Assembly (NCBI GenBank): GCA_011390205.1
Contig: JAABSX010000018.1
Span: 1 to 63,952 of the forward strand
Direction of reading: 5' to 3'
Source: Microscillaceae bacterium
GTDB taxonomy: Bacteria; Bacteroidota; Bacteroidia; Cytophagales; Microscillaceae
DNA: 63,952 nt
This document shows, in pieces, positions 1 to 63,952 of the stretch. Position 1 is the first letter of the stretch; the number at the start of each line of letters is the position of its first letter. The notes under the pieces were generated by a model. The model was not told the DNA's origin. It worked only from the letters and a program-made list of their open reading frames with translations, and ran no database searches. Made by a program: the position numbers and the translations under genes.

Positions 1-715
<715 letters not shown>

Positions 716-786
716 TGATACTGTATTTTTAGTTTGTTATACACTAGTTATTCCACTTTAATCCGTCTCAAAGACTTTAAGAAATT

Positions 787-906
787 ACTTAATGGTGTTA
801 TTAGCAAGGGTGAACACCCCTTCCCATTCCGAACAGGGACGTTAAGCCCCTTCGCGCCGATGGTACTGCTGTCAAAGGTGGAAGAGTAGGTCAATGCCAG
901 GTAAGT
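787..906 (+). rRNA. rrf: 5S ribosomal RNA
   Basis: The conserved 5S core CCATTCCGAACAG and GCGCCGATGGTACTG is present. The ends were set by the terminal helix: ACTTA at 787 pairs with TAAGT ending at 906, followed by TGG/CCA. It lies about 70 bases after 23S, as in a normal rrn operon, and a terminator follows at once. The ends may be off by a few bases. Confidence 0.95.
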
Positions 907-911
907 ATTAT

Positions 912-944
912 AAGCCAAGATTTTAAACAATCTTGGCTTTTTTT
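912..944 (+). terminator. rRNA operon terminator
   Basis: A perfect 11-bp stem (AAGCCAAGATT with AATCTTGGCTT) around a 6-base loop is followed by a run of T. It is a textbook intrinsic terminator directly after 5S rRNA. Confidence 0.95.
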
Positions 945-1260
945 ATGCCCTTACACCATTTAATTTTTTGTTATGTGTACATGTCCTTGTCCTGTCTAGT
1001 AGATTCTACCTAGTTACACACTAGAACGACATGTTTTTATGAAAAAACTCAAGCTTCTTGCTATAAAAAAATATAACTTACCAAGGATACAAATATAACT
1101 TTCGTGATGAATTGTACAAAATTTACTAATTACTATTATTTTATCGGAGTGTATTTCTAATTCTTTCAATAATTTCTTTCAAAAATTTGGGTATTCTTGA
1201 CGATTAATTCATATATTTAGATGTAAGATTACTGATTATATCACTTAAAATTTAAAAAAC
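945..1260. other. intergenic region upstream of the phasin-like gene
   Basis: This is 316 bases of AT-rich spacer between the rrn terminator and the next gene. No tRNA or convincing open frame was seen. The only signal I can support is a promoter-like pair near 1186-1219. Confidence 0.6.
1186..1219 (+). promoter_or_regulatory. candidate Bacteroidota-type promoter
   Basis: TTTG at 1186-1189 and TATATTTA at 1212-1219 are 22 bases apart. This is close to the phylum's TTTG / TAnnTTTG pattern, with the last G missing. The phasin-like start codon is about 40 bases downstream. Confidence 0.4.
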
Positions 1261-1815
1261 ATGGCCGAATCTAAACAAATACTAGAAGCCCTAGTAAATG
1301 CCCAAAGCAAATCCGTTGAAAACCTTACCGAAACATCACAGAAGATGCGCAGCTTAGTAGGACAGTCTAACGCACTCGAACAAGCTAGAACCCTGTACAA
1401 AGATTGGTTTGAAAAACAGGAAAACATCACCACTGAAATGGCTAAAGCTCTGAAAAATCAAGTTATGACAGATCAGACTCCCGACTTTATTAAAGATTGG
1501 ATAGATACACAAGAGAAGTTTAGTGAGAAATGGATGAATGCTTTCAAGGATTTGTCAAGTAACTTCTCAGGTGAAAAAATGCTTGATTTTTATAAAGACA
1601 ATGCAGGAGAAATGTTTTCTGTCTGGAAAACCGCTTATGATCGCTTTGCTGGTATGTTTACTACTTCTTTTGGTGTTAAGAATTATGACCCCTCTACGCA
1701 AGTGAAAGAAATGCATGACAATTTCGTCGAAAATGCCCGTAAATATATCAAGATGATGGACGAGCAGGTAGGAAAAGTAAAAGACGCTATTCAGGCACAA
1801 ACTTCAAAAAAATAG
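1261..1815 (+). CDS. phasin-like coiled-coil protein
   Basis: This 184-residue, highly charged, all-helical protein has no signal peptide or membrane segment. It contains repeated aromatic-helix patterns such as LYKDWFEKQ and FIKDWIDTQEKF. Size, amphipathic helices and a Lys-rich tail resemble phasins or PHA-synthase accessory subunits, which coat storage granules; this is inference from composition, not a recognised signature. It is a single gene with its own promoter and a strong terminator at 1842-1873. No PHA synthase lies in the window, but a wax ester/triacylglycerol synthase does (32303-34084), so lipid-granule binding is another option. A general helical stress or scaffold protein cannot be excluded. 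Confidence 0.6.
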   Translation: MAESKQILEALVNAQSKSVENLTETSQKMRSLVGQSNALEQARTLYKDWFEKQENITTEMAKALKNQVMTDQTPDFIKDWIDTQEKFSEKWMNAFKDLSSNFSGEKMLDFYKDNAGEMFSVWKTAYDRFAGMFTTSFGVKNYDPSTQVKEMHDNFVENARKYIKMMDEQVGKVKDAIQAQTSKK

Positions 1816-1841
1816 TCTAACAATTTAGCGTTTTAAGAATG

Positions 1842-1873
1842 GCTACTCTTATTCTTTTAAGGGTAGCTTTTTT
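1842..1873 (+). terminator. terminator after phasin-like gene
   Basis: GCTACTCTT (1842-1850) pairs with AAGGGTAGC (1859-1867) with one G-U, followed by a T run. It touches the 3' end of the convergent glycosyltransferase gene. Confidence 0.85.
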
Positions 1874-2909
1874 ATTTTCCTCGCAGCCTAAACAGTATTC
1901 TACTGTATGATTTGTAGAGGTAACTGACATTTACTTTGTATTTTGATAAAAACAGAATCAATCTAACTTGACTGCTAGAGCCTTCTAGTTGGACTAAAAA
2001 ATCATAGTAGGCACGAACTAAATCATGATTCTGAGTAAAAAAACACTGTCTGAAATGATAAGTAACACATTTTACAAGCGCTTTATTTTCTTCGGGACTC
2101 TGGTTCAGTTGTTGGGCTTTTTTACAAACAATCAGAGTGGAAGCAAGATGAGGGTTGTGTTTTCTCTTACGGAAGGCACTAGAATGAGATATAGGAAGCA
2201 TTCTTTTGAGCGTAGTGATTTTATCTTGATAATGGTAAAAGTATTTTCTAGAGGAGCGTACCCAAAAGTCAAAATCTTCATAACTTAAATCTTCATCATA
2301 TCCACCCAATTCATCTAGTACAGCTTTTTTAATCATCATGGTAGGAGTAGAAATGAAATATTTCTCTAATACTGCTTGATAGATGTCTCCTGTTGGGATT
2401 TTTTCCTTGCTTTTTTCTAAACTGTCTATTGGGTGATGGGGATACAATACCCGACCTGACGCATCGATATGAAGTGCATTGCTAAATACTACACCATACT
2501 TAGAAGGTAGCTGCTCAAAAATATCTACCTGTGTTGCAATCCTATCATCAAGTAATACATCATCTGCAGCCAAATCAATGATGTATTTTCCTTTTGCTTC
2601 TTTGAAAGCAGCATTAAAAGTAGTACAATTTCCCTTATTATCAGAATTAATCCAAAACTCGATACGCATGTTTGCACGTGCTTCGGCTTGCAAAGGGTTC
2701 TGAAAAGCATCTTTGTAAAGTGCTAGTTCATTGATAAATGATTGAATTATTTTTGTGCTCTGGTCAGTGCTTGCATCATCTACTATGAGGAGTTCGATAT
2801 GAGGGTAGCTCTGGAAAATGACTGATTCTAGTGCTTTTTTGACATATTTCTCGTGCTGGTAGCAGAGGCATATCACACTTACTAGGGGGCGGTTTGTGTA
2901 GTCTTCCAA
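1872..2909 (-). CDS. family 2 glycosyltransferase
   Basis: This 345-residue GT2 (GT-A fold) enzyme transfers a sugar from a nucleotide donor. The N-terminal nucleotide-binding core shows VSVICLCYQ, VIFQSYPHIELLIVDDASTD and a DxD-like LAADDVLLDD near residue 115. A later GGYDEDLSYEDFDFWVR segment matches the acceptor/catalytic-base region. No membrane segment is visible, so it is cytoplasmic. The start is a TTG codon, with no ATG available before the conserved core and an in-frame stop just upstream. Acceptor unknown; surface polysaccharide or LPS is likely. It is not obviously in an operon; the gene upstream on this strand is the peroxiredoxin, about 100 bases away. Confidence 0.88.
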   Translation of the reverse strand: MEDYTNRPLVSVICLCYQHEKYVKKALESVIFQSYPHIELLIVDDASTDQSTKIIQSFINELALYKDAFQNPLQAEARANMRIEFWINSDNKGNCTTFNAAFKEAKGKYIIDLAADDVLLDDRIATQVDIFEQLPSKYGVVFSNALHIDASGRVLYPHHPIDSLEKSKEKIPTGDIYQAVLEKYFISTPTMMIKKAVLDELGGYDEDLSYEDFDFWVRSSRKYFYHYQDKITTLKRMLPISHSSAFRKRKHNPHLASTLIVCKKAQQLNQSPEENKALVKCVTYHFRQCFFTQNHDLVRAYYDFLVQLEGSSSQVRLILFLSKYKVNVSYLYKSYSRILFRLRGK

Positions 2910-3007
2910 AATATTTTAATTTAGCCCTAAAAATACAAAAGATACTGTGAAAATTATTTTTTGAAAATAGATTCACAGTATCAAATGCCAAGATAAGACC
3001 TGAAAAA

Positions 3008-3652
3008 TTAGCTTTGCTTCAAAAAATGGATAATCTCTTCGGGATCTTGTCTTTTATTGAGACTTGCACTTACAAAGTCTTGTAGAATAACTCCCTCATT
3101 ATCAATGATGTAAGTAGCAGGATAGGGCAGTTGTATATTGCCTTTGCCATTAAATTGCTCTATATCTATTCCAAAGTCTTTGTAGGTTTTGGTAAGGTAT
3201 TCGGGTACGGTGTAGATAAGATTAAACATTTTTCCTACTGTGCCTCCTACATCGCTCAATACTTCAAAATCTAGGTCAAACTCTTTTTTGGTTGCAAGGG
3301 AGCTTGTAGGGGTTTGGGGTGAAATAGCAACCAGTGAAGCAGGGTTATTTTGAATCAGCGAGAGAGATTTTTGAAGATTTCGTAAGTACAAATTACAAAA
3401 AGGGCACCATTGTCCTCTATAAAAAACGATTACGAGAAGGCCTTTCTGGTATAAATCTTTGATAGAAGTCTGCTCTCCATAGGCATTGGGCAGTGTGAAA
3501 TCAGGTATTTTGGCTCCTTTGCGGAGAGCAAGCTTAAATGCATCTTTTTCTGAAAGTTCATTCTCAAAATTTTGGATACTTTTAAACCCTTCTGGATTAG
3601 CATCAAGTACCTCTTGTGTTTTGTGTTTAAACTCTAAAGTAAAATTGTTCAT
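3008..3652 (-). CDS. AhpC/TSA-family peroxiredoxin-like protein
   Basis: This 214-residue thioredoxin-fold peroxiredoxin-like protein reduces peroxides with a cysteine thiol. The core is VIVFYRGQWCPFCNLYL, giving a WCPFC (CxxC) active site in place of the usual PxxxTxxC of classic 2-Cys peroxiredoxins. This matches the AhpC/TSA subgroup annotated as thiol-specific antioxidant or redoxin. GAKIPDFTLPNAYGEQ precedes it, the typical peroxiredoxin entry strand. There is no signal peptide, so it is cytoplasmic. The start is ATG at 3652. The exact reductant and substrate cannot be read from the sequence. Confidence 0.85.
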   Translation of the reverse strand: MNNFTLEFKHKTQEVLDANPEGFKSIQNFENELSEKDAFKLALRKGAKIPDFTLPNAYGEQTSIKDLYQKGLLVIVFYRGQWCPFCNLYLRNLQKSLSLIQNNPASLVAISPQTPTSSLATKKEFDLDFEVLSDVGGTVGKMFNLIYTVPEYLTKTYKDFGIDIEQFNGKGNIQLPYPATYIIDNEGVILQDFVSASLNKRQDPEEIIHFLKQS

Positions 3653-3765
3653 GTCTTTTTTTTAATTAATCTTTACAGTAAGTATGACTCATTACCAAGG
3701 ATTCGGTCACATTTGGGATATACTTATTTTTGAACAATACTTACACTAGATTAGGTTCATATCTT

Positions 3766-4659
3766 ATGAAATATTCACCCATCGTTTTATTTGCATACAA
3801 ACGCCCTGTGCATGTGCTCAATACACTACTGGCTTTGGCCAAAAATCCTTTGGCAAGAGAGAGCCATTTAATTATATTTTCGGATGGGGCAAAGGACGCA
3901 GGCGAAGAGGAAGCTGTCAGAGAGACTAGAAAGATTTTATCAAATATACAAGGTTTTGCACAAGTAGAGATTCATCACTCATCACATAATCAAGGACTTG
4001 CCAATTCAGTAATTCGGGGGGTGAGCCAAGTATTAGAAAGGCATGCCTGTGCGATTGTCTTAGAAGATGACATGGTTTGTACGGATGATTTTTTGGAGTA
4101 TATGAATGATGCTTTGATTTACTATCAAGATAAGAAAGCTGTTTTTTCTCTTTCTGGTTATAGTTTTCCTTTGAATATTTCAGATGAATACCCACACTCA
4201 GTGTATGCACTTCCTCGTGCGTCTTCTTGGGGCTGGGCTACGTGGAAAGACCGATGGCAAAAAGCGGACTGGGAACTGAGGGATTTTTCTGACTTTAAGA
4301 AAGACAAGCTGCTCCAAAGAGAATTTAACAAGGGTGGGGCTGATTTGACTCCGATGCTTTTTAAGCAGCAAAAAGGCTTGGTAGATTCTTGGGCTATTCG
4401 CTGGATATATGCCCACTTTAAGCACAATGGATACGCCGTTTATCCTCGTGAATCACGCATACAGAATATAGGGGTAGATGGCTCAGGTACACACAGTCCT
4501 AAGACTTCAAAGTACCAGAGTAAATTGAGGGTTACGGACTACCAATTTGTAGAAGATTTAGAAGTGAATCCTGATATTTTGGCAGAATTACATCGATTTT
4601 TTGGACGTAGTTTAGTACGCTCTTGGATAGATTATCTTTATTTGGGGATTAGAACCTAG
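3766..4659 (+). CDS. glycosyltransferase (GT-A, GnT-I-like/HlpA-like family)
   Basis: This 297-residue sugar transferase opens with SPIVLFAYKRPVHVLNTLLAL, then LIIFSDGAKD, and a metal-binding acidic motif in AIVLEDDMVCTDDFLEYMN near residue 103. That order is characteristic of bacterial proteins related to N-acetylglucosaminyltransferase I. SSWGWATWKDRW is the family's hallmark middle motif. The ATG at 3766 was chosen over an in-frame TTG at 3730, because family members begin directly before the first strand. No signal or membrane segment is present. It diverges from the peroxiredoxin gene. Substrate unknown; surface glycan assembly is inferred. Confidence 0.83.
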   Translation: MKYSPIVLFAYKRPVHVLNTLLALAKNPLARESHLIIFSDGAKDAGEEEAVRETRKILSNIQGFAQVEIHHSSHNQGLANSVIRGVSQVLERHACAIVLEDDMVCTDDFLEYMNDALIYYQDKKAVFSLSGYSFPLNISDEYPHSVYALPRASSWGWATWKDRWQKADWELRDFSDFKKDKLLQREFNKGGADLTPMLFKQQKGLVDSWAIRWIYAHFKHNGYAVYPRESRIQNIGVDGSGTHSPKTSKYQSKLRVTDYQFVEDLEVNPDILAELHRFFGRSLVRSWIDYLYLGIRT

Positions 4660-4753
4660 CCATCAGTCAATAATTATTGTGGATGTAATGAAGTGAATTG
4701 TCAAACAATTTACTTTAATTATCTCTTATCCTCTTATCCTAAAAAGTAAAAAT

Positions 4754-5143
4754 ATGAGTAAAAACACACACAATATCAAAACCCCTTCACTTTCTAGTGA
4801 ACTGATAATAGATGACAAAGGCCGCTTACGGATCAATGCCGAATCATCCAAAGGAGTCTTTCAGCGGGTGGGCTATGCCTTATCTCCAAGTGCTGTATTC
4901 TTGACTTGTGGAATACTTGCCATCCTTTTGATAGATGTACTATTGTTTATTTTCGCTAATGGACTTCAGCAAAGGTATTTATTACACAATCTGGAAGCAA
5001 AAACCCTTTTTGCTCCTTTCACAGCAATGATTTTGCTGGGAGTTACGGGCTCTTTGAGTCTATTGTTGTTTGTGATTTACAAGATAAATCTGTCTAATCT
5101 TCAGAAAGGAAAAGTACTGGTAGAAGTAGATACAGAAAAGTAA
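4754..5143 (+). CDS. small two-helix membrane protein, function unknown
   Basis: This 129-residue protein has a polar N-terminal half (about 45 residues) and two hydrophobic segments: residues about 48-70 (AVFLTCGILAILLIDVLLFI) and about 90-110 (LFAPFTAMILLGVTGSLSLL). A short charged tail follows. I do not recognise a family. It stands alone about 95 bases after the glycosyltransferase and converges on fabI. Confidence 0.7.
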   Translation: MSKNTHNIKTPSLSSELIIDDKGRLRINAESSKGVFQRVGYALSPSAVFLTCGILAILLIDVLLFIFANGLQQRYLLHNLEAKTLFAPFTAMILLGVTGSLSLLLFVIYKINLSNLQKGKVLVEVDTEK

Positions 5144-5200
5144 AACGAGAGGTAGATTTTCAGGTAATTACGCCCTACCTCCCGCCTGTGTTGCGGCCTA

Positions 5201-6013
5201 CTAAGGCTTCATTTTATCTACAATGACATCTGATATTCCACAGAAAGAAAAGCCTCCATCATGAAAGAGGTTTTGCATCGTAACCATTCGGGTGTAATCT
5301 GAAAACATAGCAAGCACATAATTGGCACAATCATCTGCCGATGCATTTCCTAGTGGAGAAAGGCTCTCTGCATAAGCATAAAAGGCATCAAAGCCGTCTA
5401 TCCCTGTACCTGCGGTGGTCTTAGTAGGTGATTGAGAGATGGTGTTTACCCTCACTTTTTTCAGCCTTCCGTAGCGTTCACCATAGCTGCGGGCTATGGA
5501 TTCTAAGACAGCTTTTGCCTGAGCCATGTCTGAGTAGCTCGCAAATGCACGCTGCGCAGCGATGTAAGACAGTGCAACAACAGACCCCCACTCATTCAAT
5601 GCGTCCATTTTTTCGGCAGTTTGGAGCATTTTGTGAAATGAAAGTGCCGAAATATCAAGGCTTTGCTGAAACCACTCATATTTTAAATCTCCATAATCAC
5701 GTCCTTTACGAACATTGGGGCTCATGCCTATGGAGTGCAACATAAAATCCATTTTCCCCCCGAATCTTTCCATAGATTGGCTGTATAGGTTTTCCCAGTC
5801 TTCTACTTTGGTGGCATCTGCAGGGATGACGATGGTGTTACAGGCTTCAGCCAGTTCATTAATTTTACCCATTCTGAGCGCTACGGGGGCATTGGTAAGC
5901 ACAAACTCTGCTCCTTCTTCTTTTGCCTTGAGGGCTACTTTCCAAGCGATTGAGTTTTCATCTAATGCACCAGAGATGATGCCTTTTTTTCCTTTTAACA
6001 ATTGATTCGCCAT
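5201..6013 (-). CDS. fabI: enoyl-[acyl-carrier-protein] reductase [NADH] FabI
   Basis: This 270-residue short-chain dehydrogenase catalyses the last reduction of fatty acid elongation, trans-2-enoyl-ACP to acyl-ACP. It shows the divergent Rossmann start KKGIISGALDENSIAWKVA, HSIGMSP, and the catalytic Tyr-x6-Lys (Tyr160, Lys167 in YSDMAQAK) preceded by SYIAAQRAF. SQSPTKTTAGTGI is the usual substrate-loop region. Length and ATG start fit the family (about 260-270). It is monocistronic, with convergent and divergent spacing on either side. This would be the target of triclosan-type inhibitors in the organism. Confidence 0.97.
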   Translation of the reverse strand: MANQLLKGKKGIISGALDENSIAWKVALKAKEEGAEFVLTNAPVALRMGKINELAEACNTIVIPADATKVEDWENLYSQSMERFGGKMDFMLHSIGMSPNVRKGRDYGDLKYEWFQQSLDISALSFHKMLQTAEKMDALNEWGSVVALSYIAAQRAFASYSDMAQAKAVLESIARSYGERYGRLKKVRVNTISQSPTKTTAGTGIDGFDAFYAYAESLSPLGNASADDCANYVLAMFSDYTRMVTMQNLFHDGGFSFCGISDVIVDKMKP

Positions 6014-6172
6014 ATTTATATTTCATTTAGAATAATTAAATTATTGATTATCAAATAGCCAATCTATGTGCTATTGCCTAAATTCAATGGTTTTGTAAAG
6101 TTAGCCCAGATATTTTATTTTTGGATAGAGAATTACGATATTTTAAGGAAAGAGGCTAACTTAGGTAATATC

Positions 6173-6210
6173 AAAAAAAACATTCATCAGAGATTTGATG
6201 AATGTTTTTT
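6173..6210. terminator. bidirectional terminator
   Basis: A 9-bp stem CATTCATCA / TGATGAATG (6181-6204) is flanked by eight A on the left and six T on the right. It can therefore end transcription on both strands. It lies just after the 3' end of the ornithine aminotransferase gene on the minus strand. Confidence 0.85.
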
Positions 6211-6222
6211 GAAGAAAGGTAT

Positions 6223-7461
6223 TTATTTTTTAAATTCCAGAACGGTTTTTTCTATAATGTCGGCACATTCGTGCAGTTGGGCTTCGGTCATCACAAGGGG
6301 AGGAGCAAAGCGAATGATATTGCCGTGTGTGGGTTTGGCAAGTAAGCCATTTTCTTTGAGTGCAAGGCAAAGGTTCCAAGCAGTTTGACTATCAGGGCTG
6401 TCATTGATGATGATGGCATTGAGCAAGCCCTTGCCACGCACAAGCTTCACCAGATCAGTCTTGGCTATCATCTGATTCATTCTTTCTCTGAAGATTTCTC
6501 CTAGGCGGAAGGCATTTTCGGATAAATTTTCTTCTCTTAGTACTTCTAGGGCTGCAATGGCTACCTTGCAAGATAGTGGATTACCACCATAAGTAGAGCC
6601 GTGCTCACCTGGCTTAAGGATGCCCATTATCTCATTATTTGCTAGTACAGCAGAGACAGGCAATACACCGCCAGAGAGGGCTTTTCCGAGAATCAAAATA
6701 TCAGGCTGAAAATCTTCATAATCACAGGCAAGCATTTTGCCCGTGCGTGCTAGGCCTGTTTGTACTTCATCGGCAATGAATAGTACATTGTTGGCTTTGC
6801 ACATGTTGTAGGCTTTTTTGAGGTAGCCGTCATCAGGGACTACCACACCTGCTTCACCTTGGATAGGCTCTACCATAAAACCCGCTACATTGGGGTTTTT
6901 GAGTGCTTCTTCTAAGGCATTTAGGTCATTGTAGGGGATAAGCTGATATCCTGGCAAATAAGGGCCAAAATCATTTTTGGCTACAGGGTCAGAGGAAGAT
7001 GAAACTGCAGCCAAGGTACGTCCCCAGAAATTGTTTTCTGCAAATAAAATAATGGCTTCATTTTGAGGAACACCTTTTACTTGGTAAGCCCATTTACGGC
7101 AAAGTTTGTTGGCTGTCTCGCCTCCCTCTACCCCTGTATTCATAGGCAAAACACGCTCATAGCCAAAGTACTGAGTGATGTATTGGGCAAACTCTCCTAG
7201 CACATTGTTGTAAAAAGCTCTTGAAGTCAGTGTAAGAATATTTGCCTGCTCGGTGAGTGCTTGGATGATTTTTGGGTGGCAATGCCCTTGATTCACAGCA
7301 CTGTAGGCAGACAGGAAATCATAATACTGTTTTCCATCTACATCCCAGACATATACGCCTTCACCTTTGGCAAGCACTACGGGTAGGGGGTGATAGTTGT
7401 GGGCATTGTACTTGTCTTCGATGGCGATGATTTCAGCAGAAGAGAGTTGGGTTTGTATCAT
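6223..7461 (-). CDS. rocD: ornithine aminotransferase (ornithine--oxo-acid transaminase)
   Basis: This 412-residue class III PLP aminotransferase converts ornithine and 2-oxoglutarate to glutamate-5-semialdehyde and glutamate. The start [23 protein letters not shown] is diagnostic for Roc[19 protein letters not shown] (cofactor phosphate loop), [17 protein letters not shown] and the PLP-lysine segment [16 protein letters not shown] follow. The product, glutamate semialdehyde/P5C, is also what proline dehydrogenase at 19196-20386 makes, so arginine and proline breakdown may converge. It has its own promoter-like element at 7508-7515 and terminator at 6173-6210. Confidence 0.96.
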
Positions 7462-7507
7462 GTTATTTTATTTTGGGTGTAGGTATAATATTAAAGAAGT
7501 ATGTGTC

Positions 7508-7515
7508 CAAAGATA
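7508..7515 (-). promoter_or_regulatory. -7 promoter element of rocD
   Basis: On the minus strand this reads TATCTTTG, an exact TAnnTTTG. It lies 46 bases upstream of the rocD start. No clear -33 TTTG was seen at the expected distance. Confidence 0.5.
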
Positions 7516-7560
7516 CAAACTAATTAAGAATTGAGGAAAGAAAGTCGCCTAATTTACATT

Positions 7561-10500
7561 CTAAGGTTTGCTTTGGTTTAACTCTGTTTTTACCCTAGGA
7601 GGTGGGCTAAATCGGTGCTCTAATGGAAATACCTTTTTGGGTTGGCTAGGAGGCTGCACGGGTTCAGAGCTAGGTTTTTCTTTTTTAGGTTTAGAAGAGG
7701 AGGATTCTATGAGTTTGTCTAAGTCTTGGCGCTTGGTAGGGATTGTATTGACTCTTCGCTCAAAAGGAAGCCTGTTTTTGCTCATCGCTTTTTCGTTTTT
7801 TTCGGTAGTGTTGAGGCTATCAGTGCTTACCAAGGGGGTGTCTGTGAGGGGCTTATCAGTTTTGTTGTCAGGTTTTTGAGTAGGTGATTTTTCACTTTTT
7901 TTCTTTTTGTTAGAAGATGAAAATAACTCTCCGAAACTATTAAAGCTGGCCGTATGCACAAAACTAACTCCTGAGCTGCTGCTGAGTGTATTGATTAAGT
8001 TTTGGTCACTTCGGTGATACATTTTGAGGCGATATTTACCACCAGGAGTCAGCAAGTACTCTACTGTCCAGTCTCCTACTACACTTGTGAAATCAGCTTG
8101 ATTTTGATTATTGATAAACCCACCATCACGTGTGATACGTAGCCTTCCATCCAAAAGGCTGTAAGAGACACTTAGTTGAAAGTTATTGAGGTTGCTTGCA
8201 TCCACATCAAATCTAAGCTCTAGGTTTTCATCTACTTGTGATATCCAGTTACTAAACTGATTAGAGAGTAACTCACTCAGACTGCTGCCTGCTGTTCCTG
8301 CTACCCCACCCCCTCTGAAAGAATTGGGTGGGGAGAGTCTGGTGAGTATCAAAAGACTAAATACTTGGCGGCTACGCTCTTGTTCATCATTTTTAATCTG
8401 CGTATCTAGCTGATAGATGGCTGTTTGTAGATTGATATTGGGCGTTTTTTTGGCTTCACTCAGGTCTAGGTCTAGTTTAATCTCAGGGGCTAATAATTTG
8501 CCTTTAAGCTCCATGACGGCTGAGACCTCATAGGGGCGGCGGTATTCTCCATTCTCAGGGTCGGGTACATTTTCTATGTCAATGAGTGGTGAGAGGGGGA
8601 TGTTTTTTTTGTAGATGGCAGATACATCGAGTTGGCTATCAAACATATCTCCATTAAAAGTAACACGGCTGCCAGGTCTAATCTCAAATGCTTTGTTTAC
8701 GAGGTTGGCAAATGTAAAATTATACTGTCCTTTTTCTATGATATAATACCCAAATAAAGATAAATCTCCCTCTGGATTGATACTCAAATCTACAATGCCT
8801 TTGCCATTCCCTCGAATGATATCTCCTGCTTTGCGGTCAAAAATAATCTCAAACTCTGCATTTTGATCTATTTCTAGATTAAAGTTAAGATTCAGCCCAC
8901 CCAATTCTACTTTTTGCACATAGTTACTGTCTAGCTTAGTCTGCCCAGGCTGCACAAAATAAATAAATTCTTTTTGAGCCACCTCTTCATAGCCATCTAA
9001 AGGAAGAGATATCTTTGTGCCTTTTTCGCTCCTTGCGCTTACATCCATGTTGAGTCTGTCTAAGAATCCATTGATGCCCAGTGTGCCTGTGCCGTAGGCA
9101 CTTCCATAGAACAAGTTGTTATCTTCGTAGGTGGTATTGAGTAGTTGAAAATTAAAAAAGCGGGCATTCATATCAAGGCTCGGATTGTTAAAATTATCTA
9201 AAAAGACTTCTAGCCCCAGACTTGCCCTGCTTCCTTGCTGGTCATAGATACTTAGGTTTGGGGCAGAAATCTGATTGGGCTTGAATATAATTTTTCCCGA
9301 AAGGTCATAGACTGTGTTGGGGTAGTTGATACGCATCCGCCCATTAGGGATGTCAAGGCTGCCCGTGATGAGGGGTTCTTTGAGTGTACCACTGATATCC
9401 AAGACACCCGAGGCTGTTCCTCTTAGGTTTGAGAATAAAAAGCTCACAAAAGGCTCGGCTATTTCAAGGTTTGTACGGTTAAAATCTGCCCGCAATCTGA
9501 GTGCGTTTTTGGGGTCTTCGGGGAGGATATCCCCCATGAGGTCAAGAATGTACTGTCCTTTTCGGTATATTTTGGCATCAACGCCTAGTTTCTTCTCTTC
9601 TCCTTTCCATTTTACATTGCCATCTAAATCTCCGATGAGTATTTCATCAATCAAGAGATTCTCAAGGCTGGCAGCTCCAGTCGCCTGAAAATTATTGTAA
9701 GGGTCAATAAGAGCAATGTCAGCATTAAGTAAGCCCCTCACATCCCGTCCAAAAAAATCAGCCAAGGGGTAGAGTTCTACATCTTGTATATTGATGCTGA
9801 GCGGCTCTTGAAGAAGGGTGTCAGATAAAATGCCCTGTACTCTGATTTGTGAGCTAGCAAAAGCATTATTTTTCAGTAAAATATCTTTGAAAGCGATAAG
9901 GTGAGGCTGAATATTGATTTTATTATCGGGAGATATGCTCCATTCTTCATCCAAAAACCTAAGGTTGGCTTCGTTGAATTTGATTTGAGTACTGTCTTTA
10001 AAAAACTGGATAGTACCTGCAAAATCTGCTTTGTTACTGCTTTGAGGTTGTTGGGCTTTGAGCAAAAAATCTATCAGGTTGCCCCCCCAAGTAGCACTTG
10101 CAAATAGCTTCTCAGTGGCAGTCCCCGCAAAATTTTGCTTCTCCGATTCAAGGTTAAGGTCTGCAAATAAGAGAGGGGCATAAAGACTTTTATTGGTATT
10201 GATATTTAGCTTAGAATTAAAAAAGCTAGTGCCCTTGTAGTAAAATGTATCGATGGCTTGAGTCGTATAGATTTCTAGGCGTGTGAGTGTGTTTTGGCTA
10301 AACGAACCTGTAAACTCAAAATCTGGAGAGATGTGAATGGTTTCGGGGTCTTGAAAAAGTGCCAAGACAGGATTAATATTCTTTACATTGAGGTCAAAAT
10401 TAAAATTATAGTTAGAGATGTCTTCTTTTTTCTTCTTGTCATAGTATGCGGCTATTTTTTCGGGTATATTCTGAAAAATCAAAATATATTCTCCTATAAG

Positions 10501-12465
10501 TGTCTCTAGATTGGTGAACACCTGAGAGAAAATAAACTTGCCATCAGCATTAAAGTTCAGAAAGTCTGAATCCAAGGTAAAGAACCGCCCCCCTTCAAAG
10601 GTCTTGAAAGTAATCAAATCTAGCGCTTGCATAGAGAGAGAATCTTCATCTAGCCTGATATCAACCCCTCTCAGGTGTGCTTCTCCTGTGAGGCTATCTA
10701 GGCTCAGCCCATATGTATCCATCTGAAGCCCTCCAGCTATGGTAAGTTTTCTGTCTATAAAGTTAAGTGCTTGTAGGTCAATATTGCGTACATCTGCCTT
10801 TAAATCAAATCTGCCTGCGGGTTCGTCTGCATTTGCTGCCCGAAGGTTATAGTCTAGCTCTCCGTTGAGGTCAAGGTCAAAGTTAGCATCTGTAGAAGTG
10901 AGTGCTCCTTCAAAATGTTTTTTGCTAAGTTTTCCCTTTACATGAATGCCTTGATAAGGGTAAGCATTGAAGTAAAAAGTGTTTAGCTGTGCATCCATCT
11001 CTAGCTGTGCATAGTCAGGGTTAAACCCTTTGCCCTCTATATTGCCTGTCATGCTTACCTTGCCCAGCTGTGGTAATTCGATGAGGTAACCCAAATCTAG
11101 GTTTTGTGTGCTTAGTTCTCCTTTGTAATAAGATTCCGTGGTATTGGGGCGTATCTTTAGATTGATATTAGATACAAAATTGCCAATATCTGTATTAAAA
11201 TTTCCATTTGCCACAAAATCATTCAAAAAGCCTACAAAGGCTGCTTTAAAGCGCAAGTGTCCGAAGCGATCCAAAACTGCCGACACATTGGGCTGCTCTA
11301 GGTAAGCTTCTAATTCTTTTGGTTGGATGCTTGCCTCTTCAAAATCAAACTGCATAAAGGTGTTTTCTATGTCTGGCAGCCCATCAAAACTAGCATCTCC
11401 TCTAAGGTAGCTTTCATTTCCCCAAGCAAGGTTTAATTTACTGAGTGAAAAATTATTGACTCTCCCCCTAAAAATACCCGAAACTCGCCACACATCTGCA
11501 AAGTCTTTGACCTCTGGTGCAAAATATGCCAAATCTTTGGTATGAATTACGCTGCTGTCTAAATATGCAATGATGTTTACCTTATTGATAAAATCGCTTA
11601 AATCTGCCCGCTCTTTAAATTTTAGATAAATCCCGTTTTTGAGTTCTGTATCACCTACTTGGCAGCGCAATCTGTGAAAATCCATCACCTGCTCTGTCAG
11701 CCTAAAAAAAGCACTTAAATGATGAATCCTGAGCCTTGTCTTGGTTTCTACTCCCTTGAGCAAACGAACATTTGTTTCTACATCACCTGCACAGAGTTTA
11801 AAATTTTCTAAATCTGCATTGAGTTCATCTACGCCAAAATGTGCGAAATCAATCCGCTCACTGCCATCAAAGGGCATGCGTTCATCCGTATATCCAAAAT
11901 AACTTTTTGAGATATTGACTTTGTCAAAAGTAACTATCACAGGCTCGGCATTGGGGTTGGGTTCTTTTTTGGCAAATAAAGCATCTAGCGATAGTATCCA
12001 CTCATCTATGTTGAGCAGGGCTGTTCTTTTATCTACTGTAAGGTTGGCACTGATTTTATAAAGGCTGATTTCTTGGGCGTGAAAATCTCCATTTTTCAAT
12101 ACAGAATTGTATTCAAAATCAAGCTGTACTTGCTCTGCATAGATGATGGTGCGGTCTTTGGGGTCATGCACATGCAAGCCTTTGAGTGTGAGTTTACTCT
12201 CAAATATATCTAAGTAAACATAGGATATTTTCACCCGAAAGCCCGTATGCTGGCTCAGATAGTCGGTGCCATAACTTGCAAGCCAAGTCTGAAAAAACGA
12301 AAATTGTATCAAAATATATATACTCAGAAGAAGCAAACATACTGCAATAAAGCTGTATTTCAGACCACGATAGACCATACGCCAGAGGTAGCGTAGCAAG
12401 CGAGGCTTCTTGCTAGGGGCTTCTTCGGGGATTGGCTCAGGTGCTTGTGGTTCTTTTTCGGTCAT
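7561..12465 (-). CDS. tamB: TamB-like (DUF490) translocation/assembly module or AsmA-like protein
   Basis: This 1634-residue inner-membrane-anchored, periplasm-spanning protein is involved in outer-membrane protein or lipid traffic. A cytoplasmic Pro-rich start (1-30) is followed by one membrane helix (about 36-58, FIAVCLLLLSIYILIQFSFF). A very long stretch of repeated beta strands follows, made of alternating LDLNGELDY- and VSMTGNIEGKG-type units, as in the beta-taco proteins. The C-terminal TamB domain lies at about 1080-1490, with FGYYIIEKGQYNFT and SRVTFNGDMFD. Oddly, about 125 residues of Lys/Pro/Ser-rich low complexity follow the last beta segment, where TamB normally ends. It is followed on the same strand-direction side by rocD, separated by about 100 bases. 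The start is ATG. Confidence 0.9.
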   Translation of the reverse strand: MTEKEPQAPEPIPEEAPSKKPRLLRYLWRMVYRGLKYSFIAVCLLLLSIYILIQFSFFQTWLASYGTDYLSQHTGFRVKISYVYLDIFESKLTLKGLHVHDPKDRTIIYAEQVQLDFEYNSVLKNGDFHAQEISLYKISANLTVDKRTALLNIDEWILSLDALFAKKEPNPNAEPVIVTFDKVNISKSYFGYTDERMPFDGSERIDFAHFGVDELNADLENFKLCAGDVETNVRLLKGVETKTRLRIHHLSAFFRLTEQVMDFHRLRCQVGDTELKNGIYLKFKERADLSDFINKVNIIAYLDSSVIHTKDLAYFAPEVKDFADVWRVSGIFRGRVNNFSLSKLNLAWGNESYLRGDASFDGLPDIENTFMQFDFEEASIQPKELEAYLEQPNVSAVLDRFGHLRFKAAFVGFLNDFVANGNFNTDIGNFVSNINLKIRPNTTESYYKGELSTQNLDLGYLIELPQLGKVSMTGNIEGKGFNPDYAQLEMDAQLNTFYFNAYPYQGIHVKGKLSKKHFEGALTSTDANFDLDLNGELDYNLRAANADEPAGRFDLKADVRNIDLQALNFIDRKLTIAGGLQMDTYGLSLDSLTGEAHLRGVDIRLDEDSLSMQALDLITFKTFEGGRFFTLDSDFLNFNADGKFIFSQVFTNLETLIGEYILIFQNIPEKIAAYYDKKKKEDISNYNFNFDLNVKNINPVLALFQDPETIHISPDFEFTGSFSQNTLTRLEIYTTQAIDTFYYKGTSFFNSKLNINTNKSLYAPLLFADLNLESEKQNFAGTATEKLFASATWGGNLIDFLLKAQQPQSSNKADFAGTIQFFKDSTQIKFNEANLRFLDEEWSISPDNKINIQPHLIAFKDILLKNNAFASSQIRVQGILSDTLLQEPLSINIQDVELYPLADFFGRDVRGLLNADIALIDPYNNFQATGAASLENLLIDEILIGDLDGNVKWKGEEKKLGVDAKIYRKGQYILDLMGDILPEDPKNALRLRADFNRTNLEIAEPFVSFLFSNLRGTASGVLDISGTLKEPLITGSLDIPNGRMRINYPNTVYDLSGKIIFKPNQISAPNLSIYDQQGSRASLGLEVFLDNFNNPSLDMNARFFNFQLLNTTYEDNNLFYGSAYGTGTLGINGFLDRLNMDVSARSEKGTKISLPLDGYEEVAQKEFIYFVQPGQTKLDSNYVQKVELGGLNLNFNLEIDQNAEFEIIFDRKAGDIIRGNGKGIVDLSINPEGDLSLFGYYIIEKGQYNFTFANLVNKAFEIRPGSRVTFNGDMFDSQLDVSAIYKKNIPLSPLIDIENVPDPENGEYRRPYEVSAVMELKGKLLAPEIKLDLDLSEAKKTPNINLQTAIYQLDTQIKNDEQERSRQVFSLLILTRLSPPNSFRGGGVAGTAGSSLSELLSNQFSNWISQVDENLELRFDVDASNLNNFQLSVSYSLLDGRLRITRDGGFINNQNQADFTSVVGDWTVEYLLTPGGKYRLKMYHRSDQNLINTLSSSSGVSFVHTASFNSFGELFSSSNKKKKSEKSPTQKPDNKTDKPLTDTPLVSTDSLNTTEKNEKAMSKNRLPFERRVNTIPTKRQDLDKLIESSSSKPKKEKPSSEPVQPPSQPKKVFPLEHRFSPPPRVKTELNQSKP

Positions 12466-12585
12466 ATAAATCTACCAATACTTCTCTTGCTTAAACAGAT
12501 ATCAGGTACTAGTAGTTTATCTTTACTCCTGAAAGTACTGATTATCAAGGGCTTTCTAATTTATTAAATTCTGAGTAACTTATAT

Positions 12586-13233
12586 TTATTTTTCTAAATC
12601 TAAGACATACACTACAAAATTCTCTCCCCATTTATGGTAAAATGCAGGGTAAGTTATAGGAGGGGCATTTTCTAAGAACAAATCAATTTTAAAAGAACCA
12701 GATGCCTCGGGCTGGAATGTCTGTACGGACATATTCTCTTTGAAGCTCAACTTTTTTTTGCCATACAGCTTATAAAGTGCTTCTTTGGCAGCCCAGATAA
12801 GGGTCAGTTTGTCCAATGATTTTCCTACAAATACTTGCTCTGAGGGGTTTAAAAATTTATGTGCAATACGCCAGAGTTTGGGGCGAATCGGCTCTATGTC
12901 TATCCCTACGGCTGATTTGTGCAAGATAGCAACAGCCACTTGCAGGGTATGTGAGATAGACACATGGGCGGCAGAGTGCTTTAAAAAAGGCTTGTCAAAT
13001 TTATCTTTGGGAAGCCCTTGGTAGGTCAGCCCTTCTTTTTCTAAAAGTGCCTTGATACAGATACGAGCTGCTAAAAATTCCTTTCGCTTATCAGGATGAC
13101 TGATTTTGTGTAGGTAAGCTTCATCCACAGTGCTGATAGGTAAAATCTCACGCAGGTTTGCTTCTTCTTCGGTGATGTGCCAAAGTGCCCAGCTACAACG
13201 CTCGTTTACTTGATAAAGGATACGCAAAGCCAC
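12586..13233 (-). CDS. 4'-phosphopantetheinyl transferase superfamily protein
   Basis: This enzyme (215 residues from the chosen start) transfers phosphopantetheine from CoA to carrier proteins. Motifs are HVSISHTLQVAVAIL, AVGIDIEP (Mg-binding Asp) and LIWAAKEALYKLYGK (W-KEA-x-K signature). These are the three conserved Sfp/AcpS-type blocks. The longest frame begins with a TTG at 13260. I prefer GTG at 13233, because homologues begin just before the ALWHI(T)EE motif and it gives the usual N-terminus. An Sfp-like secondary-metabolite role or the main fatty acid ACP activator are both possible; no partner synthase is nearby. Confidence 0.88.
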   Translation of the reverse strand: MALRILYQVNERCSWALWHITEEEANLREILPISTVDEAYLHKISHPDKRKEFLAARICIKALLEKEGLTYQGLPKDKFDKPFLKHSAAHVSISHTLQVAVAILHKSAVGIDIEPIRPKLWRIAHKFLNPSEQVFVGKSLDKLTLIWAAKEALYKLYGKKKLSFKENMSVQTFQPEASGSFKIDLFLENAPPITYPAFYHKWGENFVVYVLDLEK

Positions 13234-13356
13234 AGTAAAAATAGTTAGATTTGTAGTCAATGAATTTTAGAACATCAAAAAAACAAAAAATTAGCTAAAA
13301 ATAGCTGTTTTAAGTCATTTTTATTTTTTGAGAACCTTCATACATAGATAAAAAGC

Positions 13357-14274
13357 ATGATACAAGTAAATAAAATAAATACCCTATCAGGGCACCGTGA
13401 TTGTGTATATACTCTGGAGCAGGCTGTGGCAGCACCCAGACGGTTTTTTTCGGCAGGAGGTGACGGCATCGTGGCATCTTGGGATTTGGAAAAACCCGAA
13501 ATCGGAGATTTAATCGCCAAAGTACCCAATTCTATCTATGCCCTCTGTGCCGAGCCTCTAGGAAATAACTTGCTCATTGCTCAAAATTTTGAAGGGATTC
13601 ACCGCATAGACCTTGAGCAAAAAAAAGAATTAAAATCAGTAAAAATCACCAAAGCTGCTATTTTTGATATGAAAATACACCAAGATGAGCTTATTGTCGC
13701 CTGTGGTGATGGCAGGGTGCTTATTTTAGATAGCGCCTTGCTAGCAGTTAAAAAATACTTGGCTGCCAGTGATAAAAGTGCAAGATGCATCGCCATTTCT
13801 CCCCGACATTCAGAGCTGGCAGTGGGCTATAGTGATGATTGTATCAGAATCTTTGATTTAGAAAACAAACAATTAAAATATACCATTCAGGCACACAAAA
13901 ATTCTGTGTTTACACTGGCATATAGCCCCAATGAAGATTTTTTGTTGAGTGGTAGCCGTGATGCCCACCTCAAAATCTGGGATGTGCAGCAAAAATATCA
14001 CTTACAAGAATCCATCATAGCACATATGTACGCACTCAATCATTTGGTGTATAGCCCTGACGGGCTGCACTTTGCCACGGCAAGTATGGATAAATCTATC
14101 AAAATATGGGATAGCCATACTTTTAAGCTATGCAAAGTAATAGACCGTGCCAGGCATGCAGGGCACGGTACCTCTATCAATAAACTTCTATGGAGTGCCC
14201 ATAGGCAGCAACTTATCTCAGGAAGTGATGACAGGCTTATCTCTGTATGGCAGCTAGATTTTGATGAACATTGA
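13357..14274 (+). CDS. WD40 repeat protein
   Basis: This 305-residue protein is built of about seven WD40 blades forming a beta-propeller. Repeating units end in dipeptides such as VASWDLE, IRIFDLE, LKIWDVQ, IKIWDSH and ISVWQLD. GH/D starts such as LSGHRDCVYTLE and IQAHKNSVFTLAY precede them. There is no signal peptide, so it is a cytoplasmic protein-interaction scaffold. It is followed in the same direction by a DivIVA-domain protein (98 bases) and a small coiled-coil protein, perhaps one functional group. Bacterial stand-alone propellers of this size have no single known role. Confidence 0.88.
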   Translation: MIQVNKINTLSGHRDCVYTLEQAVAAPRRFFSAGGDGIVASWDLEKPEIGDLIAKVPNSIYALCAEPLGNNLLIAQNFEGIHRIDLEQKKELKSVKITKAAIFDMKIHQDELIVACGDGRVLILDSALLAVKKYLAASDKSARCIAISPRHSELAVGYSDDCIRIFDLENKQLKYTIQAHKNSVFTLAYSPNEDFLLSGSRDAHLKIWDVQQKYHLQESIIAHMYALNHLVYSPDGLHFATASMDKSIKIWDSHTFKLCKVIDRARHAGHGTSINKLLWSAHRQQLISGSDDRLISVWQLDFDEH

Positions 14275-14371
14275 TTTTAAAAATTCAATTTTAATTCTTA
14301 ATTTGCAAATGTTTATTTTATAGTATAGATTAGATACAAAAAGTACAGTTACTTAATATATATTTGAGTTT

Positions 14372-15097
14372 ATGAAAATCACCCCAATAGAAATCAAACA
14401 AAAGAATTTTACTGTAAAGTCATTCGGAAAAGGCTTTGACCGTGAGGAGGTTCAGCAATTTCTGACACAGCTCGCAGAAGAATGGAGTGCTATGGCAGAG
14501 CAAAACACAGAGCTAAGAATCAAAACACAGCTCCTCGAAAAAGAAATTCAAAAACTCAAAGAAGTGGAAAGCTCTCTCTTCCGAACCCTTAAAACTGCCG
14601 AAGATACCAGCAATAATATCGTGGAGCAAGCCCGCAAAACTGCCGAACTCAAAGTACAAGAGGCCCAAATCAAAGCGGATGTACTGCTCAATGATGCACG
14701 TGCACAGGCAAAAGAAATCGTCAGAAAATCACAAGAACGTGCCAGACAAGTGCTAGAGGAAGTTATCAGTGAGGTCAAAGAAAAAAAACAAGCATTCAGA
14801 GAAATAGAAGAACACAGAGAAAACTTCTTGTTAGAGTTAAAAGGCTTTATGAGCAACTCCCTGGACAAACTCAATCACTTTCAGACAAAAGGCGGTACAC
14901 TTCAATCTATTGACCAAAAAATAACTAAAGTACAGGAGTTTTTGGAAGAAAAAGAAGAACTCATAGACCAGCAAAATATCATACAACAACAAGAAGAAGA
15001 AGAAGAAGTGCAGAGGCAAGAAAACCAGACAGAGCAAGCCGAAGAAATGCTCAAGGATTCGGATGAACATTCTTTTTTTGATGACCTAAAAAACTAA
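14372..15097 (+). CDS. DivIVA domain-containing coiled-coil protein
   Basis: This 241-residue protein begins MKITPIEIKQKNFTVKSFGKGFDREEVQQFL, the DivIVA lipid-binding/curvature-sensing head (residues about 1-40, with F-x-Y-like RGFDREEV-QFL). A long coiled coil follows to about residue 160, and an acidic Glu-rich tail runs from about 195 to 241. In Firmicutes and Actinobacteria such proteins mark septa and poles; Bacteroidota homologues exist but are poorly understood. It sits between a WD40 scaffold and another small coiled-coil protein. No membrane segment is visible, so localisation would be by membrane-curvature binding of the head. Confidence 0.88.
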   Translation: MKITPIEIKQKNFTVKSFGKGFDREEVQQFLTQLAEEWSAMAEQNTELRIKTQLLEKEIQKLKEVESSLFRTLKTAEDTSNNIVEQARKTAELKVQEAQIKADVLLNDARAQAKEIVRKSQERARQVLEEVISEVKEKKQAFREIEEHRENFLLELKGFMSNSLDKLNHFQTKGGTLQSIDQKITKVQEFLEEKEELIDQQNIIQQQEEEEEVQRQENQTEQAEEMLKDSDEHSFFDDLKN

Positions 15098-15142
15098 TTA
15101 TAAAGATAGATTGCCTTCTACAGGTAAAATCTTAGAAATACG

Positions 15143-15532
15143 ATGGATTACGAAACTACCGCAGCAAAAATTCACGAATTTGTGGGCTTTCAGGCACAGA
15201 TTCAGCAGATGAAAGACGAGCTAGAGGCCCTGCAAAATAACCCGCCCAAGATAGAGAAAGATATTTTGACTTGGGATGAAGCCGTAACTTATGCCAAAAA
15301 TGAAAAAATGCATGCCGAAAAAATAGAAAACCTAAAAATGGGCATCAACAATCGGCAAAGCATCGTACAAAACAAAGAGCAAGAAATAGGAGAGTCTTTG
15401 CCCATCAGAGAGCGGTATATTCTGTTTGAATTAAAGCTAGACAACGGCATACAGACCTACAAAATCGGTTATTTCCCCAATAGTTATGGATTCAGGATGG
15501 AAAAAGTAGAACCTGACCAAAACCCTTCATAA
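15143..15532 (+). CDS. small coiled-coil protein, function unknown
   Basis: This 129-residue soluble protein has a predicted helical first half (QIQQMKDELEALQNN, EKIENLKMGINN) and a short beta-rich end (YILFELKLDNGIQTYKIGYF). No family was recognised. It starts 45 bases after the DivIVA-domain gene and ends before a stem-loop, so it is probably the last gene of a WD40-DivIVA-coil transcription unit. Confidence 0.7.
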   Translation: MDYETTAAKIHEFVGFQAQIQQMKDELEALQNNPPKIEKDILTWDEAVTYAKNEKMHAEKIENLKMGINNRQSIVQNKEQEIGESLPIRERYILFELKLDNGIQTYKIGYFPNSYGFRMEKVEPDQNPS

Positions 15533-15555
15533 AATTTACAAAAGCATATCCAAAG

Positions 15556-15589
15556 TTTGACCCCTTCCCCGTGAGGAGAAGGGGTCAAA
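15556..15589. terminator. stem-loop between convergent genes
   Basis: TTTGACCCCTTC (15556-15567) pairs with GAAGGGGTCAAA (15578-15589), a perfect 12-bp stem. It lies between the small coiled-coil gene and the convergent transaldolase-CBS gene. There is no long T run, so it may be a weak terminator or an mRNA 3' end stabiliser. Confidence 0.6.
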
Positions 15590-15615
15590 ATATATAACTT
15601 TACACGGCTTAAGAC

Positions 15616-16647
15616 CTAGCCCACAAGATTCATTTTCACAAAATCTTGAATGTCGATCATTCCGATAGGTGCATTGTTTTCTGTAACGATGATATTATCT
15701 ACGCCCGTTTCTTTGAATATTTTGACGGCTTCATATAAAAGTGCATCAGAGGTAATCGTAACGGGTACTTTGGCAGCAGACACAAGGTCTCCCATGGCTT
15801 TTTCTAGCAATGCCTTGCCAGAGTTGCGAAGGTTTCGGCGGAGGTCTCCGTCTGTAAAGATTCCTGCAAGCTCACCACTTTCCTTGAGCACTGTTACAGC
15901 ACCCAAGCCTGAGTCAGTCATCCGTGAAAGTGCTTCAAATACAGTTTCATTCATTTTGACAGTAGGGTTAGCCTTAGCGATGACCTCTTTGACGGTTACG
16001 GTCATGAGTTTGGTATGCTCCACAAACTGCTCTGTGCCGAGGTCTGTAAATACATTTTCAGTCAATACTTTCATGACTTTCCAGGGGGCAGTAATGGTAT
16101 GTACTTTGGAGAGTAAAGCAGTACGGATATGCTCAGGATAACGAACAGAGGAGAACATTACTTTGGTATCATAGCCATAATGATTGACCGTCTCGGTGCA
16201 TTGCTCTACCAGTTTGAGGGCATCATGCCCTTGGTCTTGCAGGCGGCCTACGAGTGGGCAGACGTAATTAGCGCCTGCTGCCATTGCCATATAGGCTTGA
16301 TTAAGGGTATAAATCAGGTGCACATTGACCATCATGCCCTCATTGCGAAGCATTTTACAGGCTCTAACACCTTCATTAGACACAGGGATTTTGAAGACAG
16401 TTTTGTCTTTTTCTAATCCGAGACTAAGTAAACGCTGTGCTTCGGCAAGCACTTCTTCGGCGGTATCTCCGAGGGCTTCTACCTGTAGCACAGGCACCAT
16501 TTTAGAGAGTTTGAGAATAGCCCCATCAATGTCAGTAATTCCTTGACGGTGCATAAAGGTAGGTGTAGTGGTCAGACCTGCCAAGAAACCCAGCTTGAAG
16601 GCTTCTTCTATTTCATTAAAATCTACTGAATCAAGATATAATTCCAT
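15616..16647 (-). CDS. transaldolase/fructose-6-P aldolase-like domain fused to a KdsD-type CBS pair
   Basis: This 343-residue fusion has residues 1-215 as a TIM barrel of the transaldolase/fructose-6-phosphate aldolase family. The start is MELYLDS, the Schiff-base Lys86 is in FKIPVS, and PLVGRLQD follows. Residues about 215-343 are two CBS motifs; GIFTDGDLRRNL is nearly identical to the CBS part of arabinose-5-phosphate isomerase KdsD. Two residues conserved in the family are changed: the Asn of TTNPS is Thr28 (TTTPT), and the Thr of the N-x-T strand is His110 (NVHLIY). Position 55 is Gln, as in fructose-6-phosphate aldolase. The gene follows kdsA by 26 bases on the same strand. A link to arabinose-5-phosphate/KDO supply is inferred; the reaction is unknown. 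Confidence 0.85.
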   Translation of the reverse strand: MELYLDSVDFNEIEEAFKLGFLAGLTTTPTFMHRQGITDIDGAILKLSKMVPVLQVEALGDTAEEVLAEAQRLLSLGLEKDKTVFKIPVSNEGVRACKMLRNEGMMVNVHLIYTLNQAYMAMAAGANYVCPLVGRLQDQGHDALKLVEQCTETVNHYGYDTKVMFSSVRYPEHIRTALLSKVHTITAPWKVMKVLTENVFTDLGTEQFVEHTKLMTVTVKEVIAKANPTVKMNETVFEALSRMTDSGLGAVTVLKESGELAGIFTDGDLRRNLRNSGKALLEKAMGDLVSAAKVPVTITSDALLYEAVKIFKETGVDNIIVTENNAPIGMIDIQDFVKMNLVG

Positions 16648-16673
16648 ACGTGTTTTAGAGTTTTAGGCTTTAG

Positions 16674-17519
16674 TTATTTTTCAGAAATGGTTTCGTATTT
16701 TTTGGTGATGGCGTGTATTTCTAGGAGAGGTTTCATAAATTCTTCTAAATCAAATACACACAGTTGGCTTGCAGCATCACAAAGTGCAGTATTGGGGTCG
16801 GGGTGCGTCTCTATAAAAATGCCATCTATGCCCGCAGCAACACCTGCTCTTGAGAGGGTCGGGAGGTATTCTCTTGCCCCGCCTTTGGAGTCTTTGCTAG
16901 GGATGCCATATTTGCGAATAGAGTGTGTTACATCAAATACTACAGGATATTCTAGCTGGTTAAGATGATAAAAACTACGGGGATCTACCACCAAATCATT
17001 GTAGCCAAAAGTATAGCCACGCTCTGTCAAGATAATGTTATGATTGCCTTGGCTTTCTACTTTAATGACGGGGTGCTTCATGTTTTCAGGTGCAAGAAAC
17101 TGCCCGTGCTTAAGGTTTACTACTTTGCCCGTTTTGGCTGCTGCCACTACCAGAGATGTTTGCATACAAAGGTAAGCAGGAATCTGAAGCACGTCTAGCA
17201 CATCAGCTGCGGCTGCTGCTTCGTGAGGATGATGAATATCAGAAAGCAGTGTAAAACCAAATTCTTTTTTGACTTTTTCTAAGATTTTTAGTCCCTCTTC
17301 TAGGCCTGGCCCATGGTAGTAATCCAGTGAGCTGCGGTTATCTTTGGTATAAGAAGATTTGAAGATGATCTCTATTTTCAGATTTTCTGATATTTTTTTG
17401 AGATGCTCAGCAGTACGCATCATGAGGCTTTCATCCTCAATCACACAAGGACCCGAAATAAGGAAGAGTGAATCGTCTCCACAGGCTATATCACCTACTT
17501 TTACAATTTTTTTTGACAT
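16674..17519 (-). CDS. kdsA: 3-deoxy-8-phosphooctulonate (KDO-8-P) synthase
   Basis: This 281-residue protein condenses phosphoenolpyruvate with arabinose-5-phosphate to KDO-8-phosphate, for LPS inner core. Motifs are LISGPCVIEDES, SSYTKDNRSSLDYYHGPGLE, DIHHPHEA and FIETHPDPN. Cys25 in GPCV marks the metal-dependent class (the metal-independent enzymes have Asn here). The longest frame starts at a TTG at 17675. The ATG at 17519 is preferred, because MSKKIVKVGDIACGDD is the normal KdsA start and a -7 promoter element (17563-17570) lies inside the longer frame. It is the first gene of a two-gene unit with the transaldolase-CBS protein. Confidence 0.96.
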   Translation of the reverse strand: MSKKIVKVGDIACGDDSLFLISGPCVIEDESLMMRTAEHLKKISENLKIEIIFKSSYTKDNRSSLDYYHGPGLEEGLKILEKVKKEFGFTLLSDIHHPHEAAAAADVLDVLQIPAYLCMQTSLVVAAAKTGKVVNLKHGQFLAPENMKHPVIKVESQGNHNIILTERGYTFGYNDLVVDPRSFYHLNQLEYPVVFDVTHSIRKYGIPSKDSKGGAREYLPTLSRAGVAAGIDGIFIETHPDPNTALCDAASQLCVFDLEEFMKPLLEIHAITKKYETISEK

Positions 17520-17562
17520 ATCATTAATTTTAATCGCTTGATTACGAAGCGAAACCATGCCA

Positions 17563-17570
17563 CAAAAGTA
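17563..17570 (-). promoter_or_regulatory. -7 promoter element of kdsA
   Basis: On the minus strand this reads TACTTTTG followed by TGG, matching TAnnTTTG. It is 43 bases upstream of the chosen kdsA ATG and downstream of the decayed DUF3226 gene, so kdsA does not depend on that module's promoter. Confidence 0.5.
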
Positions 17571-17599
17571 CAGATTTTTTTGGGATTGATGCGTAATTT

Positions 17600-18030
17600 C
17601 TAAAAATTCGTGAGAGGTGTGGGTGATTGGGAGGGGCCGGGTGTAAGAGAGTACTTGAATAATTTTTGAAGCCAAGTGATGAAGTCATTTGCTTTCTTAT
17701 CATCTAGGATAAATTGTTTTTTAAACCTTGCTGTTACAGCTTGTGAAAGTGAAAGCCATGGCTCCTTTTGCCAAGCCAACCATGTATGTAAAATGGCTTT
17801 TTCTTTGTCTGATTCACCAAATTTGTGGAGTTGTTTCTTTATCAATGTGCTCACTGTTTCTTGTGCTAGTTGGAGTAAAGCATCATTTTCAGGTTCAGGG
17901 ATTTTTCATAGCCACGAGCTACCTGAATTTCAAAAGTGCCATAGCTTTGTGTTGTATCAATCTTTCTCCTTTCCATGAGAGCCTCTACAAAAGCCTTGTC
18001 TTGATTTCCTTCTACAACAAGTATTTTCAT
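17600..18030 (-). pseudogene. DUF3226 (TOPRIM-like) protein, frameshifted
   Basis: A start MKILVVEGNQDKAFVEALME (18030 down) reads through to RGYEK and then goes out of frame. One base added in the A run at 17902-17906 (five A, six needed) restores a continuous reading through PEPENDALLQLAQ and AILHTWLAWQKEPW to the stop at 17600. The result is about 143 residues. The V-E-G start and the HTWLAWQ/LSLSQAVTARF block are typical of DUF3226, a TOPRIM-related family usually encoded right after an AAA ATPase. That is exactly the context here: the start is 2 bases after the ATPase stop. Inactivated by one deletion, or a sequencing error. Confidence 0.8.
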
Positions 18031-18032
18031 AA

Positions 18033-19023
18033 CTAGCGCAGTTCAATATTTTCTTCGAGGGCTGTAAACAATTGCTCTTCAGGGTATAAGATGGCTTTTA
18101 TCAATTCTTTTTTCTTGGAGAGTTTAATGACTTGCATAGACTCGGTTTCTTCTAACTGTTCGGCGGCATGCGTAAGCGCACGTAGTGTATCGGTGCTATG
18201 GGTAGTAGCAAATACTTGTACTTCTAGTTTTTTTGCAAGGGTCAAGATGATTTTCCATAGGTCTAGCTTAACAGACCAATGCAGCCCAGTTTCAAATTCT
18301 TCTATCAAAAGCGTTCCCTTTTCACAGTTTAACAAGTGCAAAGTAATGGCAAGTAGATGATTGATACCGTCCCCCATACTGCTCAACAAAACTCTTTTTT
18401 CTTAGTTTTCTAATTTCACATAAAAGCGAGTTCGATAGCGACTTCTCTCATCTTCTACAAATGTAATCTTACTAATTTCAGGTTCTATCAGTTGTAAAGC
18501 CTTGACGACATCTTCTTCTCTATCAGTAAGGGCGATGCTGCTCCAGAGAGAAAAGAGTTGATTTTCTTGTAAATTTTTAGTCTGAACAAGACGTACATTA
18601 TTTTTTCAGCATTGCCATTGAGGCGAACCAAATGGTAAGGTCTGTTAAGTTTATCAAGTTTAAAAATTTCAGATTGCTCACCCACACTAATTTTTAACCC
18701 AAGCTCTGAGAGTTCATCAAAAAGATTGGGCATTTCTACAGTATCAAAATAAAGTTATATGCTTTCTGTAGAAAGTGAAAAATCACCACTTATTTTGATT
18801 GCCTCTTGGGCTTGGTAAGGGATTTCTCTACCATAAAATAGGTTCTTAAACAAAGCGAACATTTTTTGGGCATCAAAGACCTCTCTGTTTGGATTATTGT
18901 ATAATAACTCTCCTCTCTGTCCGAATATAAAATAAATGGCCGCAGGGTGTGCCTTGTGAATGAGTAGCCATATTGCTTCTAAAAGCGAACTTTTACCGAT
19001 GTCATTTTTTCCAATAGTGAGCA
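18033..19023 (-). pseudogene. AAA (ABC-like, OLD/AAA_21 type) ATPase, multiply disrupted
   Basis: One gene can be rebuilt across at least three lesions. The first part carries Walker A, GKNDIGKSSLLEAIW, just after 19023. An in-frame TAA lies at 18757-18755 (reads STESI-stop-LYFDTVE). A one-base loss in the A run at 18601-18606 breaks NAEK from the NVRLVQTKNLQ continuation. A second in-frame TAA at 18404-18402 splits YVKLEN from KRVLLSSMGDGIN. The rest holds the signature MGDGINHLLAI, Walker B GTLLIEEFETGLHW and the switch histidine in VFATTHS. The first 20-25 residues before Walker A are not cleanly readable. The partner is the DUF3226 gene. Such pairs resemble OLD- or PARIS-type defence modules (inference). 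Confidence 0.85.
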
Positions 19024-19161
19024 TATTTTTCAGAATATTTATTTGCAACGAGGGTACGAAAATAAATTGAAAAATGGAGTGATGAGAAACCCCCTTTTTA
19101 TATGAATGTTCAAATAAATATACACCTCCACCACCACAAAAAAATAAACAAAGCATTTAAT

Positions 19162-19192
19162 TTGTGCATATATTTGCAAAAAAATTGCACAA
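19162..19192 (+). promoter_or_regulatory. proline dehydrogenase promoter with flanking inverted repeat
   Basis: TATATTTG (19169-19176) fits the -7 consensus and lies 19 bases before the start codon. It is bracketed by TTGTGC (19162-19167) and GCACAA (19187-19192), a short inverted repeat that could be an operator or chance. No -33 element was recognised. Confidence 0.4.
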
Positions 19193-19195
19193 TGC

Positions 19196-20386
19196 ATGGA
19201 GAGTAATATACACAAACCCATTTCTTTTGAAGACACTTCTATCGCGTTTTCTTCAAAAAACAACTTACAACTCAGAAAAGCTTATTGGCTCTTCGCAATG
19301 ATTAACCAACCTTGGCTGGTCAATATCGGCACGAAAACCCTCAAATGGGCTCTGAGCTGGCATCTACCCGTGAAATGGGCAATCAAGCAGACCATCTTTG
19401 CACACTTTTGTGGGGGTGAAACCATCCAAGATTGTGCTGATACTGTCAATACTTTGTCAAATTTCGGGATTGGGACTATCCTAGACTACTCCGTAGAAGG
19501 TGAAAAAACCGAAGCTGGCTTTGAAAAAAATGCCGAAGAAACTCTCCGAACCATTGCCCAGGCTGCTGATAATCCTCAACTTTACCCCTGTTGTGTATTT
19601 AAAGTAACAGGGCTTGCGAGTTTTGACCTTTTGGCAAAAAAGCAAACAGGGCAAGTCCTCAGCCTCTCAGAGCAAGAAAGCTGGCAAAAAGCTTACCAGC
19701 GCTTAGAGAAAATATGCCAGTTTGCACACGAAAAAAATGTGTACCTACTTATAGACGGGGAAGAAACTTGGATTCAGGGAACAATAGACGAACTGGTCTA
19801 TGCCATGATGCGGCAGTTTAATCAGAAAGTAGCATTCATCATTAATACATATCAGCTTTATTGCCAATCGGCTTTGCCCAATCTACATAAAGCCTACGAA
19901 AGAGCCGAAGAAGAGGGCTATTATCTAGGAGCAAAACTGGTGCGCGGTGCATACATGGAAAAAGAGGCAGACAGAGCCAAACAACTGGGTTATGCTAACC
20001 CAATCCAGCCCAGCAAAGCAGCCACTGATGAGGATTACAACAAAGCCCTGAGATTTTGTGTAGAGAAAAGGCATAGAATCTTACTCTATGCAGGTACGCA
20101 CAATGAAGAAAGCTGTAAGCTGCTGACCACTTTGATGAATGAAAATGGCATTTCTCCCAATGATAAGAATTTTTACTTTGCTCAGTTATATGGGATGAGT
20201 GATCATATTTCTTTTAACCTTGCCAAGGCTGGTTATAATGTCGCCAAATATGTGCCTTATGGACCCGTAGGTGCTGTAATGCCCTATCTATTTCGCCGTG
20301 CAGCCGAAAATACTTCTGTAGCTGGACAAAGTAGCCGTGAATATTCACTCATTAAAAAAGAGCTGAACCGGAGGAGAAAAGCCTAA
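19196..20386 (+). CDS. proline dehydrogenase
   Basis: This 396-residue flavoenzyme oxidises proline to pyrroline-5-carboxylate. It has the PutA-type TIM barrel in the short monofunctional form, with no P5C dehydrogenase attached. Visible motifs are GIGTILDYSVEGE, LVRGAYMEKEADRAKQLGY (FAD/substrate barrel strands), RILLYAGTHNEES, FYFAQLYGMSD and the C-terminal YVPYGPVGAVMPYLFRRAAEN with the substrate-binding RRxxEN. The length and end match bacterial/mitochondrial PRODH. The ATG was chosen at 19196. It is monocistronic, converging on trehalase across a strong palindrome. The matching P5C dehydrogenase is not in the window. Confidence 0.95.
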   Translation: MESNIHKPISFEDTSIAFSSKNNLQLRKAYWLFAMINQPWLVNIGTKTLKWALSWHLPVKWAIKQTIFAHFCGGETIQDCADTVNTLSNFGIGTILDYSVEGEKTEAGFEKNAEETLRTIAQAADNPQLYPCCVFKVTGLASFDLLAKKQTGQVLSLSEQESWQKAYQRLEKICQFAHEKNVYLLIDGEETWIQGTIDELVYAMMRQFNQKVAFIINTYQLYCQSALPNLHKAYERAEEEGYYLGAKLVRGAYMEKEADRAKQLGYANPIQPSKAATDEDYNKALRFCVEKRHRILLYAGTHNEESCKLLTTLMNENGISPNDKNFYFAQLYGMSDHISFNLAKAGYNVAKYVPYGPVGAVMPYLFRRAAENTSVAGQSSREYSLIKKELNRRRKA

Positions 20387-20481
20387 AAAAGCCAGTCTCT
20401 CGCCGTTGCTTGTGTCTTCACAAGTGACCTAGCTAGTCGGGATTCACCCAATGAGGGCAAGCCTCATAAATAATCGTTTAA

Positions 20482-20528
20482 ACAGCTAGATTTAACTTAT
20501 TGAAAATCAATAAGTTAAATCTAGCTGT
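20482..20528. terminator. perfect 22-bp hairpin between convergent genes
   Basis: Two 22-base arms (20482-20503 and 20507-20528) are exactly complementary around an AAA loop. The position between convergent proline dehydrogenase and trehalase genes suggests a bidirectional terminator. Neither side has a proper T run, and the stem is unusually long, so a small mobile or repeat element is possible. Confidence 0.55.
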
Positions 20529-20582
20529 ATAGTATTTCTACTCCCAGCTACAGAGCCAAAGATTTACAATCTGCATAGAAGA

Positions 20583-22148
20583 CTATTTCTCAGAAATCAG
20601 CTTAAGCAACACGCCATTAGACCAGCCAAAGCCATCTTGAAGGGGATATTCACCTCCTCCAGCTTCATCTTTGGTACTGAGCATATTGTATTTTTCTACG
20701 AGTTTACCTGTCTGATCAAAAACCTTTCTGTTACTAGCTACCCAAGCATCTTTTATTTTTTGGCTTGTTTTGGTGAGTTTATAATTTCTCAAACCCTTAA
20801 TGGCTATCCATTGCAGAGGCGCCCAGCCATTGGGTGAGTCCCACTGTTGTCCTGATTCTACCAGTGTAGTGATTAATCCACCTACTTTGAGGAAATCTTG
20901 TGCTAATTTTTTGGAAACCAATTTCGCTTCTTTTTTGCTTGCCATCTCAAAGAACAAAGGGTAAGCACCTGCCAGTGTATAGTGAGGGCTTGTTTTTTGT
21001 GATTTCCAGTGGTAATCCATATAAAAATCTCCTCCCCAAAAATATTTTCGAATAGCCTCCGCACGCTGTTCGGCAAGTTTTTCGTAGCGGTTGGCATCTG
21101 CTGTGTTTCCTTCTAATTTGTATGCTTGGGCAAGTATTTTTTCTAAATGATAGAGCAGAGTGTTTAAGTCCACAGGCAATATTTCAGTAGTTTGGATGCT
21201 GCCAAGGTCTTTGCCATCTGCAAACCAGCGGGTGCTAAAATCCCAACCTGATTCACAGGCAGCCCTTAGATTGCGGTAAAGGTCTTCTTCGGATTGTTTG
21301 CTTTTTTCGCTGAGTTCTACATCTTCTTTGTAAGATTCGGGGCGAGGGGCGGCTTGGTCATCCCAATATCGGTTGAGTACTGTACCGTCTTCTAGGCGGA
21401 CCACCCTTGCCTGTGCAGGATTTTGGGCATTGAGATTTTCTTTGTTTTTCATCCAAAAATCATATTCTTTTTGAAGTTGGGGAAGGTATTTTTGAATGGT
21501 TTTTTCTCCTTTTTGCTCGGAGAGGAGCATCACCATGAGCGAAAAAAACGGAGGCTGTGAGCGTGAGTTATAATAAGTGCGATTGCCATTCGGGATAAAA
21601 CCTATTTTGTCGATAAGGTGTGCAAAATTATCCACCATATTTTCTATCACTTGAGTCTTGCCAGCCACTTGCAGCCCCAGCATCGTAAAATAGCTATCCC
21701 AGTAATAGATCTCCCTAAATCTTCCTCCAGGCACGATGTAGGGCTTAGGCAAAGCAATGAGTGAGCTATAAATCGTATCGGGTGGGCGGCTCAAAACTTG
21801 CCAAAGGGTGTCTATGTGTGCTTCTAAGCTGATGCCTTCGGGAGTCTGATAAGTGGCATCTTTCGTACTAGGGATGATAAAATACTTCTCTACAAACTGT
21901 TTTAAGTCAAAGCCAGCCTTTTGTTTTTCTCTGTCATACATCTCCACTACTTCTTCTGAGGCTACTTTCGGGATGGCATCTGCGAAGGTTTTAGAATCAG
22001 GATAAACTGCTTTTAGCTGCACTTCTCTGAATAATTCGGGATACTCTTCTAGAGGGTTTATTTGGGCTTGGGTATGATGAGTAAGGCAGATAAATATTCC
22101 TGAAAATAGAGTTTTGAGAAAGAAAAAAAGCAATTTTGAATACGTCAT
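20583..22148 (-). CDS. treA: periplasmic trehalase (GH37)
   Basis: This 521-residue protein hydrolyses alpha,alpha-trehalose to two glucoses. A signal peptide (about 1-28, ending THHTQAQ) sends it to the periplasm. The trehalase signature 1 PGGRFREIYYWDSY is at 140-153 and signature 2 is QWDSPNGWAPLQ. The acid catalyst Asp is in CESGWDFSTRW and the base Glu in GGGEYPLQDGFGW. The full family length is kept. It diverges from the alpha-amylase gene across 442 bases, suggesting shared control of glucan/disaccharide use. A -7 element lies at 22178-22185. Confidence 0.95.
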   Translation of the reverse strand: MTYSKLLFFFLKTLFSGIFICLTHHTQAQINPLEEYPELFREVQLKAVYPDSKTFADAIPKVASEEVVEMYDREKQKAGFDLKQFVEKYFIIPSTKDATYQTPEGISLEAHIDTLWQVLSRPPDTIYSSLIALPKPYIVPGGRFREIYYWDSYFTMLGLQVAGKTQVIENMVDNFAHLIDKIGFIPNGNRTYYNSRSQPPFFSLMVMLLSEQKGEKTIQKYLPQLQKEYDFWMKNKENLNAQNPAQARVVRLEDGTVLNRYWDDQAAPRPESYKEDVELSEKSKQSEEDLYRNLRAACESGWDFSTRWFADGKDLGSIQTTEILPVDLNTLLYHLEKILAQAYKLEGNTADANRYEKLAEQRAEAIRKYFWGGDFYMDYHWKSQKTSPHYTLAGAYPLFFEMASKKEAKLVSKKLAQDFLKVGGLITTLVESGQQWDSPNGWAPLQWIAIKGLRNYKLTKTSQKIKDAWVASNRKVFDQTGKLVEKYNMLSTKDEAGGGEYPLQDGFGWSNGVLLKLISEK

Positions 22149-22177
22149 AAAAATTAGTATTTAGGTTTGTGATAATC

Positions 22178-22185
22178 CAAAACTA
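22178..22185 (-). promoter_or_regulatory. -7 promoter element of trehalase
   Basis: On the minus strand this reads TAGTTTTG, an exact TAnnTTTG, 30 bases before the trehalase start. No -33 TTTG was seen at normal spacing. Confidence 0.45.
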
Positions 22186-22502
22186 ATAAAATCTATTGAT
22201 TTTTTGATAAAAATATGCATTGCATCAAAATTTATTGATAAAAAATCACTAAAATCTTACATGCTTTATTTGGGAATGCTCTTTTAGAAACTGAGCTAAA
22301 ATGAAGACCATAAAAAGTACATAGACTTAGCTCCCTCCCTCTGAAAGTTTAAAGAATCAACAATCGCAAACCTTTGCAAAATCAGTATAATTACATTATT
22401 TGAAAAATATGTGTCAAAAACTTATCAATTAAACGAATGGCCTAATTATAAGAAATACTATAAAAATTAGCACTTTCTAAATAAAAATTCAAAATGCTTA
22501 CC

Positions 22503-22582
22503 TGATTAGTGATACAAAGCTTCTCAGACTTATAGGATTAATGGGTATATTAGAACACCAAAATGTATCTAATCACTAATCA
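22503..22582 (+). repeat. inverted repeat in the alpha-amylase leader
   Basis: TGATTAGTGAT (22503-22513) is complementary to ATCACTAATCA (22572-22582), ending 8 bases before the amylase ATG. It could form a long-loop mRNA hairpin over the ribosome site or be a pair of operator half-sites. Confidence 0.4.
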
Positions 22583-22590
22583 CAATAGCA

Positions 22591-25161
22591 ATGAACTATA
22601 AAAAATATCATTCTTTACATCTCATTTTTTGGATGTATTTACTCATTTCATCACAGACACTGTGTGCTCAAGATTTTATGATGCAAGGCTGGTATTGGGA
22701 TTACCCCAAAACCAGCAACGGGCACAAATGGGCGGATACACTTCGGCTCAAAGCAGCCGCACTCGGGCAAATAGGCATCAATCAAATCTGGATTCCTCCC
22801 CACGTAAAAGCCTCTTTCGGACAGTCTAGCAATGGATATGACCCTAAAGACCTCTATGACTTAGGCGAGCACGGAGCTACAGGGCTAGGCACTCGAGCAG
22901 AGTTTGATGCCATGGTCAATGCCTTTGAGCAAAATAACGTCTTGCCCATTGCGGATATGGTCTATAACCACCGTGATGGCGGACTCCCTGAAAATAACCC
23001 CTCCGTAGAGGGCTGGATTAAAAACTACAACAGCACCGCCAATCACCCCTACCCCTCCGATAGGTCAAGGGCTATTTTGCCCATAGGCGGAAGCACAGGC
23101 AGGGGGGCAGGAGATTACTATATCTCGTTTCGCTCAGCCACAGGAGATGGAGCATTCAATAACAAACCTTACAGATTATATTTATTCACCAACCGTGTAG
23201 GCTGGCAAAATCAATCGGATGCCTCAGAGTCTGAACCTAACAATGGGGGAGGGCAATTCAACACCATCACACTAGGGCGTAATTTTGATGCCAATATAGA
23301 TGCAAGCGGAGGCATAGACGAATACAAAATCACCCTTTCTGCCAGTGATTTTAATGCCGCAGGGGATACACTCTACATCATCTACGCCAACAGAAACGGA
23401 GATTACTCAGACCACTTTATCTGGAATGGGAATGCCAACCGTGACCAAGGGCTTTGGTATGATGCAGATGGTGATGGGCCGCAACTAGGTACAGACCTCA
23501 TGCCTCAGGTACGCTACCAAACTTACACCAACTTTACAGGCTTGCCAAGTGGCAAAGGAGGCATGACAGGGGCTAACTTTAAACCCAACGGAAACCCCAC
23601 TAATCTGGGCGGATTCCCTGGTGATTTTGGCTGGGACCACATGATTTTCTTTTATGATTATGACCAATTTGTGCCTGATACCCGTGATAAACTCTTCGAA
23701 TGGACCAAATGGAACTGGGAAGATGCAGGCATCAGAGGGCTGCGAGTAGATGCCATCAAGCATTTTACACCTTCATTTATGGGTGATTTGCTAGATTATA
23801 TGCACGACCAAGGTTATGACCCTCCCATGGTAGTAGGGGAGTGGTATGGCACAAATGCTGGAGAACTCACAGGCTGGGTTCAGCAAGTACTAGACGCAAT
23901 GGATGAAGATACCAAAGCGGCTATACAGCCCAAAATCTTTGATTTCTTATTGCGTGATGCCCTCCGTCAGGCTTGTGATGGCTTCGGCTATGATGTCCGA
24001 AATGTATTCAATGACAATCTAAGAGCTCAAGGCTTGAGTGGCTTCAATATAGTAAGCTTTGCCAATAACCACGATTTTAGACGCAACCGAGCCGAAAACT
24101 CTAACTTTGAATCACTCATCAAAAATGATACTGACCTTGCCTATGCTTTCTTGCTCACCAACAACCAACTAGGCGTGCCTTGTATCTTTTATCCTGATTA
24201 CTATGGCTATCGTCCTGCTCAGTTTGATTATCACCCTGAAGGCTTGCCCGCTTATCAAAATGAAATCAATCAACTCATCTTGGCTCACAAAGCATTTATA
24301 TTTGGGGCCAATGGGGTGGATTATCTCAATAGATTTGGCACACCCTATAACAGCAATTATATCTCTGGATTCCCAAATACCTCTCTTATTTATCAGCTCA
24401 GTGGAGGTACAACAGGGCGTGAGGTGGTCGTAGCCATTAATTTTGCAGGAGAAAGATTACAGGTAGATCACCAAATCAGAGCCAGCACACAAGGCACTAC
24501 TTTTACGGATGTTCTCGGTCGCTCAGATTTCCCTACTGCCGTAGTAGATAACCAAAACCGAATCTACATAGACCTCCCTCCACGCAGCTACAGCGTCTGG
24601 GTGCAGGGAGAAGTAGCTCCTCTAAGCCCCACAACACTAAGCCTAGAAAGCATCGCCGAAGGGGAGGCAAATCTAGCTTGGATAGACAACTCTAGCAACG
24701 AAACAGGCTTCGTATTAGAACGCAAAACAGGGGAAACTGGTACTTGGGCAGAGCTTTCTACCTTAGGCGAAAATATCATTACTTACCAAGATAATAGCAT
24801 TGCAAATAATACCGATTACTTTTACAGAGTAAAGGCAAGCAATGCACAAGGAGATTCTGAGTACAGCAATGAAGTAAAAGCCCGCTTTAATTTTGACCCA
24901 ACTACCTCCCTAGAGCCTCAGCTTAGAGAGCGTATTCAGGTATTCCCTAACCCCAATTCAGGGCGTTTCTTAGTAAGAATACAAGGATTCTCGGGGCAGG
25001 GAGAACTGCAAGTAACTGATACACAGGGCAAAATCAAAGCCACAGGCGTACTGCAAAGCACTGAGCAAAATCTTGACCTCAGCCACTTGCCCAAAGGGAT
25101 GTATCTCTTGAATATCTCTCTCAATGGACAAAAACATACGCAAAGAATCATTATAGAATAA
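22591..25161 (+). CDS. secreted alpha-amylase (GH13) with FN3 and T9SS sorting domain
   Basis: This 856-residue alpha-glucan hydrolase has a signal peptide (about 1-26, ending TLCAQ). The GH13 barrel carries all four conserved regions: DMVYNH (122-127), GLRVDAIKH with nucleophile Asp (about 385), GEWYG with acid Glu (about 416) and FANNHD (about 492). A beta-rich insert of about 120 residues (about 175-297) in domain B is unusual. A fibronectin type III domain follows (about 675-770, with LAWIDNSSNETGFVLERK). The last 80 residues form a type A T9SS sorting domain (FPNPNSGRFLV ... KGMYLLNI). It is exported and released or anchored at the surface, acting on starch-like polymers. Confidence 0.95.
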   Translation: MNYKKYHSLHLIFWMYLLISSQTLCAQDFMMQGWYWDYPKTSNGHKWADTLRLKAAALGQIGINQIWIPPHVKASFGQSSNGYDPKDLYDLGEHGATGLGTRAEFDAMVNAFEQNNVLPIADMVYNHRDGGLPENNPSVEGWIKNYNSTANHPYPSDRSRAILPIGGSTGRGAGDYYISFRSATGDGAFNNKPYRLYLFTNRVGWQNQSDASESEPNNGGGQFNTITLGRNFDANIDASGGIDEYKITLSASDFNAAGDTLYIIYANRNGDYSDHFIWNGNANRDQGLWYDADGDGPQLGTDLMPQVRYQTYTNFTGLPSGKGGMTGANFKPNGNPTNLGGFPGDFGWDHMIFFYDYDQFVPDTRDKLFEWTKWNWEDAGIRGLRVDAIKHFTPSFMGDLLDYMHDQGYDPPMVVGEWYGTNAGELTGWVQQVLDAMDEDTKAAIQPKIFDFLLRDALRQACDGFGYDVRNVFNDNLRAQGLSGFNIVSFANNHDFRRNRAENSNFESLIKNDTDLAYAFLLTNNQLGVPCIFYPDYYGYRPAQFDYHPEGLPAYQNEINQLILAHKAFIFGANGVDYLNRFGTPYNSNYISGFPNTSLIYQLSGGTTGREVVVAINFAGERLQVDHQIRASTQGTTFTDVLGRSDFPTAVVDNQNRIYIDLPPRSYSVWVQGEVAPLSPTTLSLESIAEGEANLAWIDNSSNETGFVLERKTGETGTWAELSTLGENIITYQDNSIANNTDYFYRVKASNAQGDSEYSNEVKARFNFDPTTSLEPQLRERIQVFPNPNSGRFLVRIQGFSGQGELQVTDTQGKIKATGVLQSTEQNLDLSHLPKGMYLLNISLNGQKHTQRIIIE

Positions 25162-25170
25162 TATCTAACA

Positions 25171-25206
25171 AGGCGCTTGAGGCATTGCCCTCGAGTGTCT
25201 TTTTTA
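25171..25206 (+). terminator. terminator after alpha-amylase
   Basis: A 12-bp stem AGGCGCTTGAGG / CCTCGAGTGTCT (with G-U pairs) closes a 6-base loop and is followed by seven T. It ends the amylase transcript before the next secreted protein. Confidence 0.85.
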
Positions 25207-25237
25207 TTTATCAACAACAATTTAAACTTTTACCGAA

Positions 25238-28200
25238 ATGAAGAAATTTTTACTTTTAATGGGGTTTGTGCTGGTTTTGGGGAGCTTATCTCCAAAAATG
25301 GTACTTGCACAAGCTGGTTTTTTTGACTCTCCAGTTGGAGCAGTAGTGAGTTTTAATCTGAATGGAACAGATGTAACTACCTATGGCTTCGTAGCAAGTA
25401 ATCCACTTGATATTGGGATAGCTAACACACTTACCCTAAAAGGGGCTTTTATCCATACGTTCAAAAATGGTTCAGGGGATATTTGTGGAGGAACTTTCCA
25501 TTATAGGGTGTATAAAATAGGCAATACCCCTCCGTCATTTAGTACTTATAATTTGCCTTTTAGTAGCAATAACCCCTTTACTACTACAGCCCTCCCAGCT
25601 AACATTACTGGTGCCAATGCAGGAGACCAAAGATGGGGAGATGAAGCACTTAATGCCAACCTACTTACAGGCTTGACAGGAGGATTTTATCGTTTGGAAT
25701 TTTATTTTAGTGCTACAGGAGGGGCTTCAGGAGGCTGTCTTACTACTTTTTTATATAATAATGGAGGGGCTAATTATAACATTGATTTTAATGTGCCTTA
25801 TGTGAGTAATCAAGATGGTACTTGGAATAATACTGCTACTTGGATAGGTGGAGAAATTCCTCTTGCGACTTCATCTGCAGTAATTAACCACAACATCACG
25901 CTCACCAACAGTTTAAATATCACACCACCCGCAGCCATTAACATCAATGCAACCAAAAGCCTTACCATCAATAGCAGCAACAATACCATAGGAGCAATTA
26001 CCAATAACGGCACACTTACCTTTGCCACAGGAGGAACAGCTACTGTAGTGGGCTCAGCACTAAATGATGGCACAATCATAGTAGGTGACGGCACCTCAGT
26101 TTGTGGCTTCAATGCCAATACCCTCACCAATTCAGGTACTTTTACCATCAATCCGCTCAGTGGTGCAGCCACAGCAGGAGCATTTACTAACTCAGGCATG
26201 ACCACCATACAGCTCGGAGGGGCTTTTGCCTTTAATGGCAATTCTGTCAATTCAGGTACTGTGAATATGAATGGACTATTCACCAGAGGGACAGGCACAT
26301 TCACGGGTATTCCACCTGTATATGCTGCCAACTCTACCCTTGCTTACGCCCTTCCTGACGGAGCGTCTATCACTACTACAGACGAATGGACAGGACTGGG
26401 CACTACAGTAGGGGCAGGCACTCCCCATCACGTAAATCTTACCTCTGCTTCAGGCTCAGGTAACTGGACGCTCAATCTTCCTCCCGCTGATAGAGGCTTG
26501 GCAGGGAATCTCACTATGGATGCATTTACTACCTTACAGCAAAATGGCACTACGGGCAATGACCTATTTTTAGTGGGAAATCTTATCAACAATGGTACTT
26601 TCACTGGCAATGGCAGGGCTATTTTCTTTCAAGGAGCTGCTGCAAAGACCATTTCAGGAACAGGCACGAGTAATTTTTCTTTCTTATTTGTGAATGGAGG
26701 CACAATCACTTACCAAAAAAACATCCAAATCAATGGAGGCCTAACCATAGACGCAAGCACTGGCTTTCTCAGTGAGGCAAGCAATGCACGTGTATTGAGC
26801 ATTCAAGGTGGTAATTTTATAAACAATGGCACTTTCACAGCCAACGATGGCTTGGTCAATTTCTCAGGTGCTGGCAATCGGGAGTTACAAGGCAGCAGTA
26901 CCACTACTTTTAATCAGGTCAATATCGCCACAGGGGTTGATTTTGTAGCTAATACAGCTGCCAACATATCTTCCAGTCTTCGCATCCTTTCAGGGGGTTT
27001 TGTAGTAGCCACCCAAGCCCCCAACTATCAGGCAAACTCTACCTTGATTTATGATACTGGCGGAAACTACAATGCAGGAGAATCTTGGTATCAAAATACA
27101 AACAGTGGACCAGGAGTACCACACAATGTCAGTATTGTCAATAGCACTAGTCTGAATTTTAATACGGATGCTTCTCATAGATTAATGCTCGGAAACTTAA
27201 CGATTGAATCGAGTTCTACACTTAGTCTTTCCACTACTCCAGGTGGAGACCTACACATCACAGGCAACTTCACCAACGACGGTACTTTCAATGGCAATGA
27301 ACGAGCCGTACTTTTCAATGGCTCGACAGACCAAAATCTGGGCGGAACAGGCACTATTAATATTGACTTCTTGACTGTCAATAAACCTACAGGAAAGCTC
27401 CTCTTCGGCAGGGAAATCACCGTCAATAAATCTGATGGAGTCGTAACCCTTACTAGCGGAGACATAGACCTCAACGGCAATGATTTACTACTCAATGGTG
27501 CCACTAGCAGTATCTCCGAAGATAGAGCCAATAACCACTTCATCACCGATGCCACCGCCACCAGTGAAGCCAGCAAAGGCGGAAGAATAGTCGCCAATGC
27601 TCGCCCCGTAACGAGTACAGAAACAGACATCGCAGGTTTGGGCTTATTCTTAAATCACACCTCTACAGATTATGATGTAAACATCAGTCGCTACCACTAC
27701 AGAGGAGCAGGCACAGGCATTCGTAAGATTTATAACGTAACAGGCACTCCAACAGCCAGTACCCTCAGTATAGAATATGCCAATGATGAACTTTCAGGTG
27801 TACCAACAGTTACGATAGGGCTATTTAGGTGGAATGGAAGCTGGAGTCCGATTGCTTCTACCACTTCAGGCAATAAAGTAACTGCCACAGCCCCTGTTAC
27901 GGCGTTCTCCGCTTGGACATTGGGCGATAACAATGTTCCACTTCCTGTAAGGCTCACACGCTTTGAGGCTACTAGAATCTCTGAGCAAGAAGTGAAAATA
28001 GCTTGGCAGACAGCCTCTGAGCAAGATAACCTTGGTTTTGAGATTCAGAAAAGTGAGGACGGACAAAACTTTGAGACCATCTATTTTAAAGAAGGAGCAG
28101 GCAACTCTAGCCAAATCAGAGATTATCAAGTCATCATTTCTGAGAGCAAATCTGCCTATTACCGCCTAAACCAGTTAGATACAGACGGCACTAGCACGCT

Positions 28201-28486
28201 GAGCAATGTGGAGTTTGTATCTGAAGGGCGTATAAAGCCGCATTTTACGATTTATCCCAACCCTACCTTGGGCGAGATTTCTATCCAAAGTAATTTGGCA
28301 TCAAATGCAGTGCTAAGGGTAAAGATTTTGAATCAGCAGGGAAACCTTCTCCAGACGTGGCAGGGTACACTGGAAGAAATCACAGCACAAATGCAGCAAA
28401 GCACAAAAAAATTACCCTCAGGAGTCTATTTCATGCAGCTCGAAGCAGAAGGCAGCCGCCAAGTCAGCAAACTTGTGAAGCACTAA
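25238..28486 (+). CDS. large secreted repeat protein with T9SS sorting domain
   Basis: This 1082-residue surface protein has a signal peptide (about 1-25, ending KMVLAQ). The long middle (about 190-790) is rich in Asn, Gly, Thr and Ser, with recurrent units around NNGTFTxN, LTSGDI and GNLTI. That pattern is typical of right-handed beta-helix adhesin-like proteins. A C-terminal part (LPVRLTRFEATRISEQEVKI ... WQTASEQDNLGFEI) is the module often preceding the sorting domain. The last 80 residues (FTIYPNPTLGEISI ... SGVYFMQLEAEG) are a type A T9SS signal. No catalytic motif was found; adhesion or surface coat is inferred. It lies 76 bases after the amylase, behind a terminator. Confidence 0.88.
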   Translation: MKKFLLLMGFVLVLGSLSPKMVLAQAGFFDSPVGAVVSFNLNGTDVTTYGFVASNPLDIGIANTLTLKGAFIHTFKNGSGDICGGTFHYRVYKIGNTPPSFSTYNLPFSSNNPFTTTALPANITGANAGDQRWGDEALNANLLTGLTGGFYRLEFYFSATGGASGGCLTTFLYNNGGANYNIDFNVPYVSNQDGTWNNTATWIGGEIPLATSSAVINHNITLTNSLNITPPAAININATKSLTINSSNNTIGAITNNGTLTFATGGTATVVGSALNDGTIIVGDGTSVCGFNANTLTNSGTFTINPLSGAATAGAFTNSGMTTIQLGGAFAFNGNSVNSGTVNMNGLFTRGTGTFTGIPPVYAANSTLAYALPDGASITTTDEWTGLGTTVGAGTPHHVNLTSASGSGNWTLNLPPADRGLAGNLTMDAFTTLQQNGTTGNDLFLVGNLINNGTFTGNGRAIFFQGAAAKTISGTGTSNFSFLFVNGGTITYQKNIQINGGLTIDASTGFLSEASNARVLSIQGGNFINNGTFTANDGLVNFSGAGNRELQGSSTTTFNQVNIATGVDFVANTAANISSSLRILSGGFVVATQAPNYQANSTLIYDTGGNYNAGESWYQNTNSGPGVPHNVSIVNSTSLNFNTDASHRLMLGNLTIESSSTLSLSTTPGGDLHITGNFTNDGTFNGNERAVLFNGSTDQNLGGTGTINIDFLTVNKPTGKLLFGREITVNKSDGVVTLTSGDIDLNGNDLLLNGATSSISEDRANNHFITDATATSEASKGGRIVANARPVTSTETDIAGLGLFLNHTSTDYDVNISRYHYRGAGTGIRKIYNVTGTPTASTLSIEYANDELSGVPTVTIGLFRWNGSWSPIASTTSGNKVTATAPVTAFSAWTLGDNNVPLPVRLTRFEATRISEQEVKIAWQTASEQDNLGFEIQKSEDGQNFETIYFKEGAGNSSQIRDYQVIISESKSAYYRLNQLDTDGTSTLSNVEFVSEGRIKPHFTIYPNPTLGEISIQSNLASNAVLRVKILNQQGNLLQTWQGTLEEITAQMQQSTKKLPSGVYFMQLEAEGSRQVSKLVKH

Positions 28487-28533
28487 AATAACTGTGCTTA
28501 TTTTTTTAAGTAGGCAATTAATTTTCATCAAAA

Positions 28534-28567
28534 CCTCTCCCGATTTTTTTGGGGGAGGCTTTTTTTT
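28534..28567 (+). terminator. terminator after the T9SS repeat protein
   Basis: CCTCTCCC pairs with GGGGGAGG (28534-28558, one G-U), followed by eight T. Confidence 0.85.
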
Positions 28568-28734
28568 GCTGAATATTTTCAGACACAAAAAGAAAATACT
28601 TCACAGCAGATGAATAAGAGAAACGTGTCCAAACCATTTTTTGCAATCGTTTGAACCCGCTTCAAAAGAGCTTTTTTAGCACTATTTTATAGATGAATTA
28701 TACTTTTTGAGGAAAGTTTGATTTTTAATAAATT

Positions 28735-28756
28735 ATTTAGCGAAATTTCGCTAAAT
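28735..28756. promoter_or_regulatory. palindromic operator candidate, copy 1
   Basis: This is a perfect 22-bp palindrome, ATTTAGCGAAA followed by TTTCGCTAAAT. Its right end abuts and shares one base with the -7 element at 28756-28763, an ideal place for a repressor to block RNA polymerase. Copy 2 lies 71 bases downstream (centre to centre). Confidence 0.65.
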
Positions 28757-28763
28757 ATATTTG
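28756..28763 (+). promoter_or_regulatory. -7 promoter element of malate synthase
   Basis: TATATTTG exactly matches TAnnTTTG. It is about 100 bases before the malate synthase start, leaving a leader that contains palindrome copy 2. A -33 TTTG at normal spacing is absent; palindrome copy 1 occupies most of that place. Confidence 0.45.
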
Positions 28764-28809
28764 GAGATATGGATTGGCTTTTTTATTATTGCAAAAGAAA
28801 TTCACTTAC

Positions 28810-28823
28810 AGCGAAATTTCGCT
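28810..28823. promoter_or_regulatory. palindromic operator candidate, copy 2
   Basis: AGCGAAATTTCGCT is identical to the 14-bp core of copy 1 and lies in the leader about 43 bases before the malate synthase start codon. Two sites about seven helical turns apart would suit looping or cooperative binding. Confidence 0.6.
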
Positions 28824-28865
28824 AGAAAACAGAAAGTAATATTTCACAATAAAACACAATAAAAT

Positions 28866-30476
28866 ATGGTCATGCACAGCACCCTCGAAAATAGAATAGA
28901 AGTACTCGCAGAAATCACCGAAAGCTATCAAGAGATACTTACTCAGGAAGCGCTTGAGTTTGTGGTTAAACTGCATACACATTTTAATGCCCGCCGCTTG
29001 GAGCTGCTTCGCAAGCGTGAAGCACGCCAAAAAAGCATAGACAACGGTATTTTTCCTGATTTTTTGCCTGAGACTGAGCAAGTTCGTCAAGGTGATTGGC
29101 AGGCTGCTCCTTGCCCTGCTGATATTCAGGATAGACGCACCGAAATCACAGGTCCCGTGGATCGCAAAATGATTATCAATGCTCTTAATTCAGGTGCAAA
29201 GGTATTTATGGCTGACTTTGAAGATTCCAATTCTCCTAGCTTTGCCAACAATATGGATGGACAGATTAACCTCAGAGATGCCATCAACCGAAACATCGAT
29301 TTTACTGCCGACAATGGCAAAACATATCAATTAAAAGAAAAGCATGCGGTTCTATTTGTTCGTCCTCGTGGCTGGCATTTAGAAGACAAAAACATCGTGG
29401 TAGATGGGGAAGCCGTCTCAGGTAGTTTGGTAGATTTTGGATTGTACTTCTTTCACAATGCCAAGACTTTGCTAGAAAACGGAACAGGGACTTATTTTTA
29501 TCTCCCTAAGCTAGAGAGTCACTTAGAGGCTCGCCTCTGGAATGATGTCTTTGTATTTGCACAAAATGAATTAGGAATCCCACAAGGCACTGTCAAAGTT
29601 ACCGTCTTGATTGAGACAATCTTGGCTGCCTTTGAAATGGATGAAATCATCTATGAGTTGCGTGAACACATGTGTGGACTCAATGCAGGGCGTTGGGATT
29701 ATATCTTTAGTGCCATCAAAAAATTCATCAATTATCCTGATAGAATATTCCCTGACCGCATCCAAGTAGGTATGACAACTCATTTTATGCGCTCTTATGC
29801 CAAACTACTGGTGCAGACTTGCCACAAAAGAGGCGTACACGCCATGGGCGGTATGTCTGCCTTCATCCCTAGCCGCAAAGATGAAGAAGTGAATCAAAAA
29901 GCATTTACCAAAGTAAAAGAAGACAAAGACCTAGAAGCCCAAACGGGTTTTGATGGCACTTGGGTAGCACACCCTGATTTGGTAGCCGTAGCCATGGATT
30001 CTTTTAATAATGTACTAGGCGACAAGCCCAACCAAAAAGATGAAACCAAGAGCCAAGCTTATGAGATTACTGCCGAGGATTTACTCAACTTTGACGTAAA
30101 AGGTGGTAAAATCACCGAAGAAGGAATGAGAACGAATCTAAATGTAGGAATCCTTTATGTAGAATCTTGGCTTAACGGCGTAGGAGCAGCGGCACTTTAC
30201 AATCTCATGGAAGATGCAGCAACGGCTGAGATTTCACGTGCCCAACTATGGCAATGGATTCACAATGAAGGCGTAACCCTAGAAGATGGTCGCTCAGTAA
30301 ATCTAGCCTTGTATGAGCAAATTTTGCCCGAAGAGTTAGCCAAAATCAAAGAATATGTAGGAGAAGAAAGATACAAGAACGGAAAATTTAGCCTTGCCAC
30401 AGAGCTGTTTGACAAACTGGTAAAGCAACCCAAATTTGAAGACTTCCTCACCATAGGAGCTTATCAATATATCTAA
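28866..30476 (+). CDS. aceB: malate synthase A
   Basis: This 536-residue glyoxylate-shunt enzyme condenses acetyl-CoA with glyoxylate to malate, allowing growth on acetate or fatty acids. Motifs are ITGPVDRKMIINALNSGAK, VFMADFEDSNSP, FVRPRGWHL (active-site Arg), LPKLESHLEARLWNDVF and GRWDYIFSAIKK. AMGGMSAFIPSR and GTWVAHPDL follow in the C-terminal half. Length matches the A isoform (about 530), not G. The start at 28866 is ATG, with another Met two codons later. Isocitrate lyase follows after 136 bases in the same direction, so they form one pathway unit. Confidence 0.97.
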   Translation: MVMHSTLENRIEVLAEITESYQEILTQEALEFVVKLHTHFNARRLELLRKREARQKSIDNGIFPDFLPETEQVRQGDWQAAPCPADIQDRRTEITGPVDRKMIINALNSGAKVFMADFEDSNSPSFANNMDGQINLRDAINRNIDFTADNGKTYQLKEKHAVLFVRPRGWHLEDKNIVVDGEAVSGSLVDFGLYFFHNAKTLLENGTGTYFYLPKLESHLEARLWNDVFVFAQNELGIPQGTVKVTVLIETILAAFEMDEIIYELREHMCGLNAGRWDYIFSAIKKFINYPDRIFPDRIQVGMTTHFMRSYAKLLVQTCHKRGVHAMGGMSAFIPSRKDEEVNQKAFTKVKEDKDLEAQTGFDGTWVAHPDLVAVAMDSFNNVLGDKPNQKDETKSQAYEITAEDLLNFDVKGGKITEEGMRTNLNVGILYVESWLNGVGAAALYNLMEDAATAEISRAQLWQWIHNEGVTLEDGRSVNLALYEQILPEELAKIKEYVGEERYKNGKFSLATELFDKLVKQPKFEDFLTIGAYQYI

Positions 30477-30488
30477 AATTAAAAATCA

Positions 30489-30545
30489 ATAGCCTCTAAC
30501 CCCAAGAGGGGCTTTAAAATTCCCCCTTTGGGGGCTAGGGGGCAA
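30489..30545 (+). repeat. GC-rich REP-like hairpin element
   Basis: Two adjoining hairpins (AGCCTCT/AGAGGGGCT and CCCCCTTTGGGGG) end in CTAGGGGGC, inside an otherwise AT-rich spacer. Similar C4-5/G4-5 intergenic repeats are common in Bacteroidota. It may stabilise or attenuate the aceB-aceA message, or be an interspersed repeat. Confidence 0.5.
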
Positions 30546-30612
30546 AAACAGAAAAAGCAGGTCTGCCAACCCGCTCTTTCTTCGTAATTTAAACCTTAAA
30601 TCTTTTTAAGAC

Positions 30613-31884
30613 ATGACAAAAGAACAAAAAATTTCCGACTTAATCAATGATTGGGCTACTAATTCTCGCTGGAACGGGATAGAACGCACCTACACAGCCG
30701 AAGAAGTAATCACACTTCGTGGCTCTTACAACATTGAGTACAGCATCGCACGCATGGGTGCAGAGCGTCTATGGCACAAGCTCAATAGCCAAGATTTTGT
30801 GGCGGGTTTGGGTGCTTTGACGGGCAACCAAGCCATTCAAGAAGTACAGGCAGGCTTAGAAGCCATTTATTTGAGTGGCTGGCAAGTAGCTGCTGATGCC
30901 AACTTAGCAGGACAAATGTATCCTGACCAGAGTTTGTATCCAGCGGATTCTGTTCCCAAAGTGGTAGAGCGTATTAACAATGCACTTTTGCGTGCAGACG
31001 AAATCCAGAGTGTAAGCGGTGGAGATACACATTGGCTTGTGCCCATCATTGCAGATGCCGAAGCAGGTTTTGGAGGCAATCTGAATGCCTTTGAGCTGAT
31101 GAAAATGATGATTAAAGCAGGAGCAGCAGGCGTTCATTTTGAAGATCAACTTTCTTCTGCCAAAAAATGCGGACACTTGGGCGGAAAAGTATTAGTGCCA
31201 ACTACTGAAGCTATCAATAAACTGGTAGCGGCTCGTCTTGCAGCAGATGTAATGGGTGTGCCTACCGTACTCATCGCCCGCACAGATGCCGATGCCGCCG
31301 ATTTGCTGACCAGTGATATAGACCCACGTGATCATAAGTTTGTTACAGGGGAGCGTACAAGTGAAGGTTTTTTCCAAGTAAAAGCAGGCCTAGAGCAAGG
31401 CATAGACAGAGGGCTTTCTTATGCACCTTTTGCAGACCTTATCTGGATGGAAACTTCTAAGCCTGACTTAGGGCAAGCACGTGAATTTGCACAGGCAATC
31501 CATGCACAGTTCCCAGGCAAAATGCTGGCTTACAACTGCTCACCTTCCTTTAACTGGAGAGCAAACCTGAACGAATCTCAGATGGAAACTTTCCGTGAAG
31601 AGTTGGCAGCAATGGGTTATAAGTTTCAGTTTATCACCTTGGCAGGATTTCACGCACTCAATACAAGTATGTTTGAGCTGGCTAAGATGTATCGTGAAAG
31701 AGGAATGGCGGGTTATGCCCAATTACAAGATAAAGAATTTGCCTTACAAAAAGAGGGCTTTACAGCAGTGAAGCACCAAGCATTTGTAGGCACGGGTTAC
31801 TTTGATGCTGTCCAGAACACTGTAATGTCAGGTCAGTCATCTACAGTAGCTTTAAAAGGCTCTACCGAGGAAGCACAATTCTAG
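30613..31884 (+). CDS. aceA: isocitrate lyase
   Basis: This 423-residue enzyme splits isocitrate into glyoxylate and succinate, the first glyoxylate-shunt step. The catalytic KKCGHLGGK (near residue 187), [42 protein letters not shown] and the [10 protein letters not shown] stretch are all present. The start is ATG at 30613. It pairs with malate synthase upstream and is likely co-transcribed or partly attenuated by the hairpin element in between. It ends at a good terminator. Confidence 0.97.
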
Positions 31885-31924
31885 AGTAGTCTGTAGTCAA
31901 TTATGTGTTTTTATTGTTTATCAG

Positions 31925-31957
31925 AAACCACTCCGTATTTTATGGGGTGGTTTTTTT
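31925..31957 (+). terminator. terminator after isocitrate lyase
   Basis: AAACCACTCC (31925-31934) pairs with GGGGTGGTTT (31944-31953), overlapping a run of seven T. Confidence 0.88.
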
Positions 31958-32302
31958 GCTGAAATAGGGGTTACTATCTTCTGTTTTCATAAAAACTGAT
32001 GACAACATTATGTTTGCGAAAAGGCGGATAGAGGTGAGGCTGAAGTGCTTCTATTAAATTTCGTACATAGGGCAAGGGAAGTACTATTCAATCCCGCTGG
32101 TTTGCGGACATTTTCTGTCAAACCATCCAAAAGCTTTTTTCTGTATCTCCTGTCTTTACGAAGCACTCACCAGACGTGAAATGAATAAGATAAGAGTTTT
32201 CCATAGAATTTAGCATCAAAAAACTAAATTACGAGCCGTAAGTAATGGTTTTTCGTAGAAAAAAGCTAATTTTAAGCATTCACTCAAATTAAATATACAT
32301 AT
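31958..32302. other. intergenic region with a possible gene remnant
   Basis: This region is 345 bases. On the minus strand, a stretch ending in a stop at 31974 reads protein-like (LPYVRNLIEALQPHLYP, FRKHNVVISFYENR). A second frame further up reads KLLDGLTENVRKPAG. They cannot be joined without a frameshift, and I recognise neither. It may be the tail of a decayed gene. Confidence 0.3.
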
Positions 32303-34084
32303 ATGGAACCCATTACTGGACTTGATGCCACATTCTTATATGCCGAAACTGCCAACAGCCCCATGCACGTAGGCAGCGTAACGGTCATAGAAGGCTCTTT
32401 AAAATTTGATGACTTTCGCAAAGTAATTCAATCAAGGCTGCACCTCATCCCGAAGCTGCGGCAGAGGCTTATGCAAGTTCCATTTAATATTGATTACCCT
32501 TATTGGGTGGATGACCCTAACTTTGATTTGGACATGCACCTGCAGCACATTGCCCTGCCCAAATCTGGCAGCTGGAAAGAGCTACGCACTACTGCTTCTA
32601 GCATCATGAGCGAGCCCCTAGACCGTGGGCGGCCTTTGTGGCATTTTACTTTTGTAGAAGGGCTAGACAATATCCCACAAGTACCTAAAGGCTCTGTGGC
32701 CATCATCTCTAAGATGCACCACGTGGCCATAGACGGGATGGCAGGCACGAGCATTATGGCTTTGTTATTTGATTTGAGCTCCAAACCTGCAAAACTCCAA
32801 GAACCCAAACCGTATGAGCCTAGACCCCTGCCTGACTCGGTCTCGCTTATCGTCAATAGCAGCATGAGTTTTGTGGCAAAGCCTTTTAAGTTTCCTAGAA
32901 TTGTGGCAGATACATTGACTGCTACTTTTAAGCTGGGCTTTATGAATCAGGCACAGCATATCAAGCTCCCTACGGCTCCTTTTACGGCTCCCCCTAGCCC
33001 CCTCAACCGCATTATCTCTCCTCGAAGGAAGTGGAACAGTGCCTTGCTTTCTTTTGAGCGGGTCAAAGCATTAAAAGATTTGATGGATACGACCTTCAAT
33101 GATGTCATTTTGGCTATCTGTGCGGGTGCACTCAGAAGGTATCTTTTAGAAAAGAAAAAACTCCCACTCAAGCCTTTGGTGGGCATGGTGCCTGTCTCTA
33201 CACGCAACCAAGCCGAAGAAAAAGGCACTTCTGGAAATCAAATCTCCTCTATGCTGGTGCAGCTTGCCACCAATGTAGAAGACCCCATCGAGCGGCTAGA
33301 AACCATCGCAGAAAACACGATGCGTACCAAAACTTACCAAAATGCCTTGGGTGCCAAGACCCTTGCAAAGATGGCGGAGGCTGTCCCTTTTGGCGTAGCC
33401 AATCAGGCAGCACAGATTTACTCAAGATATAAAATCGCAGAGATGCACAATCCTGTATTTAATGTAACCATCACCAATGTGCCTGGCCCACAGATGCCAC
33501 TTTATCTCAATGGACACAAGGCACTTGCCGTTATGGGAATGGCACCGATTATAGACGGCATGGGGCTGATTATTACTGTGTTTAGTTACAATGGGCTTGT
33601 GAGCATTAGCCCCACTTCTGATGCCAACACCATGCCCGATATTGACATCTTTACACGTTATCTCCGTGAATCTGCCAATGAGCTAGAGGCTGCCATCATT
33701 GCACACACTGCCGAGCAAGCCAAGCCCGAAAAGCAAGCCGAGCTAAATGCGGAGTCAGAATCTTTTTTTGAATCTATCCGTGAGTTTTTGAAAGAAAACC
33801 CCAATTTACTTCCTCCAAATTCGGGTGTGTTTCAGGTACATATAGAAGGTGATGAACCCACAGACTGGAAGATTGACCTTAATAAATCTCCTGCCACTGT
33901 CAGAAAAAGTGCTGCCAGTAGCCCTGATGTACTCGTGAAAGTACAAGAAAAACACCTTATGCGCATCGTCAGGGGTGAGCTAGATTTACCCACGGCATTC
34001 ATACAAGGGCGGGTAAAAGTAGAAGGAGATATGAGCAAAATCCCCAATCTTGCAGCTATTTTTTCTAAAGTCTCACAGTCATAA
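32303..34084 (+). CDS. wax ester synthase/diacylglycerol acyltransferase fused to an SCP2 domain
   Basis: This 593-residue bifunctional-type acyltransferase uses acyl-CoA to esterify fatty alcohols or diacylglycerol. The active site HHVAIDG lies at about residues 139-145. The typical start MEPITGLDATFLYAETANSPMH, LDRGRPLWHFTFVEGL, GTSGNQISSM and NVTITNVPGP match the WS/DGAT family throughout. Residues about 490-593 (VFQVHIEGDEPTDWKIDL ... VKVEGDMSKIPNL) form an SCP2 sterol/lipid-carrier domain, not normally part of WS/DGAT. It has its own terminator and no lipid genes directly adjacent, but follows the glyoxylate shunt. Storage-lipid synthesis is the likely role; which ester is made is unknown. 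Confidence 0.92.
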   Translation: MEPITGLDATFLYAETANSPMHVGSVTVIEGSLKFDDFRKVIQSRLHLIPKLRQRLMQVPFNIDYPYWVDDPNFDLDMHLQHIALPKSGSWKELRTTASSIMSEPLDRGRPLWHFTFVEGLDNIPQVPKGSVAIISKMHHVAIDGMAGTSIMALLFDLSSKPAKLQEPKPYEPRPLPDSVSLIVNSSMSFVAKPFKFPRIVADTLTATFKLGFMNQAQHIKLPTAPFTAPPSPLNRIISPRRKWNSALLSFERVKALKDLMDTTFNDVILAICAGALRRYLLEKKKLPLKPLVGMVPVSTRNQAEEKGTSGNQISSMLVQLATNVEDPIERLETIAENTMRTKTYQNALGAKTLAKMAEAVPFGVANQAAQIYSRYKIAEMHNPVFNVTITNVPGPQMPLYLNGHKALAVMGMAPIIDGMGLIITVFSYNGLVSISPTSDANTMPDIDIFTRYLRESANELEAAIIAHTAEQAKPEKQAELNAESESFFESIREFLKENPNLLPPNSGVFQVHIEGDEPTDWKIDLNKSPATVRKSAASSPDVLVKVQEKHLMRIVRGELDLPTAFIQGRVKVEGDMSKIPNLAAIFSKVSQS

Positions 34085-34121
34085 AATCCATTTAAAATCG
34101 GGGTGTAGGTTTATCCTCCCA

Positions 34122-34159
34122 AAAGTGCCATTTTGCCTTGAGGTAAAATGGCACTTTCT
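34122..34159 (+). terminator. terminator after WS/DGAT
   Basis: A 16-bp stem, AAAGTGCCATTTTGCC with GGTAAAATGGCACTTT (one G-U), closes a 4-base loop and is followed by CTT. Confidence 0.8.
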
Positions 34160-34190
34160 TGTAAATCTTCACCTAAAAATAATAACTTTG
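34159..34190 (+). promoter_or_regulatory. promoter of the NosL-like gene
   Basis: TTG (34159-34161) and TAACTTTG (34183-34190) are 21 bases apart, a good match to the Bacteroidota -33/-7 pattern. The start codon is 50 bases downstream. Confidence 0.6.
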
Positions 34191-34240
34191 CGTCAGCAAC
34201 GAATATTTTTTAGCATCTATCCATTATTTTTTTACCAATC

Positions 34241-34759
34241 ATGAAAAATCACTTTGTATTTGTTTTAATTCTTGGGCTTGTTTTATTTTTATCATCTTCT
34301 TGTCAGAATAAAGAAGAAGGGCAGCATGCACACGAAATGCAGCATGCAGAGGGACAACATGCACATGAAGCCGAGGAAACAAGCCAAAACTATGACTGTG
34401 GCAACTGTGGTATGCCTTCACAAGAGTATCCTCAGTTTCACTCCAAAATCAAGACAGAAGCAGGCAAAGAGGTCTGGTTTTGCTCTACCAAATGTATGTT
34501 TATAGCTACCCTTAAGCCCAAAAGCATTTTGAAAAACCTTGCTGAGAGCCAAGTCATGGATTATTATGACAGCAAGTTTATCTCTGCAAAAGAGGCTTTT
34601 TATGTAACAGGAAGCGATGTACCTGGCCCTATGGGTGCCGACCTTATCCCACACAAAAGCAAGGAAGCCGCCGAAGAATTTATGAAAGAACACAAAGGCA
34701 AGGAGATTTTAAGCTTTGATGAAATCAATATGCAGGTAATGAAAGGACTTATGAAGTGA
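34241..34759 (+). CDS. NosL-like lipoprotein (copper-chaperone family)
   Basis: This 172-residue protein has a lipoprotein signal: hydrophobic core, then SSSCQN, with the lipidated Cys at about 21. A His-rich stretch (HAHE, MQHAEGQHAHE) follows, then the NosL domain with CGNCGM, VWFCSTKCM and PGPMGADLIPHKS. NosL proteins deliver Cu(I) to periplasmic nitrous oxide reductase. No nosZ, nosD, nosF or nosY is in the window, so it may serve another copper enzyme or nos genes elsewhere. The His repeats look like an added metal-binding arm. It has its own promoter; the SGNH gene downstream starts about 107 bases later. Confidence 0.85.
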   Translation: MKNHFVFVLILGLVLFLSSSCQNKEEGQHAHEMQHAEGQHAHEAEETSQNYDCGNCGMPSQEYPQFHSKIKTEAGKEVWFCSTKCMFIATLKPKSILKNLAESQVMDYYDSKFISAKEAFYVTGSDVPGPMGADLIPHKSKEAAEEFMKEHKGKEILSFDEINMQVMKGLMK

Positions 34760-34866
34760 TAAAATATATTTTGAAGTACTCTTTTTGTAAGAGGGCTTAT
34801 TTTTTTGTATAAATCTTGCAAGTAATCAAGCAATTCATTTTTTTTGCTAAAAATACTCAAATTCTG

Positions 34867-36336
34867 ATGATAAAGCCCGTAGATGTTTTACGTATGCTCC
34901 TTTTTATCTTTGCGATACTAAGCATTGGCTTGTTGTTGCCTGATGAAATAGCACTCGGAGGAAAATACAAAATCAAAATCCCTAAAATCACAGAAACCTT
35001 TAATTTCAGCAAGCCTGAATATGCTGACATTAGCAACATCACCAAAAAATTTGAAAAACCCACACAAAACATTAAGCCCTCTAATGACAGCACCCAAGCA
35101 GCTAAAAATAATAAAAAAGCAAATACCAAGCGCTATGTGCCTGATTCTCTGAGGCTCAATGATGAACTGAGAATACAATACCCCAAGGGAAAAGAAAATG
35201 TATTGCATCATTTTTTTGCCCAGCTTAGAAAGCTAGAAAAAGGTAAGAAAGAGCATATTCGAGTCATCCACTTTGGTGATTCGCAGCTAGAAGGTGACAG
35301 GATTACGGCATTTTTGAGAGAAAAATTTCAGGCAGTATTTGGTGGCTGTGGTGTAGGAGTAGCCGCCCTTGTGGATAAGCTCAACAGCAAAAGCTCTATC
35401 GTACAGAACACACCCAATAACTGGATTCAGACCTATATGTATGGTCCTCAGTATCGCAGGGCCAACCCCAATCACTATGGCTTGCTCGGAGAGATTTATA
35501 AAATGCCTTTGCCTGCAGAGCCTGCTTGGGCAAAAGCCCTCGTCAATTACCAAAAATCACCTTATGCCTCACCCATTCAGCAGAAAGTAGAAAACATCAA
35601 GGTGCTTTACAGAGCGGCAGATGCTCCCTTTGAGTTGAGTTTTACGCTGCCAGGTGAGCCCGAAATCAAAACAAAAATAGAACAAGGCAAAGATTTTGGT
35701 GTATTTGAGCAGCCTTTGCAGTCGCCTTTTGAGCGTGTGCAGATAGGCATCGCTACGGGCAGTGCAAGCCCTGAGATTTATGGGGTGATGCTAGACTGTA
35801 ATCAAGGGATTACCTTTGACAATGTGCCACTGAGGGGCAGCTCAGGGGTTGATTTTGTGCGGGCAGATGCAAAGCACTTCAAAAAACAGTTTGACATGCT
35901 CAATGTGAAATTCGTCATTTTACAGTTTGGGGTCAATATCGTGCCCAATCCACAAGCAAACTATGGCTGGTACGAAAACATGTTTTATCAGCAGTTAAAG
36001 TTTCTGAAAGACCTAGACCCTGAGCTAGACATCTTGGTGGTGGGCGTATCAGATATGTCTTATAACACAGGCAATGGCTATGAATCATATCCCAATATAG
36101 AAAAAATAAGAGATGCCCAACGCAACGCAGCCTTCAAGGCGGATTGTGCTTTTTGGGATTTGTACGAAGCCATGGGAGGGCATAACTCTATGCCTAGCTG
36201 GGTATTTGCTCAGCCTCAGGCATTGGCAAACAAAGATTTTACACATTTCACTGCCAAAGGGGCAGGAATAGTTTCAGAAATGCTATACAAAGCAATATTA
36301 AGTGAATATGATGAATTCAATGCATTATCTAATTAG
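34867..36336 (+). CDS. membrane-anchored SGNH/GDSL hydrolase-like protein (AlgJ/AlgX-like role)
   Basis: This 489-residue protein has one N-terminal membrane helix (about 6-25, VLRMLLFIFAILSIGLLL), a Lys-rich linker and a periplasmic SGNH domain. The blocks are IRVIHFGDSQLEGDRIT (nucleophile Ser), FVILQFGVNIV (block with Asn) and a C-terminal DFTHFTAKGAG (catalytic Asp-x-x-His). The longest frame starts at a TTG (34816). The ATG at 34867 gives the normal membrane-anchor start. It overlaps the next SGNH gene by about 29 bases and belongs with it and the MBOAT gene in an O-acyl (probably acetyl) transfer unit for a surface polysaccharide (inference from context). Confidence 0.85.
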   Translation: MIKPVDVLRMLLFIFAILSIGLLLPDEIALGGKYKIKIPKITETFNFSKPEYADISNITKKFEKPTQNIKPSNDSTQAAKNNKKANTKRYVPDSLRLNDELRIQYPKGKENVLHHFFAQLRKLEKGKKEHIRVIHFGDSQLEGDRITAFLREKFQAVFGGCGVGVAALVDKLNSKSSIVQNTPNNWIQTYMYGPQYRRANPNHYGLLGEIYKMPLPAEPAWAKALVNYQKSPYASPIQQKVENIKVLYRAADAPFELSFTLPGEPEIKTKIEQGKDFGVFEQPLQSPFERVQIGIATGSASPEIYGVMLDCNQGITFDNVPLRGSSGVDFVRADAKHFKKQFDMLNVKFVILQFGVNIVPNPQANYGWYENMFYQQLKFLKDLDPELDILVVGVSDMSYNTGNGYESYPNIEKIRDAQRNAAFKADCAFWDLYEAMGGHNSMPSWVFAQPQALANKDFTHFTAKGAGIVSEMLYKAILSEYDEFNALSN

Positions 36337-37576
36337 TCTCTACATTGGTCTTTGGTCTTCGGTGGCTTATCAGTATGTAGAAGAGCTGCCCAAGCCTAAA
36401 TACACACTCAATCAAGAGTACCGTGCTTTTGTGAAATACCAAGATAATCTCATCATCAGCCCTTACCCCGAAAGTACTTTGATGAGCTTCTATCAGGCTA
36501 TAGATGGGCTTTTAGAGGATAAAAGACAAAAACTAAACATAGTACATATTGGAGATTCACACATTCAGGCAGATTTTTTTTCTAATCGAGTACGCTCTCA
36601 CTTTCAATCAGAAAAGCTGCTAGGCAATGGTGGGCGCGGCTATGTGTTCCCCTGCTCTATGGCCAACTCCCATGACCCTAGCTCTCTCAAAGTAAGTTAT
36701 ACAGGCAAATGGACAGGCTGCAAAAACATTCAGATTTCTACGAGTTGTTCTTGGGGCTTAGGCGGGATGACTGCCACGACCTCTGATGTCTCGGCAAGTT
36801 TTACCATTGACCCCAATGCCCGCAACGAGCAAAACTACCCCATTACCCGTGTAAAGGTCTATTATGATGTCAGAAGCCCACAATCTTATTTTGTGAATGT
36901 GGTAACCAAAGACGGGCTGCTAGAGCCTTGTGCCCTCAGTGCAGATGGGTTTGCAGAGTTTTGCCTTCCCGAACCTCAGGATAAGATTACTTTTCGCTTA
37001 GAAAAAAAACTTTCTACCCAAAGTAAATTTGTGCTAGAGGGGGTATCCTTAGAAAATGATGAGCAAGGCGTACAGTATCACTCTGTGGGTGTGAATGGAG
37101 CAATGGTCAGCTCTTACCTCAAAGTACCTAATCTAGAGAAACAGCTTCACAGCCTTCACCCTGATTTGGTCATCTTATCTCTGGGCACGAATGACGCCTA
37201 CTCTCTTAACTTTGATGCCAATGCCTACAAGATAAACCTTGCAAAGCTGATACAACGCATCAAAACAGCTACTCCGAAAGCCTCTATTCTGATTACGACT
37301 CCAGGCGACTGCGGCCTGCCAGGGGGAGGGGTAAACCCTAGCAACCTATTGGCACGCAAAAAGATACTTGAACTTGCCGAAGAAAGTGACTGTGCTGTAT
37401 GGGATTTATTCACCATCATGGGGGGGCTAGGCTCGGTCAATCACTGGCTTAAAGCAGGCATGTTTGCCTGGGACAAAGTCCACCTGACAGGCAAGGGCTA
37501 TCATCTTCAGGGTGATTTGTTGTATGATTCATTGATTCAAGATTACTTATACTACCGTGTCAGAAGGGGTTTCTAG
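36308..37576 (+). CDS. second SGNH/GDSL hydrolase-like protein
   Basis: This protein has about 422 residues and a short hydrophobic N-terminus (MHYLISLYIGLWSSVAYQ) that looks like a signal or anchor. SGNH blocks are NIVHIGDSHIQADFF (nucleophile), DLVILSLGTNDAY and a C-terminal DKVHLTGKGYHLQG (Asp-x-x-His). It is a paralogue of the preceding protein, with the same fold and block order. It starts inside the 3' end of that gene (GTG at 36302, ATG at 36308 or 36311), implying translational coupling. An MBOAT acyltransferase follows after 159 bases. Likely the periplasmic acyl-transfer partner. Confidence 0.85.
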   Translation: MMNSMHYLISLYIGLWSSVAYQYVEELPKPKYTLNQEYRAFVKYQDNLIISPYPESTLMSFYQAIDGLLEDKRQKLNIVHIGDSHIQADFFSNRVRSHFQSEKLLGNGGRGYVFPCSMANSHDPSSLKVSYTGKWTGCKNIQISTSCSWGLGGMTATTSDVSASFTIDPNARNEQNYPITRVKVYYDVRSPQSYFVNVVTKDGLLEPCALSADGFAEFCLPEPQDKITFRLEKKLSTQSKFVLEGVSLENDEQGVQYHSVGVNGAMVSSYLKVPNLEKQLHSLHPDLVILSLGTNDAYSLNFDANAYKINLAKLIQRIKTATPKASILITTPGDCGLPGGGVNPSNLLARKKILELAEESDCAVWDLFTIMGGLGSVNHWLKAGMFAWDKVHLTGKGYHLQGDLLYDSLIQDYLYYRVRRGF

Positions 37577-37642
37577 TTTTTAGGGCTGATTTTTTTGACT
37601 TGGCATTTTTAAATTTTCATTTCATTACTAATAAAAAACCTA

Positions 37643-37726
37643 ATGACAATCTACCAAAAAAGACGAGATTTACTGGCTACGGTGTTTTTTCTAAATTTAT
37701 TTTGTATTTTATCTAACAAGGATTAA
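37643..37726 (+). CDS. possible 27-residue membrane peptide upstream of MBOAT
   Basis: A short open frame (MTIYQKRRDLLATVFFLNLF, then seven more residues) starts at 37643 and stops 9 bases before the MBOAT start. It has a basic head and a hydrophobic stretch. It could be a small membrane subunit, a leader peptide whose translation feeds the next start, or chance. Nothing but position and composition supports it. Confidence 0.25.
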   Translation: MTIYQKRRDLLATVFFLNLFCILSNKD

Positions 37727-37735
37727 ATAGGCGTG

Positions 37736-39532
37736 ATGGATTTTTTAAAAGGTTTGTTCTTGTTTGATGAAACTCGCCCGATGATTTTCACAGACGCTAT
37801 TTTTTGGTTTTTTTTTACAGTAGTAATCTTAATTTATCAGGGAGTGCATCGCCGCATTATGCTTCGGAATGCTTTCTTACTACTGTTTAGTTTGTTTTTT
37901 TATTACAAAGCAGGAGGCTTTTTTTTCATCCTCATTTTGTTTTCTACTGTGGTAGATTATGTGCTTGGGGCAGCGATACACCGCAGCCAAAAGCAGGCTT
38001 GGCGTACTACCTTCTTGGTGCTTAGCTTGGTGATTAATCTGGGTTTGCTTTCTTATTTTAAATACACTTATTTTTTCACAGATTTATTTAATCAGGCACT
38101 TCAGACCGAGTTTAAGCCTATAGATTATCTTTCTTTGTGGAGCAACCAGCTTTTTCAGACTAATCTTGACATCAGCAAAATCATATTGCCTGTGGGGATT
38201 TCTTTCTATACCTTTCAGACATTGAGTTATACACTTGACATCTACAGAAGGCAGCTTGAGCCTGTCAGTAATATCATAGATTTTGCGTTTTATGTGAGTT
38301 TTTTTCCGCAGCTAGTAGCAGGTCCCATTGTGCGTGCATCGGAGTTTGTGCCACAGATTTATGAGCCTTACCGCTTAGAAGCAAAAGAATATGGCTTGGC
38401 AGTATTTATGATTTTGAATGGCTTGGGCAAAAAAATCTTAATTTCGGATTATATTTCTATCAATTTTGTGGATAGGGTTTTCTTAAATCCTACGGCATAT
38501 TCGGGTTTTGAGAATCTCATGGCGGTCTATGGCTATGCCATTCAGATTTATTGTGATTTTTCGGGTTATACAGACATTGCCATAGGTTTGGCACTTTTGA
38601 TGGGTTTTAGGCTGAATATCAATTTTAACTCTCCTTATGTAGCCACGAGCATTACTGATTTTTGGCGAAGGTGGCATATTTCACTTTCTAGCTGGCTTAA
38701 AGATTACCTGTATATTTCTCTGGGAGGAAATCGGAATATCTCTTTGTTTACTTATTTGAGTGTGCCTGTTGTGTTCGTGATTTTTTTAGTGGCAGACGGG
38801 TGGGTGTGGAGTAATTTTGCTTTTTTCTTGATTGTGGTGAGCCTTTGGGCTTTGTGGCAGCTTTACCCCCTAAAAAAATGGATTGCTTTGATGGGCATTG
38901 CATGTTTGCTGGGCTTTGGGCTGCTTCTTTTTGTGCAGTCAGATTGGCATAGTTTTGTGCTGGTGTGTCTGATTATTGGTTTTTGGGCTTTGCTACTGAT
39001 GCGTCCTGAGCTAAACACTACGGTCAGTACTTACCTCAATCTCTCCATTACGATGCTTTTGGGAGGGATGTGGCACGGTGCGAGTCTGCGTTTTATCATC
39101 TGGGGTGCACTGCATGGGGTGGCATTGGCAGTGCATAAGTTTTGGCTAGATGCTACAGGCACAAAAGGCATAGAACCTACGGGTTTTCGGCGTTTTTTAG
39201 GTCAGTTTATTACCTTTCAGTTTGTGTGTTATTGCTGGATATATTTCAGGGCCAATAGCTTAGATACTGTCTTTAAGATGACTTCACAGATTACGAGCAG
39301 TTTTCAGTGGTCAGTGATTCCGCAGGTATTGTCGGGTTATTCAGAGGTGTTTTTGTTGATGCTTTTGGCTTATGTTATTCACTGGATTCCACGCAAATAC
39401 AAAGATAACCTTAGCTTAAGGTTTGTTACATTGCCTGATTTGGCAAAGGCTGCCGTGATTGCACTTGTCGTGTTGATATTGTTTCAGGCACGCTCTGCAG
39501 AGATACAGCCTTTTATCTATTTTCAGTTTTAG
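37736..39532 (+). CDS. MBOAT family O-acyltransferase (AlgI/DltB-like)
   Basis: This 598-residue polytopic membrane protein has about 11-14 membrane segments. The MBOAT core is visible: YFKYTYFF, LPVGISFYTFQTLSYTLDIYRR, FFPQLVAGPIVRA, DFWRRWHISLSSWLKDYLYI, and the catalytic-His block LLGGMWHGASLRFIIWGALHG. Such proteins pass acyl groups across the inner membrane to periplasmic SGNH partners, as in alginate acetylation (AlgI with AlgJ/AlgX) or teichoic acid alanylation. The two SGNH genes upstream supply those partners. The start is ATG at 37736, with GTG at 37733 as alternative; AGGAT precedes it at ribosome-site distance. Confidence 0.93.
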   Translation: MDFLKGLFLFDETRPMIFTDAIFWFFFTVVILIYQGVHRRIMLRNAFLLLFSLFFYYKAGGFFFILILFSTVVDYVLGAAIHRSQKQAWRTTFLVLSLVINLGLLSYFKYTYFFTDLFNQALQTEFKPIDYLSLWSNQLFQTNLDISKIILPVGISFYTFQTLSYTLDIYRRQLEPVSNIIDFAFYVSFFPQLVAGPIVRASEFVPQIYEPYRLEAKEYGLAVFMILNGLGKKILISDYISINFVDRVFLNPTAYSGFENLMAVYGYAIQIYCDFSGYTDIAIGLALLMGFRLNINFNSPYVATSITDFWRRWHISLSSWLKDYLYISLGGNRNISLFTYLSVPVVFVIFLVADGWVWSNFAFFLIVVSLWALWQLYPLKKWIALMGIACLLGFGLLLFVQSDWHSFVLVCLIIGFWALLLMRPELNTTVSTYLNLSITMLLGGMWHGASLRFIIWGALHGVALAVHKFWLDATGTKGIEPTGFRRFLGQFITFQFVCYCWIYFRANSLDTVFKMTSQITSSFQWSVIPQVLSGYSEVFLLMLLAYVIHWIPRKYKDNLSLRFVTLPDLAKAAVIALVVLILFQARSAEIQPFIYFQF

Positions 39533-39543
39533 AAGAAGCTTTT

Positions 39544-41124
39544 TTACTTTTCGGTTTTTCTTTTTTGCATAATAATCGTGGTCGGAATCTCAAAGATATC
39601 CTTTCTCTCTAGCACCAGTTCTAGCTCGGGTAGGGTTTTGAGAGAGTCCATCTTATCTTTTCTGGCGATGACATAAACATCAGGAAAAGATTTGATTGCT
39701 TTTTTTAGTTCGCTCAGGCTATCATAGCTTTTAATTTCTTTTTGGGCATAGAATACAAAAGCAGGATTAAAGATACTATAGGCTATGATGGGTTTGTTCA
39801 AATCTATTTGTTGGCGTGCCACATAGGCAGGGTTTTCCTTATCTACTTCAGGGAAGGCAAGCCAGAAAAAAACCATATTCAAGGCCACAAAAGTGAGTGC
39901 TTGTGTGGTGATGACTCTCGGGAAGTTTTTTTGGTAAAGAAAAATAATTGCCAAGAAGCCTCCCACAGGCAAAAATGCAAAATAATATGCCAAATACGCC
40001 TTGTCAGAAAGTGCTTCATCTAAGCCCAACCCTATATAAATACCCACAGGAAGGACAAGCGTAAGCAAGAAGAAAAACCAAGTACTGAGCTGCCTGCTGA
40101 GTCTGTTGTGTATATTAAAATCAAAATTTGCCAGATAATAACCCAAAATCACTGACCAAAAAGGATACAAAGGCACTGTATAATTGGGCAGGCGAGTGCT
40201 GGAGATAGAGAATATCAGCAAGACAGCCGCCCCCATCATCAAGCAAAAAAACAACACAAGATGCTCATTGCATTTTTTGTAAGCTACTCCAATAGCTTGC
40301 AACAAATACACACCTAAGGGCATCATGCCCACAAAGACATAAGCCCAAGTGATTAAAAATATACCCCCGTGCCCTTCCATGGGGCTGCTAAATCTTTCTA
40401 AATTTTGCTTCATAAAAAATGCCTCTGTCCAAGCACCCTCTGTAGCAAAATGCACCGCAAAATACCAAGGAAGCGATACCAACAACATCAGAAAAATACC
40501 TAAAAAAGGGCGAAACCTTAGAATGTCTTTCCAAGTAAAACGTTTTGAGAAGACCAAAAACAAAAATACGCCCAGCCCTGGCATCACCATCCCGATAGGG
40601 CCTTTGCACAAAATAGCCAAGCCCAAACAAAAATACCCCGCAAGAGCATACCCTAGCTTTTGCTCTTGGTAAGCCACAAACAAGGCAAAAGCCCCCACAG
40701 TAGTAAAAAAAATCAAGTAGGGGTCAGGCACTGCCATATGTATCTGAATAGAAAAATGTGTAGAAACCAGCAGCACCACCGATGCCCAGCGGGCACTGCG
40801 CTCATCTAAATAACGAGCCGCAAAAAAGTAGGTAGCCAAAATGGTAAAGACACCAAAAACAACCGAAAAAAAACGAGCCGCAAACTCCCCAAAACCAAAA
40901 ATACTGTAGGCTATCATCATAAAATAATAATGCAAAGGCGGCTTTTGCTCACGCAACTCATAATTGAAAGTAGGTATTATCCAATCATTTTTCTCTAGCA
41001 TCTCACGGGCACAGCCTGCATTGCGGGCCTCATCTAGAGAATAGACATCTAGGTTGCCCATGTTGGCAGATAATAAAATGTAGGCACTGATTGTTAAAAA
41101 AATAATCCAAATAATTCGAGGCAT
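39544..41124 (-). CDS. ArnT-like/GT39-family membrane glycosyltransferase
   Basis: This 526-residue integral membrane sugar transferase uses a polyprenyl-phosphate sugar donor at the periplasmic face. The first loop carries DVYSLDEARNAGCAREML (the acidic D-E pair of GT-C enzymes). EQKPPLHYYFMMIAYSIFG follows, diagnostic of the ArnT/PMT superfamily. About 10-12 membrane helices run to residue 430; the last about 90 residues are soluble. It converges on the MBOAT gene, 11 bases apart. The donor could be made by the polyprenol-phosphate mannosyltransferase at 58294. Target (lipid A, glycan or protein) unknown. Confidence 0.9.
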   Translation of the reverse strand: MPRIIWIIFLTISAYILLSANMGNLDVYSLDEARNAGCAREMLEKNDWIIPTFNYELREQKPPLHYYFMMIAYSIFGFGEFAARFFSVVFGVFTILATYFFAARYLDERSARWASVVLLVSTHFSIQIHMAVPDPYLIFFTTVGAFALFVAYQEQKLGYALAGYFCLGLAILCKGPIGMVMPGLGVFLFLVFSKRFTWKDILRFRPFLGIFLMLLVSLPWYFAVHFATEGAWTEAFFMKQNLERFSSPMEGHGGIFLITWAYVFVGMMPLGVYLLQAIGVAYKKCNEHLVLFFCLMMGAAVLLIFSISSTRLPNYTVPLYPFWSVILGYYLANFDFNIHNRLSRQLSTWFFFLLTLVLPVGIYIGLGLDEALSDKAYLAYYFAFLPVGGFLAIIFLYQKNFPRVITTQALTFVALNMVFFWLAFPEVDKENPAYVARQQIDLNKPIIAYSIFNPAFVFYAQKEIKSYDSLSELKKAIKSFPDVYVIARKDKMDSLKTLPELELVLERKDIFEIPTTIIMQKRKTEK

Positions 41125-41148
41125 CTCTAAGTGTCTTTAAAGTTTACT

Positions 41149-41156
41149 CAAAACTA
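41149..41156 (-). promoter_or_regulatory. -7 promoter element of the GT39-family gene
   Basis: On the minus strand this reads TAGTTTTG, matching TAnnTTTG, 25 bases before the start codon. No good -33 element was seen. Confidence 0.45.
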
Positions 41157-41327
41157 AAACAAAAAACACAATCCTGAATGATTTTTAACAAACAAATCCA
41201 CCTCATACAAAACCAATGAAGTAAAGTATTTTGGAGTATGTGAGAATAAAAAATAGAAATGTTTTCTTAAAATCTCAATTTTTATCTATTTTTCAAGAAT
41301 ATTAAGAAGTCTATCCAAATAAATCAT

Positions 41328-42029
41328 ATGATTCTGAAAAATATATACAGCATCTTCCTTTTCCTGATGATACTCCTTACGGCCTGCAGCACTGACCAGC
41401 CCGAATATGCCATTAGCCAACAAATCAAACTCTCAGAAAGCATCAGGTCTTTTGAGTTTTTGAGGTCAGAAACAGAGAAAATACTCATAGGAGGCTTTAA
41501 AGAAGCCCGAATAGGACTCAATGCCGAAAAAAAAATCGTCAGCTTTAAGAATATTGCCTTTGAGTGGAATGCCCGCCTCAATAATGTCAAATACCAGCTA
41601 GAGACTATGCAACAAGACCTCTCAGAAATTAAAGAAGAAGCTGCCATTTATTTCAAAAAACTTCAAGCCATTACAGACAGTATCAAAGATGAAAACATCA
41701 GAAAATTAGAAATCAAACACAACCGAATTTTTAAAAAAGAATGGAATGAAATCTTTGGCAAAGGTGAAAAAGCAATGAACGAACTCTTCAAAATCACCCA
41801 AAAAGGAAGGGATGTGCATAAAGTCATCATCAATGACGGACTCAGACAAGAAGGTAAAAATAGCCTGCAAGCCATACAAGCCCTCCAAAAAGAATACCGC
41901 AGCTCATTTGATACTTTGTTTGTGTTTACTTGTGCTGCCATTAAAAAAATTTCTGTCAAGAATGCAGATGTCTATCCTGTCTGTGACTCTACCCGTGAAG
42001 AAAGGCTCAAAAAAAATAAATTTCAATAA
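41328..42029 (+). CDS. helical lipoprotein, function unknown
   Basis: This 233-residue protein has a lipoprotein signal (IFLFLMILLTACSTDQ, Cys at about 20). The rest is charged and helical, with long coiled-coil-like stretches (VKYQLETMQQDLSEIKEEAA, LEIKHNRIFKKEWNEIF). No family was recognised. It is followed after 9 bases by a metallophosphoesterase gene, so the two are probably co-transcribed, though a shared function is not evident. Confidence 0.78.
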   Translation: MILKNIYSIFLFLMILLTACSTDQPEYAISQQIKLSESIRSFEFLRSETEKILIGGFKEARIGLNAEKKIVSFKNIAFEWNARLNNVKYQLETMQQDLSEIKEEAAIYFKKLQAITDSIKDENIRKLEIKHNRIFKKEWNEIFGKGEKAMNELFKITQKGRDVHKVIINDGLRQEGKNSLQAIQALQKEYRSSFDTLFVFTCAAIKKISVKNADVYPVCDSTREERLKKNKFQ

Positions 42030-42038
42030 ATCACCGCC

Positions 42039-42689
42039 ATGAAAATCGTCTGCCTCTCTGATACACATACCAAACATCGGCAAATCAATATCCCCGAGGG
42101 AGATATTCTTATCCATGCAGGAGACATCTGCCACAAAGGAAAAGATGAGGCCATCATCAGAGATTTCAATGACTGGCTCGGCACATTGCCACACAAATAC
42201 AAAATTATTACAGCAGGTAACCATGATTACCTCCTGGAGCAAAACCCGCAAAAGGCAAAAAAACTCCTCTACAATGCCATCTACCTAGATGATGAAGGAG
42301 TAGAGATAGAGGGCATCAAGATATGGGCATCTCCCGTAACACCTCGCTTTTTGCGTCTGGGCTTCAACAGAAAGACCCGTGAAGTCATCAGAAAACACTG
42401 GCAAAAAATACCCCAAGATACCGATTTACTCATTACGCATAGCCCTGCACACAAGATTGGGGATAGGTCTTTTTTTGGGCTGAGAGGCGGCTGCCGAGAT
42501 TTAAAAGCGTTTTTGCCACACATACAGCCTCGCCTGCACGTGTTTGGGCATATCCACGAAGATTATGGGCAGACCCAGATAGGCAATACGCTGCACATCA
42601 ATGCCTCTTTGGTAGATTATAAACTCAAACCCATCCGTAGCCCTTGGGTCATTGATTGGGCAAAACTGACCACAGAGTATCGAAGGTAG
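42039..42689 (+). CDS. calcineurin-like metallophosphoesterase
   Basis: This 216-residue phosphoesterase has the full dimetal motif set: SDTHTKH (D-x-H), HAGDICHKG (GD), TAGNHDYLL (GNHD), LITHSPAH (GHx-type His) and VFGHIHEDYG (GH-x-H). It resembles the UPF0046/MPPED-like group that acts on nucleotide or other phosphodiesters. It is cytoplasmic, with no signal peptide. The start is ATG, 9 bases after the lipoprotein stop. The actual substrate cannot be told. Confidence 0.92.
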   Translation: MKIVCLSDTHTKHRQINIPEGDILIHAGDICHKGKDEAIIRDFNDWLGTLPHKYKIITAGNHDYLLEQNPQKAKKLLYNAIYLDDEGVEIEGIKIWASPVTPRFLRLGFNRKTREVIRKHWQKIPQDTDLLITHSPAHKIGDRSFFGLRGGCRDLKAFLPHIQPRLHVFGHIHEDYGQTQIGNTLHINASLVDYKLKPIRSPWVIDWAKLTTEYRR

Positions 42690-42808
42690 GCAAGTTATTG
42701 ATTTATCGGCAATGAATGTTTTGGTAAAAATACATAGCCATTTTATTTTTAAACCATTCTTAAAACACAAAGTACGGAGAAGTTTTTTTATTTCTAAGAG
42801 GTGTGCAT

Positions 42809-42816
42809 TAGCTTTG
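42809..42816 (+). promoter_or_regulatory. -7 promoter element of the deoxynucleoside kinase gene
   Basis: TAGCTTTG followed by TG is an exact TAnnTTTG, 26 bases upstream of the chosen start. It lies inside the longest open frame (from 42801), which shows that the first 14 codons of that frame are probably not translated. Confidence 0.55.
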
Positions 42817-42842
42817 TGCATTGCTCACTCTTTAATACAATT

Positions 42843-43454
42843 ATGCACATAGCCATCGCTGGAAATATAGGCGCAGGAAAGACCACACTTGCCCAAAAAC
42901 TTGCCCAACACTATGACTGGGATGTCAGTTACGAATCTGTGGAAGACAATCCTTATCTGGAAGATTTTTATGCAGATATGCCCCGTTGGGCTTTTCATCT
43001 GCAGGTTTATTTCTTAAATAACCGATTTAATCAAACCATTTCCATTCGCCAAAACCCCAAACCCATCATTCAAGACCGCACCATTTATGAAGATGCCTAT
43101 ATTTTTGCACGCACTCTAGAGGCACAAGGGCATATGAGCAAGCGTGATTACAAAAATTATTTTCAGATTTTTGAGTCACTCATACGCTTCGTCAAAGCAC
43201 CAGACCTGATGATTTATCTGAGGGCTGATTTGCCCAAACTCAAAGAAAGAATCAGACAGCGGGGCAGAGATTTTGAGGCAAATATAGAGGATGCTTACCT
43301 CCAAAGTCTAAACCAATGCTATGAAGATTGGATTCAAAAATATGATGAGGGCAAGCTCATCATCATAGAGATTAACCAAAAAGATTTGCTGCATCAGCCC
43401 AAAGATTGGCAGGAGTTGGTTTGGAAGATAGAGCAAAATTTACCCATCAAATGA
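42843..43454 (+). CDS. deoxynucleoside kinase
   Basis: This 203-residue kinase phosphorylates deoxynucleosides for the salvage of DNA precursors. The P-loop AGNIGAGKTTLAQKLA is at the very start, followed by the substrate motif SVEDNPYLEDFY (residues about 30-40). The ERS-like QDRTIYEDAYIFA comes next, then the lid LKERIRQRGRDFE. The start at ATG 42843 was chosen because the P-loop must lie at residues 5-15 and a promoter element lies upstream. It is monocistronic. Specificity (dA/dG versus dC/dT) cannot be told. Confidence 0.92.
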   Translation: MHIAIAGNIGAGKTTLAQKLAQHYDWDVSYESVEDNPYLEDFYADMPRWAFHLQVYFLNNRFNQTISIRQNPKPIIQDRTIYEDAYIFARTLEAQGHMSKRDYKNYFQIFESLIRFVKAPDLMIYLRADLPKLKERIRQRGRDFEANIEDAYLQSLNQCYEDWIQKYDEGKLIIIEINQKDLLHQPKDWQELVWKIEQNLPIK

Positions 43455-43501
43455 CAAACTTTCAGAGCGTTTTTAGGTTTGATACTAAAAAATAACAGAA
43501 A

Positions 43502-44260
43502 ATGATTGTCTTAATATCCCCTGCCAAATCTCTAGATTTTGAGAAGCCAAGCCCCATACAAAAGCCAAGTATGGCCGCTTTTCCAGAAGAAACAGCCCAA
43601 CTTATAGAAGCACTTCAGACATTTTCTACAAGTGATATTGCGGGGCTAATGAGCCTCAGTGATAAACTGGCACAGCTCAATTATGAAAGATACCAAGACT
43701 GGCAAAAAAGTGATACAACCCAAAAAACTGCCTTGTATGCTTTCCAAGGAGATGTCTATCAGGGCTTAGAGGCTGATAGCTTTGTGGAGGAAGACCTTGA
43801 TTTTGCACAGCAGCACCTCAGGATTTTATCTGGATTGTATGGCGTTTTGCGTCCTTTTGACCTCATCAAGCCCTACCGTTTAGAGATGGGAACTTCACTT
43901 TCTATCGAGGGGCATAGCAATTTATATGATTTTTGGGGAGATAAAATCACCCAAAAAATAAACGAAGCATTGGACATTCAAAAAGAAAAAACAATCATAA
44001 ACCTTGCTTCCAAAGAGTACTTTAAGGCAGTCAAGCCTAAAAATATTCAAGGGAAAATCATTTACCCTAATTTTAAAGAAGAGAAAGGGGGCAAGTTTAA
44101 GATTGTAAGTTTTTTTGCAAAAAAAGCAAGAGGGATGATGAGTGCCTATATCATCAAAAACAGGATAGTACAGCCCGAGCAAATCAAATATTTTGACCAA
44201 GAGGGCTACCAATTCAATGCTTCTCTCTCTACAGAAAATGAGTGGATTTTTACTCGTTAG
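43502..44260 (+). CDS. yaaA: YaaA family (DUF328) peroxide-stress protein
   Basis: This 252-residue protein starts MIVLISPAKSLDFE, the universal YaaA opening. LMSLSDKLAQLNYERYQDW, LRILSGLYGVLRPFDLIKPY (hallmark) and KIVSFFAKKARGMMSAYIIKN follow. In E. coli YaaA lowers free intracellular iron during hydrogen peroxide stress and binds DNA. The length is standard. It lies 47 bases after the deoxynucleoside kinase in the same direction and may share its transcript. Confidence 0.95.
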   Translation: MIVLISPAKSLDFEKPSPIQKPSMAAFPEETAQLIEALQTFSTSDIAGLMSLSDKLAQLNYERYQDWQKSDTTQKTALYAFQGDVYQGLEADSFVEEDLDFAQQHLRILSGLYGVLRPFDLIKPYRLEMGTSLSIEGHSNLYDFWGDKITQKINEALDIQKEKTIINLASKEYFKAVKPKNIQGKIIYPNFKEEKGGKFKIVSFFAKKARGMMSAYIIKNRIVQPEQIKYFDQEGYQFNASLSTENEWIFTR

Positions 44261-44374
44261 CCTAGTTTTTTATTAGATTTTAGATAGAAAGCACATCAAA
44301 GTATTTTTTTTTAAGAAAGAATTATTATATTGATTCTCGATGAGTAGATGTATAATTGATAATCTTTTAAATCT

Positions 44375-44932
44375 ATGGGCAAACCTTCCTTAAAATCAGG
44401 TATATTGCTGATTGCTGAGCCTTTCTTAGGAGATGCCAACTTTGAGCGCAGTGTGATATTGCTTTGTAACCATGGTGCAGACGGTTCTTTTGGTTTTGTG
44501 CTCAACCGAGTCAGTACGATGAGTCTGCAAGAGATAGAGTCGGAAGGGCTTTATGCAGATATGCCCATCTATGTAGGCGGGCCCGTGGAGCAAAGCACGC
44601 TGCATTTTATCCATTGTATGCCTGAGCATATAGAGGGCTCTATTCCCATTGTGGGAGACTTGAGCTGGAGTGGAGACTTTGAGCAGATTAAATCTTTGAT
44701 AAATCTAGGCAAAATCAATGAAGAAGACATTAGATTTTTCGCAGGCTATTCTGGCTGGTCAGCAGGGCAGCTACAAGATGAGTATGATGAAAATGCTTGG
44801 ATAGTTACGGAGGCTGACACAGATTTTTTATTCAAGACTCCTCCCAAAGATTTTTGGAGAGAAATCTTAAAAAAAATGGGTGGCAAGCACAAAGCCATGG
44901 CACATTACCCCACTGATCCAAGCCTTAACTAG
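44375..44932 (+). CDS. YqgE/AlgH family protein
   Basis: This 185-residue protein carries the family blocks SGILLIAEPFLGDANFERSV, DGSFGFVLNR, VGGPVEQSTLHFIH and FAGYSGWSAGQLQDE. It is a conserved small cytoplasmic protein of unclear function, linked to transcription of alginate genes in Pseudomonas, but the family is much wider. The last 8 bases overlap the 3' end of a convergent histidine kinase gene. Confidence 0.95.
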   Translation: MGKPSLKSGILLIAEPFLGDANFERSVILLCNHGADGSFGFVLNRVSTMSLQEIESEGLYADMPIYVGGPVEQSTLHFIHCMPEHIEGSIPIVGDLSWSGDFEQIKSLINLGKINEEDIRFFAGYSGWSAGQLQDEYDENAWIVTEADTDFLFKTPPKDFWREILKKMGGKHKAMAHYPTDPSLN

Positions 44933-46802
44933 CCGCAGGAAGTGTAAAAGAAACTGTAGTGCCTTTTCCTAATTTGCTCTCTATGTGAATCGTGCCGCCG
45001 TTTTTTTCTACAAAATTTTTGCAGAGTAGCAATCCAAAGCCCGTCCCTTTTTCTTTTTGGGTGCCTGTGGTGCTAAAATGCTCTTCGGCATTAAAGATTT
45101 TTTGTATATTTTTTTCGGAGATTCCTACCCCTTGGTCTTTGACTTCTAGGTGTATTTGCTGCCCAGTATGCTGGGCTGTGATGCTGATGCTGGTCTGTTT
45201 TTCAGAAAATTTAATGGCATTAGAGAGGAGGTTACGCAATATAAAATTAACCATATTGGCATCTGCATACACTGTGATAGGTGCTTGGGCATCTAGCTTC
45301 AGGCTGACTTCTTTTTCTTGGGCTGTGATTTTATACAGAGAGATGTTTTCTGTCAAAAGCTGCTTAAGGTCTAGTTTTTCAGGTTCGAATTTAATGTCTT
45401 CAGTTTCAGAAAGAGACCATTGCAGCAAATTGTCTAACAGATTGACGAGTCTATTGACTGATTTTTGGGTTTCGGAGGTAAATTGTTTAATCTCCTCTTC
45501 GGTAAATGCTTGGAAATCAATTTCTAATATTTTCATAAAGCCTACGATGGTATTGAGGGGAGCCCTGAGGTCATGAGAGATGATAGACAAGAATTTATCT
45601 TTTACAGAGTTTAGCTTTGAGAGCCTTTCTTCGGAGTCTTGTAGTTTGGTATTATTGGCATTGAGTTCTTCGTTTTGTTGGTTTAGTTCGTGGTTATTTT
45701 CTTTAATCTGATAGATGTATTCACGCAGTTCCAAGAGCATTTGGTTAAAATTGCTATTTAGTTTTTTTACTTCTCGACTTGAGCCAGTGTTGGCAAGCTC
45801 TATGGGGCTATCAAAGCGGTTATCTACGTTTTGCTGTATGATTCGGCTCAGATTCTCGATAGGCTTTGTGATTTTATTGGCAGAAAGATAGCTAATCGAG
45901 ATACTTCCTAAGAGCATTAAAGCCGAATAAAAGACAAATAATTGGTAATGGTTCTTTTTGAGGTCTAAGATTTTTTTGTCTGTTTTTTTAAGAATATCCT
46001 CAATGGCGTAGATAAGCCCTGAGCCAAGCTGACGCAGCAGCCCTCTTTTACCTGATATTTTGCCATTGGTATAGTTAAGCCCTATGATAGATTCTAAGCG
46101 AACAAGCTGCTGAAAAAGGCTTTGGTACTCCATCAACAAGGCTTCTAATGCTGTTTTTTGGGTATTGCTCAGGTTTCTGTCTGTTTGTATAGATGCTCTA
46201 AAATCAGTATTGGTATCTGTAAACTTCTGTACATAGGCCGTGTCTTTTCTGTAGAGATAATCTTTTTCGTGGCGGCGCAGGGTGAGCAGCTTTGCTGGAT
46301 ACAGCCCTGTATCTTCTAATTGGTGTGCAGTAGCCCTTACACGCCCTTCTAGTCCATCATCTATGAATCCTCTTTGTAGGGTGAGTGCCACGACTTTATC
46401 AAACACCTGCCCGTATGCCTGCAAGCTGTCTTTAATTTTTAGGAGCTTGGCACTGAATGACATTTGGTCTTCATCAAGGCTTGTGGCTATAGGGTGTTGG
46501 GATAAACCTTGAAGTATTTCTTGTGTTTTTTTGAGCCGTGCGTGATGCTCAGTGAGGGATTTACTTTTCTTGGTTTTATAAAACTCTTGGGTAAGAATCT
46601 CGTGCGTAAAAAAATCTTGCTCTAGCTTATATAATGCAAAGACCTCTACAAGTAAGTTCTCTACCTTGTGATTAAACTCATTGAGCTTATCAGCTTTTTG
46701 ATAAAACCACCAGCTCATCAAGGCAGAAGCCACCAAGATGCCCACAAAGCCCATGAATACAAGGAACAATCGTTGCCTTAAAGAGCTTTCCCTTAATAAC
46801 AT
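44925..46802 (-). CDS. membrane sensor histidine kinase
   Basis: This protein has about 625 residues. One membrane helix (about 16-40, LVFMGFVGILVASALMSWWF) is followed by a helical periplasmic sensor region (about 40-295) and a second helix (about 300-320). A HAMP segment (KITKPIENLSRIIQQN), a coiled coil, HisKA (FLSIISHDLRAPLN, His410) and HATPase (ILRNLLSNAIKFS, VKDQGVGI, GTGFGLLLC) complete it. No receiver domain or adjacent response regulator is present, so it is an orphan. The longest frame starts with TTG at 46835; ATG at 46802, just before LLRESSLRQRLF, is preferred. The ligand is unknown. Confidence 0.93.
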   Translation of the reverse strand: MLLRESSLRQRLFLVFMGFVGILVASALMSWWFYQKADKLNEFNHKVENLLVEVFALYKLEQDFFTHEILTQEFYKTKKSKSLTEHHARLKKTQEILQGLSQHPIATSLDEDQMSFSAKLLKIKDSLQAYGQVFDKVVALTLQRGFIDDGLEGRVRATAHQLEDTGLYPAKLLTLRRHEKDYLYRKDTAYVQKFTDTNTDFRASIQTDRNLSNTQKTALEALLMEYQSLFQQLVRLESIIGLNYTNGKISGKRGLLRQLGSGLIYAIEDILKKTDKKILDLKKNHYQLFVFYSALMLLGSISISYLSANKITKPIENLSRIIQQNVDNRFDSPIELANTGSSREVKKLNSNFNQMLLELREYIYQIKENNHELNQQNEELNANNTKLQDSEERLSKLNSVKDKFLSIISHDLRAPLNTIVGFMKILEIDFQAFTEEEIKQFTSETQKSVNRLVNLLDNLLQWSLSETEDIKFEPEKLDLKQLLTENISLYKITAQEKEVSLKLDAQAPITVYADANMVNFILRNLLSNAIKFSEKQTSISITAQHTGQQIHLEVKDQGVGISEKNIQKIFNAEEHFSTTGTQKEKGTGFGLLLCKNFVEKNGGTIHIESKLGKGTTVSFTLPAAS

Positions 46803-47185
46803 TGGTAAAAGTTTTAGTGAATAATATCTCAACAACGCTTTATTTATACTTACACGTATTTCGGCAAACTGTTAGGTGAGTACACAAATTTACTTGATGA
46901 CCAAAACAGTTTACTTTTATCTACTCACTGGCACTTATCTTACATGAGTCATACAAGCATCAAAGCGATTTTTGTCCATACCTAAACAGACACTAACTTC
47001 TTTTGCAAGAATAGTGCAATTATTTTAATTCACAGGCATTCACCTATAAAACAAAATAGGCTATTCACCGATTAAAATAAGTTGATAGTCTGTGTATTCA
47101 TGTCTTTTATAAGTAAAGGTAAGCGCGTACAGATGTCTGTAGGGTTATATTTTTACGTAAAACTTTTACCCAACCTGCCGCTGAT
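46803..47185. other. intergenic region, no gene seen
   Basis: This is 383 AT-rich bases between the orphan histidine kinase start and the DUF4199 gene end. I see no credible gene, RNA or strong hairpin. It presumably carries the promoter of the kinase gene. Confidence 0.5.
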
Positions 47186-47731
47186 TTATTCAAAAAACAC
47201 AGGTTCTTTCTTAGCCATAGCTGCACTGACAACCAGTGAAATAAGAAAGCCAAAGAACACTGTGGAAATAAGCCCAAAAACGAACAATATGCCAGGCTGC
47301 ATCATATATGAAGAGAAACTTAGTGCGACATCTATCTGCTCCGAAGAGATCTCAGGATTTTGCGTTTCTATCTGCTCACGAGCTTTCTCTAGTGTCATAG
47401 CAATGAAATTAGGGTCTATAAAAGTCATATAAATCACACTAAAAGCTGAAGACAATACCCCAGAGATAAGGCTGATGAGTGTCCCTATTCCTAGGCCTTG
47501 AGAGAAGTTCATGTAACCTTCATTGCCTTGCTTAAAACTCTTGTGTGCCAGCACCATGCCCCCCACCAATATCACTAAACTAAGCAAAGAGAGTGCTTGA
47601 TTAAAGGCTTGCCCTGTGAGCTGCAAGATGATGTAAAATGCAATAGATGCCAGCCCTGTGATTAATCCGTAGGTCAGGCTAGTAGCCAATACAGTCGTTT
47701 TGGGTTCTTGATTCTCGAGGTGTTGTTCCAT
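47186..47731 (-). CDS. DUF4199 membrane protein
   Basis: This 181-residue Bacteroidota-specific membrane protein has four hydrophobic segments (about 18-38, 46-62, 82-106, 148-172). A soluble loop (DPNFIAMTLEKAREQIE) lies between the third and fourth. The order and the FKQGNEGYMNFSQGLGIGTL region match DUF4199. The function of the family is not established. It is divergent from the next histidine kinase by 248 bases. Confidence 0.88.
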   Translation of the reverse strand: MEQHLENQEPKTTVLATSLTYGLITGLASIAFYIILQLTGQAFNQALSLLSLVILVGGMVLAHKSFKQGNEGYMNFSQGLGIGTLISLISGVLSSAFSVIYMTFIDPNFIAMTLEKAREQIETQNPEISSEQIDVALSFSSYMMQPGILFVFGLISTVFFGFLISLVVSAAMAKKEPVFFE

Positions 47732-47979
47732 GATTCGTTTTGTTTATGGTATGTTGGTTTGTTGATAATCAGGATATATGTATGTAGTCGCAATGATACG
47801 AAAATCATTACATTTTTCAGTTTAAAAAGACTATCCTTTGAATATGACTTATTTTGGTACTAAATATGTTAAACAGTAGAGTACTGTGTATGAAGAGTGA
47901 AACACTTGCCAAAAAGTACACTCTATAATCGGTTAGAGTTTTTCTAAAACGTATATCACAGACAAATTAATAGCTTTAG

Positions 47980-49446
47980 ATGCATCATCTTATTAATATA
48001 GATTACATACATTCATTGGATAAAAAGCGAATAGCCCTGTGCCACCAGCTTCTTTTAATTATTCTAATAGTAAGTTTTCTGATTACGTTAGTCAGTGAGC
48101 TAGTGTTAGGAGGTGCTCCTTGGTTGGTAGAAGTCGCTGTAATTGCTCCTTTGTTGTTATTTTTGATTTGGATAAATGCCCGTGGGCATTACCGTATGGC
48201 AGGGCTTGTGATGGGTGTCTGTCTTCCGTTGATTGTGCTTTTGGCAGACGCGTTTTTTAAGCTAAAAGTAGCTCAACTAGGCTCTGTGTCAGAGTATATC
48301 ATTCCGTATTTGTTGCTCTTAAGTCTGCTTTCTGTTCCTTTTTTGATTTTTGATATTGAGCGAGACAGGTTTTTTTTGCTATCTAGCCTGTCTGTGAATC
48401 TTTTGTCAGTGTTTTTATTGGGTTATTTCCATCAATATTTAGGGATGGAAGGTTTGTTAGACGCAGCAGAGGCAACGGGTTACATATATTTCAAGTATGT
48501 TTTTCTGCTCAATTGGCTTTTGTTTGTGTTTTCATTTTGGGTACTAAAACAGATGAACCACCACTATGAAACCGAGCTTGAGTCTGCCAACTACGAGCTA
48601 CAGTCTAAGCAAGAAGAAATCCAGTGCCAAAACGAAGAACTTACCCAACAATCTGAGCAAATCAAGCACATCAACCAAGAATTGGCAGATAAAGAACAGT
48701 CAGTCAGAAATCAAAACCTCACTCTTGAGCAAGAGGTCAGTAAACAGACCACAGCACTTAAAGCCATCAATCAAGAGCTAGACCTTTTTTTGTATCGGTC
48801 TTCACATGACTTACGCCGCCCCCTTACTACCTTAATGGGGCTTGCCGAAGTAGCACGTGCAAACCCTGACCCCGAACTTGCCTTTGAGCTCTTAGAAAAA
48901 GTAAACTTCACGGCACACCAAATGGACAAGATGCTCACAAAACTCAGAATGGTAAGTGATATCAATGGAGATACCATCACTTTTGACAACATCAAACTCA
49001 GAAAAATTATTCAATATCAGCACAAGTTATTCCAGAAAAAAATAGACAAACTAGGCATAAACATCAGTATAGATTATGACCCCAAGCTTCAGATTTGGTG
49101 TAATGATACCTTGCTAAATGCTATTTTTTATAATTTGATAGAAAACGCAATTCAGTTTTCACGCCAAAGAGAACCTTTTATTCAGGTAATTATTAGGTTA
49201 GAAGAAGATATTCTCCACGTACGCTTTTTAGACAACGGGCAAGGCATAGAAGAGCAGTACCTCCCACATATATTTGAGATGTATTTCAGAGCCAATGAAT
49301 ACGCAAAAGGGAATGGGCTTGGACTCTACGTAGTCCGAAAATCTCTCGAAAAACTCAATGGCACTATAGAAGTAAGCAGCGTTTATGGAGAAAAAACCCA
49401 GTTTGACATCAGAATCCCGTATATCCCACCTAAACTTAAGAAGTAA
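47980..49446 (+). CDS. six-helix membrane histidine kinase
   Basis: This 488-residue protein has an N-terminal domain of six membrane helices (about residues 18-190) without a large periplasmic loop, suggesting it senses something in the membrane or cytoplasm. A coiled coil (about 195-255) leads to HisKA (FLYRSSHDLRRPLTTLMG, His at about 277) and HATPase (LIENAIQFSRQ, FLDNGQGIEEQYLPHIFEMY, GNGLGLYVVRK). No response regulator is adjacent. The 3' end overlaps the convergent pabA gene by 11 bases. Confidence 0.92.
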   Translation: MHHLINIDYIHSLDKKRIALCHQLLLIILIVSFLITLVSELVLGGAPWLVEVAVIAPLLLFLIWINARGHYRMAGLVMGVCLPLIVLLADAFFKLKVAQLGSVSEYIIPYLLLLSLLSVPFLIFDIERDRFFLLSSLSVNLLSVFLLGYFHQYLGMEGLLDAAEATGYIYFKYVFLLNWLLFVFSFWVLKQMNHHYETELESANYELQSKQEEIQCQNEELTQQSEQIKHINQELADKEQSVRNQNLTLEQEVSKQTTALKAINQELDLFLYRSSHDLRRPLTTLMGLAEVARANPDPELAFELLEKVNFTAHQMDKMLTKLRMVSDINGDTITFDNIKLRKIIQYQHKLFQKKIDKLGINISIDYDPKLQIWCNDTLLNAIFYNLIENAIQFSRQREPFIQVIIRLEEDILHVRFLDNGQGIEEQYLPHIFEMYFRANEYAKGNGLGLYVVRKSLEKLNGTIEVSSVYGEKTQFDIRIPYIPPKLKK

Positions 49447-50011
49447 GCCAGTTTTGAATCATTAGATTCCCCTGTGGAGTCATCACAGATTCAGGGTGAA
49501 ACTGTAGCCCTCGCACATCCCATGTCTTATGCCTCAAACCCATAATAATACCCTGCTCACTCAATGCCGTAACTTCTAACACATCTTCAGGAAAACCAGC
49601 ATGCTCCACTGCCCAAGAGTGATACAGCCCCACTTCTATCTGCTTGGGGAGATTTCTAAAAAGAGTATCTTCTGCCAGAATTTTTACCTGATGTGCAAGC
49701 CCATGGTAAATCTGTGAGAGGTTAAGTAGCTTTGCCCCAAAGACTTCTGCTATAGCCTGATGCCCAAGGCAAATGCCCAATATACTTTTTTGGGAGGCAT
49801 AGGCACGAATCAAAGGCAATAACAAACCTGCCTCAGAGGGAATGCCCGGACCAGGGCTGAGTAAAATTTTATCGTACTTTTGCACCTGAGGCAGCATAAT
49901 TTGGTCATTATAAACCACATCAAGCACCAAGTCAGAAACATCTGCCTCTTCTATGAGTTGAGCAAGATTGTAAGTAAAAGAATCATAATTGTCTAAAAGC
50001 AATACTTTCAT
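49436..50011 (-). CDS. pabA: aminodeoxychorismate/anthranilate synthase component II (glutamine amidotransferase)
   Basis: This 191-residue class I glutamine amidotransferase supplies ammonia to a chorismate-using partner. Residues are LLLDNYDSFTYNLAQ, LLSPGPGIPSEAG, nucleophile Cys in ILGICLGHQA, and the His-Glu pair in GLQFHPESVMTP. The partner is next door: pabB is transcribed divergently, 33 bases away, so p-aminobenzoate synthesis is more likely than tryptophan synthesis. In many bacteria one such subunit serves both pathways. Confidence 0.93.
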   Translation of the reverse strand: MKVLLLDNYDSFTYNLAQLIEEADVSDLVLDVVYNDQIMLPQVQKYDKILLSPGPGIPSEAGLLLPLIRAYASQKSILGICLGHQAIAEVFGAKLLNLSQIYHGLAHQVKILAEDTLFRNLPKQIEVGLYHSWAVEHAGFPEDVLEVTALSEQGIIMGLRHKTWDVRGLQFHPESVMTPQGNLMIQNWLTS

Positions 50012-50044
50012 ATAAAATGCCTCAAAGGGCTTTTCAGTTTTTCG

Positions 50045-51055
50045 ATGAAAAATATGTACACACTACCTGACAAAACACGCCAAAAGATAAATAAACTGGC
50101 GCAAAATCAAGTTCCGTTTTGGTTTATGACTGATTTTTTGGGGCAGCAAGCTTGGGTGCTAGACCAAAACGAGCTGGCTAAAGAGAACATATATTTTGAC
50201 TACCAAGGGCAAGGCAATCTGCCTACAAACCCACATACAGAAATAGCTAAAGTATTGTTTGAAAAATTCCCGATTTCTTATGAAGCTTATCAGCAAAAAT
50301 TTGAGCAGATACAGCAGCACATCAGAAGAGGGGATACTTATCTATTAAACCTCTCTGCCCCCACACAGATTCAAACCAACCTTAGCCTTTGGCAGATATT
50401 TTTGCAAAGTAAGGCAAAATACCGACTCTTTTTTAAAGACCAACTGCTTTGTTTTTCGCCCGAAACTTTCATACAAATCAAAAACGGAAAAATATTTACC
50501 TACCCTATGAAGGGAACCATAGAAGCAAAAATACCCCAAGCACAAAATCAAGTACTCACAGACCCTAAAGAGAAAGCAGAGCATTATACCATCGTGGATT
50601 TACTCCGAAATGACCTTAATGCCGTGGCTAAAAAAGTACAGGTCAAGAGATTTAGGTATCTGGAAAGGCTCATCACTTCTGACAAAGACCTCTGGCAAGT
50701 AAGCTCAGAGATTTGTGGAGACTTGCCCCCAGATTATCGCACACATTTAGGAGATTTGCTGGCTCGGCTGCTGCCCGCAGGCTCTATCTCAGGAGCACCC
50801 AAGCCCAAAACCATAGAAATTATCACCCAGACCGAGGGCTACGAAAGAGGATTCTATACTGGAGTTATGGGGTACTTTGATGGGCAAAGTTTAGACACAG
50901 CTGTAATGATTCGCTTCATAGAGCGGCAAGGCAATGCACTTTGTTTTAAAAGTGGGGGAGGGCTTACTTTTATGAGTGAGCCAAAAAAAGAGTACGAAGA
51001 ACTAATCAATAAGGTATATTTGCCTTTTCCTATAGCTGTGTTTTCTAATCATTGA
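50045..51055 (+). CDS. pabB: aminodeoxychorismate synthase component I
   Basis: This 336-residue chorismate-binding enzyme makes 4-amino-4-deoxychorismate for folate. It shows FSPETFIQIKNGKIFTYPMKGT, VDLLRNDLNAVA, LLPAGSISGAPKPKT and RGFYTGVMGYFDG, the PabB/TrpE core. It is short (family 430-470) because the N-terminal regulatory half is reduced, as in several Bacteroidota PabB. The PAGSISGAPK form fits PabB. The start is ATG at 50045. It is followed by prmC after 10 bases, so likely one transcript. Confidence 0.92.
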   Translation: MKNMYTLPDKTRQKINKLAQNQVPFWFMTDFLGQQAWVLDQNELAKENIYFDYQGQGNLPTNPHTEIAKVLFEKFPISYEAYQQKFEQIQQHIRRGDTYLLNLSAPTQIQTNLSLWQIFLQSKAKYRLFFKDQLLCFSPETFIQIKNGKIFTYPMKGTIEAKIPQAQNQVLTDPKEKAEHYTIVDLLRNDLNAVAKKVQVKRFRYLERLITSDKDLWQVSSEICGDLPPDYRTHLGDLLARLLPAGSISGAPKPKTIEIITQTEGYERGFYTGVMGYFDGQSLDTAVMIRFIERQGNALCFKSGGGLTFMSEPKKEYEELINKVYLPFPIAVFSNH

Positions 51056-51065
51056 TAAATTTTTT

Positions 51066-52025
51066 ATGGAAAAATCTCCTGCTCCTGATTTAAAAGACAT
51101 CCTGAAAGTGCTTCAAGAAGAGCAGCACATCTCAAGCAAAAAACTGCAACAGAAAGTAGAAGACATCTTACGCCAAATCCCTAAGATTTCTCTCTTAGAA
51201 GCCAAAAGTCTGGCTAAGCAAGTGCTGGCACATTGCTTAGAAATCAAACAAATAGATATTTTATTAGACAAAAGTCTGGCAGACATCAGCCCCACTCAAT
51301 GGGAGGAGCTCACTCAAGTGTTGTGCCGATTGCTTGCTGCCGAGCCATTGCAATACATCATAGGAGAGGTTCAGTTTTACCATAATGTGTACCTTCGTCT
51401 TAGCTCTGCCGTGCTGATTCCGCGCCCAGAGACCGAAGAAATCATAGACTACATTCTCAAAAAACACCAGCAAAACCCACCTCAGCGTGTTTTAGACATA
51501 GGTACTGGCAGTGCTTGCATCGCCATTACACTCGCCAAGCACTTCCCAAATGCTGTAGTATGGGCATTAGATATTTCTGAGGATGCCCTTGAAGTAGCCC
51601 AGCAAAATGCCTTACAAAACCAAGTAGAGATTCAATTCAGACAGGCAGATATGCTTCATCTGGATACAAGTGATTTTCCAGAGTTTGAGATGATTGTCAG
51701 CAATCCACCTTACGTAACCGAAGCCGAGAAAGAAGCCATGCACACCAATGTGCTGCAATATGAGCCGCATTTGGCCCTGTTTGTACCTAATCAGAATCCT
51801 TTGATTTTTTACAAAGCTATTGTGGCCTTTGCCCAAAAAAAACTACTGCATAAAGGATGTATCTATCTGGAAATCAATGAGTTATTTGGATATGAGATGA
51901 ATCTGTTACTCCAAAGCTATTCATTTACAGACATCCGCTTGCACCAAGATATGCAAGGCAAAGACCGCTTTGTGTCTGCTACATACTTACACTCTTCTAC
52001 AGGCTTCCAATCCCCACAACCTTAG
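51066..52025 (+). CDS. prmC: release factor glutamine N5-methyltransferase
   Basis: This 319-residue SAM-dependent enzyme methylates the GGQ glutamine of peptide release factors. A helical N-terminal domain (about 1-110) leads to PLQYIIGEVQFY and LIPRPETEEI. The SAM site is VLDIGTGSACIAITLAKHFP, and the catalytic NPPY is in IVSNPPYVTEAEK. It is about 30 residues longer than E. coli PrmC at the N-terminus; it may begin later, but no better start was seen. The last 29 bases overlap the convergent secreted-protein gene. Confidence 0.93.
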   Translation: MEKSPAPDLKDILKVLQEEQHISSKKLQQKVEDILRQIPKISLLEAKSLAKQVLAHCLEIKQIDILLDKSLADISPTQWEELTQVLCRLLAAEPLQYIIGEVQFYHNVYLRLSSAVLIPRPETEEIIDYILKKHQQNPPQRVLDIGTGSACIAITLAKHFPNAVVWALDISEDALEVAQQNALQNQVEIQFRQADMLHLDTSDFPEFEMIVSNPPYVTEAEKEAMHTNVLQYEPHLALFVPNQNPLIFYKAIVAFAQKKLLHKGCIYLEINELFGYEMNLLLQSYSFTDIRLHQDMQGKDRFVSATYLHSSTGFQSPQP

Positions 52026-52488
52026 GGCTGCTGATGCTAGGGTGGTTCTCTGGCACAATGATAGAAATAGGGGCGGGCATCCCAGCAATGCCTGCTTTTT
52101 TGCCTATCCAGATTTTATACACCATTCCACGAACAGCACTTTCGCCATAGCCTGTGCCTTGTGTAGGGCTGGCATTGACACGTGTAATCTGTATGGGGGA
52201 GGCATAAAACTTGATATTGTTGAAGTCTTTTTTGAGAGAGAAAGGTTTGATGGTGTTGCGAAGCCTTAGCCCATCATCCTCTACCAATGTCCCCCCTGCA
52301 ATGCGTACAAAATTTTCGGCACATTTATCTAGAGAGCCACTTTGTGTGAGTGTACGGATGTACTGTTCTAAGACTACTTTGACCTCTGAGGGAAGTTTTT
52401 TGACAGGAATGTCATTGGTTTTTGATTGTGTATAGGCATTGCCTGTCCAGATAATCATTGCGAGGGTAATACAAAAGAGATTTTTCAT
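51997..52488 (-). CDS. small secreted protein, function unknown
   Basis: This 163-residue protein has a signal peptide (about 1-20, MKNLFCITLAMIIWTGNAYT). The mature part has one Cys and features GGTLVEDDGLRLRNTIKPFS and ISIIVPENHPSIS. No family was recognised; it looks like a compact alpha/beta periplasmic domain. Its 3' end overlaps prmC by 29 bases on the opposite strand, a real convergent overlap, since both frames end in well-formed protein. Confidence 0.72.
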   Translation of the reverse strand: MKNLFCITLAMIIWTGNAYTQSKTNDIPVKKLPSEVKVVLEQYIRTLTQSGSLDKCAENFVRIAGGTLVEDDGLRLRNTIKPFSLKKDFNNIKFYASPIQITRVNASPTQGTGYGESAVRGMVYKIWIGKKAGIAGMPAPISIIVPENHPSISSPKVVGIGSL

Positions 52489-52894
52489 GTTAGTTAAGAT
52501 TTATTGGATAATTGATTTAGAAGTGGGTGCTTGCATATATTTAGTTTATACTATATTTTGTGTAATGGGCTGATAATTGGTATATTATCAGATTAATAGA
52601 TGAGCGCATTTACTTATTCAATATGGATTACTTTGCAGCTATGAAATAGTTGATAGATAATATTTAAAAAAATGGACTTCATTCCTAAAAATTTACGGCT
52701 GCTTACCTTTATGGTTACGTAATAAATAATCAATTTGCCAATGCAAACAAGATAAATTCTTTTTTGTAATGTGTCTAAAGCTTGTTTTTTTGTATAAAAT
52801 CTCTTAAAATTTGAATATAATCGTATAAAAAATGCCAAAAACTCTGAATTATTCTTTAATTTAATGAGTTCGTAGTCAATTAAGAAAAGTGAGC
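52489..52894. other. AT-rich intergenic region, no gene seen
   Basis: This is about 400 bases of very AT-rich sequence. A minus-strand open frame of 106 codons (52614-52934) is composed mostly of Leu, Phe, Lys and Ile as expected by chance, and runs over the promoter side of the next gene; I do not call it. Otherwise nothing is visible. Confidence 0.5.
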
Positions 52895-54148
52895 ATGAAC
52901 CATAAAAATTCTTCAGTAGTGACAAAAAAGACAAGATATACTGCTCTGTTTATATTGTCATGGTTATTTTTTGAAAATGTCAATGCACAAAACCTTGCCT
53001 CCACTGAAGGCAGAGGTTTCGATATTTTTGCGTTGATTATAGTATTGTTGGGGCTGATATTCATAGCGGGCTTGGTCATTTTTCAGCACAAACTTCAGAT
53101 AAGACGATTGAGAAAAATCGTGGCACAGCAAGTTAGCCACAAGGCAGAGTTACACAAAAGATTTACTCAGCAAGAGGAAGATATTTATAACCTTGGCCAA
53201 ACCCTAAACAATGTCAAAAAAGACCTGCAGTTTAAAGACGAACTTCTCTACCTCAATGATGCCCAACTCCGTGCTGCAGATTTGGTCAATACAGAAAATT
53301 TTCCTGAGCTAGGTTACCGAGAGCCTGAGACTGTCATGAACAACATCGTGGCACGCAAAACCCGTGATACTCTAGAGAGCATTATGTATGCAAGACAGAT
53401 ACAACAGGCCATGCTCCCCAAATTAGAGGCTTTCAAAGCAGTTATTCCTGATTCTTTTGTGCTTTTCAGACCCAGAGATATGGTCAGTGGAGATTTTTAT
53501 TGGTTTAATTCTAAAAGCCACCGTTCTGTGATTAGTGCCATAGATTGTACGGGGCATGGAGTGCCTGGTGCTTTTTTGAGCATGATAGGCAACGAGCTAC
53601 TCAACAAGATTGTCGTGTTCAAAGGCATCACAGAGCCGAGCAAAATCTTGAACCAGCTACAAATGGAAATGCGCAATACCCTTAAGCAAAAAGAAAATGG
53701 AAATGAAGATGGCATGGACATTGGCATCTGCACACTACACATGGTGCCTTCAGAGTTAGAAGAGCTTTTTGGCAAGCCAAGGCTTGAGTTTGCAGGGGCA
53801 AAAAATAGCCTGATATACATTCAAAAAGGAGAAATGCACATCGTAAAAGGCGATAAAGTACCCATAGGCGGATATTTATTTAAGGATGATTATAACTTTA
53901 CCAACCATAGCATTTCGCTAGAAGGAGAGACTACTTTTTATATGTTCTCAGATGGCTACGCCGATCAGTTTGGGGGCAAAGACCGCAAAAAGTTTATGGT
54001 AAGTCGGTTTAGAGAGTTGCTGATTGAGATTCATGCAGAGCCAATGGAGATGCAAAAACGAAGACTAGAAAAAGAATTACTTGACTGGATGGGCGGAATG
54101 CACCAAATAGATGACATTCTGGTCATGGGTTTTAAAATAAATGTCTAA
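52895..54148 (+). CDS. membrane-anchored SpoIIE/PP2C-type serine phosphatase
   Basis: This protein has about 417 residues. The N-terminal region has a signal-like segment (about 15-32) and a membrane helix (about 48-70, FDIFALIIVLLGLIFIAGLV). A cytoplasmic coiled coil (about 80-140) precedes the SpoIIE phosphatase domain (about 160-417). Metal-binding acidic motifs are FRPRDMVSGDFYWF, ISAIDCTGHGVPGAFLSMIG and TTFYMFSDGYADQFGG, plus QIDDILVMGFKI at the end. Such phosphatases act on anti-sigma antagonist proteins. The start is ATG at 52895 rather than GTG at 52889. Targets are not in the window. Confidence 0.92.
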   Translation: MNHKNSSVVTKKTRYTALFILSWLFFENVNAQNLASTEGRGFDIFALIIVLLGLIFIAGLVIFQHKLQIRRLRKIVAQQVSHKAELHKRFTQQEEDIYNLGQTLNNVKKDLQFKDELLYLNDAQLRAADLVNTENFPELGYREPETVMNNIVARKTRDTLESIMYARQIQQAMLPKLEAFKAVIPDSFVLFRPRDMVSGDFYWFNSKSHRSVISAIDCTGHGVPGAFLSMIGNELLNKIVVFKGITEPSKILNQLQMEMRNTLKQKENGNEDGMDIGICTLHMVPSELEELFGKPRLEFAGAKNSLIYIQKGEMHIVKGDKVPIGGYLFKDDYNFTNHSISLEGETTFYMFSDGYADQFGGKDRKKFMVSRFRELLIEIHAEPMEMQKRRLEKELLDWMGGMHQIDDILVMGFKINV

Positions 54149-54218
54149 AATAAGTAGCATATATTTGGATTATTCAAAACTATGTGTTATCATTGCAGTC
54201 CATAGCTGGTTGAAGGAT

Positions 54219-54257
54219 AAAGGAGGCTAGGTAAACATCCCCGTTTACTCCTCCTTT
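54219..54257 (+). terminator. terminator after the SpoIIE-type phosphatase
   Basis: AAAGGAGG...GTAAAC pairs with GTTTAC...CCTCCTTT around ATCCCC, with a small internal bulge. A T-rich stretch follows. Confidence 0.7.
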
Positions 54258-54287
54258 GTCTTCTTTAGAGCCACCCTTTATTTTTCC

Positions 54288-54842
54288 TCAAAAATCCCAA
54301 GCAATCATATACCAACCTGTGCCATCTTCCTTGATTTCCTCGTGTACTATTTCAAAGCCTACCCGCTGGTGTGCTTTGATAGAGCGTGGGTTTTGTCTCG
54401 ATACATACGTAATTAATAACTCAAACTCAGAAGAATAAACATGCTGAAGCTCCTGGTAAAGCTTGTCAAAAACGCCCAATCCTCTGTATTTCTCAGCCAC
54501 GCATATTTGCCCACAATGCATATACGTATAGTCAGTAATGATTTTGCCTTTGAAGCTTATCTGCTGCATCAGCGAAAACATAGGCTCTAGCACTGGAAAA
54601 TCCATCTCAAAATCTCGAGTCATTGCCAAACAATAGCCCGCCAAATCTCCCTCAGCAGTAGCGATGATGCTCGGCGAAGCTGTATTCATCCGCGCTAAAA
54701 GGCCAAAATTGTGCTCTAAGGTTACAAAACCTTGAGAAGCTTTTTGTGCTTCACTGAGATTTCGGGGAAGATTGGCTTGCTGAAGTGCCAAGACCTGTGC
54801 CAATGCTGCTGTGCTGTTTAGTAAAGAATATTCTATAGACAT
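54288..54842 (-). CDS. GNAT family N-acetyltransferase
   Basis: This 184-residue protein has the GNAT fold. AGYCLAMTR is followed by the acetyl-CoA loop region QICVAEKYRGLGVFDKLYQEL (R/Q-x-x-G-x-G/A type) and the closing YVSRQNPRSIKAHQRVGFEI. The C-terminal tail ends DGTGWYMIAWDF. Acceptor unknown. It has a strong promoter at 54875-54908 and converges on the phosphatase gene. There is no operon partner. Confidence 0.88.
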   Translation of the reverse strand: MSIEYSLLNSTAALAQVLALQQANLPRNLSEAQKASQGFVTLEHNFGLLARMNTASPSIIATAEGDLAGYCLAMTRDFEMDFPVLEPMFSLMQQISFKGKIITDYTYMHCGQICVAEKYRGLGVFDKLYQELQHVYSSEFELLITYVSRQNPRSIKAHQRVGFEIVHEEIKEDGTGWYMIAWDF

Positions 54843-54874
54843 ATTTGTAAGATTTTAGCCATTATATCATTACA

Positions 54875-54908
54875 CAAAGCTAGTTAATTTGCTTGATGCA
54901 GACACAAA
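54875..54908 (-). promoter_or_regulatory. promoter of the GNAT gene
   Basis: On the minus strand, TTTG (54908-54905) and TAGCTTTG (54882-54875) are 22 bases apart. This is the best -33/-7 pair in the window. The start codon lies 32 bases downstream of the -7 element. Confidence 0.65.
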
Positions 54909-55078
54909 GAAGAAGACCATAAAATAAAATCAAGAAAAAGTTTTAATTATCAAATATAAAAAAGTAATTTACTAAAAAATCTTTCACCGTAAGTTTATAC
55001 TTTTTAGTACAAATTTTGATAGGTAATTTATTGTAAATCTCTTACTTAAAAAATTAATCTCATTCACTCACTCACATC

Positions 55079-55489
55079 ATGGAAGAAAAAAATGTAAAAT
55101 CCTACCTAGAGGCACTTGCCGAAGAGCTAAACGGAAACTTCACAGAATATTCAGATGATACTGTCATCCTGACTGTCCCGTTAGAAGATGGGCGTTTTCA
55201 GAGTATTCGTGGGCTTATTGCCGAAAGAGAAGCAGGGCTGATGCTCATATTTACCTCTACTATTTGTCGCTTGCACGAGTTTCCAAATGTAGATTTTAAG
55301 CGGATGTTAGAGCTAAACTATGAGCTTGGCTATTCTAAGATTACCATCACAGATGAAGACTACTTGGAGTTAATGACTTCTATCAAGTACAAATTGGCCA
55401 ATGCCGAAGAGATTCGCTATATGATCACAGAAATAGCCCAAACCGCAGATAAGCTCGAGCTTGAGATTACAGGAGAGGATATACACTGA
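55079..55489 (+). CDS. YbjN/CesT-fold small protein
   Basis: This 136-residue acidic protein has the alternating pattern of the YbjN (type III secretion chaperone-like) fold. VKSYLEALAEELNG is followed by strands VILTVPLEDGRFQSI and GLMLIFTSTICRL, then helix VDFKRMLELNYELGYSKI and a long C-terminal helix. There is no signal or membrane segment. It is followed 45 bases later by a secreted protein gene. Function unknown; protein binding is inferred from the fold. Confidence 0.65.
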   Translation: MEEKNVKSYLEALAEELNGNFTEYSDDTVILTVPLEDGRFQSIRGLIAEREAGLMLIFTSTICRLHEFPNVDFKRMLELNYELGYSKITITDEDYLELMTSIKYKLANAEEIRYMITEIAQTADKLELEITGEDIH

Positions 55490-55534
55490 TGATGAGATAC
55501 TTGCAAATTTGTTGAATTCATTTTTTAAAGATAA

Positions 55535-56584
55535 ATGCGGATACTGCTACTCATCATTTGTAGTCTAACCCTCAGTGCCAAGCTGTGGGGGCAGCCTTCT
55601 TATGCACCCCTGCTTCAAGGTACTTGGGATGGTGATTGGGTGGAGAGCTCAGGGTTTTTGTTTACTTTTAGGCTAGATTTAGATACATTGCCTGATAAAA
55701 ACATAGAAGGTAAAATCTACTGGCTTTTGGTCAAACATCCCGCTGATAGATTAGACTACAAAGACAAAATAGGAAAGCGTGCCACAGAATTTGTAAGAGG
55801 AAAAATAAACATCAATAAAGTATTCTTAGAAGGCTATCAAAGACAAGACCCTCACCAGATTATAAGTCTGGATAAATATAACTTGGTCTTAGACTGTAGC
55901 AAACAAACCTTAGAAGGTGAAAGCTATGAAGGTGGAACTTGGGCGGGGAGATTCTTTGCACTCAGAAGGGCCTCACTTGATACTGCAGCTTGTCATTTGC
56001 AAGAACAATCTATTCATTATTGTCATACACTTTTGTTAAATACAGATGCCTATCCTAGTGCCGCAGATAGAGCTATTTATTATCAATGGATACAAAGCTA
56101 TTTGGATTGTAAGGGCATGGGCTTAGTCTATTTTCATCTGGCAGAGTGGAGTTTTGAGATGACCAAAGATAAGACTCAAGCTGCGGATACAGGGGAAAAA
56201 TCGAGTGATAGTGTTGGCTTGCTTGCTTTGTTTGATTTTCAAGAAGCTTGGAATCGGCATATATTTGCCAGAAGAATGTCTGTAGCTCGGCAATTAATAA
56301 GTATACCTTTTCAGATAAAAGATGCTGCATTGCAAGATGATTTATGGCTTCTTGCCGAAGAGAAGTCTAACCAATTATTTCTAACAAAATACCCTAATTT
56401 TAGGCTGTCTTTGCTTCCTCTCATCCAGCAAATTATAAAGCTACAGTGCAAACAAAATCAAAAGCCCAACTTTTGGCGAATGCTCCAAGAGGAGCTGTCT
56501 TCTACCCAAAAGCTAGACTTTCAGAATGAGTCAATGCGTATAAAAAAACAAAGACTCTATTTAGATTTTTTAAGAAATCCTTAA
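55535..56584 (+). CDS. secreted protein of unknown function
   Basis: This 349-residue protein has a signal peptide (about 1-19, MRILLLIICSLTLSAKLWGQ). The N-terminal part (about 28-145) is beta-rich (LLQGTWDGDWVESSGFLFTF, GGTWAGRFFALRR), resembling lipocalin-like DUF families. The C-terminal half is helical with conserved Trp and Leu. No catalytic motif was recognised. It lies directly downstream of the YbjN-like gene and converges on the TerB-like gene, 14 bases apart. Confidence 0.72.
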   Translation: MRILLLIICSLTLSAKLWGQPSYAPLLQGTWDGDWVESSGFLFTFRLDLDTLPDKNIEGKIYWLLVKHPADRLDYKDKIGKRATEFVRGKININKVFLEGYQRQDPHQIISLDKYNLVLDCSKQTLEGESYEGGTWAGRFFALRRASLDTAACHLQEQSIHYCHTLLLNTDAYPSAADRAIYYQWIQSYLDCKGMGLVYFHLAEWSFEMTKDKTQAADTGEKSSDSVGLLALFDFQEAWNRHIFARRMSVARQLISIPFQIKDAALQDDLWLLAEEKSNQLFLTKYPNFRLSLLPLIQQIIKLQCKQNQKPNFWRMLQEELSSTQKLDFQNESMRIKKQRLYLDFLRNP

Positions 56585-56598
56585 ATGAGGGCTGATTT

Positions 56599-57507
56599 TT
56601 ATTTTTTAGGCTGCATAAAAGCCCCCAAGATAGCACCTAAGTTTGCTTGACCTGCACCACCCCCGATGATGTCCATGAGGTTACCCATGCCCTTGCCTTG
56701 TGCTGTAGAGTTCACTACATTGTTGAGTACGTTATTGATAGTGGCTTTGCCTGCATCACTGTTCAAAAATCCTGTAACCATTTGCCCAAGACCGTTGCTT
56801 GCTTCGGCTTTGCCATCTTTGGCAGTGGAGGCAGTAGCATTGGTAAAAGCTGCGCCTATAAAACCACCGATTTTATCACCTAGAGAACCCTCAGTGGTTT
56901 TGGTGTTGGCAGTTACATAGTTTTGTAAAAAGAAGAAAGCTGCACTTGTGAGCTGAGAGCTGACTGTAGAGCCTGAGGTGAAGTTATCAACAGGGATGCC
57001 CATTTGCTTGAAAGTAGCAGTAAGCCCGAGGCTGTCCAAGAAATTCGTTTTTGCTGCTTTGATTTCTCCTTTTTCATTTACTTCGGGAGTACCACTTTCT
57101 TTGGCAGCTTCTTTATTGGCAGCAGTTACGTATTGCTGTAGGGCTTTGTATTGCTCCTCACTAACACCTACCATTTTATTGACTTCAGCAATGACAGCCA
57201 TCTCATTTGGCCCGAGAGAGCCATCTTTGAGTGCAAGGTTGAGCAAATCTGTAACCAAGGCAAATTTTAGATTATTGTCCTTAAACTTTTCCAAGTGGCT
57301 TGTCAGATCAGTTTCTTGGGTATTGGTAAGGGCAGTGGTTACGGTTTTTTTAGATGCCTCAGAGAGGTTGGCAGCCGTGGACATTTGGTCCATAAAGGCA
57401 ATTTCTTCGGGCGTATTTTCTTTGTTGGCTGTAGATACTGCAGCCATGATGACCAAATAGGAAGTACGGATGTCTTCACTTTGGCTTAGGAAAGTATTTT
57501 GATTCAT
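56599..57507 (-). CDS. TerB-like domain protein with Gly/Ala/Asn-rich tail
   Basis: This 302-residue protein has a helical N-terminal part (about 1-130). The pattern SYLVIMAAVSTANKENTPEEIAFM and LLNLALKDGSLGPNEMAVI resembles the TerB (tellurite-resistance/acidic metal-binding) fold with two helical repeats. The remainder (about 170-302) is Gly/Asn/Ala-rich with GGFIGAAFTNAT, MGNLMDIIGGGAG and LGAILGAFMQPK, low in charge and possibly membrane-active or aggregating. There is no signal peptide. No ter operon neighbours exist; the assignment is moderate. Confidence 0.65.
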   Translation of the reverse strand: MNQNTFLSQSEDIRTSYLVIMAAVSTANKENTPEEIAFMDQMSTAANLSEASKKTVTTALTNTQETDLTSHLEKFKDNNLKFALVTDLLNLALKDGSLGPNEMAVIAEVNKMVGVSEEQYKALQQYVTAANKEAAKESGTPEVNEKGEIKAAKTNFLDSLGLTATFKQMGIPVDNFTSGSTVSSQLTSAAFFFLQNYVTANTKTTEGSLGDKIGGFIGAAFTNATASTAKDGKAEASNGLGQMVTGFLNSDAGKATINNVLNNVVNSTAQGKGMGNLMDIIGGGAGQANLGAILGAFMQPKK

Positions 57508-57581
57508 CTTGATGTAGATTTATTAAAAAAAAGTAAAAATGGCGGATAGGTATTTTTTCTATTTAAAAATATTTTTTTAAA

Positions 57582-57611
57582 ATGCCTCATCCCATTGCTA
57601 GGATAAGGCAT
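57582..57611 (-). terminator. hairpin downstream of the Kbp-like gene
   Basis: ATGCCT-C-ATCC pairs with GGAT-A-AGGCAT (one mismatch) around an 8-base loop, 64 bases after the Kbp-like stop. The T run on the minus strand is weak. Confidence 0.5.
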
Positions 57612-57674
57612 CAGAAGCACAAGCCGTTAGAAGCCATCAGGATGACTTTTGACTTGGATAAAATAGGTGCGTGA

Positions 57675-58118
57675 TTATTTCTCAGGGATGGTAAGCTCCC
57701 AGCCCACATAGATTACGTTCGGGTCATATTTATAATCCTTCCATACCTCTTTGTTTGCTTCAAATATTTTCATGTATTTGCTGCCATCTCCATAAAATTT
57801 TTCTGAAAGCCCCCAGAGGGTATCTCCAGATTTGACGGTATAGACCACCTCACCTGAGCTTGTTTTTTTGGCACCTTCTATGAGTGTTTCAGCTACTTTG
57901 ATGCCATCTCTAATTTTCTTTACGCCTGGTGCTACTTTGGCAACCTCGATGGCTTTTGATTTGGCATCGGCATTGGCTGCTTCACCACGGAGCGTAACCA
58001 CTCCATCTTCGGCTTCTACACTTAGCCCTGAGATGCTTACTTTAGAAGCGATGGCTTTTTTTACACTTTCAGCAAGTTTTTCTGCTGATTCTTCGTTGGC
58101 AAAATCAAGTATTCCCAT
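57675..58118 (-). CDS. BON-LysM protein, Kbp/YgaU-like
   Basis: This 147-residue protein has a BON domain (about 20-75, VEAEDGVVTLRGEAANADA) followed by LysM (about 90-145, YTVKSGDTLWGLSEKFYGDG ... WELTIPEK). The order and length are the same as E. coli Kbp/YgaU, a cytoplasmic potassium-binding stress protein. There is no signal peptide, which fits that role better than peptidoglycan binding. The longest frame starts at 58154; ATG at 58118 (MGILDFANEES) is preferred, because a promoter element overlaps the longer start. Confidence 0.9.
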   Translation of the reverse strand: MGILDFANEESAEKLAESVKKAIASKVSISGLSVEAEDGVVTLRGEAANADAKSKAIEVAKVAPGVKKIRDGIKVAETLIEGAKKTSSGEVVYTVKSGDTLWGLSEKFYGDGSKYMKIFEANKEVWKDYKYDPNVIYVGWELTIPEK

Positions 58119-58151
58119 GATTGTAATTTTTATAAGGTTATGTGAATCACA

Positions 58152-58181
58152 CAAAGCTAAAAAGATTTTAGAAATTGCAAA
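58152..58181 (-). promoter_or_regulatory. promoter of the Kbp-like gene
   Basis: On the minus strand, TTTG (58181-58178) and TAGCTTTG (58159-58152) are 18 bases apart. The element lies over the upstream alternative start and so supports the start at 58118. Confidence 0.55.
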
Positions 58182-58244
58182 GCCTTTTGAGCTAAAAATT
58201 TTGGCTAATTTATCACATGATTAGGCAATCTAGGTTTTAGGATT

Positions 58245-58252
58245 TAATTTTG
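58245..58252 (+). promoter_or_regulatory. -7 promoter element of the mannosyltransferase gene
   Basis: TAATTTTG matches TAnnTTTG, 41 bases before the start codon. No clear -33 element. Confidence 0.4.
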
Positions 58253-58293
58253 TAGGCTATGTATGTGTGTAATTTTTTAATTATCTTAGATTC

Positions 58294-59058
58294 ATGCCCA
58301 AAACTCTTGTGATTATTCCTACCTATAACGAGGTTGAAAATATCGAGGCGATTATTCGGAGTATTTTTTCATTAGAGACCCTGTTTGAGGTCTTGATAGT
58401 AGATGATTCATCTCCTGATGGCACGGCAGGCATCGTCAAAAGCTTGCAAGAGGAGTTTAAGGGGCAGCTATGGATTCAAGAACGCAAAGGCAAACTAGGA
58501 CTAGGCACAGCATATATTCACGGTTTTAAGTATGCTTTGGAGCAGGGCTACGAGTTTATTTTTGAGATGGATGCTGATTTTTCACACAATCCTGCTGATT
58601 TAGAAAAGCTATACCATGCTTGCCGAGTAGAGGGCTATGATATGTCAATAGGCTCTAGATACATTCAAGGAGTCAATGTGGTAAACTGGCCTATGAAGCG
58701 GGTACTGATGTCTTTTTTTGCAAGTAAATACGTGCAGTTTATTACAGGGATGCCCATACAAGATGCTACAGCAGGTTTCAAATGCTACAGAGCCACAGTC
58801 TTAAAAACCATTCACCTAGATAAAATTCGGTTTGTGGGTTATGCTTTTCAAATAGAAATGAAGTTTTTGACTTGGAAGTATGGCTTCAAAATCAAAGAAG
58901 TGCCTATTATCTTCACAGACAGAGAAAAAGGGAAATCCAAGATGTCGACCAAGATATTTAGAGAGGCGTTTTTGGGTGTAATCCAGATGAAGATACAGAG
59001 TTTTTTTCAGTCTTTTAATCAAAAACAAGCAAGTGCATCTTCAGTGCTTCCCCAATGA
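58294..59058 (+). CDS. polyprenol-phosphate mannosyltransferase (DPM1-like GT2)
   Basis: This 254-residue GT2 enzyme makes polyprenyl-phosphate mannose (or a related hexose) from GDP-sugar, the donor for periplasmic GT-C transferases. Motifs are VIIPTYNEVENIEAII, VLIVDDSSPDGTAGIV, RKGKLGLGTAYIHG, the DxD FEMDADFSHNP, and DATAGFKCYRATVL plus FTDREKGKSKMS. It is soluble, with no C-terminal membrane segment, as in short DPM1 forms. The ArnT-like GT39 at 39544-41124 is a plausible user of the product. It converges on the LolC/E-like gene, 9 bases apart. Confidence 0.92.
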   Translation: MPKTLVIIPTYNEVENIEAIIRSIFSLETLFEVLIVDDSSPDGTAGIVKSLQEEFKGQLWIQERKGKLGLGTAYIHGFKYALEQGYEFIFEMDADFSHNPADLEKLYHACRVEGYDMSIGSRYIQGVNVVNWPMKRVLMSFFASKYVQFITGMPIQDATAGFKCYRATVLKTIHLDKIRFVGYAFQIEMKFLTWKYGFKIKEVPIIFTDREKGKSKMSTKIFREAFLGVIQMKIQSFFQSFNQKQASASSVLPQ

Positions 59059-59067
59059 GTCGGTGTT

Positions 59068-60288
59068 TTAATCAAACTTAATGGCAGTTACGGGTTTGAT
59101 GCGTGTGATGATAAAAGTAGGCAAAAGCAAAACAACAGCAATGACCCCAAGCGTAAGCAGGTTCATAAACAGTATCATTGTCCAGTTCCAGTCTATAGGC
59201 ACACTGCTCATGTAATAGTTCTCAGGGTCAAGCGGAATAATTTTGAAGTAATATTGCAGCATACAAAAGCCCAAGCCTATCAAGTTACCCAGCCCCATGC
59301 CCTTGGCAGTCAGTAGAAGTCCTTTGTAGATAAATATCTTTCTGATTTGCCAGTTGGTAGCTCCAAGTGCTTTCAAAATGCCCACCATCTGCACTCGTTC
59401 CATAATCATAATCAAGAGGATAGACACCATATTGAAGCCCGCCACGATGAGGATAAGTGTCAAGAAAATACCCACATTTTTGCCCAGTAGCTTTAGCCAG
59501 TCAAAGATATCTAGGTGCCGATCTGTAATCACTTCCAGACGCATATCATAGCGCATGGCATTTAAAAGCTCAGGAACAGCTTCAGACTCTAGTTTTTCAA
59601 AATCTTTTGCCCAGACCTCATAGCCCCCTGCCAGGGTATCTGCCCAATCATTGATGCGCCTGACCAGCCCGATATCACCCAGCACTATGTTATTGTCAAA
59701 CTCCTCCATGCCTGTCTGATAAACCCCCCGAATGTGCAGCTTACGAAGGCGAGGCGGGTCTTGTATAAAAAAAACCACAATGCTATCACCTACAGTGAGT
59801 TTCAGTTTGTCGGCTATTTTTTTGCTGATTAATAAATCATTGCTATATCCTTTATTTGGATATTTGATAAAATCTCCTTTGATTATATTTTTTTGAAACA
59901 GAGATGCGTTATAATCTTTGCCTAAGCCTTTGATGATGACTCCAAGTACTTCTTCATTGGTCTTAAGAATCCCTGCTTTTTGGGCATAGGCATAGAGGTG
60001 CTTTACCTGTGATAAAGCCTGATGATTTTTATAAATCTCAGTATTGATGCTGAGGGGAGTTTCTTCATAAGAGTTGTTCAGGCTGTGCTTAGTGATGTGC
60101 ATATGCCCACTAAAACTAAAAAGCCTTGCCTGTACTTGGCTCTGAAAGCCCTCTAAAATGCCATAAGCCACTAGAATAGTAGCCAGACCCAAAGCAATAC
60201 TTGCTACTGCAATGCGTGTAACTATGGAAGAAAAGGACTTTTTTTGGCTTTGTCCGAGTTTTTTGGCGACAAAATAATAAAAATTCAA
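59068..60288 (-). CDS. LolC/LolE-type ABC transporter permease (FtsX-like)
   Basis: This protein has about 406 residues. One membrane helix (about 25-50, AVASIALGLATILVAYGILEGF) is followed by a periplasmic domain (about 50-260) and three more helices (about 268-292, 316-345, 372-400) within the FtsX domain (MVSILLIMIMERVQMVGILKALGATNWQIRKIF). This layout is that of the lipoprotein-releasing permeases that work with ATPase LolD. No ATPase gene is adjacent. Both candidate starts are TTG. TTG at 60288 (MNFYYFVAKKLGQ, the usual family start) is preferred over 60315, which lies inside a -7 promoter element. Confidence 0.9.
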   Translation of the reverse strand: MNFYYFVAKKLGQSQKKSFSSIVTRIAVASIALGLATILVAYGILEGFQSQVQARLFSFSGHMHITKHSLNNSYEETPLSINTEIYKNHQALSQVKHLYAYAQKAGILKTNEEVLGVIIKGLGKDYNASLFQKNIIKGDFIKYPNKGYSNDLLISKKIADKLKLTVGDSIVVFFIQDPPRLRKLHIRGVYQTGMEEFDNNIVLGDIGLVRRINDWADTLAGGYEVWAKDFEKLESEAVPELLNAMRYDMRLEVITDRHLDIFDWLKLLGKNVGIFLTLILIVAGFNMVSILLIMIMERVQMVGILKALGATNWQIRKIFIYKGLLLTAKGMGLGNLIGLGFCMLQYYFKIIPLDPENYYMSSVPIDWNWTMILFMNLLTLGVIAVVLLLPTFIITRIKPVTAIKFD

Positions 60289-60312
60289 AATATGGGTTTG
60301 TTTTTGGTTTCC

Positions 60313-60320
60313 CAAAAGTA
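60313..60320 (-). promoter_or_regulatory. -7 promoter element of the LolC/E-type permease gene
   Basis: On the minus strand this reads TACTTTTG followed by GG, matching TAnnTTTG, 24 bases before the chosen TTG start. It covers the longer frame's TTG at 60315, so that start cannot be used if this promoter is real. Confidence 0.5.
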
Positions 60321-60404
60321 TAAAAAAGCCCAGACATTTAGAAAATTAAATTATTTTCCTTTGTTTTAGAAAATTATTTTTAACAAAAAGATTCACACAG
60401 AAAC

Positions 60405-61646
60405 ATGAAAAAAATCTACAAACATCTCTCCTGCTTTTTTCTTTTACAAGCTTTGGGGCTTTTCTTTATGAGCTGCAGCCCTAATATTCAGCCCAACACA
60501 CAGACCTCTACAGTACCTAGCCCCCCCGAAATAGCCCCACCAGCCAAAAAAGAAGCCCTCGCTGCCAAGGTAGGGGCAAGACAATTATTTTCTTATCTGC
60601 CTCAGATTCAATCCAAAAAGGTGGCGCTAGTCGTTAATCATACTTCTCTTGTAGAAGGCCAGCATCTTGTAGATACACTCCTCAGCATAGGCATAGACGT
60701 TCAAAAAGTATTTGCACCTGAGCATGGGTTTAGAGGAGACATAGACGCAGGCGAACACCTCAACGATTCTCGTGATAAACGGACAGGGCTGCCCATCATC
60801 TCGCTGTATGGCAAAAATAAAAAACCCACTGCAGAGCAGCTAGAAGGAATCGAAGTCCTCATTTTTGATATTCAAGATGTAGGGGTGAGGTTTTACACTT
60901 ATATCAGCACCATGCACTATGTCATGGAGGCTTGTGCAGAACTGGGCAAAGAGGTCATTATATTAGACAGGCCTAACCCGAATGGAGCTTACATAGATGG
61001 CCCTATGTTAGATGCCGAATTAACCTCTTTTGTGGGGATGCACCCTATCCCGATAGTGCACGGACTGACCGTAGGAGAGCTGGCAAAAATGATTAATGGA
61101 GAGGGCTGGCTCAAGGGAGGAAAAACTTGCCAACTTACCGTAGTGCCTGTCTTGGGTTATGCCCATGAAGCACCTTACGCCCTGCCTGTGGGTCCATCTC
61201 CCAATCTGCCCAATGATTTGTCTGTCGCTTTGTATCCCTCTATTTGCCTTTTTGAAGGTACTCAAATCAGTGTGGGCAGAGGTACAAGGTATCCTTTTCA
61301 GGTCATAGGAGCGCCTTTCTCCAAAATGGGAGATTTTAGCTTTGTACCTGAGAGCATCATAGGAATGTCTAAAAATCCAAAATACCAAGGCCAACGCTGC
61401 TATGGGCTAGACTTTAGAAACTCGGCATTCAAAGCCAAGTTTACTCTCAAATACCTCATAGATTTTTACCAAAAATATCCCCATAAAGAGAAATTCTTTA
61501 ATAGCTATTTTGATACCCTTGTGGGCACGCATACCCTCCAAAAGCAAATCAAGGCAGGGATGAGTGAGCAACAAATCCGCAAGACTTGGCAGCCAAGACT
61601 GACTGAATACAAAAAAATGAGGCAAAAATACCTACTCTACCCTTAA
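60405..61646 (+). CDS. DUF1343/NamZ-like exo-beta-N-acetylmuramidase (GH171), lipoprotein
   Basis: This 413-residue protein has a lipoprotein signal (ALGLFFMSCSPN, Cys at about 24) and a Pro-rich linker. The DUF1343 domain includes VALVVNHTS, FAPEHGFRGDIDAGEHL (catalytic-region Glu), DIQDVGVRFYTYISTMHYVM, ILDRPNPNG and FEGTQISVGRGTRYPF. The family prototype NamZ removes N-acetylmuramic acid from peptidoglycan fragments, so a recycling or cell-wall role in the periplasm or at the outer membrane is likely. It ends before a hairpin with a T run. Confidence 0.93.
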   Translation: MKKIYKHLSCFFLLQALGLFFMSCSPNIQPNTQTSTVPSPPEIAPPAKKEALAAKVGARQLFSYLPQIQSKKVALVVNHTSLVEGQHLVDTLLSIGIDVQKVFAPEHGFRGDIDAGEHLNDSRDKRTGLPIISLYGKNKKPTAEQLEGIEVLIFDIQDVGVRFYTYISTMHYVMEACAELGKEVIILDRPNPNGAYIDGPMLDAELTSFVGMHPIPIVHGLTVGELAKMINGEGWLKGGKTCQLTVVPVLGYAHEAPYALPVGPSPNLPNDLSVALYPSICLFEGTQISVGRGTRYPFQVIGAPFSKMGDFSFVPESIIGMSKNPKYQGQRCYGLDFRNSAFKAKFTLKYLIDFYQKYPHKEKFFNSYFDTLVGTHTLQKQIKAGMSEQQIRKTWQPRLTEYKKMRQKYLLYP

Positions 61647-61670
61647 ATGAATCAAGTTGTCAGTGTTTTG

Positions 61671-61706
61671 TCTTCACAAGGTTTAAAAGGCTTGTGAGGT
61701 CTTTTT
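61671..61706 (+). terminator. terminator after the NamZ-like gene
   Basis: CTTCACAAG (61672-61680) pairs with CTTGTGAGG (61691-61699), followed by five T. Confidence 0.75.
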
Positions 61707-61748
61707 AAATTATTCAAGCCCAGTGAATCAAGTGTTCGAAAAAAAAAT

Positions 61749-61756
61749 TACTTTTG
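61749..61756 (+). promoter_or_regulatory. -7 promoter element of the branched-chain E1 gene
   Basis: TACTTTTG matches TAnnTTTG and is followed by TG, as at other promoters here. It is 24 bases before the start codon. The -33 element is unclear. Confidence 0.5.
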
Positions 61757-61780
61757 TGAGAATACCTAAAATTATAACTT

Positions 61781-63790
61781 ATGGAAACTTCCCAATCTCA
61801 CACTACCATTCAATTTAAAAGAAAACACTATACTGATGAGCAGCTAATACACCTCTACAAAGCACTGCTAAAGCCTCGGCTTATAGAAGAAAAAATGCTG
61901 ATACTACTCAGGCAGGGCAAAATCACCAAATGGTTCTCAGGTATCGGGCAAGAAGCCGTGGCTGTAGGAGCTACCCTTGCCCTAGAATCTGATGAGTACA
62001 TCTTCCCAATGCACCGAAATTTGGGCGTGTTTACGAGCAGGCAAATGTCTCTTACACAGCTATTTGCACAGTTTCAGGGCAAAGAAGCAGGCTTTACCAA
62101 AGGGCGAGACCGCTCTTTTCATTTTGGCTCAAAAGCACATCACATCGTAGGAATGATTTCTCACTTAGGCCCTCAGATGTCTTTGGCGAATGGTGTGGCA
62201 CTGGCAGATGTATTGCAGCGCAAAAACAAAGTTACACTGGCTTTTTCGGGAGATGCTGCCAGCAGTGAAGGAGAATTTCACGAAGCACTGAATGTAGCCG
62301 CAGTATGGAGTCTTCCAGTGATTTTTATAGTAGAAAATAATGGCTACGGACTCTCCACCCCCAATCATGAGCAGTTTGTCTGCAAACGCTTGGCAGACAA
62401 GGGTATAGGCTATGGAATAGAATCTATCCGAATAGACGGAAATAATATTTTAGAAGTCTATGATACCATCAATCATTATGCTGACCAGTTGCGCTACAAT
62501 CCTCGCCCTATCTTGGTGGAAGCGATGACATTCAGAATGAGAGGGCACGAGGAAGCTTCTGGAACAAAGTATGTGCCGCCTCACTTGCTCAACGAATGGG
62601 CTATGAGAGACCCTGTCGGTAATTTTGAGCAATTTATACTGCAAAATAGCATTATGACCGAAAAAATGCTGGGGGCTTTTAAGGAGGCATACCGAGAAGA
62701 AATCAGTAGGGCAGTCTTTGAAGCATTCGAGCTGCCTGAGCCTGAGGTAGATACATCCACAGAAATGCACGATGTCTATGCACCCTTTCAAGCCAAAATC
62801 CACGAACCCAAAAGCAGTCAAAGTACCTCCAAAAGATACATAGATGCCATCTCAGATGGGCTAAGACAGAGCATGCAGCGTTTTCCTGAATTGGTATTGA
62901 TGGGGCAAGACATTGCCGATTATGGAGGTGTTTTTAAGATTACAGAGGGTTTTGTGGAGCAATTTGGCAAGGAGCGAGTCCGCAATACGCCCCTTTGTGA
63001 GTCTGCCATCGTGGGTGCGGGGCTTGGCCTGTCTATCAGAGGGATGAAGGCAATGGTGGAGATGCAGTTTGCAGATTTTGTAACTTGCGGCTTCAATCAA
63101 ATCATCAATAACCTCGCAAAAACGCACTACAGATGGGGGCAAAATGCAGATGTAGTCGTCAGAATGCCCACGGGAGCAGGCACAGCAGCGGGGCCTTTTC
63201 ATTCACAATCCAATGAAGCATGGTTTTTTCATACTCCAGGGCTCAAAATCGTCTATCCTTCCACGCCTTACGATGCCAAAGGATTGCTCAATGCAGCCCT
63301 AGAAGACCCGAACCCCGTGATGTACTTTGAGCATAAATTTTTGTATCGCTCACTGAGTGCCGAGATTCCTGATGAGTATTACACCTTGCCCATCGGCAAG
63401 GCGAAAATCATCCAAGAAGGTGAATCCGTGTCGGTGATTACCTACGGAATGGGCGTGCACTGGGCAGCACAAATCATAGAAGAAATGGGCTGGCAAGGCG
63501 AAGTAGAGCTGCTAGACCTCCGAAGCCTTCTCCCTTGGGACAAAGAGGCCGTGAGGCAGACTGTAGAAAAAACAGGCAAGGTGCTAGTCGCCCATGAAGA
63601 CTGCCTCACGGGCGGCATCGCTGCCGAAATAGCCGCTTGGATTGCAGAGCATTGCTTTAGCAGCTTAGATGCCCCCGTCATGCGTGAAGGAAGCCTCGAT
63701 ACGCCCGTGCCTTTTGCCAAGGAGCTGGAGCAAAATTTCTTGCCCAAAACAAGGATGAAGGAAAAAATCAAGAGGCTGATGGAGTTTTAG
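61781..63790 (+). CDS. 2-oxoisovalerate (branched-chain 2-oxoacid) dehydrogenase E1, alpha-beta fusion
   Basis: This 669-residue TPP-dependent enzyme decarboxylates branched-chain 2-oxoacids for fatty acid primers or catabolism. Residues about 20-335 are the alpha part: TPP/Mg motif FSGDAASSEGEFHEALNVA with VENNGYGLS, and RSFHFGSKAHHIVG. Residues about 350-669 are the beta part: MGQDIADYGGVFKITEGF, RNTPLCESAIVGAGLGL and MPTGAGTAAGPFHSQSNEAW. In most bacteria these are two genes; the fusion is common in Bacteroidota. The E2 and E3 genes are not in the window. The start is ATG at 61781. It supports iso-branched membrane lipids typical of the phylum. Confidence 0.95.
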   Translation: METSQSHTTIQFKRKHYTDEQLIHLYKALLKPRLIEEKMLILLRQGKITKWFSGIGQEAVAVGATLALESDEYIFPMHRNLGVFTSRQMSLTQLFAQFQGKEAGFTKGRDRSFHFGSKAHHIVGMISHLGPQMSLANGVALADVLQRKNKVTLAFSGDAASSEGEFHEALNVAAVWSLPVIFIVENNGYGLSTPNHEQFVCKRLADKGIGYGIESIRIDGNNILEVYDTINHYADQLRYNPRPILVEAMTFRMRGHEEASGTKYVPPHLLNEWAMRDPVGNFEQFILQNSIMTEKMLGAFKEAYREEISRAVFEAFELPEPEVDTSTEMHDVYAPFQAKIHEPKSSQSTSKRYIDAISDGLRQSMQRFPELVLMGQDIADYGGVFKITEGFVEQFGKERVRNTPLCESAIVGAGLGLSIRGMKAMVEMQFADFVTCGFNQIINNLAKTHYRWGQNADVVVRMPTGAGTAAGPFHSQSNEAWFFHTPGLKIVYPSTPYDAKGLLNAALEDPNPVMYFEHKFLYRSLSAEIPDEYYTLPIGKAKIIQEGESVSVITYGMGVHWAAQIIEEMGWQGEVELLDLRSLLPWDKEAVRQTVEKTGKVLVAHEDCLTGGIAAEIAAWIAEHCFSSLDAPVMREGSLDTPVPFAKELEQNFLPKTRMKEKIKRLMEF

Positions 63791-63819
63791 GTGGGGTTGG
63801 GAGTATATTCTTTTAATTC

Positions 63820-63928
63820 TCTGACAATTTTTGTGAAGGTAAAACTGTAAAACAGACTATTAGTCTGTTTGAATAAAAGAGCTACAGACTTCAGTCTGCC
63901 GCTACAGATTTTCACAAAAGTTGTCAGA
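63820..63928. repeat. small repeat element with terminal inverted repeats (MITE/REP-like)
   Basis: This 109-bp unit has terminal inverted repeats matching at 17 of 18 bases: TCTGACAATTTTTGTGAA on the left and TTCACAAAAGTTGTCAGA on the right. Inside are two small hairpins, CAGAC-TATTA-GTCTG (63853-63867) and CAGACTTCAGTCTG (63885-63898). It lies 30 bases after the E1 gene and has no coding capacity. It is reminiscent of MITE or REP-type intergenic elements, and may also act as a terminator. Confidence 0.6.
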
Positions 63929-63952
63929 CAATCATTCTTTTTTGTAGATGAA

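Follow-up and report, generated by a model that had tools for sequence, protein, structure and literature searches.

A transaldolase-CBS fusion encoded beside kdsA, proposed to replace the arabinose-5-phosphate isomerase KdsD

Formation of arabinose 5-phosphate (A5P), the starting sugar for the outer-membrane core, is the committed entry to KDO. The isomerases of the KdsD/KpsF/GutQ group combine a SIS isomerase domain with a C-terminal pair of CBS domains. The protein described here has the same kind of C-terminal CBS pair, but the SIS domain is absent and a transaldolase barrel is found instead. In titles and abstracts from the open-access literature, we found no description of a transaldolase-CBS protein or of such a replacement for KdsD.

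A5P has been linked to the transaldolase fold before. Passages in two reports describe A5P formation from glycolaldehyde and GAP by the Escherichia coli aldolases FsaA and FsaB, and formation of both A5P and ribose 5-phosphate (R5P) by the F178Y variant of TalB (PMC6298115, PMC9947464). In a Francisella transaldolase (PDB entry 3upb, one of the fold-search matches), the active site holds A5P covalently, as stated in the entry title. There, in contrast to the role proposed below, A5P is an inhibitor and not a product, according to a further report (PMC7895386, with its reference 81).

The fusion protein and its family

The window, i.e., the whole stretch of 63,952 nucleotides that was analyzed, makes up the entire contig C34 of a 4.5-Mb genome that is 96.9% complete. 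The fusion gene (positions 15616 to 16647, minus strand; 343 amino acids, ATG start) begins 26 bases past the stop codon of kdsA, as an earlier note on this DNA had it. The same note described a transaldolase/FSA-type barrel followed by two CBS motifs, and Pfam searches agree. TAL_FSA (PF00923) matches residues 3 to 201 with 122.7 bits (cut-off, 27), and CBS matches two stretches with 66.5 bits (cut-off, 24). These are the only Pfam matches, and no SIS domain (PF01380) is found in the protein. The score against the TalC/FSA equivalog TIGR00875 (160.4 bits) is under the cut-off of 245.95 bits, and that against the KpsF/KdsD model TIGR00393 (about 51.3 to 51.8 bits, from the CBS part only) is under the cut-off of 203.7 bits.

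An AlphaFold2 prediction of the whole fusion, which used 38 sequences, has a mean pLDDT of 89.5. The predicted barrel (residues 1 to 214; 16006 to 16647, minus strand) is similar to the Bacillus subtilis transaldolase 3r8r (Z score of 27.8, rmsd of 1.7, 208 aligned residues), with several transaldolases tied. The best 50 matches of the whole-model fold search consisted of transaldolases and related aldolases only; for this reason, a separate prediction and search were made for the CBS part. The model of this CBS pair (residues 217 to 343; 15619 to 15999, minus strand) has a pLDDT of 85.9. Its best PDB match, by sequence as well as by structure, is 4o9k, the CBS pair of a putative A5P isomerase (Z score of 18.6, rmsd of 1.8, 123 aligned residues), and the CBS pairs of the putative A5P isomerases 4o9k, 3k2v, and 3fna take ranks 1, 3, and 6 by structure. 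The assignment of this part to the KdsD kind, already suggested by its motifs, thus holds: residues 216 to 330 match the C-terminal half of TIGR00393. In addition, a profile of the fusion CBS pair (21 rows, from the window and 20 of the 80 loci described below) gives higher scores to 14 of 14 KdsD proteins (44 to 82 bits) than to five other CBS proteins tested from the window's genome (17 to 33 bits).

Full-length homologues are found in 7 of 392 sampled genomes of the phylum Bacteroidota, with 59 to 66% identity apart from the window's own. In every other genome of this sample, the best match has an E value of 2.9e-40 or weaker; among the matches listed, identity does not exceed 37%, and the match stops no later than residue 257, mostly near residue 215. 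When one genome per species was scanned, the best 80 loci (there may be more) gave proteins with 62 to 79% identity over nearly the full length. Their titles name Bacteroidetes and relatives, Deltaproteobacteria/Desulfobacterales, and, once, Chlorobiota; the closest two (79 and 76% identity) are titled Microscillaceae. In a tree of 33 of the 87 aligned fusion homologues and 22 ordinary transaldolases, the fusion barrels are split from the latter by a long stem with support of 100/100, in a bootstrap that had not settled. As judged from sequence, the fusion is a distinct family with members in Bacteroidota and in genomes whose titles name Deltaproteobacteria/Desulfobacterales.

The active site was compared in an alignment of 87 fusion homologues, 22 ordinary transaldolases (those with a readable start among 23 loci taken), and E. 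coli FsaA and TalB. Lys86 (16390 to 16392, minus strand, as for all codons below), at the position of the Schiff-base lysine TalB K132, is invariant in the 87 homologues, in line with the first reading of the sequence. The two replacements noticed in that reading are equally constant. Thr28 (16564 to 16566) takes the place of TalB N35 and His110 (16318 to 16320) that of the catalytic-water threonine, TalB T156; both are found in 87 of 87 homologues, whereas all 22 ordinary transaldolases have Asn and Thr, respectively. Two more changes had been missed. The stretch Cys130-Pro131-Leu132 (16252 to 16260) replaces TalB S176 and F178, with Cys (81 of 87) or Thr (6 of 87) at the first position and Leu, at the position of FsaA Tyr131, in all 87 homologues at the last. 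Solved structures exist for TalB mutants at D17, N35, E96, T156, and S176, according to PDB titles, so that these are recognized active-site positions.

One residue had been misread. Gln55 was taken for the glutamine of the aldolase subgroup, and aldolase chemistry was argued from it. The alignment rules this out: the position of FsaA Gln59 and TalB Glu96 is occupied by Glu57 (16477 to 16479), two residues after Gln55, and the acid-base residue is thus a transaldolase-type Glu in 87 of 87 homologues. Asp6, Glu57, Lys86, Asn108, Arg135, Ser167, and Arg169 are kept in every homologue, as in ordinary transaldolases. We take these to be the Schiff-base lysine, the acid-base glutamate, and the acceptor-phosphate binders of transaldolase, with the Arg/Ser/Arg positions presumably binding phosphate. 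The fusion therefore shares the fold and these seven residues with TalC-type transaldolases (B. subtilis 3r8r, Thermotoga maritima 1vpx) but differs from them in N35T, T156H, S176C (T in 6 of 87), and F178L (TalB numbering), all positions of functional transaldolases, as well as in its CBS tail and separate clade. It also shares the fold of FsaA and FsaB, but the fructose-6-phosphate aldolase residues Gln59 and Tyr131 of FsaA are not kept, with Glu57 and Leu132 in their places.

Near absence of KdsD from genomes with the fusion

The earlier note proposed a search for a stand-alone KdsD in the window's genome. None was found: no protein scores over the 203.7-bit cut-off of TIGR00393, and the best match is the CBS part of the fusion itself. 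The PF01380 search showed no hidden SIS isomerase in this genome: the four matches are two in GlmS, one in MurQ, and one in GmhA, each assigned by an NCBIfam model over its cut-off.

For the genome counts, KdsD denotes a match over the TIGR00393 cut-off (KpsF/GutQ subfamily). The counts come from samples, not from all genomes, namely, the 392 genomes of the phylum and 216 genomes of the order Cytophagales, the latter at least 80% complete. In the order, KdsA was called at an E value of ≤1e-50 in a match to the window's KdsA, and the variant KdsA*, described below, was called at <1e-90 in the same search. The fusion is found in 69 of the 216 order genomes, KdsD in 116, and KdsA in 182. Of the 182 genomes with KdsA, 67 have the fusion but not KdsD, 112 have KdsD but not the fusion, 2 have both, and 1 has neither, so that KdsD or the fusion is present in 181. 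The two genomes with both (G500 and G512) have two KdsA matches each; the one with neither (G556) is in 550 contigs with 6% contamination. KdsD without a detected KdsA is found in two genomes (G451 and G534). Fisher's exact test for the exclusion gives a P value of 2.5e-46, with genomes treated as independent and shared ancestry ignored. Both states are found, however, within eight families (f2, f4, f61, f62, f66, f70, f73, and f74) and within two genera (G146, G566, and G590 versus G639 in g5; G596 versus G317 and G555 in g9), which argues against a single historical accident.

The named collection of 50 fusion genomes, whose completeness is not given, includes 47 without KdsD over the cut-off, among them 5 of the 6 titled Deltaproteobacteria or Desulfobacter-. 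It shares species with the order sample (e.g., L099 and G146), so the counts are not additive. KdsD is found in the other three genomes, G401, G402, and G419. Both G401 and G419 encode two KdsA proteins, namely, KdsA* next to the fusion and, at another locus, an ordinary KdsA; G402 has a single KdsA, which is KdsA*. The five genomes that combine the fusion with KdsD (G500, G512, G401, G402, and G419) count against a replacement of KdsD by the fusion.

In the phylum sample, KdsD is found over the cut-off in 270 of 392 genomes. Among the seven with the fusion, none has KdsD and all have KdsA. At least nine KdsA-positive phylum genomes have neither the fusion nor KdsD over the cut-off: G230, G238, G337, G340, G279 (KdsD E values of 1e-44 to 1e-48), G023, G200, G268, and G284. 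Other sources of A5P, or missed genes, therefore exist. A PF01380 search of 47 fusion genomes, with a threshold E value of up to 1e-5, returned exactly two matches, both in one frame, in each of four genomes (G190, G482, G585, and G592, three of them from one genus, g6). This single SIS-bearing frame is GlmS, over the cut-off in each genome, so that these four have no other SIS protein, at that threshold, from which A5P could come.

The partner KdsA and the gene neighborhood

The gene upstream of the fusion (16674 to 17519, minus strand) encodes KdsA, the KDO-8-phosphate synthase, with 351.4 bits against NF003543 (cut-off, 242) and 339 bits against TIGR01362 (cut-off, 314). It belongs to a distinct subfamily, KdsA*, a point missed before. 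The KANR[ST]x motif is replaced by KDNRSS in the window (17328 to 17345, minus strand). KDNR is found in 57 of 60 fusion-linked KdsA rows (3 unread) and KANR in 38 of 39 nonfusion rows (the rest unread); these 38 controls leave out L124, L127, and L129, which have KDNR and were sorted with the controls but come from fusion genomes, and contain at least one gene twice (L140 and L144). Compared with E. coli KdsA, 54 KdsA* rows show the signature A61D (53 rows and one gap), R120M (53), K139H (54), and Q205R (54), together with a changed loop. This signature is absent, G249 apart, from 49 KdsA rows of nonfusion genomes, a set that includes eight genes twice and some genomes without KdsD over the cut-off (such as G230, G238, G337, G340, G279, and G200).

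The four signature positions are presumably close to the aldose in KdsA, which makes another aldose phosphate possible. The fusion might then make a different sugar, which KdsA* would join with PEP to form an ulosonic acid other than KDO-8-phosphate. The conservation of the signature and the presence of KdsA* in 69 of 69 order genomes with the fusion would suit such a pathway. Seven order genomes encode KdsA* without the fusion. Six of them, five from genus g7 plus G544 (560 contigs), have KdsD, so that KdsA* there appears to use KdsD-made A5P, which weakens the case for such a pathway; the seventh is G556. In G249 (g7, a single contig), the genes are arranged as kdnA-kdnB-KdsA*-HAD-kdsB without a fusion. 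KdnA and KdnB were identified by matches to 5k8b (6.6e-128) and 5k8c (1.2e-127); that these two and KdsB act on KDO is read from their names. The KpsF/GutQ-family isomerase of G249, which scores 314 bits against a KdsD equivalog cut-off of 505, is encoded far from this operon, beside a recQ-family gene. KdsA* also scores over the KdsA equivalog cut-offs, and a product other than KDO-8-phosphate appears unlikely. The 106 order genomes whose best KdsA is ordinary all have KdsD, and none has the fusion. The most straightforward view is that KdsA* in genomes such as G249 takes its A5P from the isomerase, which would leave A5P formation in the other genomes to the fusion.

The fusion might instead act mainly in controlling KDO supply, as a regulator or as a metabolite sensor, with A5P coming from an unrecognized enzyme. 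The KdsD-type CBS pair and the several changed active-site positions are consistent with this role. However, none of the 87 homologues has lost the Schiff-base Lys, the acid-base Glu, or the Arg/Ser/Arg positions, anticorrelation with KdsD is not expected of a regulator, and GlmS is the sole detectable SIS protein in four fusion genomes, all of which makes this role very unlikely. That the fusion is an ordinary transaldolase with a regulatory tail, placed by kdsA through chance or for pentose-phosphate balance, is hardly probable despite a fold closest to the B. subtilis, Thermoplasma, and T. maritima transaldolases, given the four changed positions in 87 homologues, the kdsA linkage and KdsD exclusion, the TalC/FSA equivalog score under its cut-off, and a second transaldolase-type match in the genome.

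The fusion is likely to be a nonorthologous replacement for KdsD that would give A5P to the adjacent KdsA* for the synthesis of KDO or, in some lineages, Kdo8N. The central proposal of the earlier note, an aldolase-type barrel in place of the SIS domain of KdsD, is accordingly supported by the lack of a detected KdsD in the window's genome, the residue conservation, the linkage to kdsA, and the near mutual exclusion.

This linkage is common but not universal. Of the 69 fusion genes in the order, 39 follow KdsA* on the same strand at a distance of up to 1 kb; another 3 share its contig but are far away, and the remaining 27 are on another contig. The 30 genes that do not directly follow KdsA* count against the proposed replacement; in the window's own family, the two genes adjoin in 5 of 14 genomes and not in 9. 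Among the best 80 loci, 52 have KdsA on the same strand upstream of the fusion; in 71 loci, the upstream sequence is at least 1 kb long, and KdsA is found in 50 of these. A KdsC-like HAD protein is encoded downstream in 53 of the 77 with room for it; two members tested score 49.2 and 54.6 bits, under the NF007019 (KdsC) cut-off of 208. Nearby genes also encode KdnB (14 loci), KdnA (13), KdsB (11), and a WaaA-like protein (8; the one tested scores 197 bits against a cut-off of 438). In locus L118, the order is kdnA-kdnB-kdsA-fusion-HAD-kdsB.

Proposed reaction and its control

We infer strongly that the fusion supplies A5P. The barrel would most likely act through a Schiff base of Lys86 on a pentose 5-phosphate or glycolaldehyde, with the phosphate site of transaldolase kept and the donor pocket rebuilt by Thr28, His110, Cys130, and Leu132. 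This arrangement would fit a pentose 5-phosphate, or GAP with a donor other than dihydroxyacetone. The favored reaction would be C2 epimerization of R5P. Its mechanism might be proton abstraction at C2, with Glu57 and His110 on either side, or a retro-aldol/aldol sequence in which an enamine of glycolaldehyde stays bound to the enzyme. The second choice would be an aldol addition with free glycolaldehyde as the donor. No glycolaldehyde source was seen in the neighborhood clusters of the best 80 loci. The transaldolase scaffold can hold A5P covalently and make both C2 epimers, so that a Schiff-base conversion of R5P to A5P would be plausible without a free glycolaldehyde pool. Isomerization between Ru5P and A5P via the lysine would be chemically less natural, because the amine would sit on C2, but could proceed without a Schiff base.

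The KdsD-type CBS pair probably serves in feedback control by a product of the pathway. A first guess at its ligand would be CMP-Kdo, which we take to be the ligand in 4o9k. A new enzyme class, a Schiff-base R5P 2-epimerase that forms A5P and is feedback-controlled by CMP-Kdo via the CBS pair that it has in common with KdsD, is put forward tentatively, as a possible reading.

Many environmental bacteria seem, from these sequence comparisons, to make A5P with a modified transaldolase joined to a sensor domain instead of KdsD. The scale is indicated by the 67 of 216 sampled order genomes that have the fusion and no KpsF/GutQ-family protein over the cut-off. If confirmed, this would be a new reaction for a well-studied scaffold, would account for KDO pathways that look incomplete in annotated genomes, and would offer a natural A5P-forming transaldolase. 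A better A5P aldolase is named, in a passage of one report, as one possible improvement of a synthetic pathway (PMC9947464).

The second transaldolase-type match in the window's genome (C22:40339-40980) is shorter than the fusion and 32% identical to it.

The KdsA* subfamily and genomes with partial KdsD scores

KdsA*, found at loci L041 to L120 and in the window (positions 16674 to 17519, minus strand, upstream of the transaldolase-CBS fusion gene), carries the signature A61D, R120M, K139H, and Q205R (E. coli numbering) and is a KdsA subfamily of its own. Its distribution follows that of the fusion, but 6 genomes encode KdsA* and KdsD and lack the fusion. Five genomes (G230, G238, G337, G340, and G279) combine a strong KdsA match with only a partial KdsD score (E values of 1e-44 to 1e-48); these partial matches are perhaps single-domain SIS isomerases.

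Genes neighboring the fusion

The products of kdnA and kdnB function in 8-amino-KDO synthesis. In the neighborhood comparison of the best 80 fusion loci, kdnA- and kdnB-like genes are both found near the fusion in 13 (L058, L065, L068, L083, L103, L107, L108, L109, L111, L113, L116, L118, and L119), and L080 has the kdnB-like gene alone. In G249, a single-contig genome with KdsA* and KdsD and no fusion, they stand with KdsA* (L201). Kdo8N may be common among these bacteria.

A KdsC-like HAD protein of ~230 aa is encoded downstream of the fusion in L012, L014 to L016, L049, and other loci. The two members scored against the KdsC model reached 49 to 55 bits (cutoff, 208), and the family may represent a distinct subfamily of KDO-8-phosphate phosphatases. 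At four loci (L103, L111, L113, and L116), a conserved, secreted-looking protein of ~220 aa is encoded between kdsA and the fusion.

Flanking genes in the window

The kdsA-fusion pair is convergent with a DivIVA-domain protein gene (14372 to 15094, plus strand). Two short minus-strand open reading frames, at 18033 to 18389 and 18755 to 19156, are possibly remnants of a single broken gene; the first resembles AAA ATPase domains in their C-terminal portion.
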